This document shows, piece after piece, positions 1 to 64,000 of a stretch of 64,000 nt of DNA. The notes beneath the pieces are model-generated. The model was not told the origin of the DNA and made no database searches. It saw nothing but the letters and a program-made list of their open reading frames with translations. Both the position numbers and the translations under genes were made by a program. Source of the DNA: Citrobacter sp. Cu233 (GTDB lineage Bacteria > Pseudomonadota > Gammaproteobacteria > Enterobacterales > Enterobacteriaceae); assembly GCF_030332225.1 (NCBI RefSeq), contig NZ_JAOWIF010000035.1:248001-312000 (forward strand), given 5' to 3'. How positions within the stretch are numbered: the first letter of the stretch is position 1; each line of letters starts with the position of its first letter.

Positions 1-738
1 ATGGGTGCGGGCGTACTGCGTAAGAAAGTGCAGGATGCCGGTCTGTCGCAGATTTCCGTTACCAACAGCGCAATCAACAATCTGCCGCCGGATGTGGATC
101 TGGTCATTACCCACCGTGACCTGACCGAACGTGCGATGCGCCAGGTTCCTCAGGCTCAGCACATTTCGCTAACCAACTTCCTCGACAGCGGTCTTTACAC
201 CAACCTGACTGAGCGTCTGGTCGCTGCACAGCGCCACAACGTTAACGAAGAAAAAGTACGCGATCACCTGAAAGACAGCTTTGATGAGGGTGATAACAAC
301 CTGTTCAAACTGGGTGCAGAGAATATCTTCCTGGGCCGTAAAGCCGCCAACAAAGAAGAAGCGATTCGCTTTGCCGGTGAGCAACTGGTGAAAGGCGGCT
401 ATGTTGAGCCAGAATACGTCGAAGCCATGCTGGACCGCGAAAAACTGACCCCAACCTACCTGGGTGAGTCCATTGCGGTGCCACACGGTACGGTGGAAGC
501 GAAAGACCGCGTGCTGAAAACGGGTGTCGTGTTCTGCCAGTACCCGGAAGGTGTACGCTTCGGTGAAGAAGAAGACGACATTGCCCGTCTGGTCATTGGT
601 ATCGCCGCACGTAACAACGAGCATATCCAGGTCATCACCAGCCTGACCAACGCCCTGGATGATGAATCGGTGATTGAGCGTCTGACAAAAACCACCAGCG
701 TGGATGAAGTTCTGGAGCTGCTGGCGGGTCGTAAGTAA
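1..738 (+). CDS. mtlA: Mannitol-specific PTS permease EIICBA, C-terminal part (5' end outside window)
   Basis: MtlA imports mannitol across the inner membrane and phosphorylates it to mannitol 1-phosphate. The reading frame is open from base 1. The 245 visible residues cover the end of the IIB domain and the whole IIA domain and correspond to about residues 393-637 of the 637-residue E. coli protein. The IIA phosphorylation histidine is visible in VPHGTVEAKD (visible residue 162, His554 in E. coli). The phosphorylated IIB cysteine (Cys384) and the membrane IIC domain lie just outside the window. The first in-frame ATG at base 1 is internal and is not the start. mtlD and mtlR follow in the same direction, as in the E. 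coli mannitol operon. Confidence 0.97.
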   Translation: MGAGVLRKKVQDAGLSQISVTNSAINNLPPDVDLVITHRDLTERAMRQVPQAQHISLTNFLDSGLYTNLTERLVAAQRHNVNEEKVRDHLKDSFDEGDNNLFKLGAENIFLGRKAANKEEAIRFAGEQLVKGGYVEPEYVEAMLDREKLTPTYLGESIAVPHGTVEAKDRVLKTGVVFCQYPEGVRFGEEEDDIARLVIGIAARNNEHIQVITSLTNALDDESVIERLTKTTSVDEVLELLAGRK

Positions 739-745
739 ACCCCGT

Positions 746-777
746 TGCCCGATGGCGCTACGCTAATCGGGCCTACG
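746..777. repeat. REP-like palindrome between mtlA and mtlD
   Basis: GCCCGAT (747-753) pairs with ATCGGGC (766-772) around GGCGCTACGCT, the usual body of an enterobacterial REP sequence. It lies 8 bases after the mtlA stop codon. REP hairpins in such positions usually stabilise the upstream mRNA; that role is inferred here. Confidence 0.75.
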
Positions 778-781
778 GTTT

Positions 782-839
782 CCTCTCCCGCAAGGGAGAG
801 GGTTTGGGTGAGGGGAAATCTATGCAGTCCCTCACCCCA
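782..839. repeat. Two-hairpin intergenic repeat
   Basis: CCTCTCCC (782-789) pairs with GGGAGAGG (794-801), and GGGTGAGGG (806-814) pairs with CCCTCACCC (829-837). Two adjacent stems rich in CCCTCACCCC and CTCTCCC are typical of a widespread gammaproteobacterial intergenic repeat. The element sits directly before the mtlD ribosome binding site, so together with the REP it forms most of the mtlA-mtlD gap. Confidence 0.6.
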
Positions 840-876
840 GCCCTCTTGGGTAAAAACATTAATGAAGGTTAATACT

Positions 877-2025
877 ATGAAAGCATTACATTTTGGCGCA
901 GGTAATATCGGTCGTGGCTTTATCGGCAAACTGCTGGCGGACGCGGGGATACAACTGACGTTCGCGGATGTAAATCAGGTCGTGCTCGATGCCCTGAATG
1001 CCCGTCATAGCTATCAGGTTCATGTAGTCGGTGAAAACGAGCAGGTTGATACCGTGTCCGGCGTCAATGCCGTGAGCAGCATCGGCGATGATGTCATTGA
1101 ACTGATTGCCCACGTAGATTTAGTCACCACCGCCGTCGGTCCAGTCGTGCTTGAGCGCATCGCACCGGCCATCGCCAAAGGGCTGGTTAAACGCAAGGCG
1201 CAGGGCATCGCGACTCCGCTGAATATCATCGCCTGTGAGAACATGGTGCGCGGAACCACACAGCTGAAAGACCATGTTATGAACGCGCTGGCAGATGAAG
1301 ACAAAGTCTGGGTTGAAGAGCATGTTGGTTTTGTCGATTCCGCCGTCGACCGCATCGTTCCCCCTTCAGCTTCTGCAACCCATGATCCTCTGGAAGTGAC
1401 CGTGGAAACCTTCAGCGAGTGGATTGTCGACAAAACGCAGTTCAAAGGCGTGTTGCCAACGATCCCAGGAATGGAATTAACTGATAACCTGATGGCATTT
1501 GTCGAACGTAAACTCTTCACGCTGAACACCGGGCATGCTATAACCGCGTACCTCGGAAAATTGACCGGCCATCAGACCATCCGTGACGCGATTCTCGACG
1601 AGAAAATCCGCGCAGTGGTAAAAGGTGCAATGGAAGAGAGCGGCGCGGTACTGATCAAACGCTATGGCTTTGATGCAGCAAAACATGCGGCATACATTCA
1701 GAAAATCCTCGGTCGTTTTGAAAACCCGTACCTGAAAGATGACGTTGAGCGCGTGGGCCGTCAGCCGCTGCGTAAACTGAGCGCAGGCGACCGTCTGATT
1801 AAACCACTGCTGGGCACGCTGGAGTATGGTCTGCCGCACGTTAATCTGGTTCAGGGTATCGCCGCTGCGATGCATTACCGCAGTGCAGAAGATCCGCAGG
1901 CGCAGGAACTGGCTGCACTGATTGACGAAAAAGGCCCACAGGCCGCGCTGGCGCAAGTGTCCGGACTGGATGCCAATAGTGATGTGGTTGCGGAGGCGGT
2001 TAACGCATATAACGCAACCAAATGA
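877..2025 (+). CDS. mtlD: Mannitol-1-phosphate 5-dehydrogenase
   Basis: Oxidises mannitol 1-phosphate to fructose 6-phosphate with NAD+ in the cytoplasm, feeding MtlA-imported mannitol into glycolysis. The 382 residues equal the E. coli length. The N-terminus ([15 protein letters not shown]) carries the GxGxxG dinucleotide-binding loop at residues 8-13. The ATG at 877 is chosen because it gives this conserved N-terminus and follows AAGG at 865-868. A longer open frame reaches back to 745, but it would translate the intergenic repeat. The stop codon overlaps the mtlR start. Confidence 0.97.
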
Positions 2026-2612
2026 TACAGAATACGGCGCAGGTCATCCTGCGCCGACATGACAGATTGTCAGATATGCAGGCAATAATGGAACAAACAC
2101 AGGCCTTTGAAAATCGTGTGCTTGAGCGTCTGAATGCTGGCAAAACCGTACGCAGCTTCCTCATCACCGCCGTAGAATTACTCACCGAGGCGGTGAATAT
2201 CCTGGTGCTTCAGGTATTTCGCAAAGACGACTATGCGGTGAAATATGCCGTAGAACCGTTACTCGACGGCGATGGTCCACTGGGCGATCTTTCAGTGCGT
2301 CTGAAGCTGATCTACGGCCTGGGTGTACTCAGTCGTCCGGAGTATGAGGATGCGGAACTGTTGATGGCACTGCGTGAAGAGTTAAATCACGACGGCAACG
2401 AATATGCGTTCACCGATGACGAAATTCTTGGGCCATTTGGTGAGCTGCACTGCGTGACGGCGCTCCCGCCGCCGCCACAGTTTGATACCTCAGACTCGGG
2501 TTTATACGCCATGCAAATCCAGCGCTACCAGCAAATGGTACGCTCCACGATGGTGCTTTCCCTGACCGAGCTGATTTCTAAAATCAGCTTAAAAAAAGCC
2601 TTTCAAAAATAA
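2022..2612 (+). CDS. mtlR: Mannitol operon repressor
   Basis: MtlR represses the mannitol operon. It is an all-helical protein of the MtlR/FumE family and has no recognisable helix-turn-helix. The 196 residues match E. coli MtlR (195) closely from residue 16 to the end (RLSDMQ... through ...SLKKAFQK); only the first 15 residues diverge. The start used overlaps the mtlD stop by four bases (ATGA), which suggests translational coupling; an in-frame ATG at residue 19 is a possible alternative. It is the last gene of the operon, and yibT converges on it. Confidence 0.94.
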
Positions 2613-2623
2613 AGCGGAGCGCT

Positions 2624-2830
2624 TTACTTCCCTTCCTGCTGTGGCCGGTATAGCTGTCGATAGTAGGCCAGGCGCTGCAGGTACAGCTCGGCATTCTCTT
2701 GTGGCACTTCAGAAGGGACAACGTTTCGCGGCGGTGTTTTATTCAAATACTCGCGGAAAGCCTGGCTTGAAGCCATAAAATCGATAGTTTTATCAATAAG
2801 AATAGAGACGTTCTCACCTATTTTCGCCAT
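2624..2830 (-). CDS. yibT: Small conserved protein YibT
   Basis: A 68-residue protein of unknown function, equivalent to E. coli YibT (69 residues). The central [16 protein letters not shown] block and the C-terminal [14 protein letters not shown] segment are conserved. I see no membrane segment or known domain. The ATG at 2830 is used because it begins the conserved MAKIGENV sequence and has GGAGG about ten bases upstream; an in-frame TTG three codons earlier has no room for a ribosome binding site. It converges on mtlR with only 11 bases between them. Confidence 0.88.
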
Positions 2831-3122
2831 GATGACCAATCCTCCATGTATTCTCCGCGTACGGCCTACGCGGTCGATGATTTAAGTTTAGGATCAGGTG
2901 GGCGATTATATTGAGGAAAACGTGCTTCACTATGAACCCGCAAATGAAAAGCACCATCGCTGATCTTATCGCTTAAAATTCCATATTAATCAAAGCACTA
3001 GTATTATCATTAGCGGAGTAATACTTGCGGTATTTGATTATTTATCTTCGATTAGTTGTGAATAATCTCGCTCTGCGCGCATACTATAGGATATTCATCC
3101 TATTTTTATCAGAAGCTATCCT

Positions 3123-3485
3123 ATGAAAGAAGTCGAAAAAAACGAAATTAAACGTCTCAGCGATCGTCTGGACGCTATCCGCCACCAGCAGGCTGACCTC
3201 TCGCTGGTTGAAGCCGCCGACAAATATGCCGAGCTGGAAAAAGAGAAAGAAACGCTGGAAGCAGAGATTGCGCGCCTGCGTGAAGTGCATGGTAAGAAGC
3301 TGAGCAAAGAAGCACAAAAGCTCTCTAAACTCCCCTTCCGCCGCGCCATCACCAAAAAAGAACAAGCAGACATGGGTAAGCTGAAGAAAAGCGTGCGCGG
3401 CCTGATTGTTGTCCACCCGATGACCGAACTGGGCCGTGAAATGGGCCTGAAAGAGATGACGGGCTTCGCGAAGAGCGAGTTCTAA
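3123..3485 (+). CDS. yibL: Ribosome-associated protein YibL
   Basis: A 120-residue, highly charged protein identical in length to E. coli YibL, which has been reported to associate with ribosomes; its molecular role is unknown. The first 60 residues ([16 protein letters not shown] and onward) are a strongly predicted coiled coil of alternating acidic and basic residues. The C-terminal half is basic and ends in GFAKSEF. It stands alone between yibT (opposite strand) and the lactate operon, with a GC-rich hairpin 7 bases after the stop. Confidence 0.93.
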
Positions 3486-3491
3486 TCGCCT

Positions 3492-3516
3492 GCCGGGCAG
3501 GTTCCGCTTGCCCGGC
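3492..3516 (+). terminator. GC-rich hairpin after yibL
   Basis: GCCGGGCA (3492-3499) pairs perfectly with TGCCCGGC (3509-3516) across a 9-base loop. No T-tract follows, so it may be a weak or Rho-assisted terminator or an mRNA-stabilising stem. Confidence 0.45.
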
Positions 3517-3533
3517 CCTGTACTTCCCTCGCC

Positions 3534-3550
3534 AATTGGCCCTACCAATT
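3534..3550. promoter_or_regulatory. LldR operator O1 upstream of lldP
   Basis: AATTGGCCCTACCAATT is a perfect 6+5+6 inverted repeat of the type bound by FadR-subfamily GntR regulators such as LldR and PdhR. It lies about 200 bases before lldP. In E. coli, LldR uses two operators flanking the lldPRD promoter, near -97 and +30. Here the second candidate is centred 126 bases downstream, which matches that spacing. Confidence 0.8.
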
Positions 3551-3659
3551 ATCACCAGTTCCGAATACCCCCTCACATTTCGTTAAAATTAGCCTACAAT
3601 ACCGTTGCCAATAAATAACATCTGGTTAACCATTCGTTGTCATTATCCCTACACAACAA

Positions 3660-3676
3660 TATTGGCAGGGCCACTT
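3660..3676. promoter_or_regulatory. Candidate LldR operator O2
   Basis: TATTGGCAGGGCCACTT contains TGGC-AGG-GCCA, a weaker match to the same palindrome as O1. Its centre (3668) is 126 bases from the O1 centre (3542), the separation known for the E. coli pair, which would place the transcription start near 3639. The assignment rests on spacing and partial symmetry. Confidence 0.55.
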
Positions 3677-3747
3677 TTACACATAGTGTGACAAAGAGAT
3701 GAGCAAAGACTCATTCCATTATGTTGAAGGCCCTCAGGAGACCTGCA

Positions 3748-5403
3748 ATGAATCTCTGGCAACAAAACTACGACCCGGCTGGCAATATTTGGCTTTCCAG
3801 CCTGATAGCATCGCTACCTATCCTGTTCTTTTTCTTCGCGCTGATTAAGCTCAAGCTGAAAGGCTATGTTGCGGCTTCATGGACGGTCGTGATTGCCCTG
3901 TCGGTTGCCCTGTTGTTCTATAAGATGCCGGTCGATCACGCCCTGGCCTCCGTGGTATACGGCTTCTTCTATGGTCTGTGGCCGATAGCCTGGATAATCA
4001 TCGCAGCGGTATTTGTCTATAAAATCTCGGTGAAAACCGGGCAGTTCGACATCATTCGCTCATCCATTCTCTCAATTACCCCTGACCAGCGTTTGCAAAT
4101 GCTGATTGTCGGTTTCTCCTTTGGGGCATTCCTCGAAGGGGCCGCGGGCTTTGGCGCACCGGTGGCGATAACCGCCGCACTGCTGGTTGGTCTTGGTTTT
4201 AACCCACTGTATGCAGCAGGCTTGTGCCTGATCGTAAACACCGCGCCGGTAGCGTTTGGCGCGATGGGAATTCCTATTCTGGTTGCCGGTCAGGTCACCG
4301 GGCTGGACAGCTTTGAAATTGGTCAGATGGTTGGCCGCCAACTGCCATTCCTGACGATTATCGTCCTGTTCTGGATCATGGCGATTATGGATGGCTGGCG
4401 TGGCGTGAAAGAGACCTGGCCTGCGGTGATGGTCGCTGGCGGTTCATTCGCTATAGCGCAGTACCTCAGCTCTAACTTTATAGGGCCAGAACTGCCGGAC
4501 ATTATCTCTTCTCTGGTTTCCCTGGTGTGTCTGACGCTGTTCCTGAAGCGCTGGCAGCCAGTACGCATCTTCCGTTTTGGCGATATGGGGGCTTCGCAGG
4601 TCGATATGGACCTGTCGCGCACCCGCTACACCGCCGGGCAAATCATCCGCGCCTGGTCCCCATTCCTGTTCCTGACCGCCACCGTCACACTGTGGAGCGT
4701 ACCGCCGTTTAAAGCGCTGTTTGCACCTGGCGGCGCGATGTACCACTGGGTCGTCAACATTCCGGTTCCGTTCCTCGATAAGCTGGTTGCTCGTATGCCA
4801 CCGGTAGTACACGAGGCCACAGCTTATGCCGCAGTGTACAAATTTGACTGGTTCTCAGCGACCGGCACCGCCATCCTGTTTGCCGCCCTGCTGTCTATCG
4901 TTTGGCTGAAGATGAAACCTTCTGCCGCTCTGCAGACCTTTGGCAGCACGCTGAAAGATCTGGCGCTGCCGATCTACTCCATCGGGATGGTACTGGCATT
5001 TGCATTTATCTCTAACTACTCCGGGCTGTCTTCAACGCTGGCGTTAGCACTGGCTCACACGGGCAGCGCGTTCACTTTCTTCTCACCGTTCCTCGGCTGG
5101 CTGGGGGTATTCCTGACGGGCTCTGATACCTCGTCAAACGCCTTGTTCGCGGCGCTACAGGCAACGGCAGCGCAGCAAATCGGTGTTTCTGACGTACTGA
5201 TGGTAGCGGCAAATACCACTGGCGGCGTAACCGGCAAGATGATCTCTCCGCAGTCTATCGCCATCGCCTGTGCGGCAGTGGGACTGGTTGGCAAAGAATC
5301 TGATCTGTTCCGCTTCACCGTCAAACACAGCCTGATTTTCACCTGCATGGTGGGTGTGATCACCACACTGCAGGCCTATGTCTTAACCTGGATGATTCCA
5401 TGA
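3748..5403 (+). CDS. lldP: L-lactate permease
   Basis: An inner-membrane proton symporter for L-lactate (also D-lactate and glycolate), of the LctP family. The 551 residues equal the E. coli length and form about a dozen hydrophobic segments. The conserved [12 protein letters not shown] and [12 protein letters not shown] motifs are present. The ATG at 3748 is chosen because AGGAG lies 8 bases upstream and the product begins [15 protein letters not shown], as in E. coli; an ATG nine codons earlier has no ribosome binding site. It is the first gene of the lldPRD operon, overlapping lldR by four bases. Confidence 0.97.
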
Positions 5404-6176
5404 TTGTGATGCCCAGACGCCTGTCAGACGACGTTGCATCTCGTGTGCGGGCGCTGATTGAAGAACAACAGCTGGAGGCGGGCATGAAGTTGCCCGCTGA
5501 GCGCCAACTGGCCGTACAGCTCGGCGTATCACGCAACTCGCTGCGTGAGGCGTTAGCCAAGCTGGTGAGCGAAGGCGTGTTGATCAGCCGCCGCGGCGGT
5601 GGGACGTTTGTCCGCTGGCAGCATGAGGCCTGGTCTGAACAAAACATCGTTCAGCCCCTGAAAACGCTGATGGCAGACGATCCCGATTACAGTTTCGATA
5701 TTCTGGAAGCCCGTCACGCCATCGAAGCCAGCACCGCCTGGCATGCCGCCATGCGTGCCACTGCCGCCGACAAAGAGAAAATCCGGCTCTGTTTCGACGC
5801 CACGCAAAGCGAAGACCCCGATCTCGCCTCGCAGGCAGACGTGCGCTTTCACCTCGCTATTGCCGAAGCGTCGCACAACGTGGTGCTGTTACAAACTATG
5901 CGCGGTTTCTTCGACGTCCTGCAGTCTTCGGTAAAACAGAGCCGCCAACGTATGTATCTGGTACCGCCCGTCTTTTCACAGTTGACGGAGCAACATCAGG
6001 CCGTACTGGATGCCATCGTTGCCGGGGATGCCGACGGCGCACGGAAGGCCATGATGGCGCACCTTAGTTTCGTCCACACCACGATTAAACGATTTGATGA
6101 AGACCAGGCCCGCCAGGCGCGTATCACCCGCCTGCCCGGTGACCCTATTGAGATTAGCAGGGAGAACAACACATGA
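5400..6176 (+). CDS. lldR: Lactate-responsive transcriptional regulator LldR
   Basis: A GntR-family (FadR subfamily) regulator of lldPRD that represses without L-lactate and activates with it. The 258 residues match E. coli. The N-terminal winged helix-turn-helix occupies about residues 5-70 ([25 protein letters not shown]). The C-terminal FCD all-helical ligand domain follows, with metal-type residues in FDILEARH and [12 protein letters not shown]. It starts inside the lldP stop codon and ends inside the lldD start (ATGA overlaps at both ends), so the three genes are tightly coupled. Its likely sites are the two palindromes before lldP. Confidence 0.96.
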
Positions 6177-7363
6177 TTATTTCAGCAGCCAGCGATTATC
6201 GCGCAGCAGCCCAACGCATTCTGCCCCCCTTCTTGTTCCACTACATTGATGGCGGCGCATATGCTGAGCACACCCTGCGCCGCAACGTGGAAGACTTATC
6301 GGAGGTGGCACTTCGTCAGCGCGTGCTGAAGAACATGTCCGACCTTAGTCTGGAAACCACCCTGTTCAACGAAAAATTGTCGATGCCGGTGGCATTAGCC
6401 CCGGTCGGTTTGTGTGGCATGTATGCGCGTAGGGGTGAAGTTCAGGCCGCCGCCGCCGCCGACGCCAAAGGTATTCCATTTACGCTTTCTACGGTTTCCG
6501 TCTGCCCGATTGAAGAAGTCGCCCCGACCATCAAACGCCCAATGTGGTTCCAGCTGTACGTCCTTCGCGATCGCGGATTTATGCGTAATGCACTGGAGCG
6601 CGCCAAAGCGGCAGGCTGCTCCACACTGGTCTTTACTGTCGATATGCCCACGCCTGGCGCCCGCTACCGTGATGCCCATTCCGGTATGAGCGGCCCGAAT
6701 GCGGCGCTGCGCCGTTACTGGCAAGCGCTCACCCATCCACAGTGGGCATGGGACGTTGGTCTGAACGGTCGTCCGCATGATTTAGGCAATATTTCGACTT
6801 ATCTTGGAAAACCTACCGGTCTTGAGGATTACATCGGCTGGCTGGCAAATAACTTCGATCCGTCTATTTCCTGGAATGACCTCGAGTGGATCCGCGAATT
6901 CTGGGATGGTCCGATGGTGATCAAAGGGATCCTCGATCCGGAAGATGCCCGTGACGCCGTAAGGTTTGGCGCAGATGGCATTGTTGTTTCTAACCACGGT
7001 GGTCGCCAGTTGGATGGTGTACTGTCTTCTGCTCGTGCGCTGCCCGCCATTGCCGATGCGGTGAAAGGCGATATCGCGATTCTGGCAGACAGCGGCATTC
7101 GTAACGGTCTGGACGTGGTGCGCATGATTGCGCTGGGTGCCGATACCGTTCTGTTGGGTCGCGCTTACCTGTACGCGCTGGCGACACACGGACAGGCTGG
7201 TGTGGCGAATTTGCTGAACCTGATCGAAAAAGAGATGAAAGTGGCAATGACGCTGACTGGCGCGAAATCCATTAGCGAAATCAGCCGTGACTCGCTGGTT
7301 CAGGAACTGGGCAACACCCTGCCCACCGCACTGCCTCCGCTTGCTCGTGGTGATGCTGCATAA
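6173..7363 (+). CDS. lldD: L-lactate dehydrogenase (FMN, quinone-linked)
   Basis: A membrane-associated flavoenzyme that oxidises L-lactate to pyruvate and passes electrons to the quinone pool. The 396 residues equal the E. coli length. This is the FMN-dependent alpha-hydroxy-acid dehydrogenase fold: Lys251 (MVIKGIL), catalytic base His275 and Arg278 in [12 protein letters not shown], and a phosphate-binding [10 protein letters not shown] segment. It is the last gene of lldPRD and is followed by a strong intrinsic terminator. Confidence 0.97.
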
Positions 7364-7391
7364 TCACACCCTCATACACCCCCCTTCTCTT

Positions 7392-7426
7392 AATGGTCGG
7401 CCTGTTTTTCAGCCCGACCATTTTTT
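7392..7426 (+). terminator. Intrinsic terminator of lldPRD
   Basis: AATGGTCGG (7392-7400) pairs with CCGACCATT (7414-7422) and is followed by a T-run to 7426. It lies 29 bases after the lldD stop. Confidence 0.88.
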
Positions 7427-7560
7427 ATGCAAAAGTAACGATTGCTTAACATTTACAACCAATATATTTGACAACTTTTTATTCGCCTGCCAAATGTATA
7501 TACACGCTAATACAAGAATAATTCTCACGTATATCTACCATCATAACGGGCGAGGGTGAC

Positions 7561-8901
7561 ATGGTTTATTCCGGCAAAGTGAATATCCAGCAGGCGATAG
7601 ATGACAGTCGTTTTTCACGGTTTCACTGGGTCATTATTGTCCTGGGCTTTCTGGTTTTAGCCATTGACGGCTTCGATACGGCGGCAATGGGCTACATTGC
7701 CCCCACGCTCTCTGCCGACTGGGGTATCAAGAAACAAGATCTTGGACCTGTATTGAGTGCCGCGCTATTGGGACTCTCATTTGGCGCACTGCTGGCCGGG
7801 CCAATTTCCGATCGTATGGGACGTAAGCGCGTACTGGTCTTTTCCTGCCTGTTTTTTGGACTCGCCAGTCTGGGTACAGCGTATGCAGAGACGCTAAATA
7901 TGTTAACGTTCTGGCGGTTCCTCACCGGCCTTGGACTCGGTGCAGCAATGCCAAACGCCATCACACTGGTCTCAGAATTTGCCCCTAAACGCTGCCGTTC
8001 AATGGCCATTAACACCATGTACTGCGGCTTCCCTCTTGGTGCTGCAGGTGGCGGAGTTATCTCCTCCTGGCTCATCCCCAGTTACGGCTGGCACAGCGTG
8101 CTGCTGGCTGGCGCAATCGCCCCGCTGGCACTCACCGTGTTATTGGTACTGTTTCTGCCAGAATCGGTGAAGTATTTGGTTCACCGTGGCAAAGAAATCG
8201 CACACATCAAACGCATTGCCCAACGCTTTATGTCGGGGAGCCTGGCGCAGGTCACCCAGTTTTACCTGGAAGAAGATCGGGTGGCGGTCAAAAAAGGCAG
8301 CGTAGCGCAGCTATTCAGTATGCCCTGGTTACCGGGCACGCTGATGCTGTGGATGACCTACTTTATGGGGCTGGTAATCTATTACGTATTGCTCAGTTGG
8401 ATGCCAACGCTGATGCTGGGAATGGGCTACCCGCTGGCAGAGTCCGCCTGGCTGACATCGCTATTCACCTTCGGCGGCACGGCAGGGATCCTGCTGGCCG
8501 GCTGGTTGATGGATCGCTGGGAAGCACACAAAGTGGTTTCACTTGGCTTTATGCTGACGATGCTGTTTGCCCTCGCACTCGGCTTTGAGCATAACCACAT
8601 CGTTCTGTTCGGCGCACTGATCTTCCTGATGGGAATTACCATGAACGGCGCGCAGTCCGGGCTACAGACGCTGGCTGCCACGTTCTATCCCACGCATTGC
8701 CGCGCAACCGGCATTGCCTGGATGCAGGGCGTGGGCCGCTTTGGTGGCGTGGCCGGCACCATGATGAGCGCCCAACTGCTCTCCCTGCAATGGCAGGCCG
8801 ACAGCATCTTGATGTTCCTCAGCCTTCCAGCGCTGGTCGCCGCTGCCGCGACGATTTATAAGCTGCAACGCTATAAACCGCAGTCTCTGACCGTCGCATA
8901 G
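7561..8901 (+). CDS. MFS transporter, aromatic acid:H+ symporter (AAHS) type
   Basis: A 446-residue inner-membrane carrier with twelve predicted transmembrane segments. Membrane segment 1 carries AIDGFDTAAMG (residues 34-44), the DGxD signature of the AAHS family (PcaK, BenK, MhpT). The loop after segment 2 carries the MFS motif GPISDRMGRKR (80-90), and a related DRWEAHK motif follows the central loop. Family members take up protonated aromatic acids such as 4-hydroxybenzoate; the substrate here cannot be read from sequence. GAGGG lies 6 bases before the ATG. E. coli has no gene between lldD and trmL, so this is an accessory gene. It has its own terminator-bounded unit and no catabolic neighbour. 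Confidence 0.85.
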   Translation: MVYSGKVNIQQAIDDSRFSRFHWVIIVLGFLVLAIDGFDTAAMGYIAPTLSADWGIKKQDLGPVLSAALLGLSFGALLAGPISDRMGRKRVLVFSCLFFGLASLGTAYAETLNMLTFWRFLTGLGLGAAMPNAITLVSEFAPKRCRSMAINTMYCGFPLGAAGGGVISSWLIPSYGWHSVLLAGAIAPLALTVLLVLFLPESVKYLVHRGKEIAHIKRIAQRFMSGSLAQVTQFYLEEDRVAVKKGSVAQLFSMPWLPGTLMLWMTYFMGLVIYYVLLSWMPTLMLGMGYPLAESAWLTSLFTFGGTAGILLAGWLMDRWEAHKVVSLGFMLTMLFALALGFEHNHIVLFGALIFLMGITMNGAQSGLQTLAATFYPTHCRATGIAWMQGVGRFGGVAGTMMSAQLLSLQWQADSILMFLSLPALVAAAATIYKLQRYKPQSLTVA

Positions 8902-8922
8902 TCCCCCTCATTTCTGCTATTC

Positions 8923-8945
8923 TGCCCCCCGCTATTAAGGGGGCA
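8923..8945 (+). promoter_or_regulatory. Hairpin covering the trmL ribosome binding site
   Basis: TGCCCCC (8923-8929) is fully complementary to GGGGGCA (8939-8945), which contains the trmL Shine-Dalgarno run and ends two bases before the ATG at 8948. The stem would hide the ribosome binding site unless opened by ribosomes, temperature or a protein. A regulatory role is inferred from the geometry only. Confidence 0.45.
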
Positions 8946-8947
8946 GT

Positions 8948-9421
8948 ATGCTTAACATCGTATTATTTGAACCAGAAATCCCGCCAAACACCGGTAATAT
9001 CATTCGCCTTTGCGCCAATACCGGTTTTCGTCTGCATATCATTGAGCCAATGGGCTTTACCTGGGATGACAAGCGGCTGCGTCGCGCGGGGCTGGATTAC
9101 CACGAATTTACCGCCGTGCTACGCCACCCTGATTACACCGCTTTTGTTGCCGCAGAAAATCCACAGCGTCTGTTCGCCCTGACGACCAAAGGTACGCCTG
9201 CACACAGTGCGGTAAGCTATCAGGATGGGGATTACCTGATGTTTGGCCCGGAAACACGCGGTCTTCCAGCCAGCATTCTTGATGCCTTGCCTGCCGGACA
9301 AAAAATTCGTATTCCGATGATGCCGGACAGCCGCAGCATGAACCTGTCAAATGCAGTGTCGGTGGTGGTGTATGAGGCCTGGCGCCAGTTGGGGTATCCT
9401 GGCGCGGTATTACGTAGTTGA
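8948..9421 (+). CDS. trmL: tRNA (cytidine/uridine-34 2'-O) methyltransferase TrmL
   Basis: TrmL (formerly YibK) methylates the ribose of the wobble nucleotide in tRNA-Leu isoacceptors, using S-adenosylmethionine. The 157 residues equal the E. coli length and form a minimal SPOUT-fold domain. Visible motifs are the N-terminal [16 protein letters not shown] block and the knot motifs GPETRGLP and [21 protein letters not shown]. The start follows AAGGGGG, which is locked in a hairpin. A REP sequence follows the stop. Confidence 0.96.
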
Positions 9422-9426
9422 TTTTA

Positions 9427-9459
9427 GTCGGATGGCGGCTGATGCCTTATCCGACCTAC
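9427..9459. repeat. REP palindrome after trmL
   Basis: GTCGGATGGCGGCTGATGCC followed by TTATCCGACCTAC is a standard REP: GTCGGAT pairs with ATCCGAC around GGCGGCTGATGCC. It lies between the convergent genes trmL and cysE. Confidence 0.85.
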
Positions 9460-9602
9460 ATTAATTTGATGAAATTCATTTCGGGCGTTATTGGCGCAGC
9501 CAGATTGGACACGGACTGCGCTTGTCTACCTGCGCGTACACGCAGTACGTGAGGATGATGAGCACAGTCCTGGTTCAATATGGCAAGTAAGATAGCTCGA
9601 AA

Positions 9603-10424
9603 TCAGATGCCGTCACCATACTCAAAAGTATGATGTATCCCGTTGAAATGCTGATCCATATCCATGGACGGTTTATCACTGTCAGGCTTGCCGACAATCC
9701 GTGCCGGAACGCCTGCGGCGGTGGTGTGCGGCGGTACAGGTTGCAACACAACAGAGCCTGCGCCAATCTTCGCCCCGCGTCCAACCTCGATATTGCCAAG
9801 GATTTTCGCGCCAGCGCCAATCATCACGCCTTCACGAATTTTCGGATGACGGTCGCCGCCTGCTTTACCGGTCCCGCCAAGCGTGACGGATTGCAGAATA
9901 GATACGTCGTTTTCAATTACCGCAGTTTCACCCACGACAATGCCTGTAGCGTGGTCGAGCATAATACCGCGACCAATTTTTGCCGCCGGATGGATGTCCA
10001 CCTGGAAGGTAACAGAGACCTGATTTTGCAGGAAGATCGCCAATGCCTGGCGCCCCTGATGCCATAGCCAGTGGCCGATGCGGTAGGCCTGCAGCGCATG
10101 GAAGCCTTTCAGGTACAGAAGTGGGGTGGAATATTTATCGACTGCCGGGTCACGCGTGCGCACAGCCTGGATATCACAGGCCGCCGAGGCAATCATTTCA
10201 GGATCGGCCGCATAAGCCTCTTCCACAACTTCGCGAATCGCAATGGCGGGCATGATCGGAGAAGCAAGTTTGTTCGCCAGCATATAGCTCAGCGCACTGC
10301 CGAGGTTTTCATGCTTGAGCAGGGTTGCGTGGTAAAAACTGGCCAGCATTGGCTCACATTCCGCCAGTGCCCGGGCTTCCGCTTTAATATTTTTCCAGAC
10401 AATATCCAGTTCTTCACACGGCAT
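9603..10424 (-). CDS. cysE: Serine O-acetyltransferase
   Basis: Catalyses acetyl-CoA + L-serine to O-acetylserine, the committed step of cysteine synthesis, and is feedback-inhibited by cysteine. The 273 residues equal the E. coli length. An N-terminal helical domain (to about 140) is followed by a left-handed beta-helix of hexapeptide repeats. Asp143 and His158 (DIHPAAKIGRGIMLDHATG) are the known catalytic pair. The C-terminal tail ends in EYGDGI; this end docks into O-acetylserine sulfhydrylase (CysK). It lies downstream of gpsA, with a strong hairpin between them. Confidence 0.97.
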   Translation of the reverse strand: MPCEELDIVWKNIKAEARALAECEPMLASFYHATLLKHENLGSALSYMLANKLASPIMPAIAIREVVEEAYAADPEMIASAACDIQAVRTRDPAVDKYSTPLLYLKGFHALQAYRIGHWLWHQGRQALAIFLQNQVSVTFQVDIHPAAKIGRGIMLDHATGIVVGETAVIENDVSILQSVTLGGTGKAGGDRHPKIREGVMIGAGAKILGNIEVGRGAKIGAGSVVLQPVPPHTTAAGVPARIVGKPDSDKPSMDMDQHFNGIHHTFEYGDGI

Positions 10425-10446
10425 TGCGTACTCCAGAAGGTAGCAA

Positions 10447-10480
10447 AACGACCGACCCGTTCTTCGCGGGTCGGGTCGTT
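10447..10480 (-). terminator. Hairpin between gpsA and cysE
   Basis: On the minus strand AACGACCCGACCCG pairs with CGGGTCGGTCGTT with a single bulged base, followed by TTTGC. It lies after the gpsA stop and 23 bases before the cysE start, so it acts either as a partial terminator or as an attenuator between the two genes. Confidence 0.65.
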
Positions 10481-10502
10481 ATATTCAACAGTTTCCTTGC
10501 AG

Positions 10503-11522
10503 CTAGTGGCGACTCAGCTCGTCCTTGCGTGCACGACCTAATAACGTCAATGCTGCCTCGCGCGCGTTTTTTCCGCAATACAATACTTGATAAATTTCCT
10601 CGGTTATTGGCATTTCGACACCAAAACGGTGCGCCAATTCACGAACTTCTTTTGTATTACGGTAGCCTTCAACTACCTGACCAATCTTGTCCTGCGCGCC
10701 CTGCACATCCATACCCTGACCGAGCATCATGCCAAAACGACGGTTACGCGACTGGTTGTCGGTACAGGTCAGCACCAGATCGCCTAAACCTGCCATCCCC
10801 ATAAAGGTGGCAGGATCAGCGCCCAGTGCCGCACCAAGCCGCGACATTTCGGTAAGCCCTCGGGTGATCAATGCCGTGCGTGCGTTTGCACCAAAGCCGA
10901 TACCGTCAGACATCCCTGCGCCAATCGCAATCACGTTTTTCACCGCGCCACCAAGCTGCACACCAATAAAATCCGGGTTGCTGTAGACGCGGAAGCTTTT
11001 GCCGCAGTGCAGTAACTGCTGAAGGTCATCAGCAAAGGTATCGTCCGTTGAGGCCAGCGAAATCGCCGTAGGCATGCCTGCCGCCAGTTCTTTAGCAAAT
11101 GTTGGACCGGAGATAACGGCCAGCGGAATTTCATCCCCCAGCGCTTCACGCGCGACATCCTGTAACAGACGTCCCGTTTCTGCTTCCAGTCCTTTTGTCG
11201 CCCAAACCAGACGCGCATCAGCACGCATCAGCGGTTTGATGTTACGCAGCACTTCGCCAAAGACATGGCTCGGCACCACCACCAGAATATTACGGCTGGC
11301 GGCCAGCGCAGTGGCTAAATCACTTTCCAGGCGCAGCGTTTCGGGAAATGGCACATCAGGTAGGAACGCAACGTTGCAGCGATCGTGCTCAAGGGTCGCG
11401 ATATGTTTTGGATCGTGGCCCCACAGGACAACCTGGTGGCCGTTTCTTGCCAGGGTAATGGCAAGAGCGGTGCCGTACGAGCCGGCACCAATCACAGTCA
11501 TTGAAGCATTACTTTGGTTCAT
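10503..11522 (-). CDS. gpsA: Glycerol-3-phosphate dehydrogenase (NAD(P)+)
   Basis: Reduces dihydroxyacetone phosphate to sn-glycerol 3-phosphate, the backbone precursor of phospholipids, in the cytoplasm. The 339 residues equal the E. coli length. The nucleotide-binding loop GAGSYG is at residues 12-17, and the catalytic lysine lies in the conserved [13 protein letters not shown] segment. The start codon overlaps the secB stop by one base (TGATG), and the order secB-gpsA-cysE is that of E. coli, so the genes are probably cotranscribed. Confidence 0.97.
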
Positions 11523-11989
11523 CAGGCATCCTGATGTTCTTCAGTACCTTCGCCAGCCTGCTGCTGTAAATAGTTCATGAACAGCGCATCAAAGTTGACC
11601 GGCGCAAGGTTCAGTTGCGGGAACGTACCGCGTGAAACCAGGCTGGTGATGCATTCGCGGGCATACGGGAACAGAATGTTCGGGCAGTATGCACCCAGAC
11701 AATGCGCCATCTGAGTCCCTTCAATACCACTGATGGAGAAAATACCGCCCTGCTGAACTTCGCACAGGAATGCAGTTTCTTCGCCCAGAGAAGCCGTTAC
11801 GGTGACACGCAGTACCACTTCATACACATCATCTGCCAGTTGGGTAGATGCGGTATCAAGATCCAGTTTAACCTCTGGCTGCCAATCTTTCTGGAAAACA
11901 TGCGGTGCATTTGGCGCTTCGAAAGACACATCCTTGGTATAAATACGTTGGATCTGGAAAGCCATTTCAGTGTTATTTTGTTCTGACAT
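11522..11989 (-). CDS. secB: Protein-export chaperone SecB
   Basis: A tetrameric cytoplasmic chaperone that keeps preproteins unfolded and delivers them to SecA. The 155 residues equal the E. coli length, with the conserved core [16 protein letters not shown] at the N-terminus and [17 protein letters not shown] near the C-terminus. It is the middle gene of the grxC-secB-gpsA run, 46 bases after grxC and overlapping gpsA by one base. Confidence 0.97.
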
Positions 11990-12035
11990 GTTTAGAAAAC
12001 CCTTTAGTGTTGTCCTTTAAATACTTCGGTACGCC

Positions 12036-12287
12036 TTAACGCAGCAGGGGATCCAGTCCACCACGCGCATCCAACGCATACAAGTCGTCACAACCACCAA
12101 TGTGCTGTGCATTAATAAAAATCTGCGGAACCGTTGTACGGCCACTGCGCTTGATCATCTCTTCGCGCTTCACGGCATCACCGTCAATCGGGAGTTCCTG
12201 GAAACTCACACCCTTGCTGTTCAACAGTGCTTTTGCGCGATGGCAAAACGGACAGGTTGCTTTGGTGTAGATCTCGATGTTGGCCAT
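12036..12287 (-). CDS. grxC: Glutaredoxin 3
   Basis: A small cytoplasmic thiol-disulfide oxidoreductase reduced by glutathione. The 83 residues equal the E. coli length. The active-site CPFC lies at residues 12-15. The cis-proline TVP motif and the GGCDDL glutathione-binding segment are present. It starts the grxC-secB-gpsA-cysE run. An ERIC element separates it from the upstream gene yibN. Confidence 0.97.
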   Translation of the reverse strand: MANIEIYTKATCPFCHRAKALLNSKGVSFQELPIDGDAVKREEMIKRSGRTTVPQIFINAQHIGGCDDLYALDARGGLDPLLR

Positions 12288-12320
12288 AACTTTTCTCCAG
12301 TCTTTTTTTTACCCTATGGG

Positions 12321-12421
12321 TTTCATGTTGCAGCCAGGCTGGCAACATTATGAATCCCAGGAGCTTACATCAGTAAGTGATTGGGATGAATAATAGCAGC
12401 CAACACCCACGCAACATGAAA
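12321..12421. repeat. ERIC element between yibN and grxC
   Basis: TGAATCCCAGGAGCTTACAT (12351-12370) joined to CAGTAAGTGATTGGGATGAA is the diagnostic ERIC core. The ends TTTCATGTTGC (12321-12331) and GCAACATGAAA (12411-12421) are perfect inverted repeats. At 101 bp it is shorter than the usual 126-127 bp form, so it is a partial or shortened copy. Confidence 0.85.
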
Positions 12422-12434
12422 AACGACGGGTAAA

Positions 12435-12866
12435 TTACTTGCCGCGCACCAGTGGCAGGTTTTCACCACTCCAGCCTGCTACGCCATCTTTCAGTACAGA
12501 GACCTGCTCGAAACCGGCTTTAATCAGCACAGTTGCAGATTCCTGGCATTGCATACCGGAGCCATCAACCACAATAACAGGCTTACTTTTGTGTTTTTCC
12601 AGCTCGCCAAAATTGTTGGCTTTGATTTCGCTCGGCAGCAGGTTCGTGGAGCCTGCGATATGACCTTTGCGGAAGTCGTCGCGCTGGCGTAAATCCACAA
12701 TCACCGCATCTTCTTTATTGATTAGACGTGTCGCTTCGCCGCGTGTAATCACCTTCACTTTTGAGGTCAGGCTTTTAAACGTGGTAAACAATACCGCCGC
12801 CAGTAACGCAATCCAGGCGATACTCAAGACAGGGTGGCGGCTAACAAATTGCATGATTTCTTGCAT
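12435..12866 (-). CDS. yibN: Membrane-anchored rhodanese-domain protein YibN
   Basis: A 143-residue protein, matching E. coli YibN. An N-terminal hydrophobic segment (about residues 12-31, [18 protein letters not shown]) anchors it in the inner membrane. The rest is a single rhodanese domain with the candidate active-site Cys107 in [10 protein letters not shown]. Rhodaneses carry persulfide sulfur; the physiological partner is not known from sequence. The ATG at 12866 is preferred because the product begins MQEIMQFV as in E. coli; an in-frame TTG four codons upstream abuts GGGAG. It is divergent from gpmI. Confidence 0.93.
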
Positions 12867-13113
12867 GGGGGGTAACAACTCCCGACTCAGTGATTAAAAA
12901 AACCAGGAAAGGAGTATACCTGCGCGTTGGCGCAAATACAGCCAGAGCATGCATTGGATTGCATTTTTGCGGGGCGCTACGGAAAAAAAAACACAAATCG
13001 CCCCCCCACCCGAACCGCTCTGGTCGATTATTTGATCTTCTGGGGCTATTTTATCGATTCAGCTGTAGTAAAATTACGCAATTATTTTGTCTATTGAGTG
13101 TGAGGTTGTCGCA

Positions 13114-14658
13114 ATGTCGGTTTCTAAAAAACCTATGGTACTGGTAATTCTGGATGGCTATGGCTATCGCGAAGACAGCCAGGATAACGCCATCTTTAAT
13201 GCCAAAACCCCGGTAATGGATGCTCTGTGGGCAAAACGTCCGCATACCCTGATTGATGCGTCTGGCCTGGAAGTCGGCTTGCCCGATCGTCAGATGGGCA
13301 ACTCCGAAGTGGGTCACGTTAACCTGGGCGCGGGCCGTATCGTGTATCAGGATCTGACCCGTCTGGATGTGGAAATTAAAGAACGTACTTTCTTCACTAA
13401 CCCGGTGCTGACCGCCGCAGTTGACCAGGCAAAAAATGCCGGCAAAGCGGTACACATCATGGGCCTGCTATCTGCCGGTGGCGTACACAGCCACGAAGAT
13501 CACATCATGGCGATGGTTGAACTGGCAGCTGAGCGCGGCGCAGAAAAAATCTATCTGCACGCCTTCCTTGATGGCCGTGATACGCCACCGCGCAGTGCTG
13601 AACACTCACTGCAAAAATTCGAAGAGAAATTTGCGGCACTGGGTAAAGGCCGTGTAGCGTCCATCATCGGTCGTTACTACGCCATGGACCGCGACAACCG
13701 TTGGGATCGCGTTGAGCAGGCTTATGACCTGATGACGCTGGCACAAGGTGAATTCCAGGCCGATACCGCAGTAGCGGGTCTGCAGGCTGCCTATGCTCGC
13801 GACGAAAACGACGAATTCGTAAAAGCGACCGTGATCCGCGCTGAAGGCCAGGCCGATGCCGCAATGGAAGACGGCGATACGCTGATTTTCATGAACTTCC
13901 GTGCTGACCGTGCGCGTGAAATTACCCGTGCGTTTGTAAACGCGGATTTTGATGGCTTCGCACGTAAAAAAGTCGTTAACCTCAACTTTGTGATGCTGAC
14001 TGAATACGCAGCTGACATCAAAACCGCGGTAGCTTACCCACCTGCGTCTCTGGCTAACACGCTTGGTGAATGGATGGCGAAGCATGACAAAACCCAGCTG
14101 CGTATTTCTGAAACAGAAAAATACGCGCACGTGACCTTCTTCTTTAATGGCGGTGTAGAAGAACCGTTCAAAGGCGAAGAGCGCATTCTGATCAACTCGC
14201 CAAAAGTCGCCACCTACGACCTGCAGCCAGAAATGAGCTCTGCAGAACTGACTGAGAAGCTGGTTGCTGCGATTGAGAGCGGTAAATACGATACCATCAT
14301 CTGTAACTACCCGAACGGCGACATGGTTGGTCATACCGGGGTGATGGAAGCGGCAGTTAAAGCGGTTGAAGCGCTGGATCACTGCGTTGAGCAAGTGGCT
14401 AAAGCTGTTGAATCCGTTGGCGGCCAACTGCTGATCACCGCAGACCACGGTAACGCTGAGCAGATGCGCGATCCGTCTACCGGTCAGGCACATACCGCGC
14501 ATACCAACCTGCCGGTTCCACTGATTTATGTGGGTGGCAAAAACGTCAAAGCAGTCGAAGGCGGTAAACTTTCTGATATCGCCCCAACAATGCTGACGCT
14601 GATGGGTATGGAAATCCCGCAAGAGATGACTGGTAAGCCGCTGTTCATCGTGGAATAA
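13114..14658 (+). CDS. gpmI: 2,3-bisphosphoglycerate-independent phosphoglycerate mutase
   Basis: Interconverts 3- and 2-phosphoglycerate in glycolysis, using two Mn2+ ions and a phosphoserine intermediate. The 514 residues equal the E. coli length. The metal-binding DGYGYR motif is near residue 14, the nucleophile Ser64 is in GNSEVGH, and the C-terminal [11 protein letters not shown] motif completes the alkaline-phosphatase-superfamily metal site. The ATG at 13114 follows GAGG by 8 bases; a longer frame back to 13087 lacks a ribosome binding site. envC follows after 9 bases. Confidence 0.97.
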
Positions 14659-14667
14659 TCCCTCCCC

Positions 14668-15951
14668 ATGAGGGGAAAGGCGATTAATACCATCACATGG
14701 GCCGTGAAACTGCCGAAGCTTTCAGTCAGGTCCTTGTTCTACGCCAGCGCGCTTAGCGCTGGCGTATTGCTGTGCGCCTTTTCCGCCCACGCGGACGAAC
14801 GCGATCAGCTCAAATCAATTCAGGCCGATATCGCGGCAAAAGAACGCGCGGTACGCCAACAACAGCAACAACGCGCCACCCTCCTTGCTCAGCTTAAAGC
14901 TCAGGAACAAGCCATCGCCGCGGCTGCACGACAGCTACGCGAAACGCAAAACTCCCTGGCTCAGCTGAATGCTCAAATCGCCGAGATGAACGCTTCTATT
15001 GCAAAGCTGGAAAAGCAGCGGGCAGCACAGGAGCGCAGTCTGGCAGCCCAGTTAGATGCTGCGTTTCGCCAGGGTGAACATACCGGTATTCAGTTGATCC
15101 TCAGCGGTGAAGAGACTCAGCGCGGACAACGCCTGCAGGCCTATTTCGGCTATCTGAACCAGGCGCGCCAGGAGACTATCGCACAGCTGAAGCAAACCCG
15201 CGAAGAGGTCGATTCGCAGAAAGCCGAGCTGGAAGATAAGCAAAGCGAACAGCAGACACTGCTGTACGAACAGCGTGCTCAGCAGGCAAAACTAGAGCAG
15301 GCACGTAATGAACGCCAAAAAACGCTCGCGGGCCTGGAATCATCCATTCAGCAGGGCCAGCAGCAGTTAGGCGAGATGCGAGCCAACGAATCCCGTCTGC
15401 GCAACAGTATTGCGCGAGCCGAAGCCGCCGCGAAAGCCCGCGCGGAGCGTGAAGCACGTGAAGCGCAGGCTGTGCGTGATAAGCAGCAGGAAGCATCACG
15501 CAAAGGCTCGACCTATAAGCCAACCGAAAGCGAGAAATCACTGATGTCTCGTACCGGCGGGTTAGGCTCACCACGCGGTCAGGCATTCTGGCCTGTTCGT
15601 GGTCCAACGCTGCATCGCTATGGCGAACAGTTGCAAGGTGAACTACGTTGGAAAGGGATGGTTATTGGTGCCTCCGAAGGTACCGAAGTCAAAGCCATCG
15701 CCGATGGTCGCGTCATTCTGGCAGACTGGTTGCAGGGTTATGGACTGGTCGTCGTGGTTGAACACGGTAAAGGCGATATGAGCCTGTACGGTTACAACCA
15801 AAGCGCATTGGTCAGCGTGGGTACGCAGGTTCGCGCCGGGCAGCCTATTGCACTTGTGGGTAGCAGCGGTGGTCAGGGCAGGCCAGCGCTCTATTTCGAA
15901 ATTCGTCGCCAGGGTCAGGCGGTCAATCCACAACCGTGGTTGGGAAGATAA
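14668..15951 (+). CDS. envC: Murein hydrolase activator EnvC
   Basis: A periplasmic divisome factor that activates the amidases AmiA and AmiB at the septum. A basic N-terminus and hydrophobic stretch (SLFYASALSAGVLLCAFSAHA) form the export signal. A long Gln-rich coiled coil follows (about residues 45-280). The C-terminal degenerate LytM domain (about 310-427) has the sequence of non-catalytic EnvC. The codon equivalent to the usual E. coli start (ATG of MTRAVK) is ATC here, so translation probably begins at the ATG at 14668, giving 427 residues. It overlaps no neighbour and yibQ follows after 3 bases. Confidence 0.94.
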   Translation: MRGKAINTITWAVKLPKLSVRSLFYASALSAGVLLCAFSAHADERDQLKSIQADIAAKERAVRQQQQQRATLLAQLKAQEQAIAAAARQLRETQNSLAQLNAQIAEMNASIAKLEKQRAAQERSLAAQLDAAFRQGEHTGIQLILSGEETQRGQRLQAYFGYLNQARQETIAQLKQTREEVDSQKAELEDKQSEQQTLLYEQRAQQAKLEQARNERQKTLAGLESSIQQGQQQLGEMRANESRLRNSIARAEAAAKARAEREAREAQAVRDKQQEASRKGSTYKPTESEKSLMSRTGGLGSPRGQAFWPVRGPTLHRYGEQLQGELRWKGMVIGASEGTEVKAIADGRVILADWLQGYGLVVVVEHGKGDMSLYGYNQSALVSVGTQVRAGQPIALVGSSGGQGRPALYFEIRRQGQAVNPQPWLGR

Positions 15952-15954
15952 GTT

Positions 15955-16926
15955 TTGCCTCAGTTTCGTCGTACTTTGCTCTCATTCGCCAGCCTGCTGG
16001 CATTCGCAACACCTGTTTTCGCCGGCAAACTTGCTATCGTCATTGATGATTTCGGTTATCGTCCGCAAACGGAAAACCAGGTGCTGGCAATGCCTTCCAC
16101 TGTCTCCGTTGCCGTTCTGCCAAATGCGCCGCATGCGCGTGAAATGGCGACTAAAGCGCATAACAGTGGGCATGAGGTGTTGATCCACCTGCCGATGGCA
16201 CCGCTGAGCAAGCAACCGCTGGAGAAAGACACGTTACGCCCGGAGATGAGCAGCGAAGAAATTGAACGGATTATTCGCGATGCGGTAAGCAAAGTACCGT
16301 ATGCAGTGGGACTGAACAACCATATGGGTAGTGCGATGACATCCAGCCTGTTCGGCATGCAGAAAGTGATGCAAGCGCTGGAACGCTACGATCTCTACTT
16401 CCTCGACAGCATGACCATCGGCAACAGTCAGGCAATGCGCGCAGCGTCAGGAACCGGTGTGAAGGTCATTAAACGCAAAGTCTTCCTGGACGACACGCAA
16501 AACGAAGCGGATATTCGCCGTCAGTTTAATCGTGCAGTCGATCTTGCTCGCCGTAACGGGTCAGCGATTGCCATCGGGCACCCTCACCCTTCTACGGTAC
16601 GCGTGTTGCAGCAGATGCTGTATAGCCTGCCCGCCGATATTACGCTGGTTCGTCCGAGCAGCCTGCTTAATGAGCCGCAGATCGATACCTCCAGACCTAA
16701 CCTCACCCCACCGAGAAACAGTACGCCAGATGCGCCCCGTAATCCTTTCCGTGGGGTGAAATTGTGCAAACCGAAGCAGCCTCTGGAGCCGGTTTACACC
16801 AACCGATTCTTTAGCGTGCTGGGGGAAAGCATCACACAAAGTACGCTGGTTCAGTATATGAAACTGCAGTGGCAGGGCTGGGGGAACACATCTTCACCCA
16901 GCACAATAAACGCTAACGCAGATTAA
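15955..16926 (+). CDS. yibQ: Divergent polysaccharide deacetylase family protein YibQ
   Basis: A 323-residue exported protein, close to E. coli YibQ (319). A signal peptide (residues 1-23, cleavage after FA) precedes the divergent polysaccharide deacetylase domain, with conserved [21 protein letters not shown] and [10 protein letters not shown] motifs that hold the metal-type Asp and His residues. Substrate and activity are unproven; its linkage to envC suggests a cell-envelope role. The start is TTG at 15955, three bases after envC. Its 3' end overlaps the convergent waaH by 14 bases. Confidence 0.93.
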
Positions 16927-17947
16927 GCGCTTTTCGGGCAATACGCGAAGGCGATGATGTTTTATCGCGCCATTTCCATAGACGGAATGACCATAGCAGT
17001 GCCTGGTACAATACTTTGGCACTGCGTACGTTAGTTATCATGCGCTTATACATACCAGAGACAAAAATCTCTGCGATCATACGCTGACGAATATGCACAT
17101 CCTGTTCTTTACGGACTGCATGGCATACGCGCAATGCTTCATAGGTGACTTGCTGATGAAATTCCGGATAAATAGTAATCCGATCGGCATATTCACGATT
17201 CAACCGATCCAATAACCGCGTAATTTTAATATAGTGCCGCTGGTAGTTGAGATTTTTTAAACCTTGTCGTTTAAGACGGCTGATTGATTGATCATGTAAG
17301 AAGTATTTATATAAAGATTGCTCGGTATATCGTACACGTACAGCGTTAAACATAAACTCCGTCGTCCAGACAATATCCTGGTGATGTAACCCCGGAATAA
17401 ATGTTATTTTATTTCTCTCAATAACATCCCGGCGATAAATTCCCATCCAGACCACATGTGTCCAGCGGCGTGAAGCCAACGCCATACGTAACCAGTCAGG
17501 GCCGGTCAACACCCCCGTAGACCGAAGACGATCCGTCGGTATTGATTGCCAGGTGTGTCCCGTTTCAAGAATGCACCAGTCGGAATTACACTGTGCTAAA
17601 TCCAGGTCATCCTGAATTGCCATGGTCATCAGGGTTTCGTACATATTGGGATAAACCAGGTCATCGGCATCGACAAATGCAACATAATCCCCTTTGGCCG
17701 CTTCCAGGCCACGATTACGCGCTACGGATGCCCCTGCGTTCGCCTGATGCAACAACCGTACGTGGGGATAGTTGTCCGCATAGTGTTGTGCAATATCAAC
17801 AGAGTTATCCGTTGAACCATCATTCACAATGATGATCTCCAGCGCATTCCATGTCTGTGCGATCAAAGATTCCATGCAATCCCGAAAACTATCACCCACG
17901 TTATACAACGGAATAATAACACTCAACATATTTGTGCAGTTTCTCAT
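16913..17947 (-). CDS. waaH: Lipopolysaccharide core glucuronosyltransferase WaaH
   Basis: A family 2 glycosyltransferase (formerly YibD) that adds glucuronic acid to heptose III of the LPS inner core. The 344 residues equal the E. coli length. The GT-A fold signature LSVIIPLYN is at the N-terminus, NDGSTDNS near residues 42-49, and the metal-binding DADD at 93-96 ([10 protein letters not shown]). In E. coli this gene is induced under phosphate limitation by PhoB; I could not find a convincing Pho box here. It overlaps yibQ at its 3' end and is divergent from a heptose-kinase-like gene. Confidence 0.94.
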
Positions 17948-18193
17948 CAGCTAACCCAGGTTTGTCATTACGCTGATGACTTTTACTACAGTTTCATTAA
18001 GGAATTATTAAGGTTAGAACGTATTTATGGGCAGAACGCTGCAGCGAAAGCGTCCGGTTTGAGAAAGATGCCCTGCTACGCCTGCGTTCAGCAGGTTGCT
18101 GATAGCTCAGATCGTCTACATATCGGGGTACACAACCTGTATACTCTGTCCCTATGAATTAACGTACTCTATAGGCTGATATTGAGGGGAAAG

Positions 18194-18880
18194 ATGGCCA
18201 TCAGTAAGACACACGAAAAAGGTTATACGGTCTATTGCAAAGAGACCAGAAATGACCTTAAGTCACTGATGAATAAATACATCAAAAAAGAAATCAGTGG
18301 CAAACCGCTGAGCAGTGGTAACGCATTGCGCAGCGTGGAGCTGGTCGAGTACAACTCACAAAAATATATCATCAAAAACGACCGTGAAGTTGATCCACGA
18401 TTTGAGAAAAAATTACAGAACTTTACCTCCGGTCCTTTCTATTCCCGGCTGATCCGGAAATTGGACAGGCTCCCGCCGGAAATGCGCATCTGTACAGCCG
18501 ATCTCTACTATGCTGCTGAGAAAACACGCTTTCGCCTGTGTCATGATGTTTATACTATTCATGAATATATTGAAGGTGTTCCTTTAAAGGAAATTAACCA
18601 GAAGAATGCTGACGAGGTAAAGCAATGCGTGCTGCAACTCCACAAGGCCGGACTGGCATCAAATGATGTTCACCCAGGGAATTTCATTCGCACACCAACG
18701 GGCAAGTTAAGGATTATTGACCTGTCCTGTAAGGGAAATATGAAGGTCTGTCAGGCAAATGACATTCTGGCATTACAACGAAAATATAATATTAACGTTA
18801 AAGGCAGAGGGTTAATTTATAAACTCATCCTGCTTAAAGAAAATATAAGATCGTTATCCAGGAAGATCCGCGGAAAATAA
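18194..18880 (+). CDS. WaaY-like LPS core heptose kinase family protein
   Basis: A 228-residue protein of the RfaY/WaaY branch of the protein-kinase-like fold. The kinase landmarks are visible: IHEYIEGVPL (hinge), ASNDVHPGNF with catalytic Asp158 and Asn163, and LRIIDLS with metal-binding Asp176. WaaY phosphorylates heptose II in E. coli; sequence similarity here is clear but moderate, so the acceptor could differ. The ATG at 18194 follows GAGGGG by 6 bases; an in-frame TTG lies at 18182. It sits outside the waa operon, back to back with waaH. There is no WaaY in the waaQGP operon of this window, so this may be its functional equivalent. Confidence 0.75.
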   Translation: MAISKTHEKGYTVYCKETRNDLKSLMNKYIKKEISGKPLSSGNALRSVELVEYNSQKYIIKNDREVDPRFEKKLQNFTSGPFYSRLIRKLDRLPPEMRICTADLYYAAEKTRFRLCHDVYTIHEYIEGVPLKEINQKNADEVKQCVLQLHKAGLASNDVHPGNFIRTPTGKLRIIDLSCKGNMKVCQANDILALQRKYNINVKGRGLIYKLILLKENIRSLSRKIRGK

Positions 18881-18896
18881 AATGTATGGTTTATAC

Positions 18897-18918
18897 GGCC
18901 AGATAGCGATATCTGGCC
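18897..18918. terminator. Hairpin between the heptose kinase gene and tdh
   Basis: GGCCAGATA (18897-18905) pairs perfectly with TATCTGGCC (18910-18918) around a GCGA loop. It sits between convergent genes and could terminate both, but no long T-tract follows on either strand. Confidence 0.55.
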
Positions 18919-18947
18919 ATAATTAACACTGAATGCACGCTGCGCAT

Positions 18948-19973
18948 TCAATCCCAGCTCAGGATCACTTTCCCAGACTGGCCTGAACGCATGGCATCAA
19001 AGCCCTGCTGGAACTCATCAATTGAGAACCGATGGGTGATGATCGGCGACAGATCAAGACCGGACTGGATCAGTGCAGCCATCTTGTACCAGGTTTCAAA
19101 CATTTCGCGACCATAGATACCTTTAATAAACAGACCCTTAAAGATAACTTTCGTCCAGTCTATCGACATGTCTGATGGCGGGATCCCCAGCATGGCAATA
19201 CGGCCACCGTGGTTCATGGTGTCCAGCATGGTACGAAACGCTGGCGGCGCCCCAGACATTTCCAGCCCCACATCGAACCCTTCGGTCATCCCCAGTTCGG
19301 CCATCACGTCGGTCAAGTCCTCTTTCGAGACGTTGACTGCGCGGGTAATGCCCATTTTACGCGCCAGTTCCAGACGGTACTCATTAACATCGGTAATCAC
19401 TACGTGGCGTGCACCAACGTGCTTCGCTACCGCGGCAGCCATAATGCCTATCGGACCCGCACCGGAAACCAGCACATCTTCGCCAACCAAATCAAATGAC
19501 AGCGCCGTGTGTACCGCGTTACCGAATGGATCGAATATGGACGCTAAATCATCGGAGATGTTGTCCGGGATTTTAAAGGCGTTAAACGCCGGGATCACCA
19601 GGTATTGAGCAAAACAGCCTGGACGGTTTACGCCGACACCGGTCGTATTGCGGCACAGGTGAGTACGGCCACCGCGGCAGTTACGGCAATGTCCGCAAGT
19701 AATATGGCCTTCACCAGAAACGCGATCGCCGATTTTGAAGCCTTTAACTTCCTGGCCGATGCCAACAACTTCACCGACATATTCATGCCCTACAACCATT
19801 GGAACCGGGATGGTTTTTTGCGACCACTCATCCCAGTTATAAATGTGAACGTCAGTCCCGCAGATGGCTGTTTTACGGATTTTAATCAGCAAATCGTTAT
19901 GACCGACTTCCGGTTCAGGAACGTCGGTCATCCAAATGCCTTCTTCCGCTTTCAGTTTGGATAACGCTTTCAT
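18948..19973 (-). CDS. tdh: L-threonine 3-dehydrogenase
   Basis: A zinc- and NAD-dependent medium-chain dehydrogenase that converts threonine to 2-amino-3-ketobutyrate, which Kbl then cleaves. The 341 residues equal the E. coli length. The catalytic zinc ligands are Cys38, His63 and Glu64 (GHE). The structural zinc cluster is Cys93, Cys96, Cys99 and Cys107. The nucleotide-binding segment is [14 protein letters not shown]. It lies 9 bases after kbl in the two-gene threonine degradation operon. Confidence 0.97.
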
Positions 19974-19982
19974 TTCACATCC

Positions 19983-21179
19983 TCAGGCAATTACGCCCAG
20001 TTGTTTACCAATGCGTGTGAACGCGTCGACTGCACGCGTAATCTGCTCAGGGGTATGTGCCGCAGACATCTGGGTACGAATACGCGCCTGGCCTTTTGGA
20101 ACCACTGGATAAAAGAATCCAGTAACGTAAATCCCCTCTTTTTGCAGCTCGCGGGCAAACGCCTGCGCAACAACCGCATCACCCAGCATTACCGGAATAA
20201 TCGCGTGATCGGCCCCTGCCAGCGTGAAACCTGCTGCGGACATTTGCTCACGGAATTGACGCGCATTAGCCCACAGACGATCGCGCAGGTCGCTACCCGC
20301 CTCAACCATCTCCAGCACCTTAATGGACGCAGCAACAATTGCCGGAGCCAGTGAGTTGGAGAACAGGTACGGACGAGAACGTTGACGCAACCATTCAACC
20401 ACCTCTTTACGTGCCGCAGTGTAACCACCAGATGCGCCGCCGAGTGCTTTGCCCAGCGTACCGGTGATGATGTCCACACGGCCCATCACGTCGCAATACT
20501 CATGAGAGCCGCGCCCGTTCTCACCAACAAAGCCTACTGCGTGGGAATCATCAACCATCACCAGCGCATCATATTTATCTGCCAGATCGCATACGCCTTT
20601 CAGGTTAGCGATAACGCCATCCATAGAGAACACACCATCGGTGGCGATCAATACGTGACGGGCTCCTGCTTCACGCGCTTCTTTCAGACGCGCTTCCAGC
20701 TCCTGCATATCGTTGTTGGCGTAGCGGAAACGCTTCGCTTTGCACAGGCGCACACCATCGATAATAGAGGCGTGGTTCAGGGCATCAGAGATGATGGCAT
20801 CTTCTGCTCCCAGCAGCGTTTCGAACAGGCCGCCGTTGGCGTCAAAGCAAGAAGAGTAAAGAATGGCATCTTCCATACCCAGGAACGCAGCCAGTTTTTG
20901 CTCCAGTTGCTTATGGGTGTCCTGAGTGCCACAAATAAAGCGCACCGAGGCCATACCAAATCCGTGAGAATCCATACCCGCTTTTGCCGCCGCAATCAGT
21001 TCCGGGTGGTTAGCCAGCCCTAAGTAGTTGTTCGCACAAAAGTTAATAACGTGGCTTCCATCAGCCACGGTGATATCCGCCTGCTGAGCAGACGTAATAA
21101 TGCGCTCTTCTTTAAACAACCCTTCCGCGCGTGCGGTTTCCAGATCGTTCGTTAACTGCTTATAAAAATTCCCACGCAT
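19983..21179 (-). CDS. kbl: 2-Amino-3-ketobutyrate coenzyme A ligase
   Basis: A PLP enzyme of the alpha-oxoamine synthase family that splits 2-amino-3-ketobutyrate with CoA into glycine and acetyl-CoA. The 398 residues equal the E. coli length. The PLP-binding lysine is Lys244 in [10 protein letters not shown], and the cofactor-contacting [13 protein letters not shown] segment lies before it. It is the first gene of the kbl-tdh operon. Confidence 0.97.
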
Positions 21180-21332
21180 TGCAATTCTCCAGACTGGGCA
21201 AATTTCAGCACATATTACCCAATGCTATTGGTTTGTACGAGATGACTCATCATGACTTATCTAAAATGCAGCATAAATCACGTGTACCCACATAACTTTT
21301 CAGGAATGACAGACCTGGCATCACGACCTGAC

Positions 21333-22484
21333 TTACGTTGTCGCGTCATCAATGACCTGAGACGCTGATGACGGTGCTATAGTAAATCCTGCCATAGCAA
21401 AGGCCTTATTAACCTTAATGATATAGTTGTCCTCGTAGAATTCCTCAATCGCCTGCTGAATCTGCTCGCCGGCAGGCAACGCTTTTCCATCAACAATTCC
21501 CTGTAGCAAGGAAACAAATTTTTCCGGTTCATCAGTAGGGTATAAATTACCGTTTACCCCTTCTTTGATAATGTCTGCAGGCCCCGTTTCACAATTAGAG
21601 CTAATGGCATAAACACCGTGAGCACTGGCTTCAACCAGAACCATAACGAAACCTTCAAAATGAGAAGTTAGCAGCAGGCAGGTGATATTTTTTAGCGTGT
21701 TCTGAATATATTCCCATGGTGATTTCTGCCAACCATGCCAGTGAATATTTCCACTAATTCCCAACGTTTCAGCTAATGCCGTTAAGGTATCAACATCCGG
21801 ACCGGTGCCGACAATATCCAGGGACCACTTCCCTTTTAGTTGAGCCAACCCGTTGAAAAGACTACGTACATTTTTTTGTCCATCTGCCACAACCCGACCT
21901 ACATACACAAACCGGGCATGCTTCTCAGGGGTAGGGATACGGATATCGCATCGCGCAACGGGATTGTAAATCGTTGCAATAGTGCTTTTCTCTATTCCCA
22001 TCTCAATAAGCTGCTGAGTTATCCCTGAGCTAATTGAAAGATGATAGTCTGCTTTATTAATGTACTTGATTTTTTTCTTGTAATTATTTTTGTAGAAGTT
22101 AAAAATAGAGAAGTGAAACCATGAAAATATTTTAACCTGCTTGCTTGTATATTTTCTTGCAACGTGACTGATGTAACATGAAAGAGTATCCAGGGATATA
22201 ATTACATCTGGACTTTCCTGAAGAATAATTCTTCGCAAACCATAAGCAAAACTGAGTCTTCTTAATTTAGTTATTTTTATATTAGAAGAAAGATGACAAT
22301 AGCGCTGCCCCGTGAGCCAGTCATTATTGACATTGCTATTGTTATTTTTCTTAAAAAAAACAAAAGAGACATCAATATCAGGGTCTTGCATCCGCAGCAG
22401 CTTCACCAGATTAATACATACCGTCTCCATGCCGCCAAGACCACTGGTTTCATAACCTGTAATAATTATCTTCTTAAGTTGCAT
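21333..22484 (-). CDS. WaaB-like family 4 glycosyltransferase
   Basis: A 383-residue GT-B glycosyltransferase of the GT4 family. It resembles E. coli WaaB (LPS 1,6-galactosyltransferase, about 359 residues): the GLGGMETVCINLVK acceptor-domain start, FSWFHFSI, YHLSISSGI, FVYVGRVVADGQKNV and the nucleotide-sugar motif EGFVMVLVEASAHG with its two glutamates all line up. The donor sugar is not certain. In E. coli, waaB lies inside the waaQ operon; here it lies alone between kbl and hldD, transcribed away from hldD. Its AT-rich codon use contrasts with tdh-kbl and suggests horizontal acquisition. Confidence 0.8.
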   Translation of the reverse strand: MQLKKIIITGYETSGLGGMETVCINLVKLLRMQDPDIDVSFVFFKKNNNSNVNNDWLTGQRYCHLSSNIKITKLRRLSFAYGLRRIILQESPDVIISLDTLSCYISHVARKYTSKQVKIFSWFHFSIFNFYKNNYKKKIKYINKADYHLSISSGITQQLIEMGIEKSTIATIYNPVARCDIRIPTPEKHARFVYVGRVVADGQKNVRSLFNGLAQLKGKWSLDIVGTGPDVDTLTALAETLGISGNIHWHGWQKSPWEYIQNTLKNITCLLLTSHFEGFVMVLVEASAHGVYAISSNCETGPADIIKEGVNGNLYPTDEPEKFVSLLQGIVDGKALPAGEQIQQAIEEFYEDNYIIKVNKAFAMAGFTIAPSSASQVIDDATT

Positions 22485-22787
22485 ATATTCTTTTCATTCC
22501 AACGACTATTGTCAGTCCCAACACAGTACTCTGCCTTGCTTATCCATTCGTTGATGGCTCCGAAAAAGCCGGTACCGCGCACTTGAATACTCATTCATGA
22601 CGTGAATCATACACCACTCTGCCTACACCATTTCAATCAAGAATATAAACAATGAAAGCAATAACCAACACAAATGCCACACGCCACATGACGCGACGTA
22701 CTGCTGAAGCCGAAGCCATGTAGTGATATGATTAGAGACATTCGTGTCTGAGATTGTCTCTGACTCCATAATTCGAAGGTTACATTT
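22485..22787. promoter_or_regulatory. Divergent promoter region between the GT4 gene and hldD
   Basis: A 303-base gap that must hold promoters for both flanking genes. I see AGAGACA (22734-22740) facing TGTCTCT (22755-22761) in the hldD leader, with a smaller nested GACA/TGTC stem. No clear -35/-10 pair stands out by eye. In E. coli, hldD is partly heat-shock controlled; I did not identify a sigma-32 promoter with confidence. Confidence 0.4.
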
Positions 22788-23729
22788 ATGATCATCGTTA
22801 CCGGCGGCGCGGGATTTATCGGCAGCAACATCGTTAAGTCTCTGAATGACAAAGGCATCACCGATATTCTGGTGGTGGACAACCTAAAAGACGGCACCAA
22901 GTTTGTGAATCTGGTGGATCTGAATATTGCTGACTATATGGATAAGGAAGACTTCCTGATCCAGATTATGGCTGGAGAAGATTTCGGCGATATCGAGGCA
23001 ATTTTCCACGAAGGCGCGTGTTCTTCCACGACCGAGTGGGATGGCAAGTATATGATGGACAACAACTATCAATACTCCAAAGAGCTGCTGCACTACTGCC
23101 TGGAGCGTGAAATTCCTTTCCTGTATGCCTCTTCTGCAGCAACGTACGGCGGTCGTACCTCTGACTTCATCGAATCTCGTGAATATGAGAAACCGCTGAA
23201 CGTCTATGGCTACTCAAAATTCCTGTTCGACGAATATGTACGCCAGATCCTGCCAGAAGCAAATTCTCAGATCGTTGGCTTCCGTTATTTCAACGTCTAC
23301 GGGCCGCGTGAAGGTCACAAAGGCAGCATGGCGAGCGTAGCTTTCCATCTCAATACTCAGCTCAACAACGGCGAAACACCCAAGCTGTTCGAAGGCAGTG
23401 AAAACTTCAAACGTGATTTCGTCTATGTCGGCGATGTTGCAGCAGTAAACCTGTGGTTCCTGGAAAACGGCGTTTCCGGCATCTTTAACCTCGGTACTGG
23501 TCGCGCAGAGTCTTTCCAGGCCGTCGCGGATGCCACGCTGGCATACCACAAAAAAGGCAGCATTGAATACATTCCGTTCCCGGAAAAACTGAAGGGCCGC
23601 TATCAGGCATTTACTCAGGCGGATCTGACTAACCTGCGCGCTGCGGGCTATGACAAACCGTTCAAGACCGTTGCCGAAGGCGTGACGGAATATATGGCCT
23701 GGCTGAACCGCGACAACGCTACAAATTAA
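22788..23729 (+). CDS. hldD: ADP-L-glycero-D-manno-heptose 6-epimerase
   Basis: Completes the ADP-heptose precursor of the LPS inner core by epimerising the D,D- to the L,D-form. The 313 residues are close to E. coli HldD (310). This is a short-chain dehydrogenase-type epimerase: the GGAGFIG NADP loop is at residues 6-12, Ser116 in [10 protein letters not shown], Tyr140 and Lys144 in YGYSK. AAGG precedes the ATG. In E. coli, waaF follows within a few bases; here a 260-base gap with a repeat element intervenes. Confidence 0.97.
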
Positions 23730-23756
23730 CAAAATCATTCGAGCGGTATCAAGGCG

Positions 23757-23985
23757 GCAACTACGTGACAAATTCGTCTGGAACGAATTTGAACTGCCGG
23801 AGGCTGCCTTTGGTGAGGGACACGGACGTCCCTCATTCATTCCGGGAGCTTACAAGAGTAAGTGGCCGGAGTGACAAATCTGTCTGGAACAGATTTGAAC
23901 GTTGCTTGCAGCGGCCCCGAAGGGGTGAGGCACAGGGATGGGCCGAGTACCTCGCAGCCAACGCAGAGACAGCTTGAAGGATGAA
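23757..23985. repeat. ERIC-type composite palindromic repeat inserted between hldD and waaF
   Basis: The core CCGGGAGCTTACAAGAGTAAG (23842-23862) and the end AGCTTGAAGGATGA (23971-23984) are ERIC signatures, but the element is about 230 bp, longer than a normal ERIC. Two hairpins with the same CTGGA loop, 106 bases apart, have covarying stems: AAATTCGT/ACGAATTT (23770-23790) and AAATCTGT/ACAGATTT (23876-23896). Further stems are GAGGGAC/GTCCCTC (23815-23834) and CCCC-GAA-GGGG (23915-23925). The element is transcribed within the heptose operon, and its end carries GAAGGA 8 bases before the waaF start. Confidence 0.7.
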
Positions 23986-23989
23986 GTAA

Positions 23990-25036
23990 ATGAAGATATT
24001 GGTGGTTGGCCCGTCCTGGGTGGGTGACATGATGATGTCACAAAGTCTCTATCGCACGCTCAAGGCGCGCTATCCCCAGGCAATAATCGACGTGATGGCA
24101 CCTGCATGGTGCCGTCCGTTATTATCGCGCATGCCTGAAGTCAACGATGCTATCGCCATGCCGCTTGGACACGGCGCACTGGAGATTGGCGAGCGCCGCA
24201 AACTGGGCCACAATTTGCGTGATAAACGCTACGATCGCGCGTACGTCCTGCCGAACTCGTTTAAATCCGCACTGGTACCTTTCTTCGCGGGTATTCCTCA
24301 TCGTACCGGCTGGCGTGGCGAGATGCGCTATGGTCTGCTGAACGATGCGCGTGTACTGGATAAGGAAGCCTGGCCACTGATGGTCGAGCGCTATGTCGCG
24401 TTAGCGTACGATAAAGGCGTGATGCTCACAGCCAAAGATTTACCACAGCCGCTGCTGTGGCCACAATTGCAGGTCAGTGAAGGCGAAAAGTCTCTTACCT
24501 GTAGCCAATTTTCCCTCTCGGCTGAACGTCCAATCATCGGTTTCTGCCCGGGTGCAGAATTTGGTCCAGCGAAACGTTGGCCACATTACCACTATGCTGA
24601 ACTGGCAAAGCAGTTGATCGACGAAGGCCATCAGATTGTCCTGTTTGGCTCGGCTAAGGATCATGAAGCTGGCAATGAGATTCTGGCTGCACTAAGCGTT
24701 GAACAGCAGGCATGGTGTCGGAACCTGGCTGGTGAAACACAGCTGGAGCAGGCCGTTATTCTGCTCGCCGCCTGCAAAGCCGTGGTCACCAATGACTCCG
24801 GTTTGATGCACGTGGCTGCCGCACTAAATCGTCCGCTGGTCGCTCTGTATGGCCCCAGCAGCCCGGATTTCACTCCACCACTTTCCCACAAAGCTCGCGT
24901 GATTCGCCTGATTACGGGCTATCATAAGGTGCGTAAGGGGGATACTGCACAAGGGTATCACCAGAGCCTGATTGACATCACACCTCAGCGCGTACTGGAA
25001 GAACTGAATGACCTGTTGTTACAAGAGGAAGCCTGA
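23990..25036 (+). CDS. waaF: ADP-heptose:LPS heptosyltransferase II
   Basis: Adds heptose II to heptose I of the LPS inner core at the cytoplasmic face of the inner membrane. The 348 residues equal the E. coli length and belong to GT9, with GPSWVGDMMMSQSLYRTLK at the N-terminus and the donor-binding TNDSGLMHVAAALNRPLVALYG segment. The ATG at 23990 has GAAGGA (23976-23981) at proper distance. waaC follows after 3 bases. Confidence 0.97.
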   Translation: MKILVVGPSWVGDMMMSQSLYRTLKARYPQAIIDVMAPAWCRPLLSRMPEVNDAIAMPLGHGALEIGERRKLGHNLRDKRYDRAYVLPNSFKSALVPFFAGIPHRTGWRGEMRYGLLNDARVLDKEAWPLMVERYVALAYDKGVMLTAKDLPQPLLWPQLQVSEGEKSLTCSQFSLSAERPIIGFCPGAEFGPAKRWPHYHYAELAKQLIDEGHQIVLFGSAKDHEAGNEILAALSVEQQAWCRNLAGETQLEQAVILLAACKAVVTNDSGLMHVAAALNRPLVALYGPSSPDFTPPLSHKARVIRLITGYHKVRKGDTAQGYHQSLIDITPQRVLEELNDLLLQEEA

Positions 25037-25039
25037 CGG

Positions 25040-25999
25040 ATGCGGGTTCTGATCGTTAAAACATCGTCAATGGGCGATGTGCTGCATACATTGCCCGCAT
25101 TAACAGATGCGCAGCAGGCCATTCCGGATATTCAGTTTGATTGGGTAGTGGAAGAAGGGTTTGCTCAAATCCCCTCCTGGCATCCGGTCGTTGACCGTGT
25201 GATCCCGGTGGCGATTCGCCGCTGGCGTAAAGCCTGGTTTTCCGCCCCCATTAAAGCTGAGCGCACAGCTTTTCGCGATGCGGTGCGTTTACAGAACTAT
25301 GATGTCGTTATCGATGCGCAGGGGCTGGTAAAAAGCGCCGCGCTGGTCACACGTCTGGCGCATGGCATTAAGCATGGTATGGACTGGAGTACCGCGCGCG
25401 AACCGCTGGCGAGTCTGTTTTATAACCGTAAGCATCATATCGCCAGACAGCAGCATGCTGTTGAACGTACTCGTGAGCTGTTCGCGAAAAGTCTGGGATA
25501 TGCCAAACCCCAGTCGCAGGGTGATTACGCTATTGCACAGCATTTTGTGAATGGACTCAATGCTGATGCAGGGCAGTACGCCGTCTTCCTGCACGCCACC
25601 ACTCGTGATGACAAGCACTGGCCGGAAGCGAAGTGGCGGGAGCTCATTGGCTTATTAAATCACGCAGAAATACGTATTAAGCTCCCCTGGGGTGCTCCGC
25701 ATGAAGAAGCGCGAGCCAGACGACTGGCAGAAGGATTTGATTACGTAGACGTTTTACCGCGAATGAGTCTTGGGGATGTCGCCCGGATATTAGCTGGCGC
25801 TAAGTTTGTGGTATCCGTTGATACCGGATTAAGCCACTTGACTGCCGCACTGGATCGGCCGAATGTTACGCTATATGGCCCTACGGACCCGGGGTTGATT
25901 GGGGGATACGGGAAGAATCAGGTCACATGTCGTGCCCCGGAAGGAAAACTTGCTATGCTTGAACCCACTCAGGTTTATTCTCACATAGCGCTGTTGTAA
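25040..25999 (+). CDS. waaC: ADP-heptose:LPS heptosyltransferase I
   Basis: Transfers the first heptose onto Kdo2-lipid A. The 319 residues equal the E. coli length; it is a GT9 enzyme with the conserved KTSSMGDVLHTLPALTDA N-terminus and SVDTGLSHLTAALDRPNVTLYG donor-site motif. It is the last gene of the hldD-waaF-waaC operon here. In E. coli, waaL comes next; in this window waaL is elsewhere and a 15-bp inverted repeat follows instead. Confidence 0.97.
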   Translation: MRVLIVKTSSMGDVLHTLPALTDAQQAIPDIQFDWVVEEGFAQIPSWHPVVDRVIPVAIRRWRKAWFSAPIKAERTAFRDAVRLQNYDVVIDAQGLVKSAALVTRLAHGIKHGMDWSTAREPLASLFYNRKHHIARQQHAVERTRELFAKSLGYAKPQSQGDYAIAQHFVNGLNADAGQYAVFLHATTRDDKHWPEAKWRELIGLLNHAEIRIKLPWGAPHEEARARRLAEGFDYVDVLPRMSLGDVARILAGAKFVVSVDTGLSHLTAALDRPNVTLYGPTDPGLIGGYGKNQVTCRAPEGKLAMLEPTQVYSHIALL

Positions 26000-26012
26000 T
26001 TATTCAGATATC

Positions 26013-26066
26013 GCAGATATGTTAAATTCATTCTTATACAATCGCTTTGCTATTTAACATATCTGC
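26013..26066. terminator. 15-bp perfect inverted repeat between waaC and the GT25 gene
   Basis: GCAGATATGTTAAAT (26013-26027) is exactly complementary to ATTTAACATATCTGC (26052-26066), with a 24-base spacer. The flanking genes converge, so it could act as a two-way transcription barrier, but no T-tract follows. Confidence 0.5.
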
Positions 26067-26127
26067 AGCTGACTAAAACTATGCACTATATCGTATTTCA
26101 TCCACGGTTAAGCATTATTGCATTCAT

Positions 26128-26898
26128 CTACTTCCACCAACATAATCCGAGAATCATTCGTCGGGCATGCCAGTATGAGGATGAAATTTTACGTCTGAAA
26201 AGTGATTTCTGCTTTTTCTTGTGGCTCTTTATCTCTTTACGTTCTTTCTCTAACCAGCTCCCGGACAACTCTTCAGGGTGATGGACAAAGTTTGCCAGGT
26301 ATATATCAGAAAAATAGCCCTGGCGCATCAGATATGCCCATTCATCTATGATGAAAAAGTTATTTTCAAAACGGGAAACAAGTTTTTGAGCTGTTACAGA
26401 ATTCATTAAATAACCGCAGGCTCGTAAAACATACCCATGACCAAATATGACCTTACCGAAGGTCTGGCCACCAATTTTCTTGAGCTTAACCAAATTTAAG
26501 ACAACTTTATTCTTATACCTTAAACCATCCTGCCCACCAAGTAGGTATAACGCGTCTTTATTGAGAACACTTTCATCGACAGTCGATATAAATTCCTTAA
26601 AATTCTGATCAATTATCGCGTCATCCTCAAGAATACAAACCCAATCTTGTCCACTCTGCCCAAACTGTTTGAATGCCTTCATATGGCTTAGTGAGCAACC
26701 CAGTTCACCATCAGTAGGCGTATGATTTTCCCTGTGCTGAAAGTCAGTTAACGGTATCTTGCTCTTATCTTCGGCAGACAAATTTTTTCCATAGATAGCA
26801 TCAACGAACGAATACTCGATATTTAATTCATTCATTATATCTGATACGCGTTTTCGTCGGGCATCGTCAAAAGGAAGCGAAATGACCAGCACGTGCAT
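26128..26898 (-). CDS. LPS core glycosyltransferase, family 25
   Basis: A 256-residue GT25 enzyme. The family landmarks are the N-terminal VLVISLPFDDARRKRV, the GELGCSLSHMKAFK block (residues 64-77) and the acidic metal/nucleotide site VCILEDDAII with Glu91, Asp92 and Asp93. GT25 members of E. coli R-type cores (WaaV/WaaX group) add glucose or galactose to the outer core; the sugar and linkage here cannot be assigned. It is the last gene of the waaQ-waaG-waaP run, 127 bases after waaP, and is AT-rich. Confidence 0.82.
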   Translation of the reverse strand: MHVLVISLPFDDARRKRVSDIMNELNIEYSFVDAIYGKNLSAEDKSKIPLTDFQHRENHTPTDGELGCSLSHMKAFKQFGQSGQDWVCILEDDAIIDQNFKEFISTVDESVLNKDALYLLGGQDGLRYKNKVVLNLVKLKKIGGQTFGKVIFGHGYVLRACGYLMNSVTAQKLVSRFENNFFIIDEWAYLMRQGYFSDIYLANFVHHPEELSGSWLEKERKEIKSHKKKQKSLFRRKISSSYWHARRMILGLCWWK

Positions 26899-27025
26899 GA
26901 GTTCAAACCCTCTAATATAATTAAGCCAGCACAGTCATCGTGAAGTAAAGATTAACAATTACTGGCCAGCTGAATAAACTTAATTAACTATTCTATGTAG
27001 CTATACAAAGTCTATTACTTCATAT

Positions 27026-27823
27026 TTATAGTTTATTTTTTGATGTATGATTAATAATTTTATTAGTTTTTCTTGCATAGCTTGCAAAGAGATCAGACTC
27101 ATCATGAATGATTGTATTAATGTCTTTTTGAAAGTATATCTTCAAAAATCTAACGTAGTCTCTTTGCGTTAACCCGATGTTTAACGAGGAGAAGTACAAA
27201 CCAATCAGATCTTTATTTCGCCAACGAATAGGAACCGCATTTCTTATCTGAGCCCGGTGCAGATCAATAACCGACAGTTTGAACGTATTATCCTCAAAAT
27301 TGGCCGGTTGATGTAATAAGAAGTGACAGAGATAGCAATCACGGTGATTAACGCCTCCCTGATGCATCCTTCTGACCATAATGGCAAGACGCTCAATTAA
27401 TGCCATTTTCACTTTTCGCGAAGGCGGATTCACCAGCCAATCTGCGCAATAGTCTTCCAGGCTAACCGCCGGACTCAGATCTTCCGTTATAATAAATGAG
27501 ATACGGTTGAGCGGATTTATACCTTGTTGCCCGAAACCAACACCATGCATTGTATCAACATCCAGTTCCTGCAAACGGTGTATAGCATTCCATTCTCTAT
27601 CAGCACCGAGTACCGGCAAACGTAAAGAGAATAAGTTCTTGATAACTTCCTTCAGTTTAGTGCCCTGGTGCCATTTCAGGAAATAGCTTTTACCTGCAAT
27701 CTCAAACCTTATCGTTCTACGCGTTTCGAGCTGTCTAAATGTTTCTCCCTGCAGCTTCTGCACTTCAGAAAAAGCATCTTTCCCTTTCCACAAGGATAAA
27801 AATGGTTCTTTTAAATCAACCAT
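27026..27823 (-). CDS. waaP: LPS core heptose I kinase
   Basis: Phosphorylates heptose I of the inner core, a modification needed for outer-membrane integrity. The 265 residues equal the E. coli length. It is a kinase-fold enzyme with catalytic Asp162 in [12 protein letters not shown] and the second conserved Asp in VIDLHRAQ. The ATG at 27823 follows AGGTGG by 5 bases and gives the conserved MVDLKEPF start; a GTG three codons upstream is less likely. It overlaps waaG by 8 bases, so the genes are translationally coupled. Confidence 0.96.
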
Positions 27824-28940
27824 GGGTACCACCTATAATAATATCAGCTGCTTTCTCAGGTAGACTATAAAGGTCTTGAGTATCAGCAAAGTGTTGTGCA
27901 TTATCTTTCCATGCTTTTCTCTGCCCTGAGTCAGTTAAAGAAAAATAAACAGCTTCATCTAATAATTTTTGTTCGAACGGTTCATCAATAACAATGCCGC
28001 ACTCAGCATCTTTAATATAATGGGCATATCCGCAAACTGCCGTTGTTATAACAGGTAAGCCTGCTGCAATAGCTTCAACCAGCACGATCCCTGCGGCTTC
28101 CTGGTATGCCGGATGAATCAATAGATCGGCCGCTGCCATTAACTCTGAGACATCATTACGGCCAGGGAAGAACTTGATATTGTCAGCAACACCATACTCT
28201 GCTGCCAGCTTTATATAGCGTTCAGGCTTATCCTGGCCCACAACAAACAGAATCGTTTGCTTGCGGACAGCTTCCGGTAAGGAAGCGATCGCCTTGATAG
28301 TTCTGTCGACACCCTTACGGGTAAAATCAGAACCAATTTGTATAATTAAATACTGGGAATCACTGATATCATTTTCTTTCCTGAAGCTAGCTCTACAATT
28401 TTTTGGCTGATAGCTGTATTTTCTGTCAGGATAAATCCCCGGAGGAAGGATATGAAAACGCGCTTGCTCAGTATGATAGTGCTTCTGAAAATCCGCAATT
28501 TGCTTATCTGTTAGCATCAACAGCTGTGTTGATTTTCCCTCAGCAAATGTTGCTTCCTCAAAGGCAGCATAATGCCGATATCGTGGTGTCAGACGATAGA
28601 GCAAACCTTTTTCTTGCGCGACTTTTTCTGCGTAACAAACATCAGCAGCATAATAAACATCTAATCCAGGCATTTTATTGAACCCAACGACCCGGTCTAC
28701 TGGATTACTCTCAAGATGTTTACTAACCCACCGATGATACTCAGCATTTTTCCCGTTGTTGGAGCAAGACTTCACAGGAACAATGATGATTTCCAGGCTG
28801 TCTGGAATATTTCCTTGCCATGATTGCGTGTAAACCCGAACATGATGTCCACGTGATGCGACTGTCGATGCTATGCGTAAAAAATCACGCTGCAACCCAC
28901 CGAAAGGGAAATATTTATACAAACAGAAGGCAATAACCAT
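27816..28940 (-). CDS. waaG: LPS glucosyltransferase I
   Basis: Adds the first outer-core glucose to heptose II. The 374 residues equal the E. coli length. It is a GT4, GT-B enzyme: acceptor-side [14 protein letters not shown] at the N-terminus and the donor-site pair Glu281/Glu289 in [12 protein letters not shown]. It is the middle gene of the waaQ-waaG-waaP operon, 20 bases after waaQ and overlapping waaP. Confidence 0.96.
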
Positions 28941-28960
28941 TTTAATATCCGAATGCTTTA

Positions 28961-29989
28961 TTAATCGAGTTTAGGTAACCGTGACGCTATGGCTGCAATC
29001 ACGTCTTCCGCAGGTATAACAGATAAATATTTCTTACTTCGATCAAGTTTTTCACGCACAGGCATTGGTTGGTAATCACCAGCCCAAAATTGAACCACAT
29101 CATCAGACCATGGTCGCCAGGCGATATGATCGGTAGCGCCAAAAAGACAAATGATGGGCGTTTTAACCGCTGCGGCAATATGCATCGGAGCAGAGTCGAC
29201 GCCAATGAAAAGTACAGCATGATCAATTAATGCAGCAAGCTCAGGGAATGTTGTCTTCCCGGCGATTCCAGTTAAAGGTTTCGTTTCACACGCCCTGGCG
29301 ATCTCATCGACGCAGGCAATATCGCTGGCACCGGGTCCAGAAGTCAGTACAACCTGATACCCCAAATGATGTATCGCATCAATCACCAGTGAGAATCTAT
29401 CATTCTCCCACGACTTGAATTCTTGTCTCGCCGTAGGCTGTATAACAACATACTTCTGGGTATCAACCTGAGGAAGTTTTTTCCGAACAGATTGCCAGAC
29501 CTGCTCACCATAAACCATTTTCAATACCGGGACGGATTCTTTTAGGTTTAATGGCGTCAGCACAGACAAATTACGTTCAACCCAATGATCGCCACTTAGA
29601 GGAACGTGATGAGTAAAACTGTCGCGCCAGAATTTCTTATTTCTGTGCGAAAAATCATGTGTCAACTTTATTGGGCAATCCAGGCAGCGACACAGCAAAG
29701 CAACAATCCACTGATCGGTAAGGTTGACCACTAAATCATAATGATTACCGCGTAGTGCCTTGATCAGCGATAAGAAATTTTTTACTTTCTCAAAAGCAGA
29801 GCTCTTTTTATTTTTTATGCCATACAAAGCATGGATATCGGGATTTTCAGATAAAATAGGAATGGTATCTTCGTAGAGTAAAACATCAATATCAGCATCA
29901 GGATAATTTTTTTTAAGCGTGCTGATGACCGGTGTGGTTAGCAACATATCGCCGTGAAAGCGCATTTTTATTACCAGGATCTTTTTCAC
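28961..29989 (-). CDS. waaQ: LPS heptosyltransferase III
   Basis: Adds heptose III to heptose II of the inner core. The 342-residue GT9 protein begins KILVIKMRFHGDMLLTTPVIS and carries the donor-binding FIGVDSAPMHIAAAVKTPIICLFG segment. It is the first gene of the waaQ-waaG-waaP-GT25 operon, preceded at 30025-30063 by a JUMPstart/ops element. WaaQ is required before heptose II phosphorylation in E. coli, which is relevant to the separate WaaY-like gene at 18194. Confidence 0.95.
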   Translation of the reverse strand: MKKILVIKMRFHGDMLLTTPVISTLKKNYPDADIDVLLYEDTIPILSENPDIHALYGIKNKKSSAFEKVKNFLSLIKALRGNHYDLVVNLTDQWIVALLCRCLDCPIKLTHDFSHRNKKFWRDSFTHHVPLSGDHWVERNLSVLTPLNLKESVPVLKMVYGEQVWQSVRKKLPQVDTQKYVVIQPTARQEFKSWENDRFSLVIDAIHHLGYQVVLTSGPGASDIACVDEIARACETKPLTGIAGKTTFPELAALIDHAVLFIGVDSAPMHIAAAVKTPIICLFGATDHIAWRPWSDDVVQFWAGDYQPMPVREKLDRSKKYLSVIPAEDVIAAIASRLPKLD

Positions 29990-30024
29990 ACTCTACCCTT
30001 TCAGGTTATTGTTAATTTTCAAAT

Positions 30025-30063
30025 CACGCTACCGCCCCAGGCTCAACAGCTACCTGTGTACTG
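30025..30063 (-). promoter_or_regulatory. JUMPstart element with RfaH-recruiting ops site upstream of waaQ
   Basis: On the minus strand, CAGTACACAGGTAGCTGTTG (30044-30063) is followed by AGCCTGGGGCGGTAGCGTG (30025-30043), a full match to the JUMPstart layout. The ops core GGCGGTAGCGTG is at 30025-30036. In E. coli this pauses RNA polymerase in the waaQ leader and recruits the antiterminator RfaH; the same leader is the source of the RirA RNA. The element is 36 bases before the waaQ start codon. Confidence 0.92.
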
Positions 30064-30203
30064 CAGAACACACCATCTTATTTTATCGTTTATATTATAC
30101 CACTATTCACTTGACAATTCGATATCTATGAAAATTTTCTATGTGAACGAGAGAATAAATGAATACTAACAATGCATGAGACTATCTATCATGTTATGAA
30201 TAT

Positions 30204-30238
30204 TGAGCCTATATTCTCAACTACGTCACATAGGCTCA
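30204..30238. terminator. Hairpin between waaL and the waaQ leader
   Basis: TGAGCCTAT (30204-30212) pairs with ATAGGCTCA (30230-30238) across a 17-base loop, just past the waaL stop. TTTT follows on the plus strand only; on the minus strand, the direction of waaL, the 3' side reads AATATTC, so termination of waaL here is plausible but not strong. Confidence 0.5.
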
Positions 30239-30254
30239 TTTTAATGTTAATTCG

Positions 30255-31505
30255 TTACTCTGCCGACTCATTTTTGTCATACAACATCAGGATAGCTATG
30301 CTGTATAACAAAAAGACATTTATAAACATTTTTTCAAATAAACAATATATAAGAATGTAGCCAACGAGAGAACACAGTAATGAAATGCTAAAAATATCCT
30401 TTTGGTTCCTGGCGCGGGCGTATATATCTTTAAAGGTAATAAAAAAAGCTGCAATAAATAAAAGCAGACCGATGCTCCCGACATTATAAAAAATTATCAT
30501 AAAAAATGGTTCATCTATATTATAACTCTTATTCCGTTCAGAATATACCCCACCATTTTTCGGCGCGTTATGGTCCTCTAAATACTGGTTGTATGTAGAA
30601 TTTCCATACCCAATGCCAAAGACGGCATTGTTGATATTTTTCATTACTAAAGGGAAACGGTCTGAGATGATTTCATCACGACTGGATGTGACGTTATTCA
30701 TTTGCAGAGTTTGATCGACTTTCATTTTTACCTGACCCACTGTGTTGTAGGCCCCGGTAAGCAAAGCAACCATTATAAATAGCAAGCCGCAGGTAGCAGC
30801 CATAAATCTCTTGATGGTTTTACTCACCAGAAATGAAATCAGGAAAATCTCTACAACAACTGCTAAGATTCCTGCCCGACTCCCGGTGTATGATAAAAAA
30901 ACAAATGCAAGCGCAGAAATGATATACAATACTGTTTTCAGAAAGTGATTCTTGAATAAGATCGCCCCTGTTAATACAAAAGGAAATAGCATAACAACAT
31001 AGAATGCGAAGCCATAGCGAAGCTGTAAATACAGTTCCTGTGGGTTATTTTTTATAATTCTTAAAATTGGTACCACTAAGACAATATAGGATAGAGTCAG
31101 TATCGCACCAATGACAAAAAACTGTCTCAGTGAGGTGATATGTTTACTGAATGCTCCGAAAAATAACATCATCACTAGCGGGTAACGCCAGTCTTTTATC
31201 AATATGATAAAGGCATCAAGAGATTTCTCTTTATAGGTAAAAAACACAATACAAAAAATACACCACAGCGTGAAGAGTAACAATATTTTTCTCTTCTGCA
31301 TAAGGTCGATGACAATATTCTTAATGTCTATTTTATTGGCTCTAATATAATAAATAGATAAACCTACAGCGAGCAAAGAGGTCATATTTAGCACCCCTTG
31401 ATTATCTATCGTAAATAAACCAAAAATCATTAAGATCAATACAACTTTGCTTAAAATCAAGATATTACCATTTTGACTGTATCTTACTTGATTCATAGAA
31501 TTCAA
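30255..31505 (-). CDS. waaL: O-antigen ligase
   Basis: A polytopic inner-membrane enzyme that transfers O-antigen from undecaprenyl pyrophosphate to the completed core-lipid A on the periplasmic side. The 416 residues contain about 11-12 hydrophobic segments. The Wzy_C/O-antigen ligase domain shows TGSRAGILAVVVEIFL and the large periplasmic loop between about residues 270 and 345 (NAVFGIGYGNSTYNQYLEDH). The protein is highly divergent between core types, so the call rests on topology, family motifs and location. Unlike E. coli it is not next to waaC; it lies upstream of waaQ on the same strand. Very AT-rich. Confidence 0.85.
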   Translation of the reverse strand: MNSMNQVRYSQNGNILILSKVVLILMIFGLFTIDNQGVLNMTSLLAVGLSIYYIRANKIDIKNIVIDLMQKRKILLLFTLWCIFCIVFFTYKEKSLDAFIILIKDWRYPLVMMLFFGAFSKHITSLRQFFVIGAILTLSYIVLVVPILRIIKNNPQELYLQLRYGFAFYVVMLFPFVLTGAILFKNHFLKTVLYIISALAFVFLSYTGSRAGILAVVVEIFLISFLVSKTIKRFMAATCGLLFIMVALLTGAYNTVGQVKMKVDQTLQMNNVTSSRDEIISDRFPLVMKNINNAVFGIGYGNSTYNQYLEDHNAPKNGGVYSERNKSYNIDEPFFMIIFYNVGSIGLLLFIAAFFITFKDIYARARNQKDIFSISLLCSLVGYILIYCLFEKMFINVFLLYSIAILMLYDKNESAE

Positions 31506-31807
31506 ATCTCACTTCTTCAAATAGCCTTGTTAATCAACAACAAACACTTGCTCACATGATTTATGGGGCATATCTTATTATATAACATCGTAAAAATCCC
31601 CCATTAATTTTAGTCTCTTCCTCTCACTGTGTTTCTTCGTTCTACCCACAAAAAAAACACAACATAACATCATGATTAATAAATAAAATTTAGCCACCAA
31701 GTATCTCTTTCCTTCCTTTACAGTTTGTTCTATTCTATGCCCACAGGAGAGCCATTTTGTCTTACATAAACACGCGTGCACTCTGAAAGAATCAAAAGGA
31801 AAAAGAT
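31506..31807. other. AT-rich divergent gap between waaL and the GT8 gene
   Basis: This 302-base gap separates two divergent genes. Both strands are strongly AT-rich, so several -10-like matches occur and none can be singled out. I found no ops core and no stable hairpin. I see no small ORF with a convincing ribosome binding site. Confidence 0.5.
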
Positions 31808-32797
31808 GTGAAAGCAAATATAATAAAATATATTAAGAATGCACATATTAATAATGACGACAACAACATTACATGTGTCAATATTACCTATGGCGCTGAC
31901 AAACCGTTTCTTTATGGTACGGGCGTTTCAATTACATCGGTACTTTTAAACAACCGGGATCTGAACTTCCACTTCCATATTTTCACTAATTATCTTGACG
32001 AACATCAACTTCATCTTTTTTCAGTCCTGGCAAGTCAATACAATACCCATATTACATTTTATGTGCTGGATGATAATGAATTAAAAAATCTACCTACAGC
32101 ATCTAAGGCATGGAATTATTCAATCTATTTCAGACTTATTGCAATCGATTATTTTGCCGATAAACTCAGCAGCATTATATATCTTGACTCTGATATTATA
32201 TGTAAAGGAAGCCTGACCTCGTTACTCACGGAAGAATTTAATGGCAATGTATTAATGGCTGTCCATGATAGCTTTGTCGATACGTCTGCTGTTGCCGGTA
32301 TCAATCCAGGCCGGTACTTCAACTCAGGCTTCATGTATTTTAATCTTCCAGAATTAAAAGATACTAATCTGACTCTGCAGGTCATTTCAAAGGTCAATGA
32401 AAACCGTTTCTCACATCCCGATCAGGATGCGTTGAACGTTCTCTTCAATGATCGCGTAAAAATTCTGGACCATAAATTCAATTCATTCTTTAACATCGAT
32501 ACGTTAGCCAAGAAAGGTGGTGATGCCTTTAAAATCACATCACAAACGGTATTCATTCACTATGTCGGCGTCACGAAACCCTGGCATGACTGGGCGCAAT
32601 ATTACGCTGAGGTCGAATACTTCAAAATAGCCAGAGAGAATTCGCCGTGGAAAGATATTCCTTTATTGGCACCCACTACGTATAAACAGCTATCACGGAA
32701 AAGCACACATTTAAAACACAATGGCCAACTCCTCGGTGCTTTTATTTTCTATGTTAAGTATTTAATTAACAAATACCAAACACAGAAAAAACGCTAA
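31808..32797 (+). CDS. LPS core glycosyltransferase, family 8 (WaaI/WaaO/WaaT-like)
   Basis: A 329-residue retaining GT8 enzyme of the LPS core group. VNITYGADKPFLYGTGVSITS at the N-terminus, the metal-binding DSD at residues 127-129 (IIYLDSDIICKGSL), YFNSGFMYFNL and the C-terminal HYVGVTKPWHDW match the UDP-glucose/galactose alpha-transferases WaaO, WaaI, WaaJ, WaaR and WaaT. Which of these activities applies cannot be decided by eye. The start is GTG at 31808, with AAGGA about 8 bases upstream. It lies on the waaA side of the cluster, opposite in direction to waaL, an unusual position. Confidence 0.82.
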   Translation: MKANIIKYIKNAHINNDDNNITCVNITYGADKPFLYGTGVSITSVLLNNRDLNFHFHIFTNYLDEHQLHLFSVLASQYNTHITFYVLDDNELKNLPTASKAWNYSIYFRLIAIDYFADKLSSIIYLDSDIICKGSLTSLLTEEFNGNVLMAVHDSFVDTSAVAGINPGRYFNSGFMYFNLPELKDTNLTLQVISKVNENRFSHPDQDALNVLFNDRVKILDHKFNSFFNIDTLAKKGGDAFKITSQTVFIHYVGVTKPWHDWAQYYAEVEYFKIARENSPWKDIPLLAPTTYKQLSRKSTHLKHNGQLLGAFIFYVKYLINKYQTQKKR

Positions 32798-32821
32798 TAC
32801 TTTGATATTATTGTCTTTTCA

Positions 32822-32890
32822 GGAATGGTTATGTCTCTGGCATATTCCATAAAAAGATCGATTTTTATGACCATAACCATTCCGTTTTTT
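32822..32890 (+). terminator. Terminator after the GT8 gene
   Basis: GGAATGGTTATG (32822-32833) pairs perfectly with CATAACCATTCC (32872-32883), followed by GTTTTTT. A second stem, ATAAAAA/TTTTTAT, is nested inside the loop. It separates the GT8 gene from waaA. Confidence 0.8.
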
Positions 32891-33043
32891 GCCTTCCACA
32901 GCAGAGATTACAAAGCGGGACAACACAACTCAGCCCCCCTTTCTCGTGATCCGTACAGTTTCCTCAAAAAATCAGCAAAAATGATGGTAAAGCCATAGTT
33001 AAATACATAGAATCCCCAGCACATCCATAAGCCAGCTACTATT

Positions 33044-34809
<1,766 letters not shown>

Positions 34810-34817
34810 TGCATTTA

Positions 34818-34850
34818 GCCGGGTAAGCCGACAAGGTTTATCCGGCCTGC
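34818..34850. repeat. REP-like palindrome between coaD and mutM
   Basis: GCCGGGTAAG (34818-34827) faces TTTATCCGGC (34837-34846), followed by CTGC. This is the conserved tail of REP sequences, with two mismatches in the stem. It separates two convergent genes. Confidence 0.7.
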
Positions 34851-34858
34851 AATGAATG

Positions 34859-35668
34859 TTATTTCTGACAGCGACGGCAGTAGAACGTCGTTCGCTGAGC
34901 GTGCTTAGTCGCAACTATTGGCGCTCCGCATACGCGGCAAGGCTCACCTTCACGTCCATAAACCTGTAATTCCTGAGCAAAATAGCCTGGCTTACCGTCA
35001 CTTTGCAGAAAATCTTTCAGCGTCGTACCACCCTGCTCGATAGAGCGCAGCAATACAGCCTTAATAACGCGTACCAGCAGCTCACACTCATCTTTCGACA
35101 GCGATGATGCCAGGCGGTCAGGGTGGATGCCAGCCGCAAAGAGGGACTCACTGGCGTAGATATTGCCCACCCCCACCACCAGCTTGTTGTCCATCAGCCA
35201 GGGTTTTATCGCCGTTTTCTTCTTTGCGCATTTCAGCTGGAGATAAGCGGCGTTGAAATCGTCGCTCAGCGGCTCTGGGCCAAGATGAGCGAGAACATTA
35301 TGTCCATCCAGCTCTTTCGTCCACAGCCAGGCGCCAAAACGTCGGGGATCGGTATACCGCAGGACTTTGCCATTACTCATCACTAAGTCGACGTGATCAT
35401 GCTTTTCTGCGGGAAGTTCTTCAGGAAGAATACGCAGACTACCCGACATCCCCAGATGAATGATAATCCAGCCATCCGCCAGTTCCAGCAGCAGGTATTT
35501 CGCGCGGCGCTGTACGCTCAATACAGGTTTATCGCTCAGGCGATAGATTTCCTCAGATACCGGCCAGCGCAAACGACCATTACGCACAGTGGCGTGTAGA
35601 ATCTTCGCCCCTACCAGATGCGGCTCAATACCACGGCGGCTGGTTTCAACTTCAGGTAATTCAGGCAT
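34859..35668 (-). CDS. mutM: Formamidopyrimidine-DNA glycosylase
   Basis: A base-excision repair enzyme that removes 8-oxoguanine and cuts the abasic strand. The 269 residues equal the E. coli length. The catalytic Pro2 and Glu3 are in MPELPEVET, which fixes the start at 35668. The C-terminal zinc finger is CRVC followed after 16 residues by CRRC. It is downstream of rpmB-rpmG, with a terminator between. Confidence 0.97.
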
Positions 35669-35720
35669 AGCATCTCCGGCGCTGTAACAGGTCTCATTAA
35701 TATGGGGACGGCCAGAAAAC

Positions 35721-35748
35721 AAAAAACCCCGCCGAGGCAGGGTTTTTC
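35721..35748 (-). terminator. Intrinsic terminator after rpmG
   Basis: On the minus strand ACCCTGC pairs with GCGGGGT around a CTCG loop, with one G-T pair, followed by six T residues. It lies between rpmG and mutM and probably limits read-through into mutM. A T-rich flank on the plus strand also allows termination in the other direction. Confidence 0.85.
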
Positions 35749-35765
35749 TTTACATCAAAGCGAAA

Positions 35766-35936
<171 letters not shown>

Positions 35937-35953
35937 TTATTTCCTCTTAGTAC

Positions 35954-36211
<258 letters not shown>

Positions 36212-36465
36212 TTAGCTCGAGCTTCGTATGGGGTATTGGCGCCTCGTCAGGCTTCTCAGCCCGGTTATCGCAGTTCAATACACTTAATCGTTCATACTGC
36301 AACGTCGTTGGATGCCGAATGAATGATTTTATGTATTTGCGAACTCTCGATTGCCAGGCCCAAATGCCAAACCCGAGATTCTCAAAGGTGGCGTAGTATA
36401 CGCTGAGTCAGCGATGTGCTCAAGTCCCGAACAGACAAAGATCCCGATGGATCGCGTAAAGTGCG

Positions 36466-37131
36466 TTAAATCCAACCGCGTTCCGCTAAAGAAACGTACT
36501 CTCCGCGTCCAATTATCAGATGATCAAGCACCCGGATATCCATGAACTGACAGCATTTCACAACACGCTCGGTGATGAGTTTATCTGCTTTGCTCGGCTC
36601 TGCACACCCCGAGGGGTGATTATGCGCAAGGATCACCGCCGACGCATTCATTTTTATCGCTTCACGAACAATTTCTCGCGGATGCACTTCTACATGGCTA
36701 AGCGTCCCGGAAAAAAGTTTGCTGTGTTTTATCACTCGATGTTGCGAATCCATGAAGATCACCAAAAAGATCTCGCGCTCTTCTTGCGATAGCTGACTTT
36801 GCAGAAACTCGCGTGCCATTTCTGGGCTAAGTATCGACCTTTCTTCTATCACCCGCACGTCGTAGTAGCGTCTTGCCAACTCAGCAATGCCCTTAAGCTG
36901 AGCGTACTTCGCAAGGCCAATGCCTTGAACCAGGCTAAAATCCATGTAGTCAGCCGACAACAAGCCGTAAAGCGAATCAAATTGCTGTAGCATTTCTTTC
37001 GCCAGCGTCAGGACATCTTTTCCCCTGATTCCAGTGCGTAAAAACAGCGCCAGTAACTCGACATCCGTCAGTGAATTGACCCCAAACTCCATCATCTTTT
37101 CCCGGGGCATCAAACATCCTGTATTTTTCAT
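36466..37131 (-). CDS. radC: RadC/YicR JAB-domain protein
   Basis: A 221-residue protein equivalent to E. coli RadC (222). An N-terminal helix-hairpin-helix-like part ([18 protein letters not shown]) precedes a JAMM/MPN+ metalloprotease-type domain with the complete zinc motif His170-x-His172-x7-Ser180-x2-Asp183 ([15 protein letters not shown]). Despite the name, a direct role in DNA repair is not supported in E. coli; its substrate is unknown. The ATG at 37131 has GGAGGGG 4 bases upstream. It is divergent from coaBC. Confidence 0.93.
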
Positions 37132-37302
37132 GCATCCCCTCCTTTTTGCATCCGCATGGTGGCATAACACCAGCGGTGGATCGACGCTCTGTTATCCATT
37201 CCTCGTGGCGCTTCGCAAAGTGGATCACGGTCAAAAGCACGATAAATGATGGAGTGTGATAAAATATCCGCCTTCTGGTGTAACCCAACAGGAAAGATCA
37301 TG

Positions 37303-38523
37303 ATGAGCCTGGCCGGTAAAAAAATTGTACTTGGCGTCAGTGGCGGCATTGCTGCGTACAAAACCCCTGAGTTGGTGCGTCGTTTACGGGAACGTGGCGC
37401 AGACGTCCGCGTAGCAATGACTGAGGCGGCAAAAGCCTTTATTACTCCCCTGAGCTTACAGGCAGTTTCGGGCTACCCGGTATCCGACAGCCTGCTTGAC
37501 CCCGCGGCTGAAGCCGCAATGGGTCATATTGAACTGGGTAAGTGGGCCGATTTAGTTATTCTGGCCCCCGCCACGGCAGATCTGATTGCTCGCGTCGCAG
37601 CAGGAATGGCCAACGATCTGGTTTCAACAATCTGTCTGGCAACCCCTGCTCCTGTTGCAGTGCTGCCGGCCATGAACCAGCAAATGTACCGCGCCGCCGC
37701 AACTCAATATAATCTTGGCGTCCTCGCCTCCCGCGGTTTGCTCATTTGGGGACCCGACAGTGGTAGTCAGGCATGTGGCGACATCGGTCCTGGCCGTATG
37801 CTGGATCCCTTAACAATTGTGGATATGACGGCAGAACATTTTTCTTCTGTAAACGATCTGCAACATCTTAATATCATGATAACCGCGGGCCCTACGCGCG
37901 AACCGCTTGATCCTGTGCGTTATATTTCCAACCATAGCTCCGGGAAGATGGGATTCGCTATCGCCGCCGCCGCAGCCAAACGCGGGGCGAATGTCACTCT
38001 GGTATCGGGCCCCGTTTCGCTGCCCACACCTGCTTTTGTACAGCGCGTAGATGTCATGACGGCATTAGAAATGGAAGCAGCCGTGCAATCTTCAGTGCAG
38101 CAGCAGCATATTTTTATTGGCTGCGCCGCAGTTGCTGATTATCGCGCAGAGACCGTCGCCCACGAAAAAATCAAAAAGCAGGCGACGCAGGGCGATGAAT
38201 TAACAGTAAAAATGATCAAGAACCCGGATATTATTGCCGGCGTTGCCGCACTGGATGTTAACCGTCCTTTTGTCGTTGGGTTTGCCGCCGAAACAAATAA
38301 TGTGGAAGAATATGCCCGGCAAAAACGCCTACGCAAAAACCTTGATGTGATCTGTGCGAACGATGTTTCGCTTTCTACTCAAGGATTTAACAGCGACAGC
38401 AACGCATTACACCTTTTTTGGCAGGATGGAGATAAAGTCTTACCGCTTGAGCGCAAAGAACTCCTGGGCCAATTATTACTCGACGAGATCGTGACCCGTT
38501 ATGATGAAAAAAATCGACGTTAA
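37303..38523 (+). CDS. coaBC: Bifunctional phosphopantothenoylcysteine decarboxylase/phosphopantothenate-cysteine ligase
   Basis: Performs two successive steps of coenzyme A synthesis: CTP-dependent ligation of cysteine to phosphopantothenate (CoaB, C-terminal) and decarboxylation to phosphopantetheine (CoaC, N-terminal flavoprotein). The 406 residues equal the E. coli length. CoaC residues His75 (MGHIELGKW), Asn125 (PAMNQQMY) and Cys158 ([11 protein letters not shown]) are all present. The CoaB domain begins near residue 190 ([25 protein letters not shown]). The second of two adjacent ATGs is used, with AGGAAAG upstream. The 3' end overlaps dut by 20 bases. Confidence 0.97.
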
Positions 38524-38959
38524 AATTCTGGACCCGCGCGTCGGGAAGCAATTTCCGCTCCCGACGTACGCCACCTCTGGTTCTGCCGGACTTGACCTGC
38601 GTGCCTGTCTTGATGACGCCGTAGAATTAGCGCCTGGCGCAACAACGCTGGTGCCAACCGGGTTAGCCATCCATATCGCCGATCCCTCACTGGCCGCAGT
38701 GATGTTGCCGCGCTCTGGTCTGGGTCATAAGCACGGTATCGTACTGGGTAACCTGGTCGGTTTGATTGATTCCGACTACCAGGGTCAGCTGATGGTGTCT
38801 ATCTGGAACCGTGGCCAGGATAGCTTCACCATTGAGCCTGGCGAACGTATTGCGCAGATGGTCTTTGTACCGGTTGTGCAGGCTGAATTTAATCTGGTGG
38901 AAGAGTTTGAAGCCACCGATCGTGGCGAAGGCGGCTTCGGCCATTCCGGGCGCAAGTAA
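38504..38959 (+). CDS. dut: Deoxyuridine 5'-triphosphate nucleotidohydrolase
   Basis: Hydrolyses dUTP to dUMP, keeping uracil out of DNA and supplying the thymidylate precursor. The 151 residues equal the E. coli length. The trimeric dUTPase motifs are present: [33 protein letters not shown] with the catalytic Asp near residues 89-91, and the mobile C-terminal [10 protein letters not shown]. An ATG one codon earlier (38501) is equally possible. It begins inside the coaBC reading frame, in another frame, so its translation is probably coupled. Confidence 0.97.
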
Positions 38960-39000
38960 CCCGTAGAGAAGCATCCCTCAGCGTAATAACGCAATAACAT

Positions 39001-39022
39001 ACCGCAAACAGTCGTTTGCGGT
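39001..39022. other. Hairpin between dut and slmA
   Basis: ACCGCAAAC (39001-39009) pairs perfectly with GTTTGCGGT (39014-39022) around a 4-base loop. No T-tract follows. It could be a processing or stabilising stem in a dut-slmA transcript. Confidence 0.45.
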
Positions 39023-39075
39023 CGCTGTGTGGATGCCTGCCTGGCAAGTGCTTATTTTCAGGGGTATTTTGTAAC

Positions 39076-39672
39076 ATGGTAGAAAAGCAAACTGCGAAAA
39101 GGAATCGTCGCGAAGAAATACTTCAGTCTCTGGCGCTGATGTTGGAATCCAGTGATGGAAGCCAGCGTATCACGACAGCAAAACTGGCAGCCTCTGTGGG
39201 CGTTTCCGAAGCGGCATTGTATCGCCATTTTCCCAGCAAGACCCGCATGTTCGATAGCTTGATTGAGTTTATCGAAGATAGTCTGATTACCCGTATCAAT
39301 CTGATCTTAAAAGATGAAAAGGACACCAACGCACGTCTGCGTCTGATCGTTCTGCTGATTTTAGGGTTCGGTGAACGTAACCCCGGTCTGACGCGCATTC
39401 TGACCGGGCATGCGCTCATGTTTGAACAGGATCGTCTGCAAGGCCGTATTAACCAGCTTTTTGAACGCATTGAGGCACAGTTGCGCCAGGTTTTGCGAGA
39501 AAAAAGAATGCGTGAAGGCGAAGGTTACACTGTAGATGAAACGCTGTTGGCCAGTCAGTTACTGGCTTTCTGTGAAGGTATGTTATCTCGTTTTGTGCGC
39601 AGCGAATTTAAATACCGTCCAACTGATGACTTTGACACCCGCTGGCCGTTAGTCGCGGCACAACTACAGTAA
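39076..39672 (+). CDS. slmA: Nucleoid occlusion factor SlmA
   Basis: A TetR-family DNA-binding protein that blocks FtsZ ring assembly over the nucleoid after binding chromosomal SBS sites. The 198 residues equal the E. coli length. The helix-turn-helix lies at about residues 30-50 ([22 protein letters not shown]). The ATG at 39076 begins the conserved [17 protein letters not shown] sequence; a longer frame from 39016 has no matching N-terminus. It follows dut, and paired REP elements separate it from pyrE. Confidence 0.96.
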
Positions 39673-39678
39673 TACAGC

Positions 39679-39750
39679 TGCCGGATGGCGATTTCGCCTT
39701 ATCCGACCTACATAACCAACCGTAGGCCGGATAAGCGTAGCGCCACCCGG
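39679..39750. repeat. Paired inverted REP sequences (BIME) between slmA and pyrE
   Basis: One REP in plus orientation (GCCGGATGGCGATTTCGCC, 39679-39709 including ATCCGAC) is followed after about 12 bases by one in the opposite orientation (GTAGGCCGGATAAGCGTAGC, 39722-39750). Head-to-head REP pairs form a BIME. They sit between convergent genes, a usual location. Confidence 0.88.
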
Positions 39751-39758
39751 TAATTGAA

Positions 39759-40400
39759 TTACACCCCGAACTCTTCGCGATATGCTCGCACGGCTGCCAG
39801 ATGTTCTGCCATTTCAGGCTTCTCTTCCAGATATGCAATCAGGTCTTTCAGGGTAATAATAGAAATCACCTTGCAACCATAGTCACGCTCGACTTCCTGG
39901 ATAGCTGAAATCTCGCCACGCCCACGTTCCTGACGATCGAGAGAAATCAATACACCAGCAAGCCGTGCGCCATTCGCCTGGATAATCTCCATTGACTCGC
40001 GAATCGCTGTCCCGGCGGTGATCACATCATCAACCAACATCACACGTCCTTGTAGCGCGCTCCCTACCAGGTTGCCGCCTTCGCCGTGGGTCTTCGCCTC
40101 TTTACGGTTAAAGCAGTACGGTAAATCTTTGTCGTGATGCTCCGCCAATGCAACCGCTGTTGTGGTAGCGATAGGAATACCTTTGTACGCAGGGCCAAAC
40201 AGCAGATCAAAATCAATACCGGAATCCACCAGCGCCTCGGCATAAAAACGGCCTAACAGTGCCAGATCGCGCCCGGTATTAAACAGCCCGGCGTTGAAGA
40301 AATAGGGGCTTTTGCGCCCGGATTTCAGCGTAAATTCGCCAAACTTTAGTACCTGCTTGCTAAGCGCAAACTCAATAAACTGGCGCTGATACGGTTTCAT
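39759..40400 (-). CDS. pyrE: Orotate phosphoribosyltransferase
   Basis: Converts orotate and PRPP to orotidine 5'-phosphate in pyrimidine synthesis. The 213 residues equal the E. coli length. The PRPP-binding loop [10 protein letters not shown] spans residues 123-132. The ATG at 40400 matches the conserved [16 protein letters not shown] start. It lies 65 bases downstream of rph, with a UTP-sensitive attenuator between them. Confidence 0.97.
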
Positions 40401-40432
40401 GGATTCGCTCCTCATCTCACTTTATTACAGAC

Positions 40433-40461
40433 AAAAAAAAGGCGACTCATCAGTCGCCTTT
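40433..40461 (-). terminator. pyrE attenuator (intrinsic terminator)
   Basis: On the minus strand AAAGGCGACT (40452-40461) pairs with AGTCGCCTTT (40438-40447) around a GATG loop, followed by a T-run to 40433. It begins 5 bases after the rph stop. In E. coli, ribosomes translating the end of rph keep this terminator from forming when UTP is low; the layout here is the same. Confidence 0.93.
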
Positions 40462-40465
40462 AAAA

Positions 40466-41182
40466 TCAATTTTCTAACGCCGCCTTCTGCGTCGCTACAA
40501 TGGATTCGATTCCCCCTCGGGCCAATGCCAGTAGGGTGAGTAGCTCTTCGTGGCTGAACGGCTCACCTTCTGCCGTACCTTGCACCTCAATAATGCGACC
40601 GTCCTCGGTCATCACCACGTTCATGTCGGTTTCTGCGGCAGAATCTTCAACGTATTCCAGGTCGCAGAGCGCTTCGCCATTTACAATACCTACGGAGACC
40701 GCCGCAACCATCCCTTTCATTGGGTTGGTTTTCAGCTTACCGCTTGCTACCAGTTTGTTCAGCGCGTCAGCCAAAGCGACACAGGCACCGGTAATGGATG
40801 CGGTACGCGTACCACCATCAGCCTGGATAACATCGCAGTCCAGCGTAATGGTGAACTCGCCAAGGGTTTTCAGGTCAACTGCGGCACGCAGCGCACGCGC
40901 AATAAGACGCTGAATCTCCATGGTACGACCACCCTGCTTACCTTTTGCCGCTTCACGTGCGTTACGGGTATGCGTGGCACGAGGCAACATGCCATATTCT
41001 GCGGTGATCCATCCCTGGCCCTGGCCTTTCAGGAAACGCGGAACACCTTCATCAATAGACGCGGTGCACAACACTTTGGTATCACCAAATTCGACCAGCA
41101 CGGAGCCTTCAGCGTGTTTTGTATAATTACGGGTCAGGGTGACGGGACGCACCTGATTGGCACTACGACCTGCTGGACGCAT
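40466..41182 (-). CDS. rph: Ribonuclease PH (full-length)
   Basis: A phosphorolytic 3'-5' exoribonuclease that trims tRNA 3' ends; its translation also controls pyrE attenuation. The 238-residue frame is intact to AALEN, unlike the well-known frameshifted rph of E. coli K-12 strains. The RNase PH phosphate-binding and active-site region ([38 protein letters not shown]) is conserved. The ATG at 41182 starts [13 protein letters not shown]; the longer upstream frame runs through the divergent yicC promoter. Confidence 0.97.
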
Positions 41183-41307
41183 GATAAAATCTCCGGCTTG
41201 AAACGAATGTGGCTGCGCATTATACGGACTTCCGACGGTTATTCCTATCCTGACAAGACGTGGATGGCTATAATCCTCCCATCTCATCTTCAAAAACAGG
41301 AACGTCT

Positions 41308-42171
41308 ATGATCCGCAGCATGACCGCCTACGCCCGGCGTGAAATCAAGGGTGAATGGGGTAGCGCTACCTGGGAAATGCGCTCGGTAAACCAGCGTTAT
41401 CTGGAAACCTATTTTCGTCTGCCGGAGCAGTTCCGTAGTCTTGAACCTGTTGTGCGTGAGCGCATCCGCACACGTCTGACACGTGGTAAAATCGAATGCA
41501 CACTGCGTTTTGAACCTGATGCCAGCGCACAAGGCGAGCTCATTCTGAATGAAAAACTCGCTAAACAGCTCGTTAGCGCTGCTAACTGGGTCAAGATGCA
41601 GAGCGATGAAGGCGAAATTAATCCGGTCGATATCCTGCGCTGGCCGGGTGTAATGGCTGCTCAGGAGCAAGACCTGGATGCTATTGCCGCTGAAATCCTC
41701 GCCACGCTTGACGGTACACTGGATGATTTCATTGTCGCGCGTGAAACTGAAGGCCAGGCCCTGAAAACACTGATCGAGCAACGCCTGGAAGGCGTTAGCG
41801 CTGAAGTGGCGAAGGTACGTGCACATATGCCAGAAATTCTGCAGTGGCAGCGCGAGCGTCTGGTCGCCAAACTGGAAGACGCGCAGGTCCAACTCGAAAA
41901 TAACCGTCTTGAGCAAGAATTGGTGCTGATGGCACAGCGCATCGATGTGGCGGAAGAGCTGGATCGTCTGGAAGCCCACGTCAAAGAAACCTACAACATC
42001 CTGAAGAAAAAAGAGGCGGTAGGTCGCCGTCTGGACTTCATGATGCAGGAATTCAACCGTGAGTCGAACACCCTGGCATCGAAGTCTATCAATGCAGAGG
42101 TCACTAACTCCGCGATTGAACTGAAGGTATTGATCGAACAAATGCGCGAGCAGATCCAGAACATCGAGTAA
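41308..42171 (+). CDS. yicC: YicC family endoribonuclease
   Basis: A 287-residue cytoplasmic protein of the YicC/YloC family. In E. coli it is an endoribonuclease that acts on structured RNAs and promotes decay of the small RNA RyhB. The conserved N-terminus IRSMTAYARRE and the C-terminal DUF1732 segment (EEGRRLDFMMQEFNRESNTL-like, here VGRRLDFMMQEFNRE) are present. The start at 41308 matches the conserved M-I-R-S-M sequence. It is divergent from rph and ends in an intrinsic terminator. Confidence 0.95.
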   Translation: MIRSMTAYARREIKGEWGSATWEMRSVNQRYLETYFRLPEQFRSLEPVVRERIRTRLTRGKIECTLRFEPDASAQGELILNEKLAKQLVSAANWVKMQSDEGEINPVDILRWPGVMAAQEQDLDAIAAEILATLDGTLDDFIVARETEGQALKTLIEQRLEGVSAEVAKVRAHMPEILQWQRERLVAKLEDAQVQLENNRLEQELVLMAQRIDVAEELDRLEAHVKETYNILKKKEAVGRRLDFMMQEFNRESNTLASKSINAEVTNSAIELKVLIEQMREQIQNIE

Positions 42172-42181
42172 GTCACCATCT

Positions 42182-42221
42182 CACGTAGCCCGTCGATAAA
42201 CGGCGGCGCTACGTGTTTTTT
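42182..42221 (+). terminator. Intrinsic terminator after yicC
   Basis: CACGTAGC (42182-42189) pairs perfectly with GCTACGTG (42208-42215), with a CCGT/ACGG inner stem, followed by TTTTTT. It lies 10 bases after the yicC stop. Confidence 0.9.
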
Positions 42222-42429
42222 CCAATGAGCGTGTTTATAACCCCTCACTACGCATTATATTTTCTCATCATTTATCACCATCAATAATATAATGAAGCGC
42301 ATGCCATATGGCATTTTCATCAAGCCAGCATTAGCTGTAGTTATTAAAATCACTTCGCCTTAGAAAATCTCAATCGTGACAGTACGCACAAATCGTTAAC
42401 CTTAGCCCCCAGCAAATCAGGGGGAAGAC

Positions 42430-44774
<2,345 letters not shown>

Positions 44775-44900
44775 TCAAAACAGAGCGGCAAAAATGCATC
44801 ATGCGAGCAGCTTTCCTGGCATTTTCACTTTTTGTAGCAAACCTCCAGTAAAACAGGAAACTGGTACGCAAAACGCAATAAACATGCGCAAAAAGTGTGA

Positions 44901-45608
<708 letters not shown>

Positions 45609-45662
45609 ACCCACATTCAGTATCATGCCCAGTCATTTCTTCACCTGTGGAGCATTTTAAGT

Positions 45663-45938
45663 ATGGCACGCGTAACTGTTCAGGACGCTGTAGAGAAAAT
45701 TGGTAACCGTTTTGACCTGGTACTGGTCGCCGCGCGTCGCGCTCGTCAGATGCAGGTAGGCGGAAAGGATCCGCTCGTACCGGAAGAAAACGATAAAACT
45801 ACCGTAATCGCGCTGCGCGAAATCGAAGAAGGTCTGATCAACAACCAGATCCTCGACGTACGTGAGCGCCAGGAACAGCAAGAGCAGGAAGCCGCTGAAT
45901 TACAAGCCGTTACCGCTATTGCTGAAGGTCGTCGTTAA
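45663..45938 (+). CDS. rpoZ: RNA polymerase omega subunit
   Basis: The small omega subunit that helps assemble beta' and forms part of a ppGpp site on RNA polymerase. The 91 residues equal the E. coli length, with [20 protein letters not shown] at the N-terminus and a glutamate-rich C-terminal helix. It is cotranscribed with spoT, 18 bases downstream, which links the ppGpp enzyme with a subunit that senses it. Confidence 0.97.
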
Positions 45939-45956
45939 TCACAAAGCGGGTCGCCC

Positions 45957-48068
45957 TTGTATCTGTTTGAAAGCCTGAATCAACTGATTCAAAATTACCT
46001 GCCGGAAGACCAGATTAAGCGTCTTCGGCAGGCGTATCTCGTTGCACGTGACGCTCACGAGGGCCAAACACGTTCAAGCGGTGAACCCTATATCACGCAC
46101 CCGGTAGCGGTAGCCTGCATTCTGGCCGAGATGAAACTCGACTATGAAACGTTAATGGCTGCGCTGCTGCATGACGTGATTGAAGATACCCCTGCCACCT
46201 ACCAGGATATGGAACAGCTTTTTGGTAAAAGTGTTGCTGAACTGGTAGAAGGGGTATCAAAGCTTGATAAGCTTAAGTTTCGCGATAAGAAAGAGGCGCA
46301 GGCCGAAAACTTTCGCAAGATGATTATGGCGATGGTGCAGGATATCCGCGTCATTCTCATCAAGCTTGCCGACCGTACCCACAACATGCGCACGCTGGGC
46401 TCATTACGCCCGGATAAGCGTCGCCGCATCGCCCGTGAAACTCTCGAAATCTACAGTCCGCTGGCACACCGTTTAGGTATTCATCATATAAAAACCGAGC
46501 TGGAAGAGCTGGGGTTTGAAGCGCTGTACCCGAACCGCTATCGCGTGATTAAAGAAGTGGTTAAAGCCGCTCGCGGCAACCGCAAAGAGATGATCCAAAA
46601 AATCCTCTCAGAAATCGAAGGGCGTTTGCAGGAGGCTGGCATTCCGTGTCGTGTAAGTGGACGCGAAAAGCACCTGTACTCTATCTATTGCAAAATGGTA
46701 CTCAAAGAGCAGCGTTTTCACTCGATCATGGATATCTACGCTTTCCGCGTTATTGTTCATGACTCCGACACCTGCTATCGCGTACTCGGCCAGATGCATA
46801 GCCTGTACAAACCACGTCCTGGTCGCGTTAAAGACTATATTGCCATTCCGAAAGCGAACGGATATCAATCTTTGCACACCTCAATGATCGGCCCACACGG
46901 CGTCCCGGTTGAAGTACAAATTCGTACTGAAGACATGGACCAGATGGCGGAGATGGGGGTTGCAGCACACTGGGCGTATAAAGAGCACGGCGAAACCAGT
47001 ACTACGGCACAAATCCGCGCCCAACGCTGGATGCAAAGCTTGCTGGAGCTGCAGCAAAGCGCCGGTAGCTCATTTGAATTTATTGAAAGCGTCAAATCTG
47101 ATCTCTTCCCGGATGAGATTTATGTTTTCACACCGGAAGGGCGAATTGTCGAATTGCCTGCCGGTGCAACACCTGTCGACTTCGCCTATGCTGTGCATAC
47201 CGATATCGGTCACGCCTGCGTTGGTGCCCGCGTTGACAGGCAGCCTTACCCACTTTCGCAGCCGCTCTCCAGTGGCCAAACCGTTGAAATCATTACCGCG
47301 CCAGGCGCTCGCCCCAATGCGGCATGGCTCAACTTTGTGGTCAGTTCAAAAGCTCGCGCCAAAATTCGCCAACTGCTGAAAAACCTTAAGCGCGATGATT
47401 CTGTCAGTCTGGGTCGTCGTCTGCTCAACCATGCCTTAGGTGGTAGCCGTAAACTGGCAGAGATCCCGCAAGAGAGCATCCAGCGTGAGCTTGAGCGCAT
47501 GAAGCTCGCCACGCTTGACGATCTGTTAGCTGAAATCGGCCTGGGTAACGCCATGAGCGTGGTCGTTGCGAAAAACCTTCAGCAGGGTGAGGTGCCGGCA
47601 AATGCGCCAGCACAATCTGGTCATGGTCATCTGCCTATTAAAGGCGCAGACGGCGTGCTGATCACCTTCGCGAAATGTTGTCGTCCAATTCCTGGCGATC
47701 CAATCATTGCCCACGTCAGTCCGGGTAAAGGTCTGGTGATCCACCATGAGTCCTGCCGTAACATCCGTGGCTACCAGAAAGAGCCTGAGAAGTTTATGGC
47801 GGTTGAATGGGATAAGGAGACCGAGCAGGAGTTCATCACTGAGATTAAGGTGGATATGTTTAACCACCAGGGTGCTCTGGCAAACCTGACGGCGGCAATC
47901 AACACGACCACCTCCAATATTCAAAGTCTGAATACTGAAGAGAAAGACGGCCGCGTCTACAGCGCCTTTATTCGCCTCACTGCCCGCGATCGCGTACATC
48001 TGGCGAACATTATGCGCAAAATCCGCGTCATGCCGGACGTGATTAAAGTCACCCGTAACAGAAACTAG
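45957..48068 (+). CDS. spoT: Bifunctional (p)ppGpp synthetase/hydrolase SpoT
   Basis: Makes and degrades the alarmone (p)ppGpp and sets its basal level. The 703 residues are one more than E. coli. The hydrolase HD motif is His72-Asp73 (LLHDVIED); the weak synthetase domain (about 200-350), TGS domain (from about 385, DEIYVFTPEGRIVELPAG), zinc-finger/helical region and C-terminal ACT domain follow in order. The start is TTG at 45957, which keeps the conserved MYLFESLNQL sequence; a weak start is in line with low expression. trmH follows after 6 bases. Confidence 0.97.
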   Translation: MYLFESLNQLIQNYLPEDQIKRLRQAYLVARDAHEGQTRSSGEPYITHPVAVACILAEMKLDYETLMAALLHDVIEDTPATYQDMEQLFGKSVAELVEGVSKLDKLKFRDKKEAQAENFRKMIMAMVQDIRVILIKLADRTHNMRTLGSLRPDKRRRIARETLEIYSPLAHRLGIHHIKTELEELGFEALYPNRYRVIKEVVKAARGNRKEMIQKILSEIEGRLQEAGIPCRVSGREKHLYSIYCKMVLKEQRFHSIMDIYAFRVIVHDSDTCYRVLGQMHSLYKPRPGRVKDYIAIPKANGYQSLHTSMIGPHGVPVEVQIRTEDMDQMAEMGVAAHWAYKEHGETSTTAQIRAQRWMQSLLELQQSAGSSFEFIESVKSDLFPDEIYVFTPEGRIVELPAGATPVDFAYAVHTDIGHACVGARVDRQPYPLSQPLSSGQTVEIITAPGARPNAAWLNFVVSSKARAKIRQLLKNLKRDDSVSLGRRLLNHALGGSRKLAEIPQESIQRELERMKLATLDDLLAEIGLGNAMSVVVAKNLQQGEVPANAPAQSGHGHLPIKGADGVLITFAKCCRPIPGDPIIAHVSPGKGLVIHHESCRNIRGYQKEPEKFMAVEWDKETEQEFITEIKVDMFNHQGALANLTAAINTTTSNIQSLNTEEKDGRVYSAFIRLTARDRVHLANIMRKIRVMPDVIKVTRNRN

Positions 48069-48074
48069 TCTTTT

Positions 48075-48764
48075 ATGAATGAACAGCGTTATGCACGTAT
48101 CCGCGAGATGCTCGCGCGGCGTCAGCCTGATCTGACTGTCTGCATGGAGCAAGTCCACAAACCTCATAACGTTTCTGCGATCATTCGTACCGCGGATGCC
48201 GTCGGCGTGCATGAAGTCCACGCCGTCTGGCCGGGTAGTCGTATGCGTACCATGGCCTCCTCTGCCGCGGGCAGCAACAGTTGGGTGCAGGTGAAAACTC
48301 ACCGCACTATCGGCGATGCCGTCACGCAGTTAAAAAGCCAGGGCATGCAAATTCTGGCAACTCACCTCTCTGACAAAGCTGTCGATTTCCGCGAGATTGA
48401 TTACACGCGGCCAACCTGCATCCTGATGGGCCAGGAAAAAACCGGTATCACCCAGGAAGCATTAGATTTGGCAGATCAGGACATCATCATTCCGATGATT
48501 GGTATGGTGCAGTCGCTGAATGTCTCGGTCGCCTCGGCGCTGATTCTGTACGAAGCACAACGCCAGCGGCAAAACGCCGGGATGTACCAACGAGAAAACA
48601 GCATGCTGCCGGAAGACGAGCAGCAACGTTTGCTGTTTGAAGGGGGATATCCCGTGCTGGCCAATGTGGCGAAGCGCAAAGGACTCCCCTATCCCCACGT
48701 GAATACGCAGGGCGAAATTGAAGCCGATGCAACGTGGTGGGCCACTATGCAGTCTGCGAGATAA
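48075..48764 (+). CDS. trmH: tRNA (guanosine-18 2'-O) methyltransferase
   Basis: Methylates the ribose of G18 in the tRNA D-loop using S-adenosylmethionine (formerly SpoU). The 229 residues equal the E. coli length. The SPOUT motifs are NVSAIIRTADAVGVHEVHAV, LMGQEKTGITQEAL and MIGMVQSLNVSVASALILYE. It lies between spoT and recG in the operon, 5 bases before recG. Confidence 0.97.
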   Translation: MNEQRYARIREMLARRQPDLTVCMEQVHKPHNVSAIIRTADAVGVHEVHAVWPGSRMRTMASSAAGSNSWVQVKTHRTIGDAVTQLKSQGMQILATHLSDKAVDFREIDYTRPTCILMGQEKTGITQEALDLADQDIIIPMIGMVQSLNVSVASALILYEAQRQRQNAGMYQRENSMLPEDEQQRLLFEGGYPVLANVAKRKGLPYPHVNTQGEIEADATWWATMQSAR

Positions 48765-48769
48765 ACACG

Positions 48770-50851
48770 ATGAAAGGCCGTTTACTGGATGCCATCCCAC
48801 TCAACTCTCTGACGGGCGTTGGCGCAGCACAAAGCAGTAAACTGGCTAAAATTGGCCTGCACACCGTGCAGGACCTCCTGTTGCACCTTCCTCTGCGCTA
48901 CGAAGATCGTACTCATCTTTACCCAATTGGCGAACTCTTACCCGGCGTCTACGCCACCGTTGAAGGCGAAGTGTTGAACTGCAATATTACCTTCGGTGGC
49001 CGCCGGATGATGACCTGCCAGATAAGCGATGGCTCGGGTATTCTGACGATGCGCTTCTTCAATTTCAGCGCCGCGATGAAAAATAGCCTCGCTACCGGAA
49101 GACGGGTACTGGCCTATGGCGAAGCTAAACGTGGGAAATATGGCGCAGAGATGATCCACCCGGAATATCGCGTACAGGGCGATCTCAGCACGCCGGAACT
49201 CCAGGAAACGCTCACTCCGGTTTACCCCACAACCGAAGGCGTGAAGCAGGCAACACTGCGTAAACTGACCGATCAGGCGCTGGATTTGCTTGATACCTGC
49301 GCCATTGCCGAACTGCTACCACCGGAATTACTACAAGGGATGATGAGCCTGCCAGAAGCCCTGCGCACGCTGCACCGTCCACCGCCGTCACTCCAGCTAA
49401 GCGATCTGGAAACCGGACAACATCCGGCACAGCGACGTTTGATTCTGGAAGAACTGCTGGCACACAACCTCAGCATGCTGGCGTTACGCGCCGGAGCCCA
49501 ACGTTTTCACGCCCAGCCGCTGAGTGCGAACGATACGCTGAAAAATAAGCTGCTGGCAGCCCTCCCCTTTAAGCCAACCGGCGCACAGGCGCGGGTAACC
49601 GCCGAGATTGAACGCGACATGGCGCTGGATGTCCCGATGATGCGACTGGTACAGGGTGATGTTGGTTCCGGGAAAACGCTGGTTGCAGCACTTGCTGCTC
49701 TACGGGCAATTGCACATGGCAAGCAAGTTGCGCTGATGGCCCCCACCGAACTACTGGCTGAGCAGCACGCAAATAACTTCCGCAACTGGTTTGCACCGCT
49801 GGGTGTTGAAGTGGGCTGGCTGGCCGGCAAGCAAAAAGGTAAAGCGCGTCAGACACAGCAGGAGGCTATTGCCAGCGGCCAGGTCCAGATGATTGTCGGC
49901 ACTCATGCTATTTTCCAGGAACAGGTTCAGTTCAATGGACTGGCCCTGGTTATCATCGACGAACAACATCGCTTCGGCGTGCATCAGCGTTTGGCACTAT
50001 GGGAAAAAGGTCAGCAGCAGGGTTTCCACCCGCATCAGTTGATCATGACCGCCACGCCAATCCCACGCACGCTGGCGATGACCGCCTATGCCGATCTCGA
50101 CACATCAGTGATTGATGAACTGCCTCCAGGGCGTACACCGGTCACCACCGTCGCGATTCCGGATACCCGGCGCAGCGACATCATTGACCGTGTGCGTAAC
50201 GCCTGCACGCACGAAGGACGTCAGGCGTATTGGGTCTGCACGTTGATTGAAGAGTCTGATTTACTGGAGGCCCAGGCAGCAGAGGCCACGTGGGAAGAAC
50301 TTAAACTCGCTCTGCCGGAGCTTAATATTGGCCTGGTGCATGGGCGCATGAAACCTGCCGAGAAGCTGTCTGTCATGGCTGCGTTTAAACAGGGTGCAAT
50401 GCATTTACTGGTCGCCACTACAGTGATTGAAGTCGGTGTAGACGTACCAAACGCCAGCCTGATGATTATTGAAAACCCGGAGCGTCTGGGCTTAGCGCAG
50501 TTACACCAGCTGCGCGGCCGCGTCGGTCGCGGTGCAGTCGCTTCTCACTGCGTCCTGCTGTACAAATCACCGCTGTCAAAAACAGCGCAAAAACGTCTGC
50601 AGGTGCTGCGAGACAGCAACGACGGATTCATTATTGCGCAAAAAGATTTGGAGATCCGCGGCCCCGGTGAGCTGTTGGGTACACGCCAGACCGGAACGGC
50701 GGAATTTAAGGTAGCGGATTTACTGCGCGATCAGGCCATTATTCCGGAAGTTCAGCGCATTGCCCGCCATATTCACGAACGTTATCCACAGCAGGCAGTG
50801 GCGCTGATAGAGCGCTGGATGCCAGAAACTGAACGCTACTCCAACGCATAA
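48770..50851 (+). CDS. recG: ATP-dependent DNA helicase RecG
   Basis: A branch-migrating helicase that remodels stalled forks and recombination intermediates. The 693 residues equal the E. coli length. The N-terminal wedge domain binds the fork; helicase motif I GDVGSGKT is near residue 300 and motif II is DEQH near residue 400; the C-terminal motif QLRGRVGRGAVASHC is present. The ATG at 48770 gives the conserved MKGRLLDA start; a frame from 48734 lies inside trmH. It is the last gene of the operon. Confidence 0.97.
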   Translation: MKGRLLDAIPLNSLTGVGAAQSSKLAKIGLHTVQDLLLHLPLRYEDRTHLYPIGELLPGVYATVEGEVLNCNITFGGRRMMTCQISDGSGILTMRFFNFSAAMKNSLATGRRVLAYGEAKRGKYGAEMIHPEYRVQGDLSTPELQETLTPVYPTTEGVKQATLRKLTDQALDLLDTCAIAELLPPELLQGMMSLPEALRTLHRPPPSLQLSDLETGQHPAQRRLILEELLAHNLSMLALRAGAQRFHAQPLSANDTLKNKLLAALPFKPTGAQARVTAEIERDMALDVPMMRLVQGDVGSGKTLVAALAALRAIAHGKQVALMAPTELLAEQHANNFRNWFAPLGVEVGWLAGKQKGKARQTQQEAIASGQVQMIVGTHAIFQEQVQFNGLALVIIDEQHRFGVHQRLALWEKGQQQGFHPHQLIMTATPIPRTLAMTAYADLDTSVIDELPPGRTPVTTVAIPDTRRSDIIDRVRNACTHEGRQAYWVCTLIEESDLLEAQAAEATWEELKLALPELNIGLVHGRMKPAEKLSVMAAFKQGAMHLLVATTVIEVGVDVPNASLMIIENPERLGLAQLHQLRGRVGRGAVASHCVLLYKSPLSKTAQKRLQVLRDSNDGFIIAQKDLEIRGPGELLGTRQTGTAEFKVADLLRDQAIIPEVQRIARHIHERYPQQAVALIERWMPETERYSNA

Positions 50852-50862
50852 CCCTCTTCATC

Positions 50863-50884
50863 GCGGCGGTTATCACACCGCCGC
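50863..50884. terminator. Hairpin between convergent recG and gltS
   Basis: GCGGCGGT (50863-50870) pairs perfectly with ACCGCCGC (50877-50884) around TATCAC. It is symmetrical enough to serve both genes, but neither strand has a T-tract. Confidence 0.55.
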
Positions 50885-50891
50885 ACGGCCT

Positions 50892-52097
50892 TTATTGCGC
50901 AAAAATCGGCAACAGCAGATACAGCTTAATCACCAGTGCGTTGACGATATCGATAAAGAACGCCCCCACCATCGGCACCACCAGAAACGCCATATGTGAT
51001 GGGCCAAAACGTTCGGTAATCGCCTGCATGTTGGCAATCGCTGTCGGCGTTGCGCCGAGGCCAAAGCCACAGTGCCCGGCTGCCAGAACCGCCGCATCGT
51101 AGTTCTTACCCATCAGGCGCCAGGTGACGAAAATCGCATACAGCGCCATGAAAACGGTCTGTACGACAAGGATTGCCAACATTGGCAGCGCCAGCGAAGC
51201 CAGTTCCCATAGCTTGAGGCTCATTAACGCCATTGCCAGGAACAGCGACAGGCTGACGTTACCAAGCACCGAAACCGCACGCTCAAACACCCGATAAAAG
51301 CCCAGTAGCGCCAGACCATTACTCAGAATCACACCAACAAACAGTACGCAGACGAAGGTCGGCAGTTCCAGCACCGTTCCCACCAACATTTGCGCAACGA
51401 TTTTGCCCACCGTCAGGCAGATAGCAATCAGCGCGATAGTTTCAATCAGCACCAGCGAGGTGATCATGCGCCCAACATCCGGCTTTTCAAACGCAGTCGG
51501 TACTGCCTGATCGTCCGGCATACCGTCCGGAGTCGTGGAGTGTTTAACCAGATAGCGCGCGACAGGACCACCAATCAAGCCGCCCAGCACCAGGCCGAAC
51601 GTTGCGCATGCCATTGCCACTTCAGTTGCATTAGCGAAACCATAGCGTTCAATAAACAGCTTGCTCCACGCCGCTCCGGTTCCGTGCCCACCAGAGAGCG
51701 TTATCGAACCGGCAATCAGGCCCATCAACGGGTCGAGACCCAGCAGGCTTGCCATACCGATACCGATGGCGTTCTGCATTAATAGCAGCCCAACAACCAC
51801 AATCAGAAAGATGCCCACCACGCGGCCACCAGCGCGCAGGCTGGCAATATTGGCATTAAGGCCGATAGTTGCGAAGAACGCCAGCATCAGCGGATCGCGC
51901 AACGTCATATCAAAATTGACCTCCCAGCCCATGCTTTTTTTCAGCACCAGCAACGCGATCGCCACCAGCAATCCACCTGCTACAGGTTCGGGAATCGTAT
52001 ATTTTTTCAGGAAAGAGACAGACTGGACGAGCTTACGCCCCAGCAGCAACACCAGGGTTGCAGCAACCAGTGTTGATAATGTATCGAGGTAAAACAT
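50892..52097 (-). CDS. gltS: Sodium/glutamate symporter GltS
   Basis: An inner-membrane Na+-coupled glutamate importer. The 401 residues equal the E. coli length and form about ten hydrophobic segments in two inverted halves. The signature loops GSITLSGGHGTGAAW (first half) and AAGHCGFGLGATPTAIANM (second half) are the re-entrant loops of this family. The ATG at 52097 follows GGAG by 7 bases; an ATG four codons earlier overlaps the Shine-Dalgarno itself. It converges on recG and is divergent from xanP. Confidence 0.96.
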   Translation of the reverse strand: MFYLDTLSTLVAATLVLLLGRKLVQSVSFLKKYTIPEPVAGGLLVAIALLVLKKSMGWEVNFDMTLRDPLMLAFFATIGLNANIASLRAGGRVVGIFLIVVVGLLLMQNAIGIGMASLLGLDPLMGLIAGSITLSGGHGTGAAWSKLFIERYGFANATEVAMACATFGLVLGGLIGGPVARYLVKHSTTPDGMPDDQAVPTAFEKPDVGRMITSLVLIETIALIAICLTVGKIVAQMLVGTVLELPTFVCVLFVGVILSNGLALLGFYRVFERAVSVLGNVSLSLFLAMALMSLKLWELASLALPMLAILVVQTVFMALYAIFVTWRLMGKNYDAAVLAAGHCGFGLGATPTAIANMQAITERFGPSHMAFLVVPMVGAFFIDIVNALVIKLYLLLPIFAQ

Positions 52098-52257
52098 ATA
52101 CAGCTCCATTAGTGCGCTTTGCAGTTCTGCTACGCACGATTCATTCCAGGTCGATTTTTAGCTCTTAATGAGTTATCGGGGTGGATTTTAAGCAGAAAAT
52201 CATGAAAAGTTATATAAAAATGTTTGTTTATCCGTTTTAAATATTAAGAATAGTTAC

Positions 52258-52273
52258 TCGCAAACGTTTGCTT
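52258..52273. promoter_or_regulatory. PurR-type operator upstream of xanP
   Basis: TCGCAAACGTTTGCTT contains the perfect palindrome GCAAACGTTTGC (52260-52271), the consensus core of PurR boxes (ACGCAAACGTTTNCGT). It lies 55 bases before the xanP start, so guanine/hypoxanthine-bound PurR would be expected to reduce xanthine uptake. It could also affect the divergent gltS. Confidence 0.72.
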
Positions 52274-52325
52274 TTCTGCCCTGGTCAGATAAAATCACCG
52301 CTTTTCCACCATGGGATTGCCTCTG

Positions 52326-53717
52326 ATGTCCGTTAACGCCGTAGAGTCGACCGATGCGCAACCGGTTGCGCAGACTCACAACAGTGAACTGATTTACCGT
52401 CTTGAAGATCGCCCCCCGCTAGCCCAAACCCTGTTTGCCGCCTGTCAGCACCTGCTGGCCATGTTCGTCGCGGTAATCACGCCTGCTCTGTTAATCTGCC
52501 AGGCGCTCGGTTTACCAGCTCAGGATACTCAACACATTATCAGTATGTCGCTGTTCGCTTCTGGCGTGGCTTCTATCATTCAGATTAAAGCCTGGGGACC
52601 GGTGGGTTCAGGGCTGTTATCCATTCAGGGCACCAGTTTTAACTTTGTTGCGCCGCTGATTATGGGCGGTACGGCGCTAAAAACCGGTGGTGCCGATATC
52701 CCAACCATGATGGCGGCGTTGTTTGGCACACTGATGCTGGCAAGCTGCACCGAGATGGTTATCTCGCGTGTACTGCATCTGGCACGTCGTATTATTACTC
52801 CGCTGGTCTCAGGGGTGGTAGTAATGATCATTGGTCTGTCACTGATTCAGGTGGGTCTGACATCGATTGGCGGCGGTTACGCCGCAATGAGCGACAACAC
52901 CTTTGGCGCACCGAAGAATTTGATGCTGGCGGGTGTCGTGCTGGCGCTGATTATCATTCTTAATCGCCAGCGCAACCCGTACCTGCGCGTTGCGTCACTG
53001 GTGATTGCCATGGCTGCGGGCTACCTGCTGGCATGGTTTATGGGCATGTTGCCGCAAAATACCGCGCCGGTAAGTCAGGATCTGATCATGGTGCCAACGC
53101 CGCTGTATTACGGTCTGGGTATCGACTGGAGTTTACTGCTACCACTGATGCTGGTCTTTATGATCACCTCGCTGGAGACCATCGGTGATATTACGGCCAC
53201 CTCCGATGTCTCCGAACAACCGGTCTCGGGTCCGCTGTACATGAAACGTCTGAAAGGCGGTGTACTGGCGAACGGCCTGAACTCGTTTGTTTCTGCCGTG
53301 TTCAACACCTTCCCGAACTCCTGCTTCGGTCAGAATAACGGGGTCATCCAGTTAACCGGCGTTGCCAGCCGCTATGTTGGTTTTGTGGTGGCGCTGATGC
53401 TGATCGCACTGGGTCTGTTCCCGGCAGTCAGTGGCTTTGTACAACATATCCCTGAACCTGTTCTGGGCGGGGCAACGCTGGTGATGTTCGGGACTATCGC
53501 CGCCTCCGGGGTTCGCATCGTGTCACGTGAACCGCTGAACCGCCGTGCCATTTTGATTATTGCACTGTCGCTGGCTGTTGGTCTCGGCGTCTCCCAGCAA
53601 CCGCTGATCCTGCAGTTTGCGCCTGACTGGGTGAAAAACCTGCTCTCTTCCGGCATTGCTGCTGGCGGTATTACCGCTATTGTTCTGAACCTGATTTTCC
53701 CGCCAGAGAAAGCATAA
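52326..53717 (+). CDS. xanP: Xanthine:H+ symporter XanP
   Basis: An inner-membrane xanthine permease of the NCS2/NAT family (formerly YicE). The 463 residues equal the E. coli length, with about 14 membrane segments. The NAT signature [14 protein letters not shown] and the conserved [21 protein letters not shown] segment carry the substrate-site residues. The ATG at 52326 matches the E. coli start; an ATG five codons upstream (52311) is also open. A 12-bp stem follows the stop. Confidence 0.95.
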
Positions 53718-53724
53718 GCGAAAT

Positions 53725-53751
53725 GCGGCGTTGATTCTGAATCAACGCCGC
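53725..53751 (+). terminator. 12-bp hairpin after xanP
   Basis: GCGGCGTTGATT (53725-53736) pairs perfectly with AATCAACGCCGC (53740-53751) around CTG. It is a very stable stem 7 bases after the stop, but it lacks a T-tract. Confidence 0.62.
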
Positions 53752-53838
53752 TGTAACGCTCTTTCACCATTCCCGCCTTGAGGATTGCGCGTAAATCGTG
53801 CATAACTTGACTATGTGCACTTCGCGGGATGGAAGACC

Positions 53839-55548
53839 ATGAAATTTATTGGAAAGCTGCTTATTTACGTGCTGATCGCCTGTGCAGTGGCGATCCTCGG
53901 CCTTTATTTTCTACTGCAAACCCGTTGGGGTGCAGAGCATGTCAGCGCCTGGGTGTCAGAGAACAGCAGCTACCACCTGGCTTTTGATGCCATCGATCAC
54001 CGGTTTTCCTCCCCATCCCATATTCTGTTGAAAAATGTCACTTTTGGTCGTGATGGGCAGCCTGCCACGCTGGTCGCAAAAACGGTTGATATTGGCCTGA
54101 GCAGTCGTCAGATCACCGACCCGTTGCACGTTGACACCATCTTGTTGCAAAACGGTACGCTCAATCTTTCTCAACAAACTGCGCCGCTTCCGTTCCAGGC
54201 CGATCGCCTGCAGCTACAGGATATGGCATTAAATAGCCCCGGCAGTGAATGGAACCTGAGCGCGCAACGCGTGAACGGTGGCGTTATTCCCTGGACCCCT
54301 GAGGCGGGTAAAATTCTCGGCAACAAAGCGCAAATTCAGCTCAGCGCCAGTTCATTAACGCTTAACGACGTTCCCACCACCAATGTGCTAATTGAAGGCA
54401 GCATTGACCATGACCGAGTGACGTTAAGTAACATTGGCGCAGATGTCGCACGCGGCGCGTTAACCGGCGTTGCGCAGCGGAATGCAGATGGTAGCTGGGT
54501 CGTGGAGAATCTGCGGTTAAATGATATCCGACTACAAAGTGATAAATCACTGGTCGATTTTTTCGCACCACTAACCACGATTCCGTCCTTGCAAATTGGT
54601 CGTCTTGAGGTGACTGATGCACGTCTGCAAGGCCCTGACTGGGCGGTAACAGATCTCGATCTGAGTTTGCGCAATATGACCTTCAGCAAGGACGACTGGC
54701 AAACTCAGGAAGGGAAGCTGTCGATGAACGCCAGTGAGTTTATCTACGGTTCACTGCACTTCTTCGATCCCATTCTGAATGCCGAATTCTCACCACAGGG
54801 CATTGCGCTACGCCAGTTCACCACTCGCTGGGAAGGCGGTATGGTTAGAACATCCGGTCACTGGTTGCGCAGCAACAAGGCGCTGTTCCTCGACGATGTT
54901 GCCATTGCCGGGCTGGAGTACACGCTGCCGGAAAACTGGAAGCAACGGTGGATGAAACCCCTGCCTTCCTGGCTAAACAGCCTGACGCTGAAAAAATTCA
55001 GCGCCAGCCGTAACCTGATTATCGATATCGATCCTGTGTTCCCATGGCAGCTCACCGCACTGGACGGTTATGGCGCCAACCTCGGGCTGGTACAAAATAA
55101 TCAGTGGGGTATCTGGAGTGGTAGCGCCACGCTCAATGCCGCTGCTGCGACGTTTAACCGTACCGACGTGCGCCGACCTTCTCTGGCCCTCGCCGCGAAC
55201 AGCAGCACGATCAATATCAGCGAGTTAAGTGCCTATACGGAAAAAGGGCTGCTGGAGGCGACCGCCAGCATTTCGCAGTTGCCGCAACGCCAGGCGCAGG
55301 TCAGCCTGAACGGGCGTGGCGTGCCAATGACTATCCTGCAGCAGTGGGGATGGCCAGCACTGCCGCTTTCCGGTGACGGTAACATTCAGCTCACGGCCAG
55401 CGGTAATATTCAGGCTGATGCGCCACTCAAGCCAACGGTCAGCGGCCAGCTACATGCTGTAAATGCTGATAAACAGCAGGTGACGCAAACCATGCAGGCG
55501 GGTGTGGTATCCGGCAGTGAAGTCACAGCACCACCACTTGCGCAGTGA
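53839..55548 (+). CDS. yicH: AsmA family inner-membrane-anchored protein YicH
   Basis: A 569-residue protein of the AsmA family, equal in length to E. coli YicH. One N-terminal membrane segment (about residues 4-25, FIGKLLIYVLIACAVAILGLYF) anchors a large periplasmic beta-rich body of the type thought to bridge inner and outer membranes for phospholipid transport. GGAAGA precedes the ATG at 53839, which begins MKFIGKLL. It is the last intact gene before the yicJI remnant and selC. Confidence 0.93.
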   Translation: MKFIGKLLIYVLIACAVAILGLYFLLQTRWGAEHVSAWVSENSSYHLAFDAIDHRFSSPSHILLKNVTFGRDGQPATLVAKTVDIGLSSRQITDPLHVDTILLQNGTLNLSQQTAPLPFQADRLQLQDMALNSPGSEWNLSAQRVNGGVIPWTPEAGKILGNKAQIQLSASSLTLNDVPTTNVLIEGSIDHDRVTLSNIGADVARGALTGVAQRNADGSWVVENLRLNDIRLQSDKSLVDFFAPLTTIPSLQIGRLEVTDARLQGPDWAVTDLDLSLRNMTFSKDDWQTQEGKLSMNASEFIYGSLHFFDPILNAEFSPQGIALRQFTTRWEGGMVRTSGHWLRSNKALFLDDVAIAGLEYTLPENWKQRWMKPLPSWLNSLTLKKFSASRNLIIDIDPVFPWQLTALDGYGANLGLVQNNQWGIWSGSATLNAAAATFNRTDVRRPSLALAANSSTINISELSAYTEKGLLEATASISQLPQRQAQVSLNGRGVPMTILQQWGWPALPLSGDGNIQLTASGNIQADAPLKPTVSGQLHAVNADKQQVTQTMQAGVVSGSEVTAPPLAQ

Positions 55549-55553
55549 TTATT

Positions 55554-55583
55554 GCCCGGTGGCGCTTCGCTTATCAGGCCTAC
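55554..55583. repeat. REP sequence after yicH
   Basis: GCCCGGTGGCGCTTCGCTTA followed by TCAGGCCTAC is a recognisable REP in plus orientation, 6 bases after the yicH stop. The pairing between the outer arms is imperfect. Confidence 0.7.
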
Positions 55584-55589
55584 TCCCGC

Positions 55590-55801
55590 TCATAGACGAA
55601 TATATTCACTGCACAACAACCATTTCACCGGCTCGTCCTCTTCTATCGCCGGAAAGCGCCCCCCTGGCTCAAGAAAGTGGTTATCGTGCTGGTCGTCATT
55701 CACCATTGAGATTTCCCAGCCCAATACAAACGCTTTCTCGGCCCGGAAACGATGATACAAACGGGGTGGTGAGCCACAGGCCGAACGACCAGGTACTGGT
55801 A
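55590..55801 (-). pseudogene. yicI: Fused remnants: short yicI fragment plus an unidentified C-terminal tail
   Basis: Just after the yicJ remnant, in another frame, TWSFGLWLTT (about 55765-55794) matches a conserved internal stretch of alpha-xylosidase YicI. That frame soon stops. A third frame then runs about 51 residues to a stop at 55590 (FVLGWEISMVNDDQH and ending LLCSEYIRL); I do not recognise it. The block therefore looks like ruins joined by deletions, with no intact protein. In E. coli, yicJ and yicI form an operon at this place. Confidence 0.6.
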
Positions 55802-56029
55802 CCCCCAGCGCGACCGGGTACGGTCGGCCTGCAGCCCCATGCAAGGATCTGAGATAGCATCCAGCGCGCGCGCCAGTAAAAACATCGTGCCGACAAAACC
55901 AGCAGAAATGCCAAAAAAATCGGTACAGAAGAACATCATGTATAACATGACGTTATCGAAGATGATGTGGCTCGCCGCATCCCCCATCCCTAGACAATCT
56001 TCTCTTTCACAGACAGAGTTTCATTTTTC
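55802..56029 (-). pseudogene. yicJ: yicJ remnant (xyloside transporter, 5' end only)
   Basis: From the ATG at 56029 the frame reads MKNETLSVKEKIV and then meets TAG. A shift of two bases restores MGDAASHIIFDNVMLYMMFF and onward to DRTRSRWG (ending about 55802), the first 75 or so residues of the GPH-family transporter YicJ. The remaining 380 or so residues are gone, and yicI sequence follows directly. Both a frameshift/stop and a large deletion make it non-functional. Confidence 0.85.
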
Positions 56030-56319
56030 ATCGCGCATCCTTTTGCTCTTTCATTCGCGCTGATACCGGTTACAGTCCTTGTGAACCTTCAACATGAGCG
56101 CGGGTATTCCGATATTTGGTTATCAAATTACGATTCTTGTTTTCTGTGATCGAGGTAGCGTCGAAAAATGTGATGAAATGTAACCACAGGATTTATTGAG
56201 GATTTATATGAAACTGGTCATGGTAAAGAGAAAGGGAAGTTAAAAAAGTGCGTGAGGGGGTGTGGAAACCCCAGGAAGTAGCTATAATGCGCCCCGCCTC
56301 CATGTAGCAATCGAGGCGC
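56030..56319. promoter_or_regulatory. selC promoter region
   Basis: The gap between the yicJ remnant and selC. TATAAT at 56283-56288 followed by the GC-rich discriminator GCGCCCC is typical of a stable-RNA promoter and lies about 32 bases before the tRNA. I cannot identify a good -35 hexamer. The rest of the gap is the former yicJ upstream region, and I see no gene in it. Confidence 0.65.
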
Positions 56320-56414
56320 GGAAGATCGTCATCTCCGGTGAGGTGGCTGGACTTCAAATCCAGTTGGGGCCGCCAGCGGTCCCGGGCAGGTTCGACTCCT
56401 GTGATCTTCCGCCA
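56320..56414 (+). tRNA. selC: tRNA-Sec (selenocysteine, anticodon UCA)
   Basis: A 95-base tRNA with the 8-bp acceptor stem GGAAGATC/GATCTTCC typical of tRNA-Sec, followed by encoded GCCA. The anticodon TCA is at 56354-56356 within GGACTTCAAATCC. The long variable arm (TTGGGGCCGCCAGCGGTCCC) and T-arm GCAGGTTCGACTCCTGT are clear. It decodes UGA as selenocysteine with SelA, SelB and SelD. selC is a classic integration site for pathogenicity and other islands, and an integrase follows 162 bases downstream. Its 3' end is the likely attachment core. Confidence 0.98.
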
Positions 56415-56526
56415 ATTAGCCTCTACTGAACTCCACTGTCTCAAGTAAATCCCCTATAATACCCGCAATTAAAGCTGATTATGTTCTCCCGAGGTCTACT
56501 GTCTCTACCAGAATCAAGTGCATTCT

Positions 56527-56575
56527 GGGGGCATAATGGGGGGCATGATTTATAGCCCCATTTTGAGATGCCCCC
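56527..56575. promoter_or_regulatory. Clustered GGGGCAT repeats before the integrase gene
   Basis: GGGGGCAT (56527-56534), GGGGGGCAT (56538-56546) and its inverse ATGCCCCC (56568-56575) lie within 50 bases, with AGCCCCAT (56553-56560) as another partial copy. Repeats like these near an attachment site may be arm-type binding sites for the integrase or its excision factor, or its own operator. This is inferred from position. Confidence 0.45.
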
Positions 56576-56576
56576 A

Positions 56577-57761
56577 ATGAAGCTAACAGTCAGACAAATC
56601 GACACAGCCAAGCCTAAAGAGAAGCCGTATAAGCTATCTGATGGTGGAGGCCTCTACCTTGAAGTAACTACCAACGGCTCACGTTACTGGCGTTTAAAGT
56701 ATCGCTACGCAGGTAAAGAAAAGCGTCTTGCTTTCGGCGTTTATCCCGAGGTTTCTCTCGCTCAAGCACGCGAAAAGCGTGATGCTGCGAAAAAGCTGCT
56801 GTCTGCTGGAAGCGATCCCGGTGAAGTAAAGAAAGCAGAGAAAATTGCCCAAAAGCTTAACTATGAAAATACCTTCGAAGCTATTGCCCGTGAATGGCAT
56901 CAGTTGAGAGCGGATCGTTGGTCATTACGCTATCGAGATGAAATTATTGATACCTTTGAAAAGGATATTTTCCCCTACATCGGTAAGCGCCCTATAGCTG
57001 AAATTAAGCCCATGGAATTGCTGGAAACCCTTCGTCGTATGGAAAAGCGTGGTGCATTAGAAAAGATGCGCAAAGTCAGACAGCGCTGCGGTGAAGTATT
57101 CCGTCATGCGATTGTGACCGGACGCGCTGAATACAATCCAGCACCCGATCTCGCCACAGCCCTCGCAACACCAAAGAAAACACATTTTCCATTCCTGACA
57201 GCCGAAGAACTCCCTCACTTTCTTAGGGATCTTGCCGGTTACACCGGTAGCGTTATTACCAAGACTGCGACTCAAATCATCATGCTTACAGGGGTACGAA
57301 CTCAGGAATTACGTTTTGCCCGCTGGGAGGATATCAATTTTGAAAAGCGGCTTTGGGAGATCCCTGCTGAAGTGATGAAGATGAAACGACCACACATCGT
57401 TCCGATGTCGGGTCAGGTTGTCGAGCTCTTTGAGTCACTTAAACCTATTACCGGGCTATACCCACTGGTATTCGTCGGACGCAACGATCGAACGAAGCCG
57501 ATCTCAAAGGAAAGCGTTAATCAGGTTATTGAGTTATTGGGATATAAAGGAAGGCTGACAGGACATGGTTTCCGCCACACGATGAGTACCATCCTCCATG
57601 AAGAAGGTTTTAACTCAGCGTGGATAGAAACGCAGCTAGCACATGTGGATAAGAACGCGATACGTGGGACTTACAACCATGCACAGTATTTGGAGGGGCG
57701 GAGAGAAATGATGCAGAAGTATGCAGATTATGTAGAAAGATTAGCCTCTCGAGGTGTGTGA
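56577..57761 (+). CDS. Tyrosine-type site-specific integrase (P4 family) of the selC island
   Basis: A 394-residue P4-type integrase. The N-terminal DUF4102 arm-binding domain (KLTVRQIDTAKPKEKPYKLSDGGGLYLEV) is followed by the core-binding and catalytic domains. Numbered from the ATG at 56577, the catalytic residues are Arg241 (TGVRTQE), His330 and Arg333 (GHGFRH), His356 (QLAH) and Tyr366 (GTYNHAQY). An ATG three codons earlier (56568) is also possible; neither has a strong ribosome binding site. Its position beside selC indicates that it inserted the island at the tRNA 3' end. It looks intact and may still be active. Confidence 0.95.
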   Translation: MKLTVRQIDTAKPKEKPYKLSDGGGLYLEVTTNGSRYWRLKYRYAGKEKRLAFGVYPEVSLAQAREKRDAAKKLLSAGSDPGEVKKAEKIAQKLNYENTFEAIAREWHQLRADRWSLRYRDEIIDTFEKDIFPYIGKRPIAEIKPMELLETLRRMEKRGALEKMRKVRQRCGEVFRHAIVTGRAEYNPAPDLATALATPKKTHFPFLTAEELPHFLRDLAGYTGSVITKTATQIIMLTGVRTQELRFARWEDINFEKRLWEIPAEVMKMKRPHIVPMSGQVVELFESLKPITGLYPLVFVGRNDRTKPISKESVNQVIELLGYKGRLTGHGFRHTMSTILHEEGFNSAWIETQLAHVDKNAIRGTYNHAQYLEGRREMMQKYADYVERLASRGV

Positions 57762-57775
57762 AAATTCAGCAGTAT

Positions 57776-57830
57776 AAAGATTCTCAACCCCTATTAGCAT
57801 TCTTATAATAGAGATTGAGAATCTTTTTTT
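57776..57830. terminator. Bidirectional terminator between the integrase gene and ietS
   Basis: AAAGATTCTCAA (57776-57787) pairs with TTGAGAATCTTT (57815-57826) across a 27-base loop, followed by more T residues on the plus strand. The A-rich left flank gives a short T-stretch on the minus strand too, so it can serve both convergent genes. Confidence 0.8.
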
Positions 57831-57861
57831 CCACCTATCTTAAAAGCTAAATACTTTATAT

Positions 57862-60252
57862 TTAACTTACCCGAGCCCTGGAACGCTCCTGCTCACGAAT
57901 TCGTGCCTCAATTTCGGCATAAAGATTAGCTTCAGCGTTTTCTCTGTCCGTTGCAGTAACAACTAATGCATAAGGTTCATGTTGGCTATTAAGTGGGGTG
58001 CCCCACTCACGATCATTTCTAGTTACAACCACAAACCACTTTTCATCTGGAGACCTTTGCTTAAAAGTCCAACTAGAGGATTGTACTGTACCATGATCAC
58101 GTTGTTGTGCAGTAATAGAACGATTGCTTACCGCATCGTCATTCCTAGAATCAGTACCATCTTGTATATCATGATTAAAGTATTGCTGAACATCTTGCAA
58201 CGAAGAACCTTTAACAAGCCTGTAAGATATTTGTGTTGCTGTATAATCTAATCGCGTTGTCCTGACTGCTGGTGAATACGCTAAAGTAATGTGCAGTTCT
58301 CTTACTGCTCGCTGAGTTCTTAAAAAAGATGTAGGTAATGGAAGCTCAAAGAATTGATGAGTGTCATCAGAGATTTGCTCTTCACACATCATAACAACTA
58401 CTTCCTCGGACGAGCGATATAAACCATCTTCCTCAACAATTCCATATCCAACGACATCTCGAATAACACTACGATTTCGGGTTGAAGGTTCAGATTTATA
58501 ATGTTCTGTAACCTCTTCTGAGAACGTATTCTCCATCTGCGGTGTCAGCGCTGCGTGATTGACAAGCATAGCTCGCAACATATTAGCAGACATATCTGGA
58601 TATTCATTGAGTAAACGTGCAGCGAGGTGCGTGATATAAGGAGCAGAAAAACTAGTTCCACTTTGTTCAGAGAAAAGTGTACTTCCTTGGAATTGATGGT
58701 GGCAGCTTAGCACACCAAGTCCTCTGGCATGTTGTCGCCATTGACCTCCAGCATTACGCATAGGTGCCGCAAAGTTTCCACCGTGCGCAACTATTTCTGG
58801 TTTAAATGCACCTTTCACAGAAGGTCCATGCCGCGTGAATGGCGAAGGTTGATATTCACCTGCAGGGCTTAAATGGCTAATTTCATCAGCACGACGTTGA
58901 GCGTCAAATGTTGCATTATGCCTTGCATAGCTTCCTGCCGTTAGAGCATTGAGTGCGGGCGCTGGATCAATAATAACTGAGCTATCGTGGATTAAATAGC
59001 TGGGATACTCTGCCCGCCAACTTTCTACTGGAACATCAGGGTCAATGCTACCATTAAAATTACCTGCGGAAACTACGAAAAGAATATTGTGACGCCTCGC
59101 CAGCACATCAAGCACATAAGCAATACCTCGGATGTGCTTTCCATCGTAAGGCGCATTTGCATTGCCAAGTGATAAGTTAAAAATACGACATCCTAGACCA
59201 ACGAAATATTCTACTGCTTCGGTCAAAGTTGTTTCAATCGTAGCAGTATCAAATTCCCCTTGGGCATTAAGAATTTTGCCATTATATAACCACATTGACG
59301 GTTGCCAGAAATTACTAGCATCGCAAGCCTCAACATCACCATATAGGGCAATACCTGCAACAGCAGTACCATGTCCAAAATGGTCAGATTCATCTTCATT
59401 ATCCACGAAGCAGGCACTCTCAGCTATTGCACTACGCAATAATGGATGTGCGGTATTAATTCCACTATCAAGGATGCAAACTTTTACGGCATTAGGTAAT
59501 GGAGATGGGATATATTCGGGGATAAAATTGATATCTTTGTTCAGTTTCTCATACGAGATTCCACTGACAGGAAGACGGTCCACCATTCGAACATCACGGT
59601 GCTCAAGCAGTTTTTCAGCTTGCTCTAAATTTACTCTTACCCGGTACATCAGCAAACTATCAAGATTAATTCTATCCAAGCGATGAATCATATTTTCACG
59701 GAGCCAGTTTTCAAATTCTCCGCAGATCCGAGCTCGAGAAGGATGTTGTGTCGTTTCTACCGGCCACAGCTCAACATCTAGACCAAAGGAATCTGAATCA
59801 GGAAACCCATACTGTTTCACTGACCAGCTTTTGCGATCCTCATTAGTCCAAACATCAACGCTATCCAATGCGGTTAAAATTTGCTGGTAGGTTATATGAG
59901 CGTGACCAAGCTGTGAAAGGTGTTCCTCAAAAAGAGCGATTCCTCGTTCATCAGCAAAGGCAATACATATTGTTTTATCTTCTTGACTGACGAACTCTAT
60001 TCCATGCCTATCCATATGAGCAATATCTAACATCCCGGTATACTGTAACTTCAGCATATACCGACCATCATTATCCTTTCCTGGAATTTGTGGATTAGCT
60101 AATTGTGTAATGCTTCGTAATTGCTCAGACAAAATGCGTCCATGTAAGCGCAAGTCAGCACGCTGTGTTCTCGGAATTTTGAACTGGCGTGTGCGTCTAG
60201 GGTTCTGAAGAGATTCTTTAGCAATACTAAGATGTTGATATTGTTCCGTCAT
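57862..60252 (-). CDS. ietS: Subtilisin-like serine protease, putative IetS anti-phage defence component
   Basis: A 796-residue S8-family protease. The triad is complete: Asp262 in VCILDSGIN, His294 in HFGHGTAVAGI and Ser534 in SGTSFSAP; the oxyanion Asn398 is in VVSAGNF. About 245 residues of uncharacterised sequence precede the protease domain and about 250 follow it. There is no signal peptide or membrane segment, so it should act in the cytoplasm, which is unusual for subtilases. It starts 3 bases after the AAA+ ATPase gene. That pairing is the architecture of the IetAS defence system; the gene symbol is given on that basis, not from a search. Confidence 0.83.
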   Translation of the reverse strand: MTEQYQHLSIAKESLQNPRRTRQFKIPRTQRADLRLHGRILSEQLRSITQLANPQIPGKDNDGRYMLKLQYTGMLDIAHMDRHGIEFVSQEDKTICIAFADERGIALFEEHLSQLGHAHITYQQILTALDSVDVWTNEDRKSWSVKQYGFPDSDSFGLDVELWPVETTQHPSRARICGEFENWLRENMIHRLDRINLDSLLMYRVRVNLEQAEKLLEHRDVRMVDRLPVSGISYEKLNKDINFIPEYIPSPLPNAVKVCILDSGINTAHPLLRSAIAESACFVDNEDESDHFGHGTAVAGIALYGDVEACDASNFWQPSMWLYNGKILNAQGEFDTATIETTLTEAVEYFVGLGCRIFNLSLGNANAPYDGKHIRGIAYVLDVLARRHNILFVVSAGNFNGSIDPDVPVESWRAEYPSYLIHDSSVIIDPAPALNALTAGSYARHNATFDAQRRADEISHLSPAGEYQPSPFTRHGPSVKGAFKPEIVAHGGNFAAPMRNAGGQWRQHARGLGVLSCHHQFQGSTLFSEQSGTSFSAPYITHLAARLLNEYPDMSANMLRAMLVNHAALTPQMENTFSEEVTEHYKSEPSTRNRSVIRDVVGYGIVEEDGLYRSSEEVVVMMCEEQISDDTHQFFELPLPTSFLRTQRAVRELHITLAYSPAVRTTRLDYTATQISYRLVKGSSLQDVQQYFNHDIQDGTDSRNDDAVSNRSITAQQRDHGTVQSSSWTFKQRSPDEKWFVVVTRNDREWGTPLNSQHEPYALVVTATDRENAEANLYAEIEARIREQERSRARVS

Positions 60253-60255
60253 TTA

Positions 60256-61242
60256 TTATCCCTGACGAGTTTTGTTTATATTTTCCCGTAAAAGTGCATT
60301 CTTAAGATCTTTGAGAGTCAAAAACTCTTGGCTACGTAAAATCATTCTCTTGATTGCACGTCTTACAATCCGTTCTAAATCAGCACCACTTTTTCCAATG
60401 AATAGTGAGAGAACCTCATCGTCTTCAAGCTCAAACTGGCGGCGAATACCACGAAGTTTGAGTTTCATCAATTCTGACAACTGATGTTTATCGGGTAGTG
60501 GAAACTCGATAGCATCGTCAAAACGCCTCCAAATAGCACTATCCAGGATATGTTCATGGTTTGTTGCTGCAAGAATTAAGCTTTTTCCTTGGTATGCATC
60601 CATCATTTGTAAAACAGCATTCACAACTCGTCTTAACTCACCATGATCCCCACTATCCCCACGTTCTTTACCTATAGCATCAAACTCATCGAAGAGTACA
60701 ACCATTGGGTATTGAGAGATAAAATCAAATATTTGGCGTAGGTTAGCAGCAGTTTCACCAAGATATGAAGAAACCAAAGTATCAAGCCTGACGATAGCCA
60801 ACGGCATATCCAATTCACAAGCCACTACTTCTGCAGCAAGAGTTTTACCGCACCCAGGAGGACCAAAAAAAATAACTTTGCTGATAGCTTTCATTCCGTA
60901 AGTGCGTAACACATCAGCCCTACGATTTTCTTCAAGTATCTCTTCGACAGCATCTGAACTTGATTCAGGTAGTACGATTTCATCTAAAGAACGACTTGGC
61001 TGTCTAATATCTAGCAAGGGCAAGCCTCGTTCTTTGTCCACTGGCACTGGAGGTGCAGCGGGCACTCGAGAGGTTTGTATCGCGTGATCACCATAAAGAA
61101 TATGTTCAAGGTCATTGGCAAGAAGATGATGTTGTTTTTGTCGTTCTTCTTCAATGATCACTTCCGAAACACGACGGAAGGCCGCGACATCACCTGTCGC
61201 TCCAGCTTTTATAAGCTGTCTGAGAACCTTACCGTTAGCCAT
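60256..61242 (-). CDS. ietA: AAA+ ATPase, putative IetA anti-phage defence component
   Basis: A 328-residue single-domain AAA+ ATPase. Walker A is GPPGCGKT (residues 127-134), Walker B VVLFDEFD (181-188), the pore-loop-like YLGET (160-164), sensor 1 Asn228 in AATNHE, and the arginine-finger pair Arg239-Arg240 in IWRRFDD. The fold resembles the FtsH/spastin group but has no membrane segment or protease domain of its own. The first 80 residues are a helical N-domain. It is the first gene of a two-gene operon with the subtilase (3-base gap), so it probably unfolds or gates a substrate for that protease. The substrate and trigger are unknown. Confidence 0.82.
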   Translation of the reverse strand: MANGKVLRQLIKAGATGDVAAFRRVSEVIIEEERQKQHHLLANDLEHILYGDHAIQTSRVPAAPPVPVDKERGLPLLDIRQPSRSLDEIVLPESSSDAVEEILEENRRADVLRTYGMKAISKVIFFGPPGCGKTLAAEVVACELDMPLAIVRLDTLVSSYLGETAANLRQIFDFISQYPMVVLFDEFDAIGKERGDSGDHGELRRVVNAVLQMMDAYQGKSLILAATNHEHILDSAIWRRFDDAIEFPLPDKHQLSELMKLKLRGIRRQFELEDDEVLSLFIGKSGADLERIVRRAIKRMILRSQEFLTLKDLKNALLRENINKTRQG

Positions 61243-61543
61243 CTATTTTCCCCTGAACATACACATACAAATCAAACCTTGAGTTCAGTTTAGCATCGGC
61301 GTTACGCCATAAGAAGTTCGTTCTATCAACATTTCGTGAATCCCTAAAGATTTTATTTGCATATCAGAACGGAGGTTAAACCCTTTAGGAAGTTGTATAA
61401 AAAATATTAATATCAATAAGTTAATCAAATCACTTATATCAGTTAAAAAATTTTCACGACAATGATTATATATGTTTTTTCGAATGTATTATTGCGATTT
61501 TAGACCTACAGAGTATCCTGTTATTAAACCTATCGGAGGACAG
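61243..61543. promoter_or_regulatory. Divergent promoter region between ietA and arsR
   Basis: A strongly AT-rich 301-base gap serving the defence pair on one side and the ars operon on the other. Besides the operator-like site at 61468-61487 and the arsR Shine-Dalgarno GGAGGA at 61535-61540, I see no further gene. Several TATAAA/TATATT-like hexamers occur, and no single promoter can be chosen by eye. Confidence 0.5.
61468..61487 (+). promoter_or_regulatory. ArsR-type operator upstream of arsR
   Basis: ATATATGTTTTTTCGAATGT lies 57 bases before the arsR start. Its CATATATGTTTTT-like core resembles the protected region of known ars operators. A nearly identical copy (19 of 20 bases) lies at 61910-61929, which supports a binding-site function. 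Confidence 0.65.
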
Positions 61544-61894
61544 ATGCTAGTCACTTCCCTACAACTCTTCAAAAATCTCTCTGATGAAACTCGTCTGGGC
61601 ATCGTGCTGCTGCTTAGAGAGATGGGAGAGCTGTGCGTGTGCGACCTTTGCACTGCACTAGAACAGTCACAGCCCAAGATCTCCCGCCACCTGGCAATGC
61701 TCCGGGAAAGTGGTCTATTGCTGGATCGCAAACAGGGCAAGTGGGTTCACTACCGCTTATCCCCGCATATTCCTTCCTGGGCCGCTCAGGTGATTGAGCA
61801 GGCCTGGTTAAGCCAACAGGACGACGTACAGGTCATCGCCCGTAAGCTGGCATCGGCAAACTGCTCTGGTAGCGGTAAGGCTGTTTGTATCTAA
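61544..61894 (+). CDS. arsR: Arsenite-responsive repressor ArsR
   Basis: A 116-residue ArsR/SmtB-family winged-helix repressor that leaves DNA when it binds As(III) or Sb(III). The inducer-binding cysteines are Cys31, Cys33 and Cys36 in ELCVCDLC, inside the first helix of the DNA-binding motif (SQPKISRHLAMLRESGLL). The ATG at 61544 has GGAGGA 3 bases upstream; a longer frame from 61472 would include the operator. It leads the arsRDA operon. Confidence 0.96.
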   Translation: MLVTSLQLFKNLSDETRLGIVLLLREMGELCVCDLCTALEQSQPKISRHLAMLRESGLLLDRKQGKWVHYRLSPHIPSWAAQVIEQAWLSQQDDVQVIARKLASANCSGSGKAVCI

Positions 61895-61909
61895 AAAATT
61901 TGCCTGAAC

Positions 61910-61929
61910 ATATATGATTTTTCGAATGT
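61910..61929 (+). promoter_or_regulatory. Second copy of the ars operator between arsR and arsD
   Basis: ATATATGATTTTTCGAATGT differs from the site upstream of arsR at one position only. It lies 15 bases after the arsR stop and 12 bases before the arsD start. ArsR or ArsD bound here could block elongation or control an internal promoter for arsDA. Confidence 0.6.
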
Positions 61930-61941
61930 GAGGTATTCAGA

Positions 61942-62304
61942 ATGAAAACGTTAACGGTGTTTGACCCGGCAATGTGCTGCACTACCGGCGTATGTGGCTC
62001 AGATGTCGATCAGGTTCTGGTTGATTTTTCTGCTGATGTGCAGTGGCTGAAAGGACGTGGCGTACAGGTTGAACGTTACAACCTGGCGCAGCAGCCCATG
62101 AGCTTTGTTCAGAATGAGAAAGCGAAAGCATTCCTCGAAGCATCTGGGGCAGAAGGGCTTCCGTTACTGCTGTTAGACGGTGAAACGGTGATGGCAGGGC
62201 GATACCCAAAACGTGCTGAGCTGGCTCGCTGGTTCGGTATTCCGCTGGAGAAGGTAGGGCTAGCTCCCACCAGCTGCTGTGGTGGTAATACTTCCTGTTG
62301 CTGA
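61942..62304 (+). CDS. arsD: Arsenite metallochaperone ArsD
   Basis: A 120-residue protein that carries As(III)/Sb(III) to the ArsA ATPase and acts as a weak second repressor of the operon. The vicinal cysteines are Cys12-Cys13 with Cys18 (the chaperone site), Cys112-Cys113 and Cys119-Cys120 at the C-terminus. GAGG precedes the ATG. It is followed after 17 bases by arsA, its partner. Confidence 0.97.
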   Translation: MKTLTVFDPAMCCTTGVCGSDVDQVLVDFSADVQWLKGRGVQVERYNLAQQPMSFVQNEKAKAFLEASGAEGLPLLLLDGETVMAGRYPKRAELARWFGIPLEKVGLAPTSCCGGNTSCC

Positions 62305-62321
62305 ATATGTCAGGAGGACAT

Positions 62322-64000
62322 ATGAAATTCTTACAGAATATCCCGCCTTACCTGTTTTTTACCGGTAAGGGAGGTGTAGGAAAAACTTCCATTTCCTGCG
62401 CGACGGCTATCCGTCTTGCCGAACAGGGTAAGCGGGTTTTGCTGGTCAGTACCGATCCTGCCTCGAATGTCGGACAGGTATTCGATCAGGCTATCGGTAA
62501 TACCATTCGCCCTGTGACGGCAGTTCCTGGGCTTTCTGCTCTGGAGATTGACCCGCAGGAAGCCGCCCAGCAATACCGCGCCAGAATCGTTGATCCTATC
62601 AAAGGTCTTCTGCCTGATGACGTTGTTAACAGTATCAGCGAACAGCTTTCAGGAGCCTGTACGACTGAGATTGCGGCGTTCGATGAGTTTACTGGCTTAC
62701 TGACCGACGCTTCTCTGCTGACCCGCTTTGATCACATCATTTTTGATACAGCGCCGACGGGCCACACGATTCGCCTTCTCCAGCTTCCCGGTGCCTGGAG
62801 TAGCTTCATTGAAAGCAATCCAGATGGTGCTTCCTGTCTTGGCCCAATGGCCGGGCTGGAAAAGCAGCGTGAGCAGTATGCTCACGCAGTAGAGGCGTTA
62901 TCCGATCCTGATCGTACCCGACTGGTTCTGGTTGCACGACTGCAAAAATCTACACTGCAGGAAGTCGCCCGCACCCATGAAGAACTGGCTGCGATTGGGC
63001 TGAAAAACCAGTACCTAGTGATTAATGGTGTGCTGCCTACAACTGAAGCTGAACATGACGCCCTGGCCGCTGCGATATGGCAACGGGAACAAGAAGCGCT
63101 GGCAAATCTTCCTTCCGGGTTATCTGAGTTGCCGACAGACAGCTTATACCTTCAGCCGCTGAACATGGTTGGTGTCTCCGCGCTGGAAGGCCTGCTAAAC
63201 GAATATGCTGAATCAGCATCGCTTCCTGTACAGAGCGAGAGCATGCAGATCAAGCCAGAGAATGTGTCGCTGTCTGCCATGGTTGATGATATCGCCCGTA
63301 GTGAACACGGTTTGATTATGCTGATGGGCAAAGGTGGCGTAGGTAAAACCACGATGGCTGCTGCCATCGCCGTCAGGCTGGCGGATATGGGATTTGATGT
63401 CCATCTCACCACCTCAGATCCCGCTGCACATCTCAGTGCAACGCTCAATGGAAGTCTCAAAAATCTGCAGGTCAGCCGAATCAACCCTCACGATGAAACT
63501 GAACGCTATCGGCAGCATGTTCTTGAGACGAAAGGCAGGAATCTGGATGAGATAGGGAAACGGCTGCTCGAAGAGGATTTACGTTCTCCTTGCACGGAAG
63601 AGATTGCGGTGTTCCAGGCGTTCTCACGCGTAATCCGTGAAGCAGGCAAACGGTTTGTGGTCATGGATACGGCACCTACCGGGCATACGCTATTACTGCT
63701 TGATGCTACCGGGGCTTATCACCGTGAGATTGCCAGGAAGATGGGGGATAAAGGTCATTTTTCCACTCCGATGATGCAGCTTCAGGACCCGGAACGCACC
63801 AAAGTCCTGCTGGTCACTCTGCCTGAAACCACACCGGTACTGGAAGCGGCAAACCTGCAGTCCGATCTTGAGCGTGCTGGGATTCATCCGTGGGGCTGGA
63901 TTATCAATAACAGCCTTTCCATTGCGGATACGCGTTCTCCGTTGCTTTGCCAGCGCGCCCGGCAGGAACTACCTCAGATTGAGGCTGTTAAGAATCAGCA
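62322..64000 (+). CDS. arsA: Arsenite efflux pump ATPase ArsA (3' end outside window)
   Basis: The ATPase that energises ArsB-mediated arsenite export. The frame is open from the ATG at 62322 (AGGAGGA 5 bases upstream) to the window end: about 559 of an expected 583 or so residues. Two homologous halves are visible, with P-loops GKGGVGKTS at residues 15-23 and GKGGVGKTT near 334-342. The metal-site cysteines Cys113 (SGACTTE), Cys172 (GASCLGP) and the one near 422 (RSPCTEE) are all present, as is the DTAPTGHT signal motif in both halves. arsB and arsC would be expected beyond the window. Confidence 0.96.
   Translation, partial: MKFLQNIPPYLFFTGKGGVGKTSISCATAIRLAEQGKRVLLVSTDPASNVGQVFDQAIGNTIRPVTAVPGLSALEIDPQEAAQQYRARIVDPIKGLLPDDVVNSISEQLSGACTTEIAAFDEFTGLLTDASLLTRFDHIIFDTAPTGHTIRLLQLPGAWSSFIESNPDGASCLGPMAGLEKQREQYAHAVEALSDPDRTRLVLVARLQKSTLQEVARTHEELAAIGLKNQYLVINGVLPTTEAEHDALAAAIWQREQEALANLPSGLSELPTDSLYLQPLNMVGVSALEGLLNEYAESASLPVQSESMQIKPENVSLSAMVDDIARSEHGLIMLMGKGGVGKTTMAAAIAVRLADMGFDVHLTTSDPAAHLSATLNGSLKNLQVSRINPHDETERYRQHVLETKGRNLDEIGKRLLEEDLRSPCTEEIAVFQAFSRVIREAGKRFVVMDTAPTGHTLLLLDATGAYHREIARKMGDKGHFSTPMMQLQDPERTKVLLVTLPETTPVLEAANLQSDLERAGIHPWGWIINNSLSIADTRSPLLCQRARQELPQIEAVKNQ

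Follow-up and report, generated by a model that had tools for sequence, protein, structure and literature searches.

A divergent IetAS-class operon on a selC island of Citrobacter and a candidate ATP-gated subtilase mechanism

The minus strand of a 64,000-nt stretch of the Citrobacter sp. Cu233 genome (the window, to which all coordinates refer) carries two intact genes with complete active sites, ietA for an AAA+ ATPase and ietS for an S8 subtilase, which form one operon. The evidence is strong that this operon belongs to the PADLOC class of IetAS systems, as the divergent subtype PDLC02198, distant from the named reference type. It is compact, intact and recently mobile among enterobacteria. 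IetAS as a kind is already known and listed in defence databases, the operon being a divergent subtype of it; what is new here are the predicted folds for the ends of the protease, the recent transfer of a block comprising the integrase and ietAS, and the gene-pairing control. The best mechanism we infer for the pair, with confidence that is evenly balanced, is an intracellular protease that would be gated by ATP and held off by its own N-terminal domains until phage replication triggers it. The genes concerned are as follows.

56320..56414, plus strand: tRNA-Sec gene (selC), the integration site (ARAGORN; Rfam RF01852)
56568..57761, plus strand: tyrosine integrase, 397 aa (Pfam PF22022, PF13356, PF00589)
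57862..60252, minus strand: ietS, S8 subtilase, 796 aa (PADLOC PDLC02198, 1163 bits; PF00082)
60256..61242, minus strand: ietA, AAA+ ATPase, 328 aa (PADLOC PDLC02196, 350.6 bits; PF00004)

Both ORFs are intact and lie on the same strand, ietA preceding ietS in the order of transcription, with the 3-bp gap (60253-60255) that an earlier note, made from the letters of this DNA, had described for an ATPase and a subtilase at this site. The operon DNA matched a single place in the 4.79-Mb genome of the strain. Promoter-like sites (9, compared with 9.9 in shuffles) and terminator-like sites (3, compared with 2.7) were not in excess.

The pair had been read in the earlier note as IetAS-type, with a search of defence-system profiles as the check. 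IetS matched PADLOC PDLC02198 over residues 4-794 (E-value 0) and IetA matched PDLC02196 over residues 2-324 (E-value 3.3e-105), and E-values of this size mean that the matches are not due to chance. The IetS and IetA profiles, rather than those of an unrelated family, were the best PADLOC matches of the two proteins, so that the refuting outcome named in the earlier note did not arise. Of what PADLOC-class IetAS calls for, the sequence-level features were all found: a match to each profile, intact catalytic residues and adjacency with the ATPase first, this last criterion being as framed in our analysis, not taken from the PADLOC rule file. We regard the assignment to the IetAS family as close to certain. 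The reading holds for the PADLOC class and not for the narrower type named IteAS by NCBI. Against the NCBIfam equivalogs (NF042956 and NF042959), IetS scored 137.5 bits for IteS, where the cut-off is 900, and IetA scored 269.5 bits for IteA, where the cut-off is 510. When 39 proteins were placed in a tree with IQ-TREE, a 100/100 branch separated NCBI-type from window IetS. The program warned of long branches, most of all for G247 and G257, and of unusual letter composition in several rows, the two NCBI-type rows among them; two IteS-like rows other than these two are very long branches, and all rows were kept. Given the wide margin by which the cut-offs were missed and the separate branch, the operon is not an NCBI IteAS equivalog. 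No IteS score exceeded 900 bits in any of 295 family genomes or 369 class genomes. Two plasmid proteins did pass this cut-off (1002 and 1058 bits), and their best PADLOC model was PDLC02197; the IteA cut-off was missed even by the NCBI-named Dongshaea partner (456.5 bits). A Shedu gene adjoins one NCBI-type pair.

The pairing of the two genes in this order is conserved. By IetA profile search, among the matches listed, IetA lay directly upstream in 46/47 IetS loci and upstream of other subtilases in 0/50 control loci from the same scans, none of which exceeded 100 bits. Since the IetA profile was built in part from the same IetS loci, this test concerns position relative to the control and not homology, and the loci extend at most about 7 kb to either side. 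The one IetS locus that lacked a full IetA, L072, held a fragment (82 bits). Another count placed IetA directly upstream in 55/57 loci, the exceptions being L072 and L135. L135 is a generic subtilase. The ietA-ietS order holds in proteobacteria and as far afield as acidobacterial, planctomycete and Methanoperedens contigs. These counts bear on the alternative that a secreted or otherwise unrelated subtilase came to lie next to the ATPase by chance. S8 subtilases are mostly secreted enzymes, as this alternative would have it, but inspection of IetS by eye revealed no hydrophobic N-terminal segment, in agreement with the absence of a secretion signal recorded in the earlier note. Together with the 3-bp spacing and the pairing counts, this leaves a chance neighbour with a negligible probability.

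For IetA, the following features were located.

61093..61236, minus strand: N-terminal three-helix region, residues 3-50, moderate confidence (AlphaFold2 model, conservation)
60523..60846, minus strand: motor residues (alignments, including to p97 D2)
60844-60846, minus strand: Walker A Lys133 (alignment)
60763-60765, minus strand: pore-loop Tyr160 (alignment, p97 D2)
60685-60687, minus strand: Walker B Glu186 (alignment)
60523-60528, minus strand: Arg239/Arg240 (alignment)

Lys133, Asp185/Glu186 (Walker B), Asn228 and Arg239/Arg240 were invariant in 46/46 aligned IetA proteins, an alignment from which L072, L128, L028-L033 and L035-L037 were left out. In the AlphaFold2 model built from the 46 sequences (mean pLDDT 86.8, pTM 0.74), the three-helix N-terminus is followed by a low-confidence linker. 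The nearest fold of the AAA+ module was PAN (3h4m; Z 26.1, rmsd 2.3, 250 aligned), which the FtsH, Rpt and p97 rows trailed by no more than 2.5 Z; the structure-alignment rows cover mainly residues 65-328. Position 160 is Phe in 25 of the 46 proteins, Tyr in 19 and Leu in the remaining 2, and it lines up with the Trp in the Trp-Phe-Gly motif of p97 D2, the profile alignment setting SsyLGe of IetA opposite TMWFGE of p97 D2. We take this p97 site to be pore loop 1. IetA combines the AAA+ fold, pore-loop aromatic and paired arginines of PAN/p97-like motors and is predicted to be one of them, the aromatic in its pore loop being conserved.

The corresponding features of IetS are these.

59830..60087, minus strand: N-terminal domain 1, residues 56-141, predicted beta-alpha-beta-beta-alpha-beta (AlphaFold2 model)
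59503..59829, minus strand: N-terminal domain 2, residues 142-250, predicted beta-alpha-beta-beta-alpha-beta (AlphaFold2 model, alignment)
58414..59493, minus strand: catalytic domain, residues 254-613 (Pfam, alignment, structure alignment)
59467-59469, minus strand: Asp262 (triad)
59371-59373, minus strand: His294 (triad)
59059-59061, minus strand: Asn398 (oxyanion)
58651-58653, minus strand: Ser534 (triad)
57949..58413, minus strand: predicted C-terminal beta-sandwich as in KP-43, residues 614-768 (VIA-align 1wmd)

The triad was as complete as the earlier note had stated: Asp262, His294 and Ser534, along with the oxyanion Asn398, were invariant in 37/37 aligned IetS proteins. This alignment left out the truncated L057, L061 and L072, the distant L127-L134 and nine separately fetched loci (L028-L033 and L035-L037). 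The note had also named Lys133 and Ser534 as residues to vary, and both were correctly picked. The two ends of the protease, which it had called unassigned and which it supposed might sense phage components or dock the ATPase, are not blank. In the AlphaFold2 model of IetS (37 sequences; mean pLDDT 85.4, pTM 0.79), each N-terminal domain follows the order strand-helix-strand-strand-helix-strand (residues 65-134 and 156-226, short helices ignored), and residues 777-795 form a C-terminal helix. KP-43 (1wmd) aligned to residues 254-767 of the model (VIA-align; Z 29.2, rmsd 2.7, 374 aligned), and the C-terminal part is thereby predicted to be a KP-43-type beta-sandwich. Pfam gave no match in the N-terminal domains of 37 members, nor in two N-terminal and one C-terminal IetS fragments. 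Within domain 2, Glu161-Leu162-Trp163 was invariant (37/37). Column entropy per 25 residues ranged from 1.9 to 2.5 over residues 1-250 and from 1.3 to 2.4 over 251-600, which indicates that the N-terminal part is on the whole the more variable.

In the model, domain 2 has the strand-helix order of a subtilisin propeptide and is sited just before the catalytic domain; by fold order and position it is predicted to be propeptide-like. Foldseek returned Tk-SP with its propeptide (3afg_A; E 3.5e-24, 654 columns, 505 residues) ahead of Tk-SP without it (9ues_B; E 3.2e-19, 526 columns, 409 residues), where the propeptide-bearing chain was judged from titles and residue numbers and a Foldseek E-value can fall merely through a longer target. 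VIA-align did not superpose the 3afg propeptide jointly with the catalytic domain, the aligned range starting at model residue 229, and the Foldseek rmsd was ~20 A for 3afg, 3whi and comparable chains that carry a propeptide. This suggests that the propeptide is placed differently in IetS or is mispredicted; the structure-alignment rows for IetS cover mainly residues 236-622. When profiles of the N-terminal domains were run against the PDB, no significant match came up: the best E was 0.069 for domain 1 and 0.78 for domain 2, the latter a single chance-level match to a GTP-binding protein. Among 21 genomes searched with its profile, domain 2 was seen only in the window's own (1/21), and no separate copy was found in them.

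That the pairing is conserved, the spacing tight, the active sites complete and a pore loop present suggests that the ATPase works on or feeds the protease, and the presence of N-terminal domains beside the subtilase suggests control of its activity. We propose that IetA would assemble into a ring and use ATP to pull on a protein via its aromatic pore loop, and that IetS would be a cytoplasmic subtilase kept inactive by its N-terminal propeptide-like domains. Upon sensing of phage DNA replication, IetA would remodel IetS, most likely at these domains, and the activated IetS could cleave phage or host proteins and so halt infection, possibly through cell death. We lean slightly towards a physical complex of IetA and IetS that acts as an ATPase-gated protease. 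That IetS is released by pulling on its N-terminal domains is a more tentative idea, which we consider rather unlikely as it stands, and we are equally hesitant about the full version, an ATP-gated zymogen in which a PAN/p97-like motor would pull the propeptide-like domain off a cytoplasmic subtilase when a phage replicates. We know of no other system with this activation route for subtilases.

We put the gated protease ahead of the next candidate, an ATP-dependent degradation machine. The latter would have IetA recognise a particular phage (replication) protein, unfold it and thread it to IetS with no zymogen switch, by analogy with PAN or FtsH feeding their proteases. The catalytic and beta-sandwich domains of IetS, however, resemble KP-43, which is a single open enzyme and not a chambered protease ring, and such a machine has no obvious need for two extra N-terminal domains. 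The nearest folds of IetA (PAN, Rpt, FtsH and p97), its conserved pore-loop aromatic and the phage replication components tied to ietAS in two papers (PMC10732053, PMC10286901) speak for it, and we see it as possible, if on the unlikely side. The first of these papers places ietAS among systems activated by phage replication components, a second-hand statement that cites other work and concerns IetAS in general; in the second, a table lists ietAS under mutations of functional phage proteins. The earlier note's remark that the mechanism is poorly understood agrees with papers of 2023 and 2025, which call it undescribed or unknown (PMC9958689, PMC11878078). No mechanism for IetAS was found in the accessible portions of the literature searched, including PMC9958689, PMC11878078, PMC10286901, PMC10732053 and PMC12629846, and no experiment on the PDLC02198 subtype was found in the literature accessible. 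The predicted layout of IetS and IetA offers concrete mutants with which to separate the gated zymogen from the degradation machine.

The operon lies on an integrase-borne island at selC, as the earlier note had placed it. The left att core starts at 56393, at the selC 3´ end, and this end is repeated at extended coordinate 78319 (15 exact bases, 22 allowing one missing base), beyond the edge of the window and 21.9 kb from the first copy. The island also carries two sets of arsenic genes, which were identified by reading the ORFs, a YagK/YfjJ-type protein, DUF932, RadC and a CbeA/CbtA pair. None of 10 further island proteins (ars genes left out) had a PADLOC match, and thus no second defence system was seen on the island. 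The only close match among 5426 complete E. coli genomes was ET650. Its island sits at the same site with the same integrase and shares the right end, homology stopping just past the right repeat. Its ietS is represented by the 3´ part only, adjoining IS1, and no ietA was seen within a 31-kb stretch. In G197, from another genus of the same family, selC, the integrase, ietS, ietA and the ars genes are found in the same order. Identity to G197 per 500 bases was 0.980-0.998 over 56501-61000, and identity to ET650 fell in this same range up to ~59300, where the ET650 copy ends in mid-ietS. The flanking chromosome was 0.73-0.86 identical for both, and the remaining island (61001-72000) was 0.77-0.99 identical to G197. 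This identity of 98-99.8% in the block, compared with ~80% in the chromosome, shows that the integrase and ietAS spread recently, and later than most of the cargo around them. Between the window and G197 the two genes together differ by 21 synonymous and 3 nonsynonymous changes; for more distant pairs, whole-gene dN/dS was ~0.02-0.06 where computable, with dS near or past saturation. The pattern is consistent with purifying selection.

As to distribution, 3/17 genomes of the own genus gave a match at E 0.001, full length only in that of the window and partial, at 27-28%, in the other two. In a family sample 19/392 genomes matched, and the five full-length copies were the window's own and those of G197 (rounded 100%), G250 (61%), G290 (60%) and G326 (30%). 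Of 72,556 plasmid records, 492 matched, 48 of them with a query coverage of at least 80%. The genome-contig scan gave at least 79 loci, which we sorted into 32 IetS (L041-L072) and 47 other subtilases. Viral contigs gave 18 loci with the alignment as query (15 taken as IetS, 3 as other) and no match with window IetS alone, and phage records gave 10 partial subtilase matches, none covering 80% of the query. In the 39-protein tree, four enterobacterial IetS copies were placed apart among other bacteria and the G290 copy was almost identical to one in Idiomarina loihiensis, which together indicate repeated transfer; the group statistic printed with the tree covers labelled rows alone and has no bearing on this. 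ietS was truncated in L057 and L061 and matched in two pieces in plasmids H4 and H7. The idea that ietS is disrupted more often than ietA was rejected, because there were only these four cases and the gene is 2.4 times longer; the difference was not significant.

The surroundings of these relatives bear on the alternative that the subtype does not serve defence and would instead act for the mobile element, either as a protease of regulation or quality control or as a stabilisation module. Relatives are carried on plasmids, where metal-efflux genes adjoin those of three P. aeruginosa plasmids, and the NCBI IteAS cut-offs were missed; both findings speak for this alternative. In a Pf-phage study, no lysogen of the ietAS-bearing phage was obtained, so that this phage could not be tested there (PMC11878078). 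The same study links IetAS statistically to phage resistance in P. aeruginosa, a correlation only and with the subtype unspecified, which argues for defence (PMC11878078), as do the span of the subtype's PADLOC IetS model over the whole protein, SIR2 genes in 2/12 and patatin in 1/12 annotated plasmid regions with a subtype relative (raw counts without a control), and the Shedu gene beside an NCBI-type pair. We consider a role outside defence improbable.

Finally, the operon can be set beside the systems it resembles. Both proteins match PADLOC IetAS (PDLC02198 and PDLC02196) nearly end to end, with the same gene order and active sites; no difference was found between window IetS and its model, whereas the IetA model gives NCBI-type IetA higher scores (452 and 488 bits) than window IetA (350.6). 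The NCBIfam IteAS pairs of Acidovorax and Dongshaea plasmids likewise have an AAA+ gene and then a subtilase gene, with the triad and the motor motifs, but identity to the window proteins is ~26% over the catalytic part of IteS and 37-39% over the ATPase core of IteA. The three NCBI-type IetA proteins compared have a C-terminal extension that is absent from window IetA. Pfam named no domain in this extension; a helix-turn-helix suspected there by eye went unrecognised. With the PAN, p97 and FtsH motors IetA shares the AAA+ fold, pore loop and paired arginines; unlike them, it has a single AAA+ module behind a short N-terminus of three helices and no peptidase fused to it, its partner being a subtilase. 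IetS is like KP-43 (1wmd) in its catalytic domain plus C-terminal beta-sandwich and like Tk-SP (3afg) in the propeptide-like order ahead of the catalytic domain. KP-43 and Tk-SP are secreted single enzymes, whereas IetS is paired with an ATPase and bears two N-terminal domains.

Copies of ietS, the subtilase gene of the IetAS-type operon, were compared between the window's family and other bacteria. The gene of one Enterobacteriaceae genome (G290; locus L036, 8118-10496) was nearly identical to that of Idiomarina loihiensis (locus L043, 6992-9370). Because the two copies are almost identical, their sequences indicate a transfer across orders that is very recent. A near-identical block of integrase and ietAS was also detected in another genus of the family (G197; locus L034, 13282-16689), where the enclosing ars island was more divergent than the block itself.

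Partial copies were found as well. At the selC site of E. coli ET650, the same site as in the window, the integrase is present, but ietS is reduced to its 3´ part, with an adjoining IS1 (locus L002, 15001-16452), and no ietA was detected in the 31-kb stretch of this locus that was examined. For two P. aeruginosa plasmids (H4 and H7), the ietS match in the plasmid search fell into two pieces, with an IS30 transposase annotated beneath the match in one of them.

Beside ietAS, the window's island carries two convergent arsenic gene sets, named from reading of the ORFs only. These and features near the island's right end are listed below (L003, the stretch continuing the island rightward).

Window 61472-64000 and L003 83-1852: arsenic gene set 1
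L003 1883-5763: arsenic gene set 2
L003 13484-14209: antitoxin-toxin pair CbeA/CbtA, at the island's right end
L003 14676-17438: autotransporter of 920 aa (Pfam autotransporter beta-domain and pertactin), just beyond the right end

A similar CbeA/CbtA-like pair lies at the same island end in E. coli ET650. We also noted a GC content of 33-43% at window positions 26001-33000, compared with mostly near 50-55% elsewhere in the region.

Viral contigs (L127-L134) encoded more distant relatives of IetS that were also longer, at 860-944 aa, and in these loci IetA lay upstream. The three included in the tree (L129, L130 and L134) formed a separate branch and may represent a further subtype.
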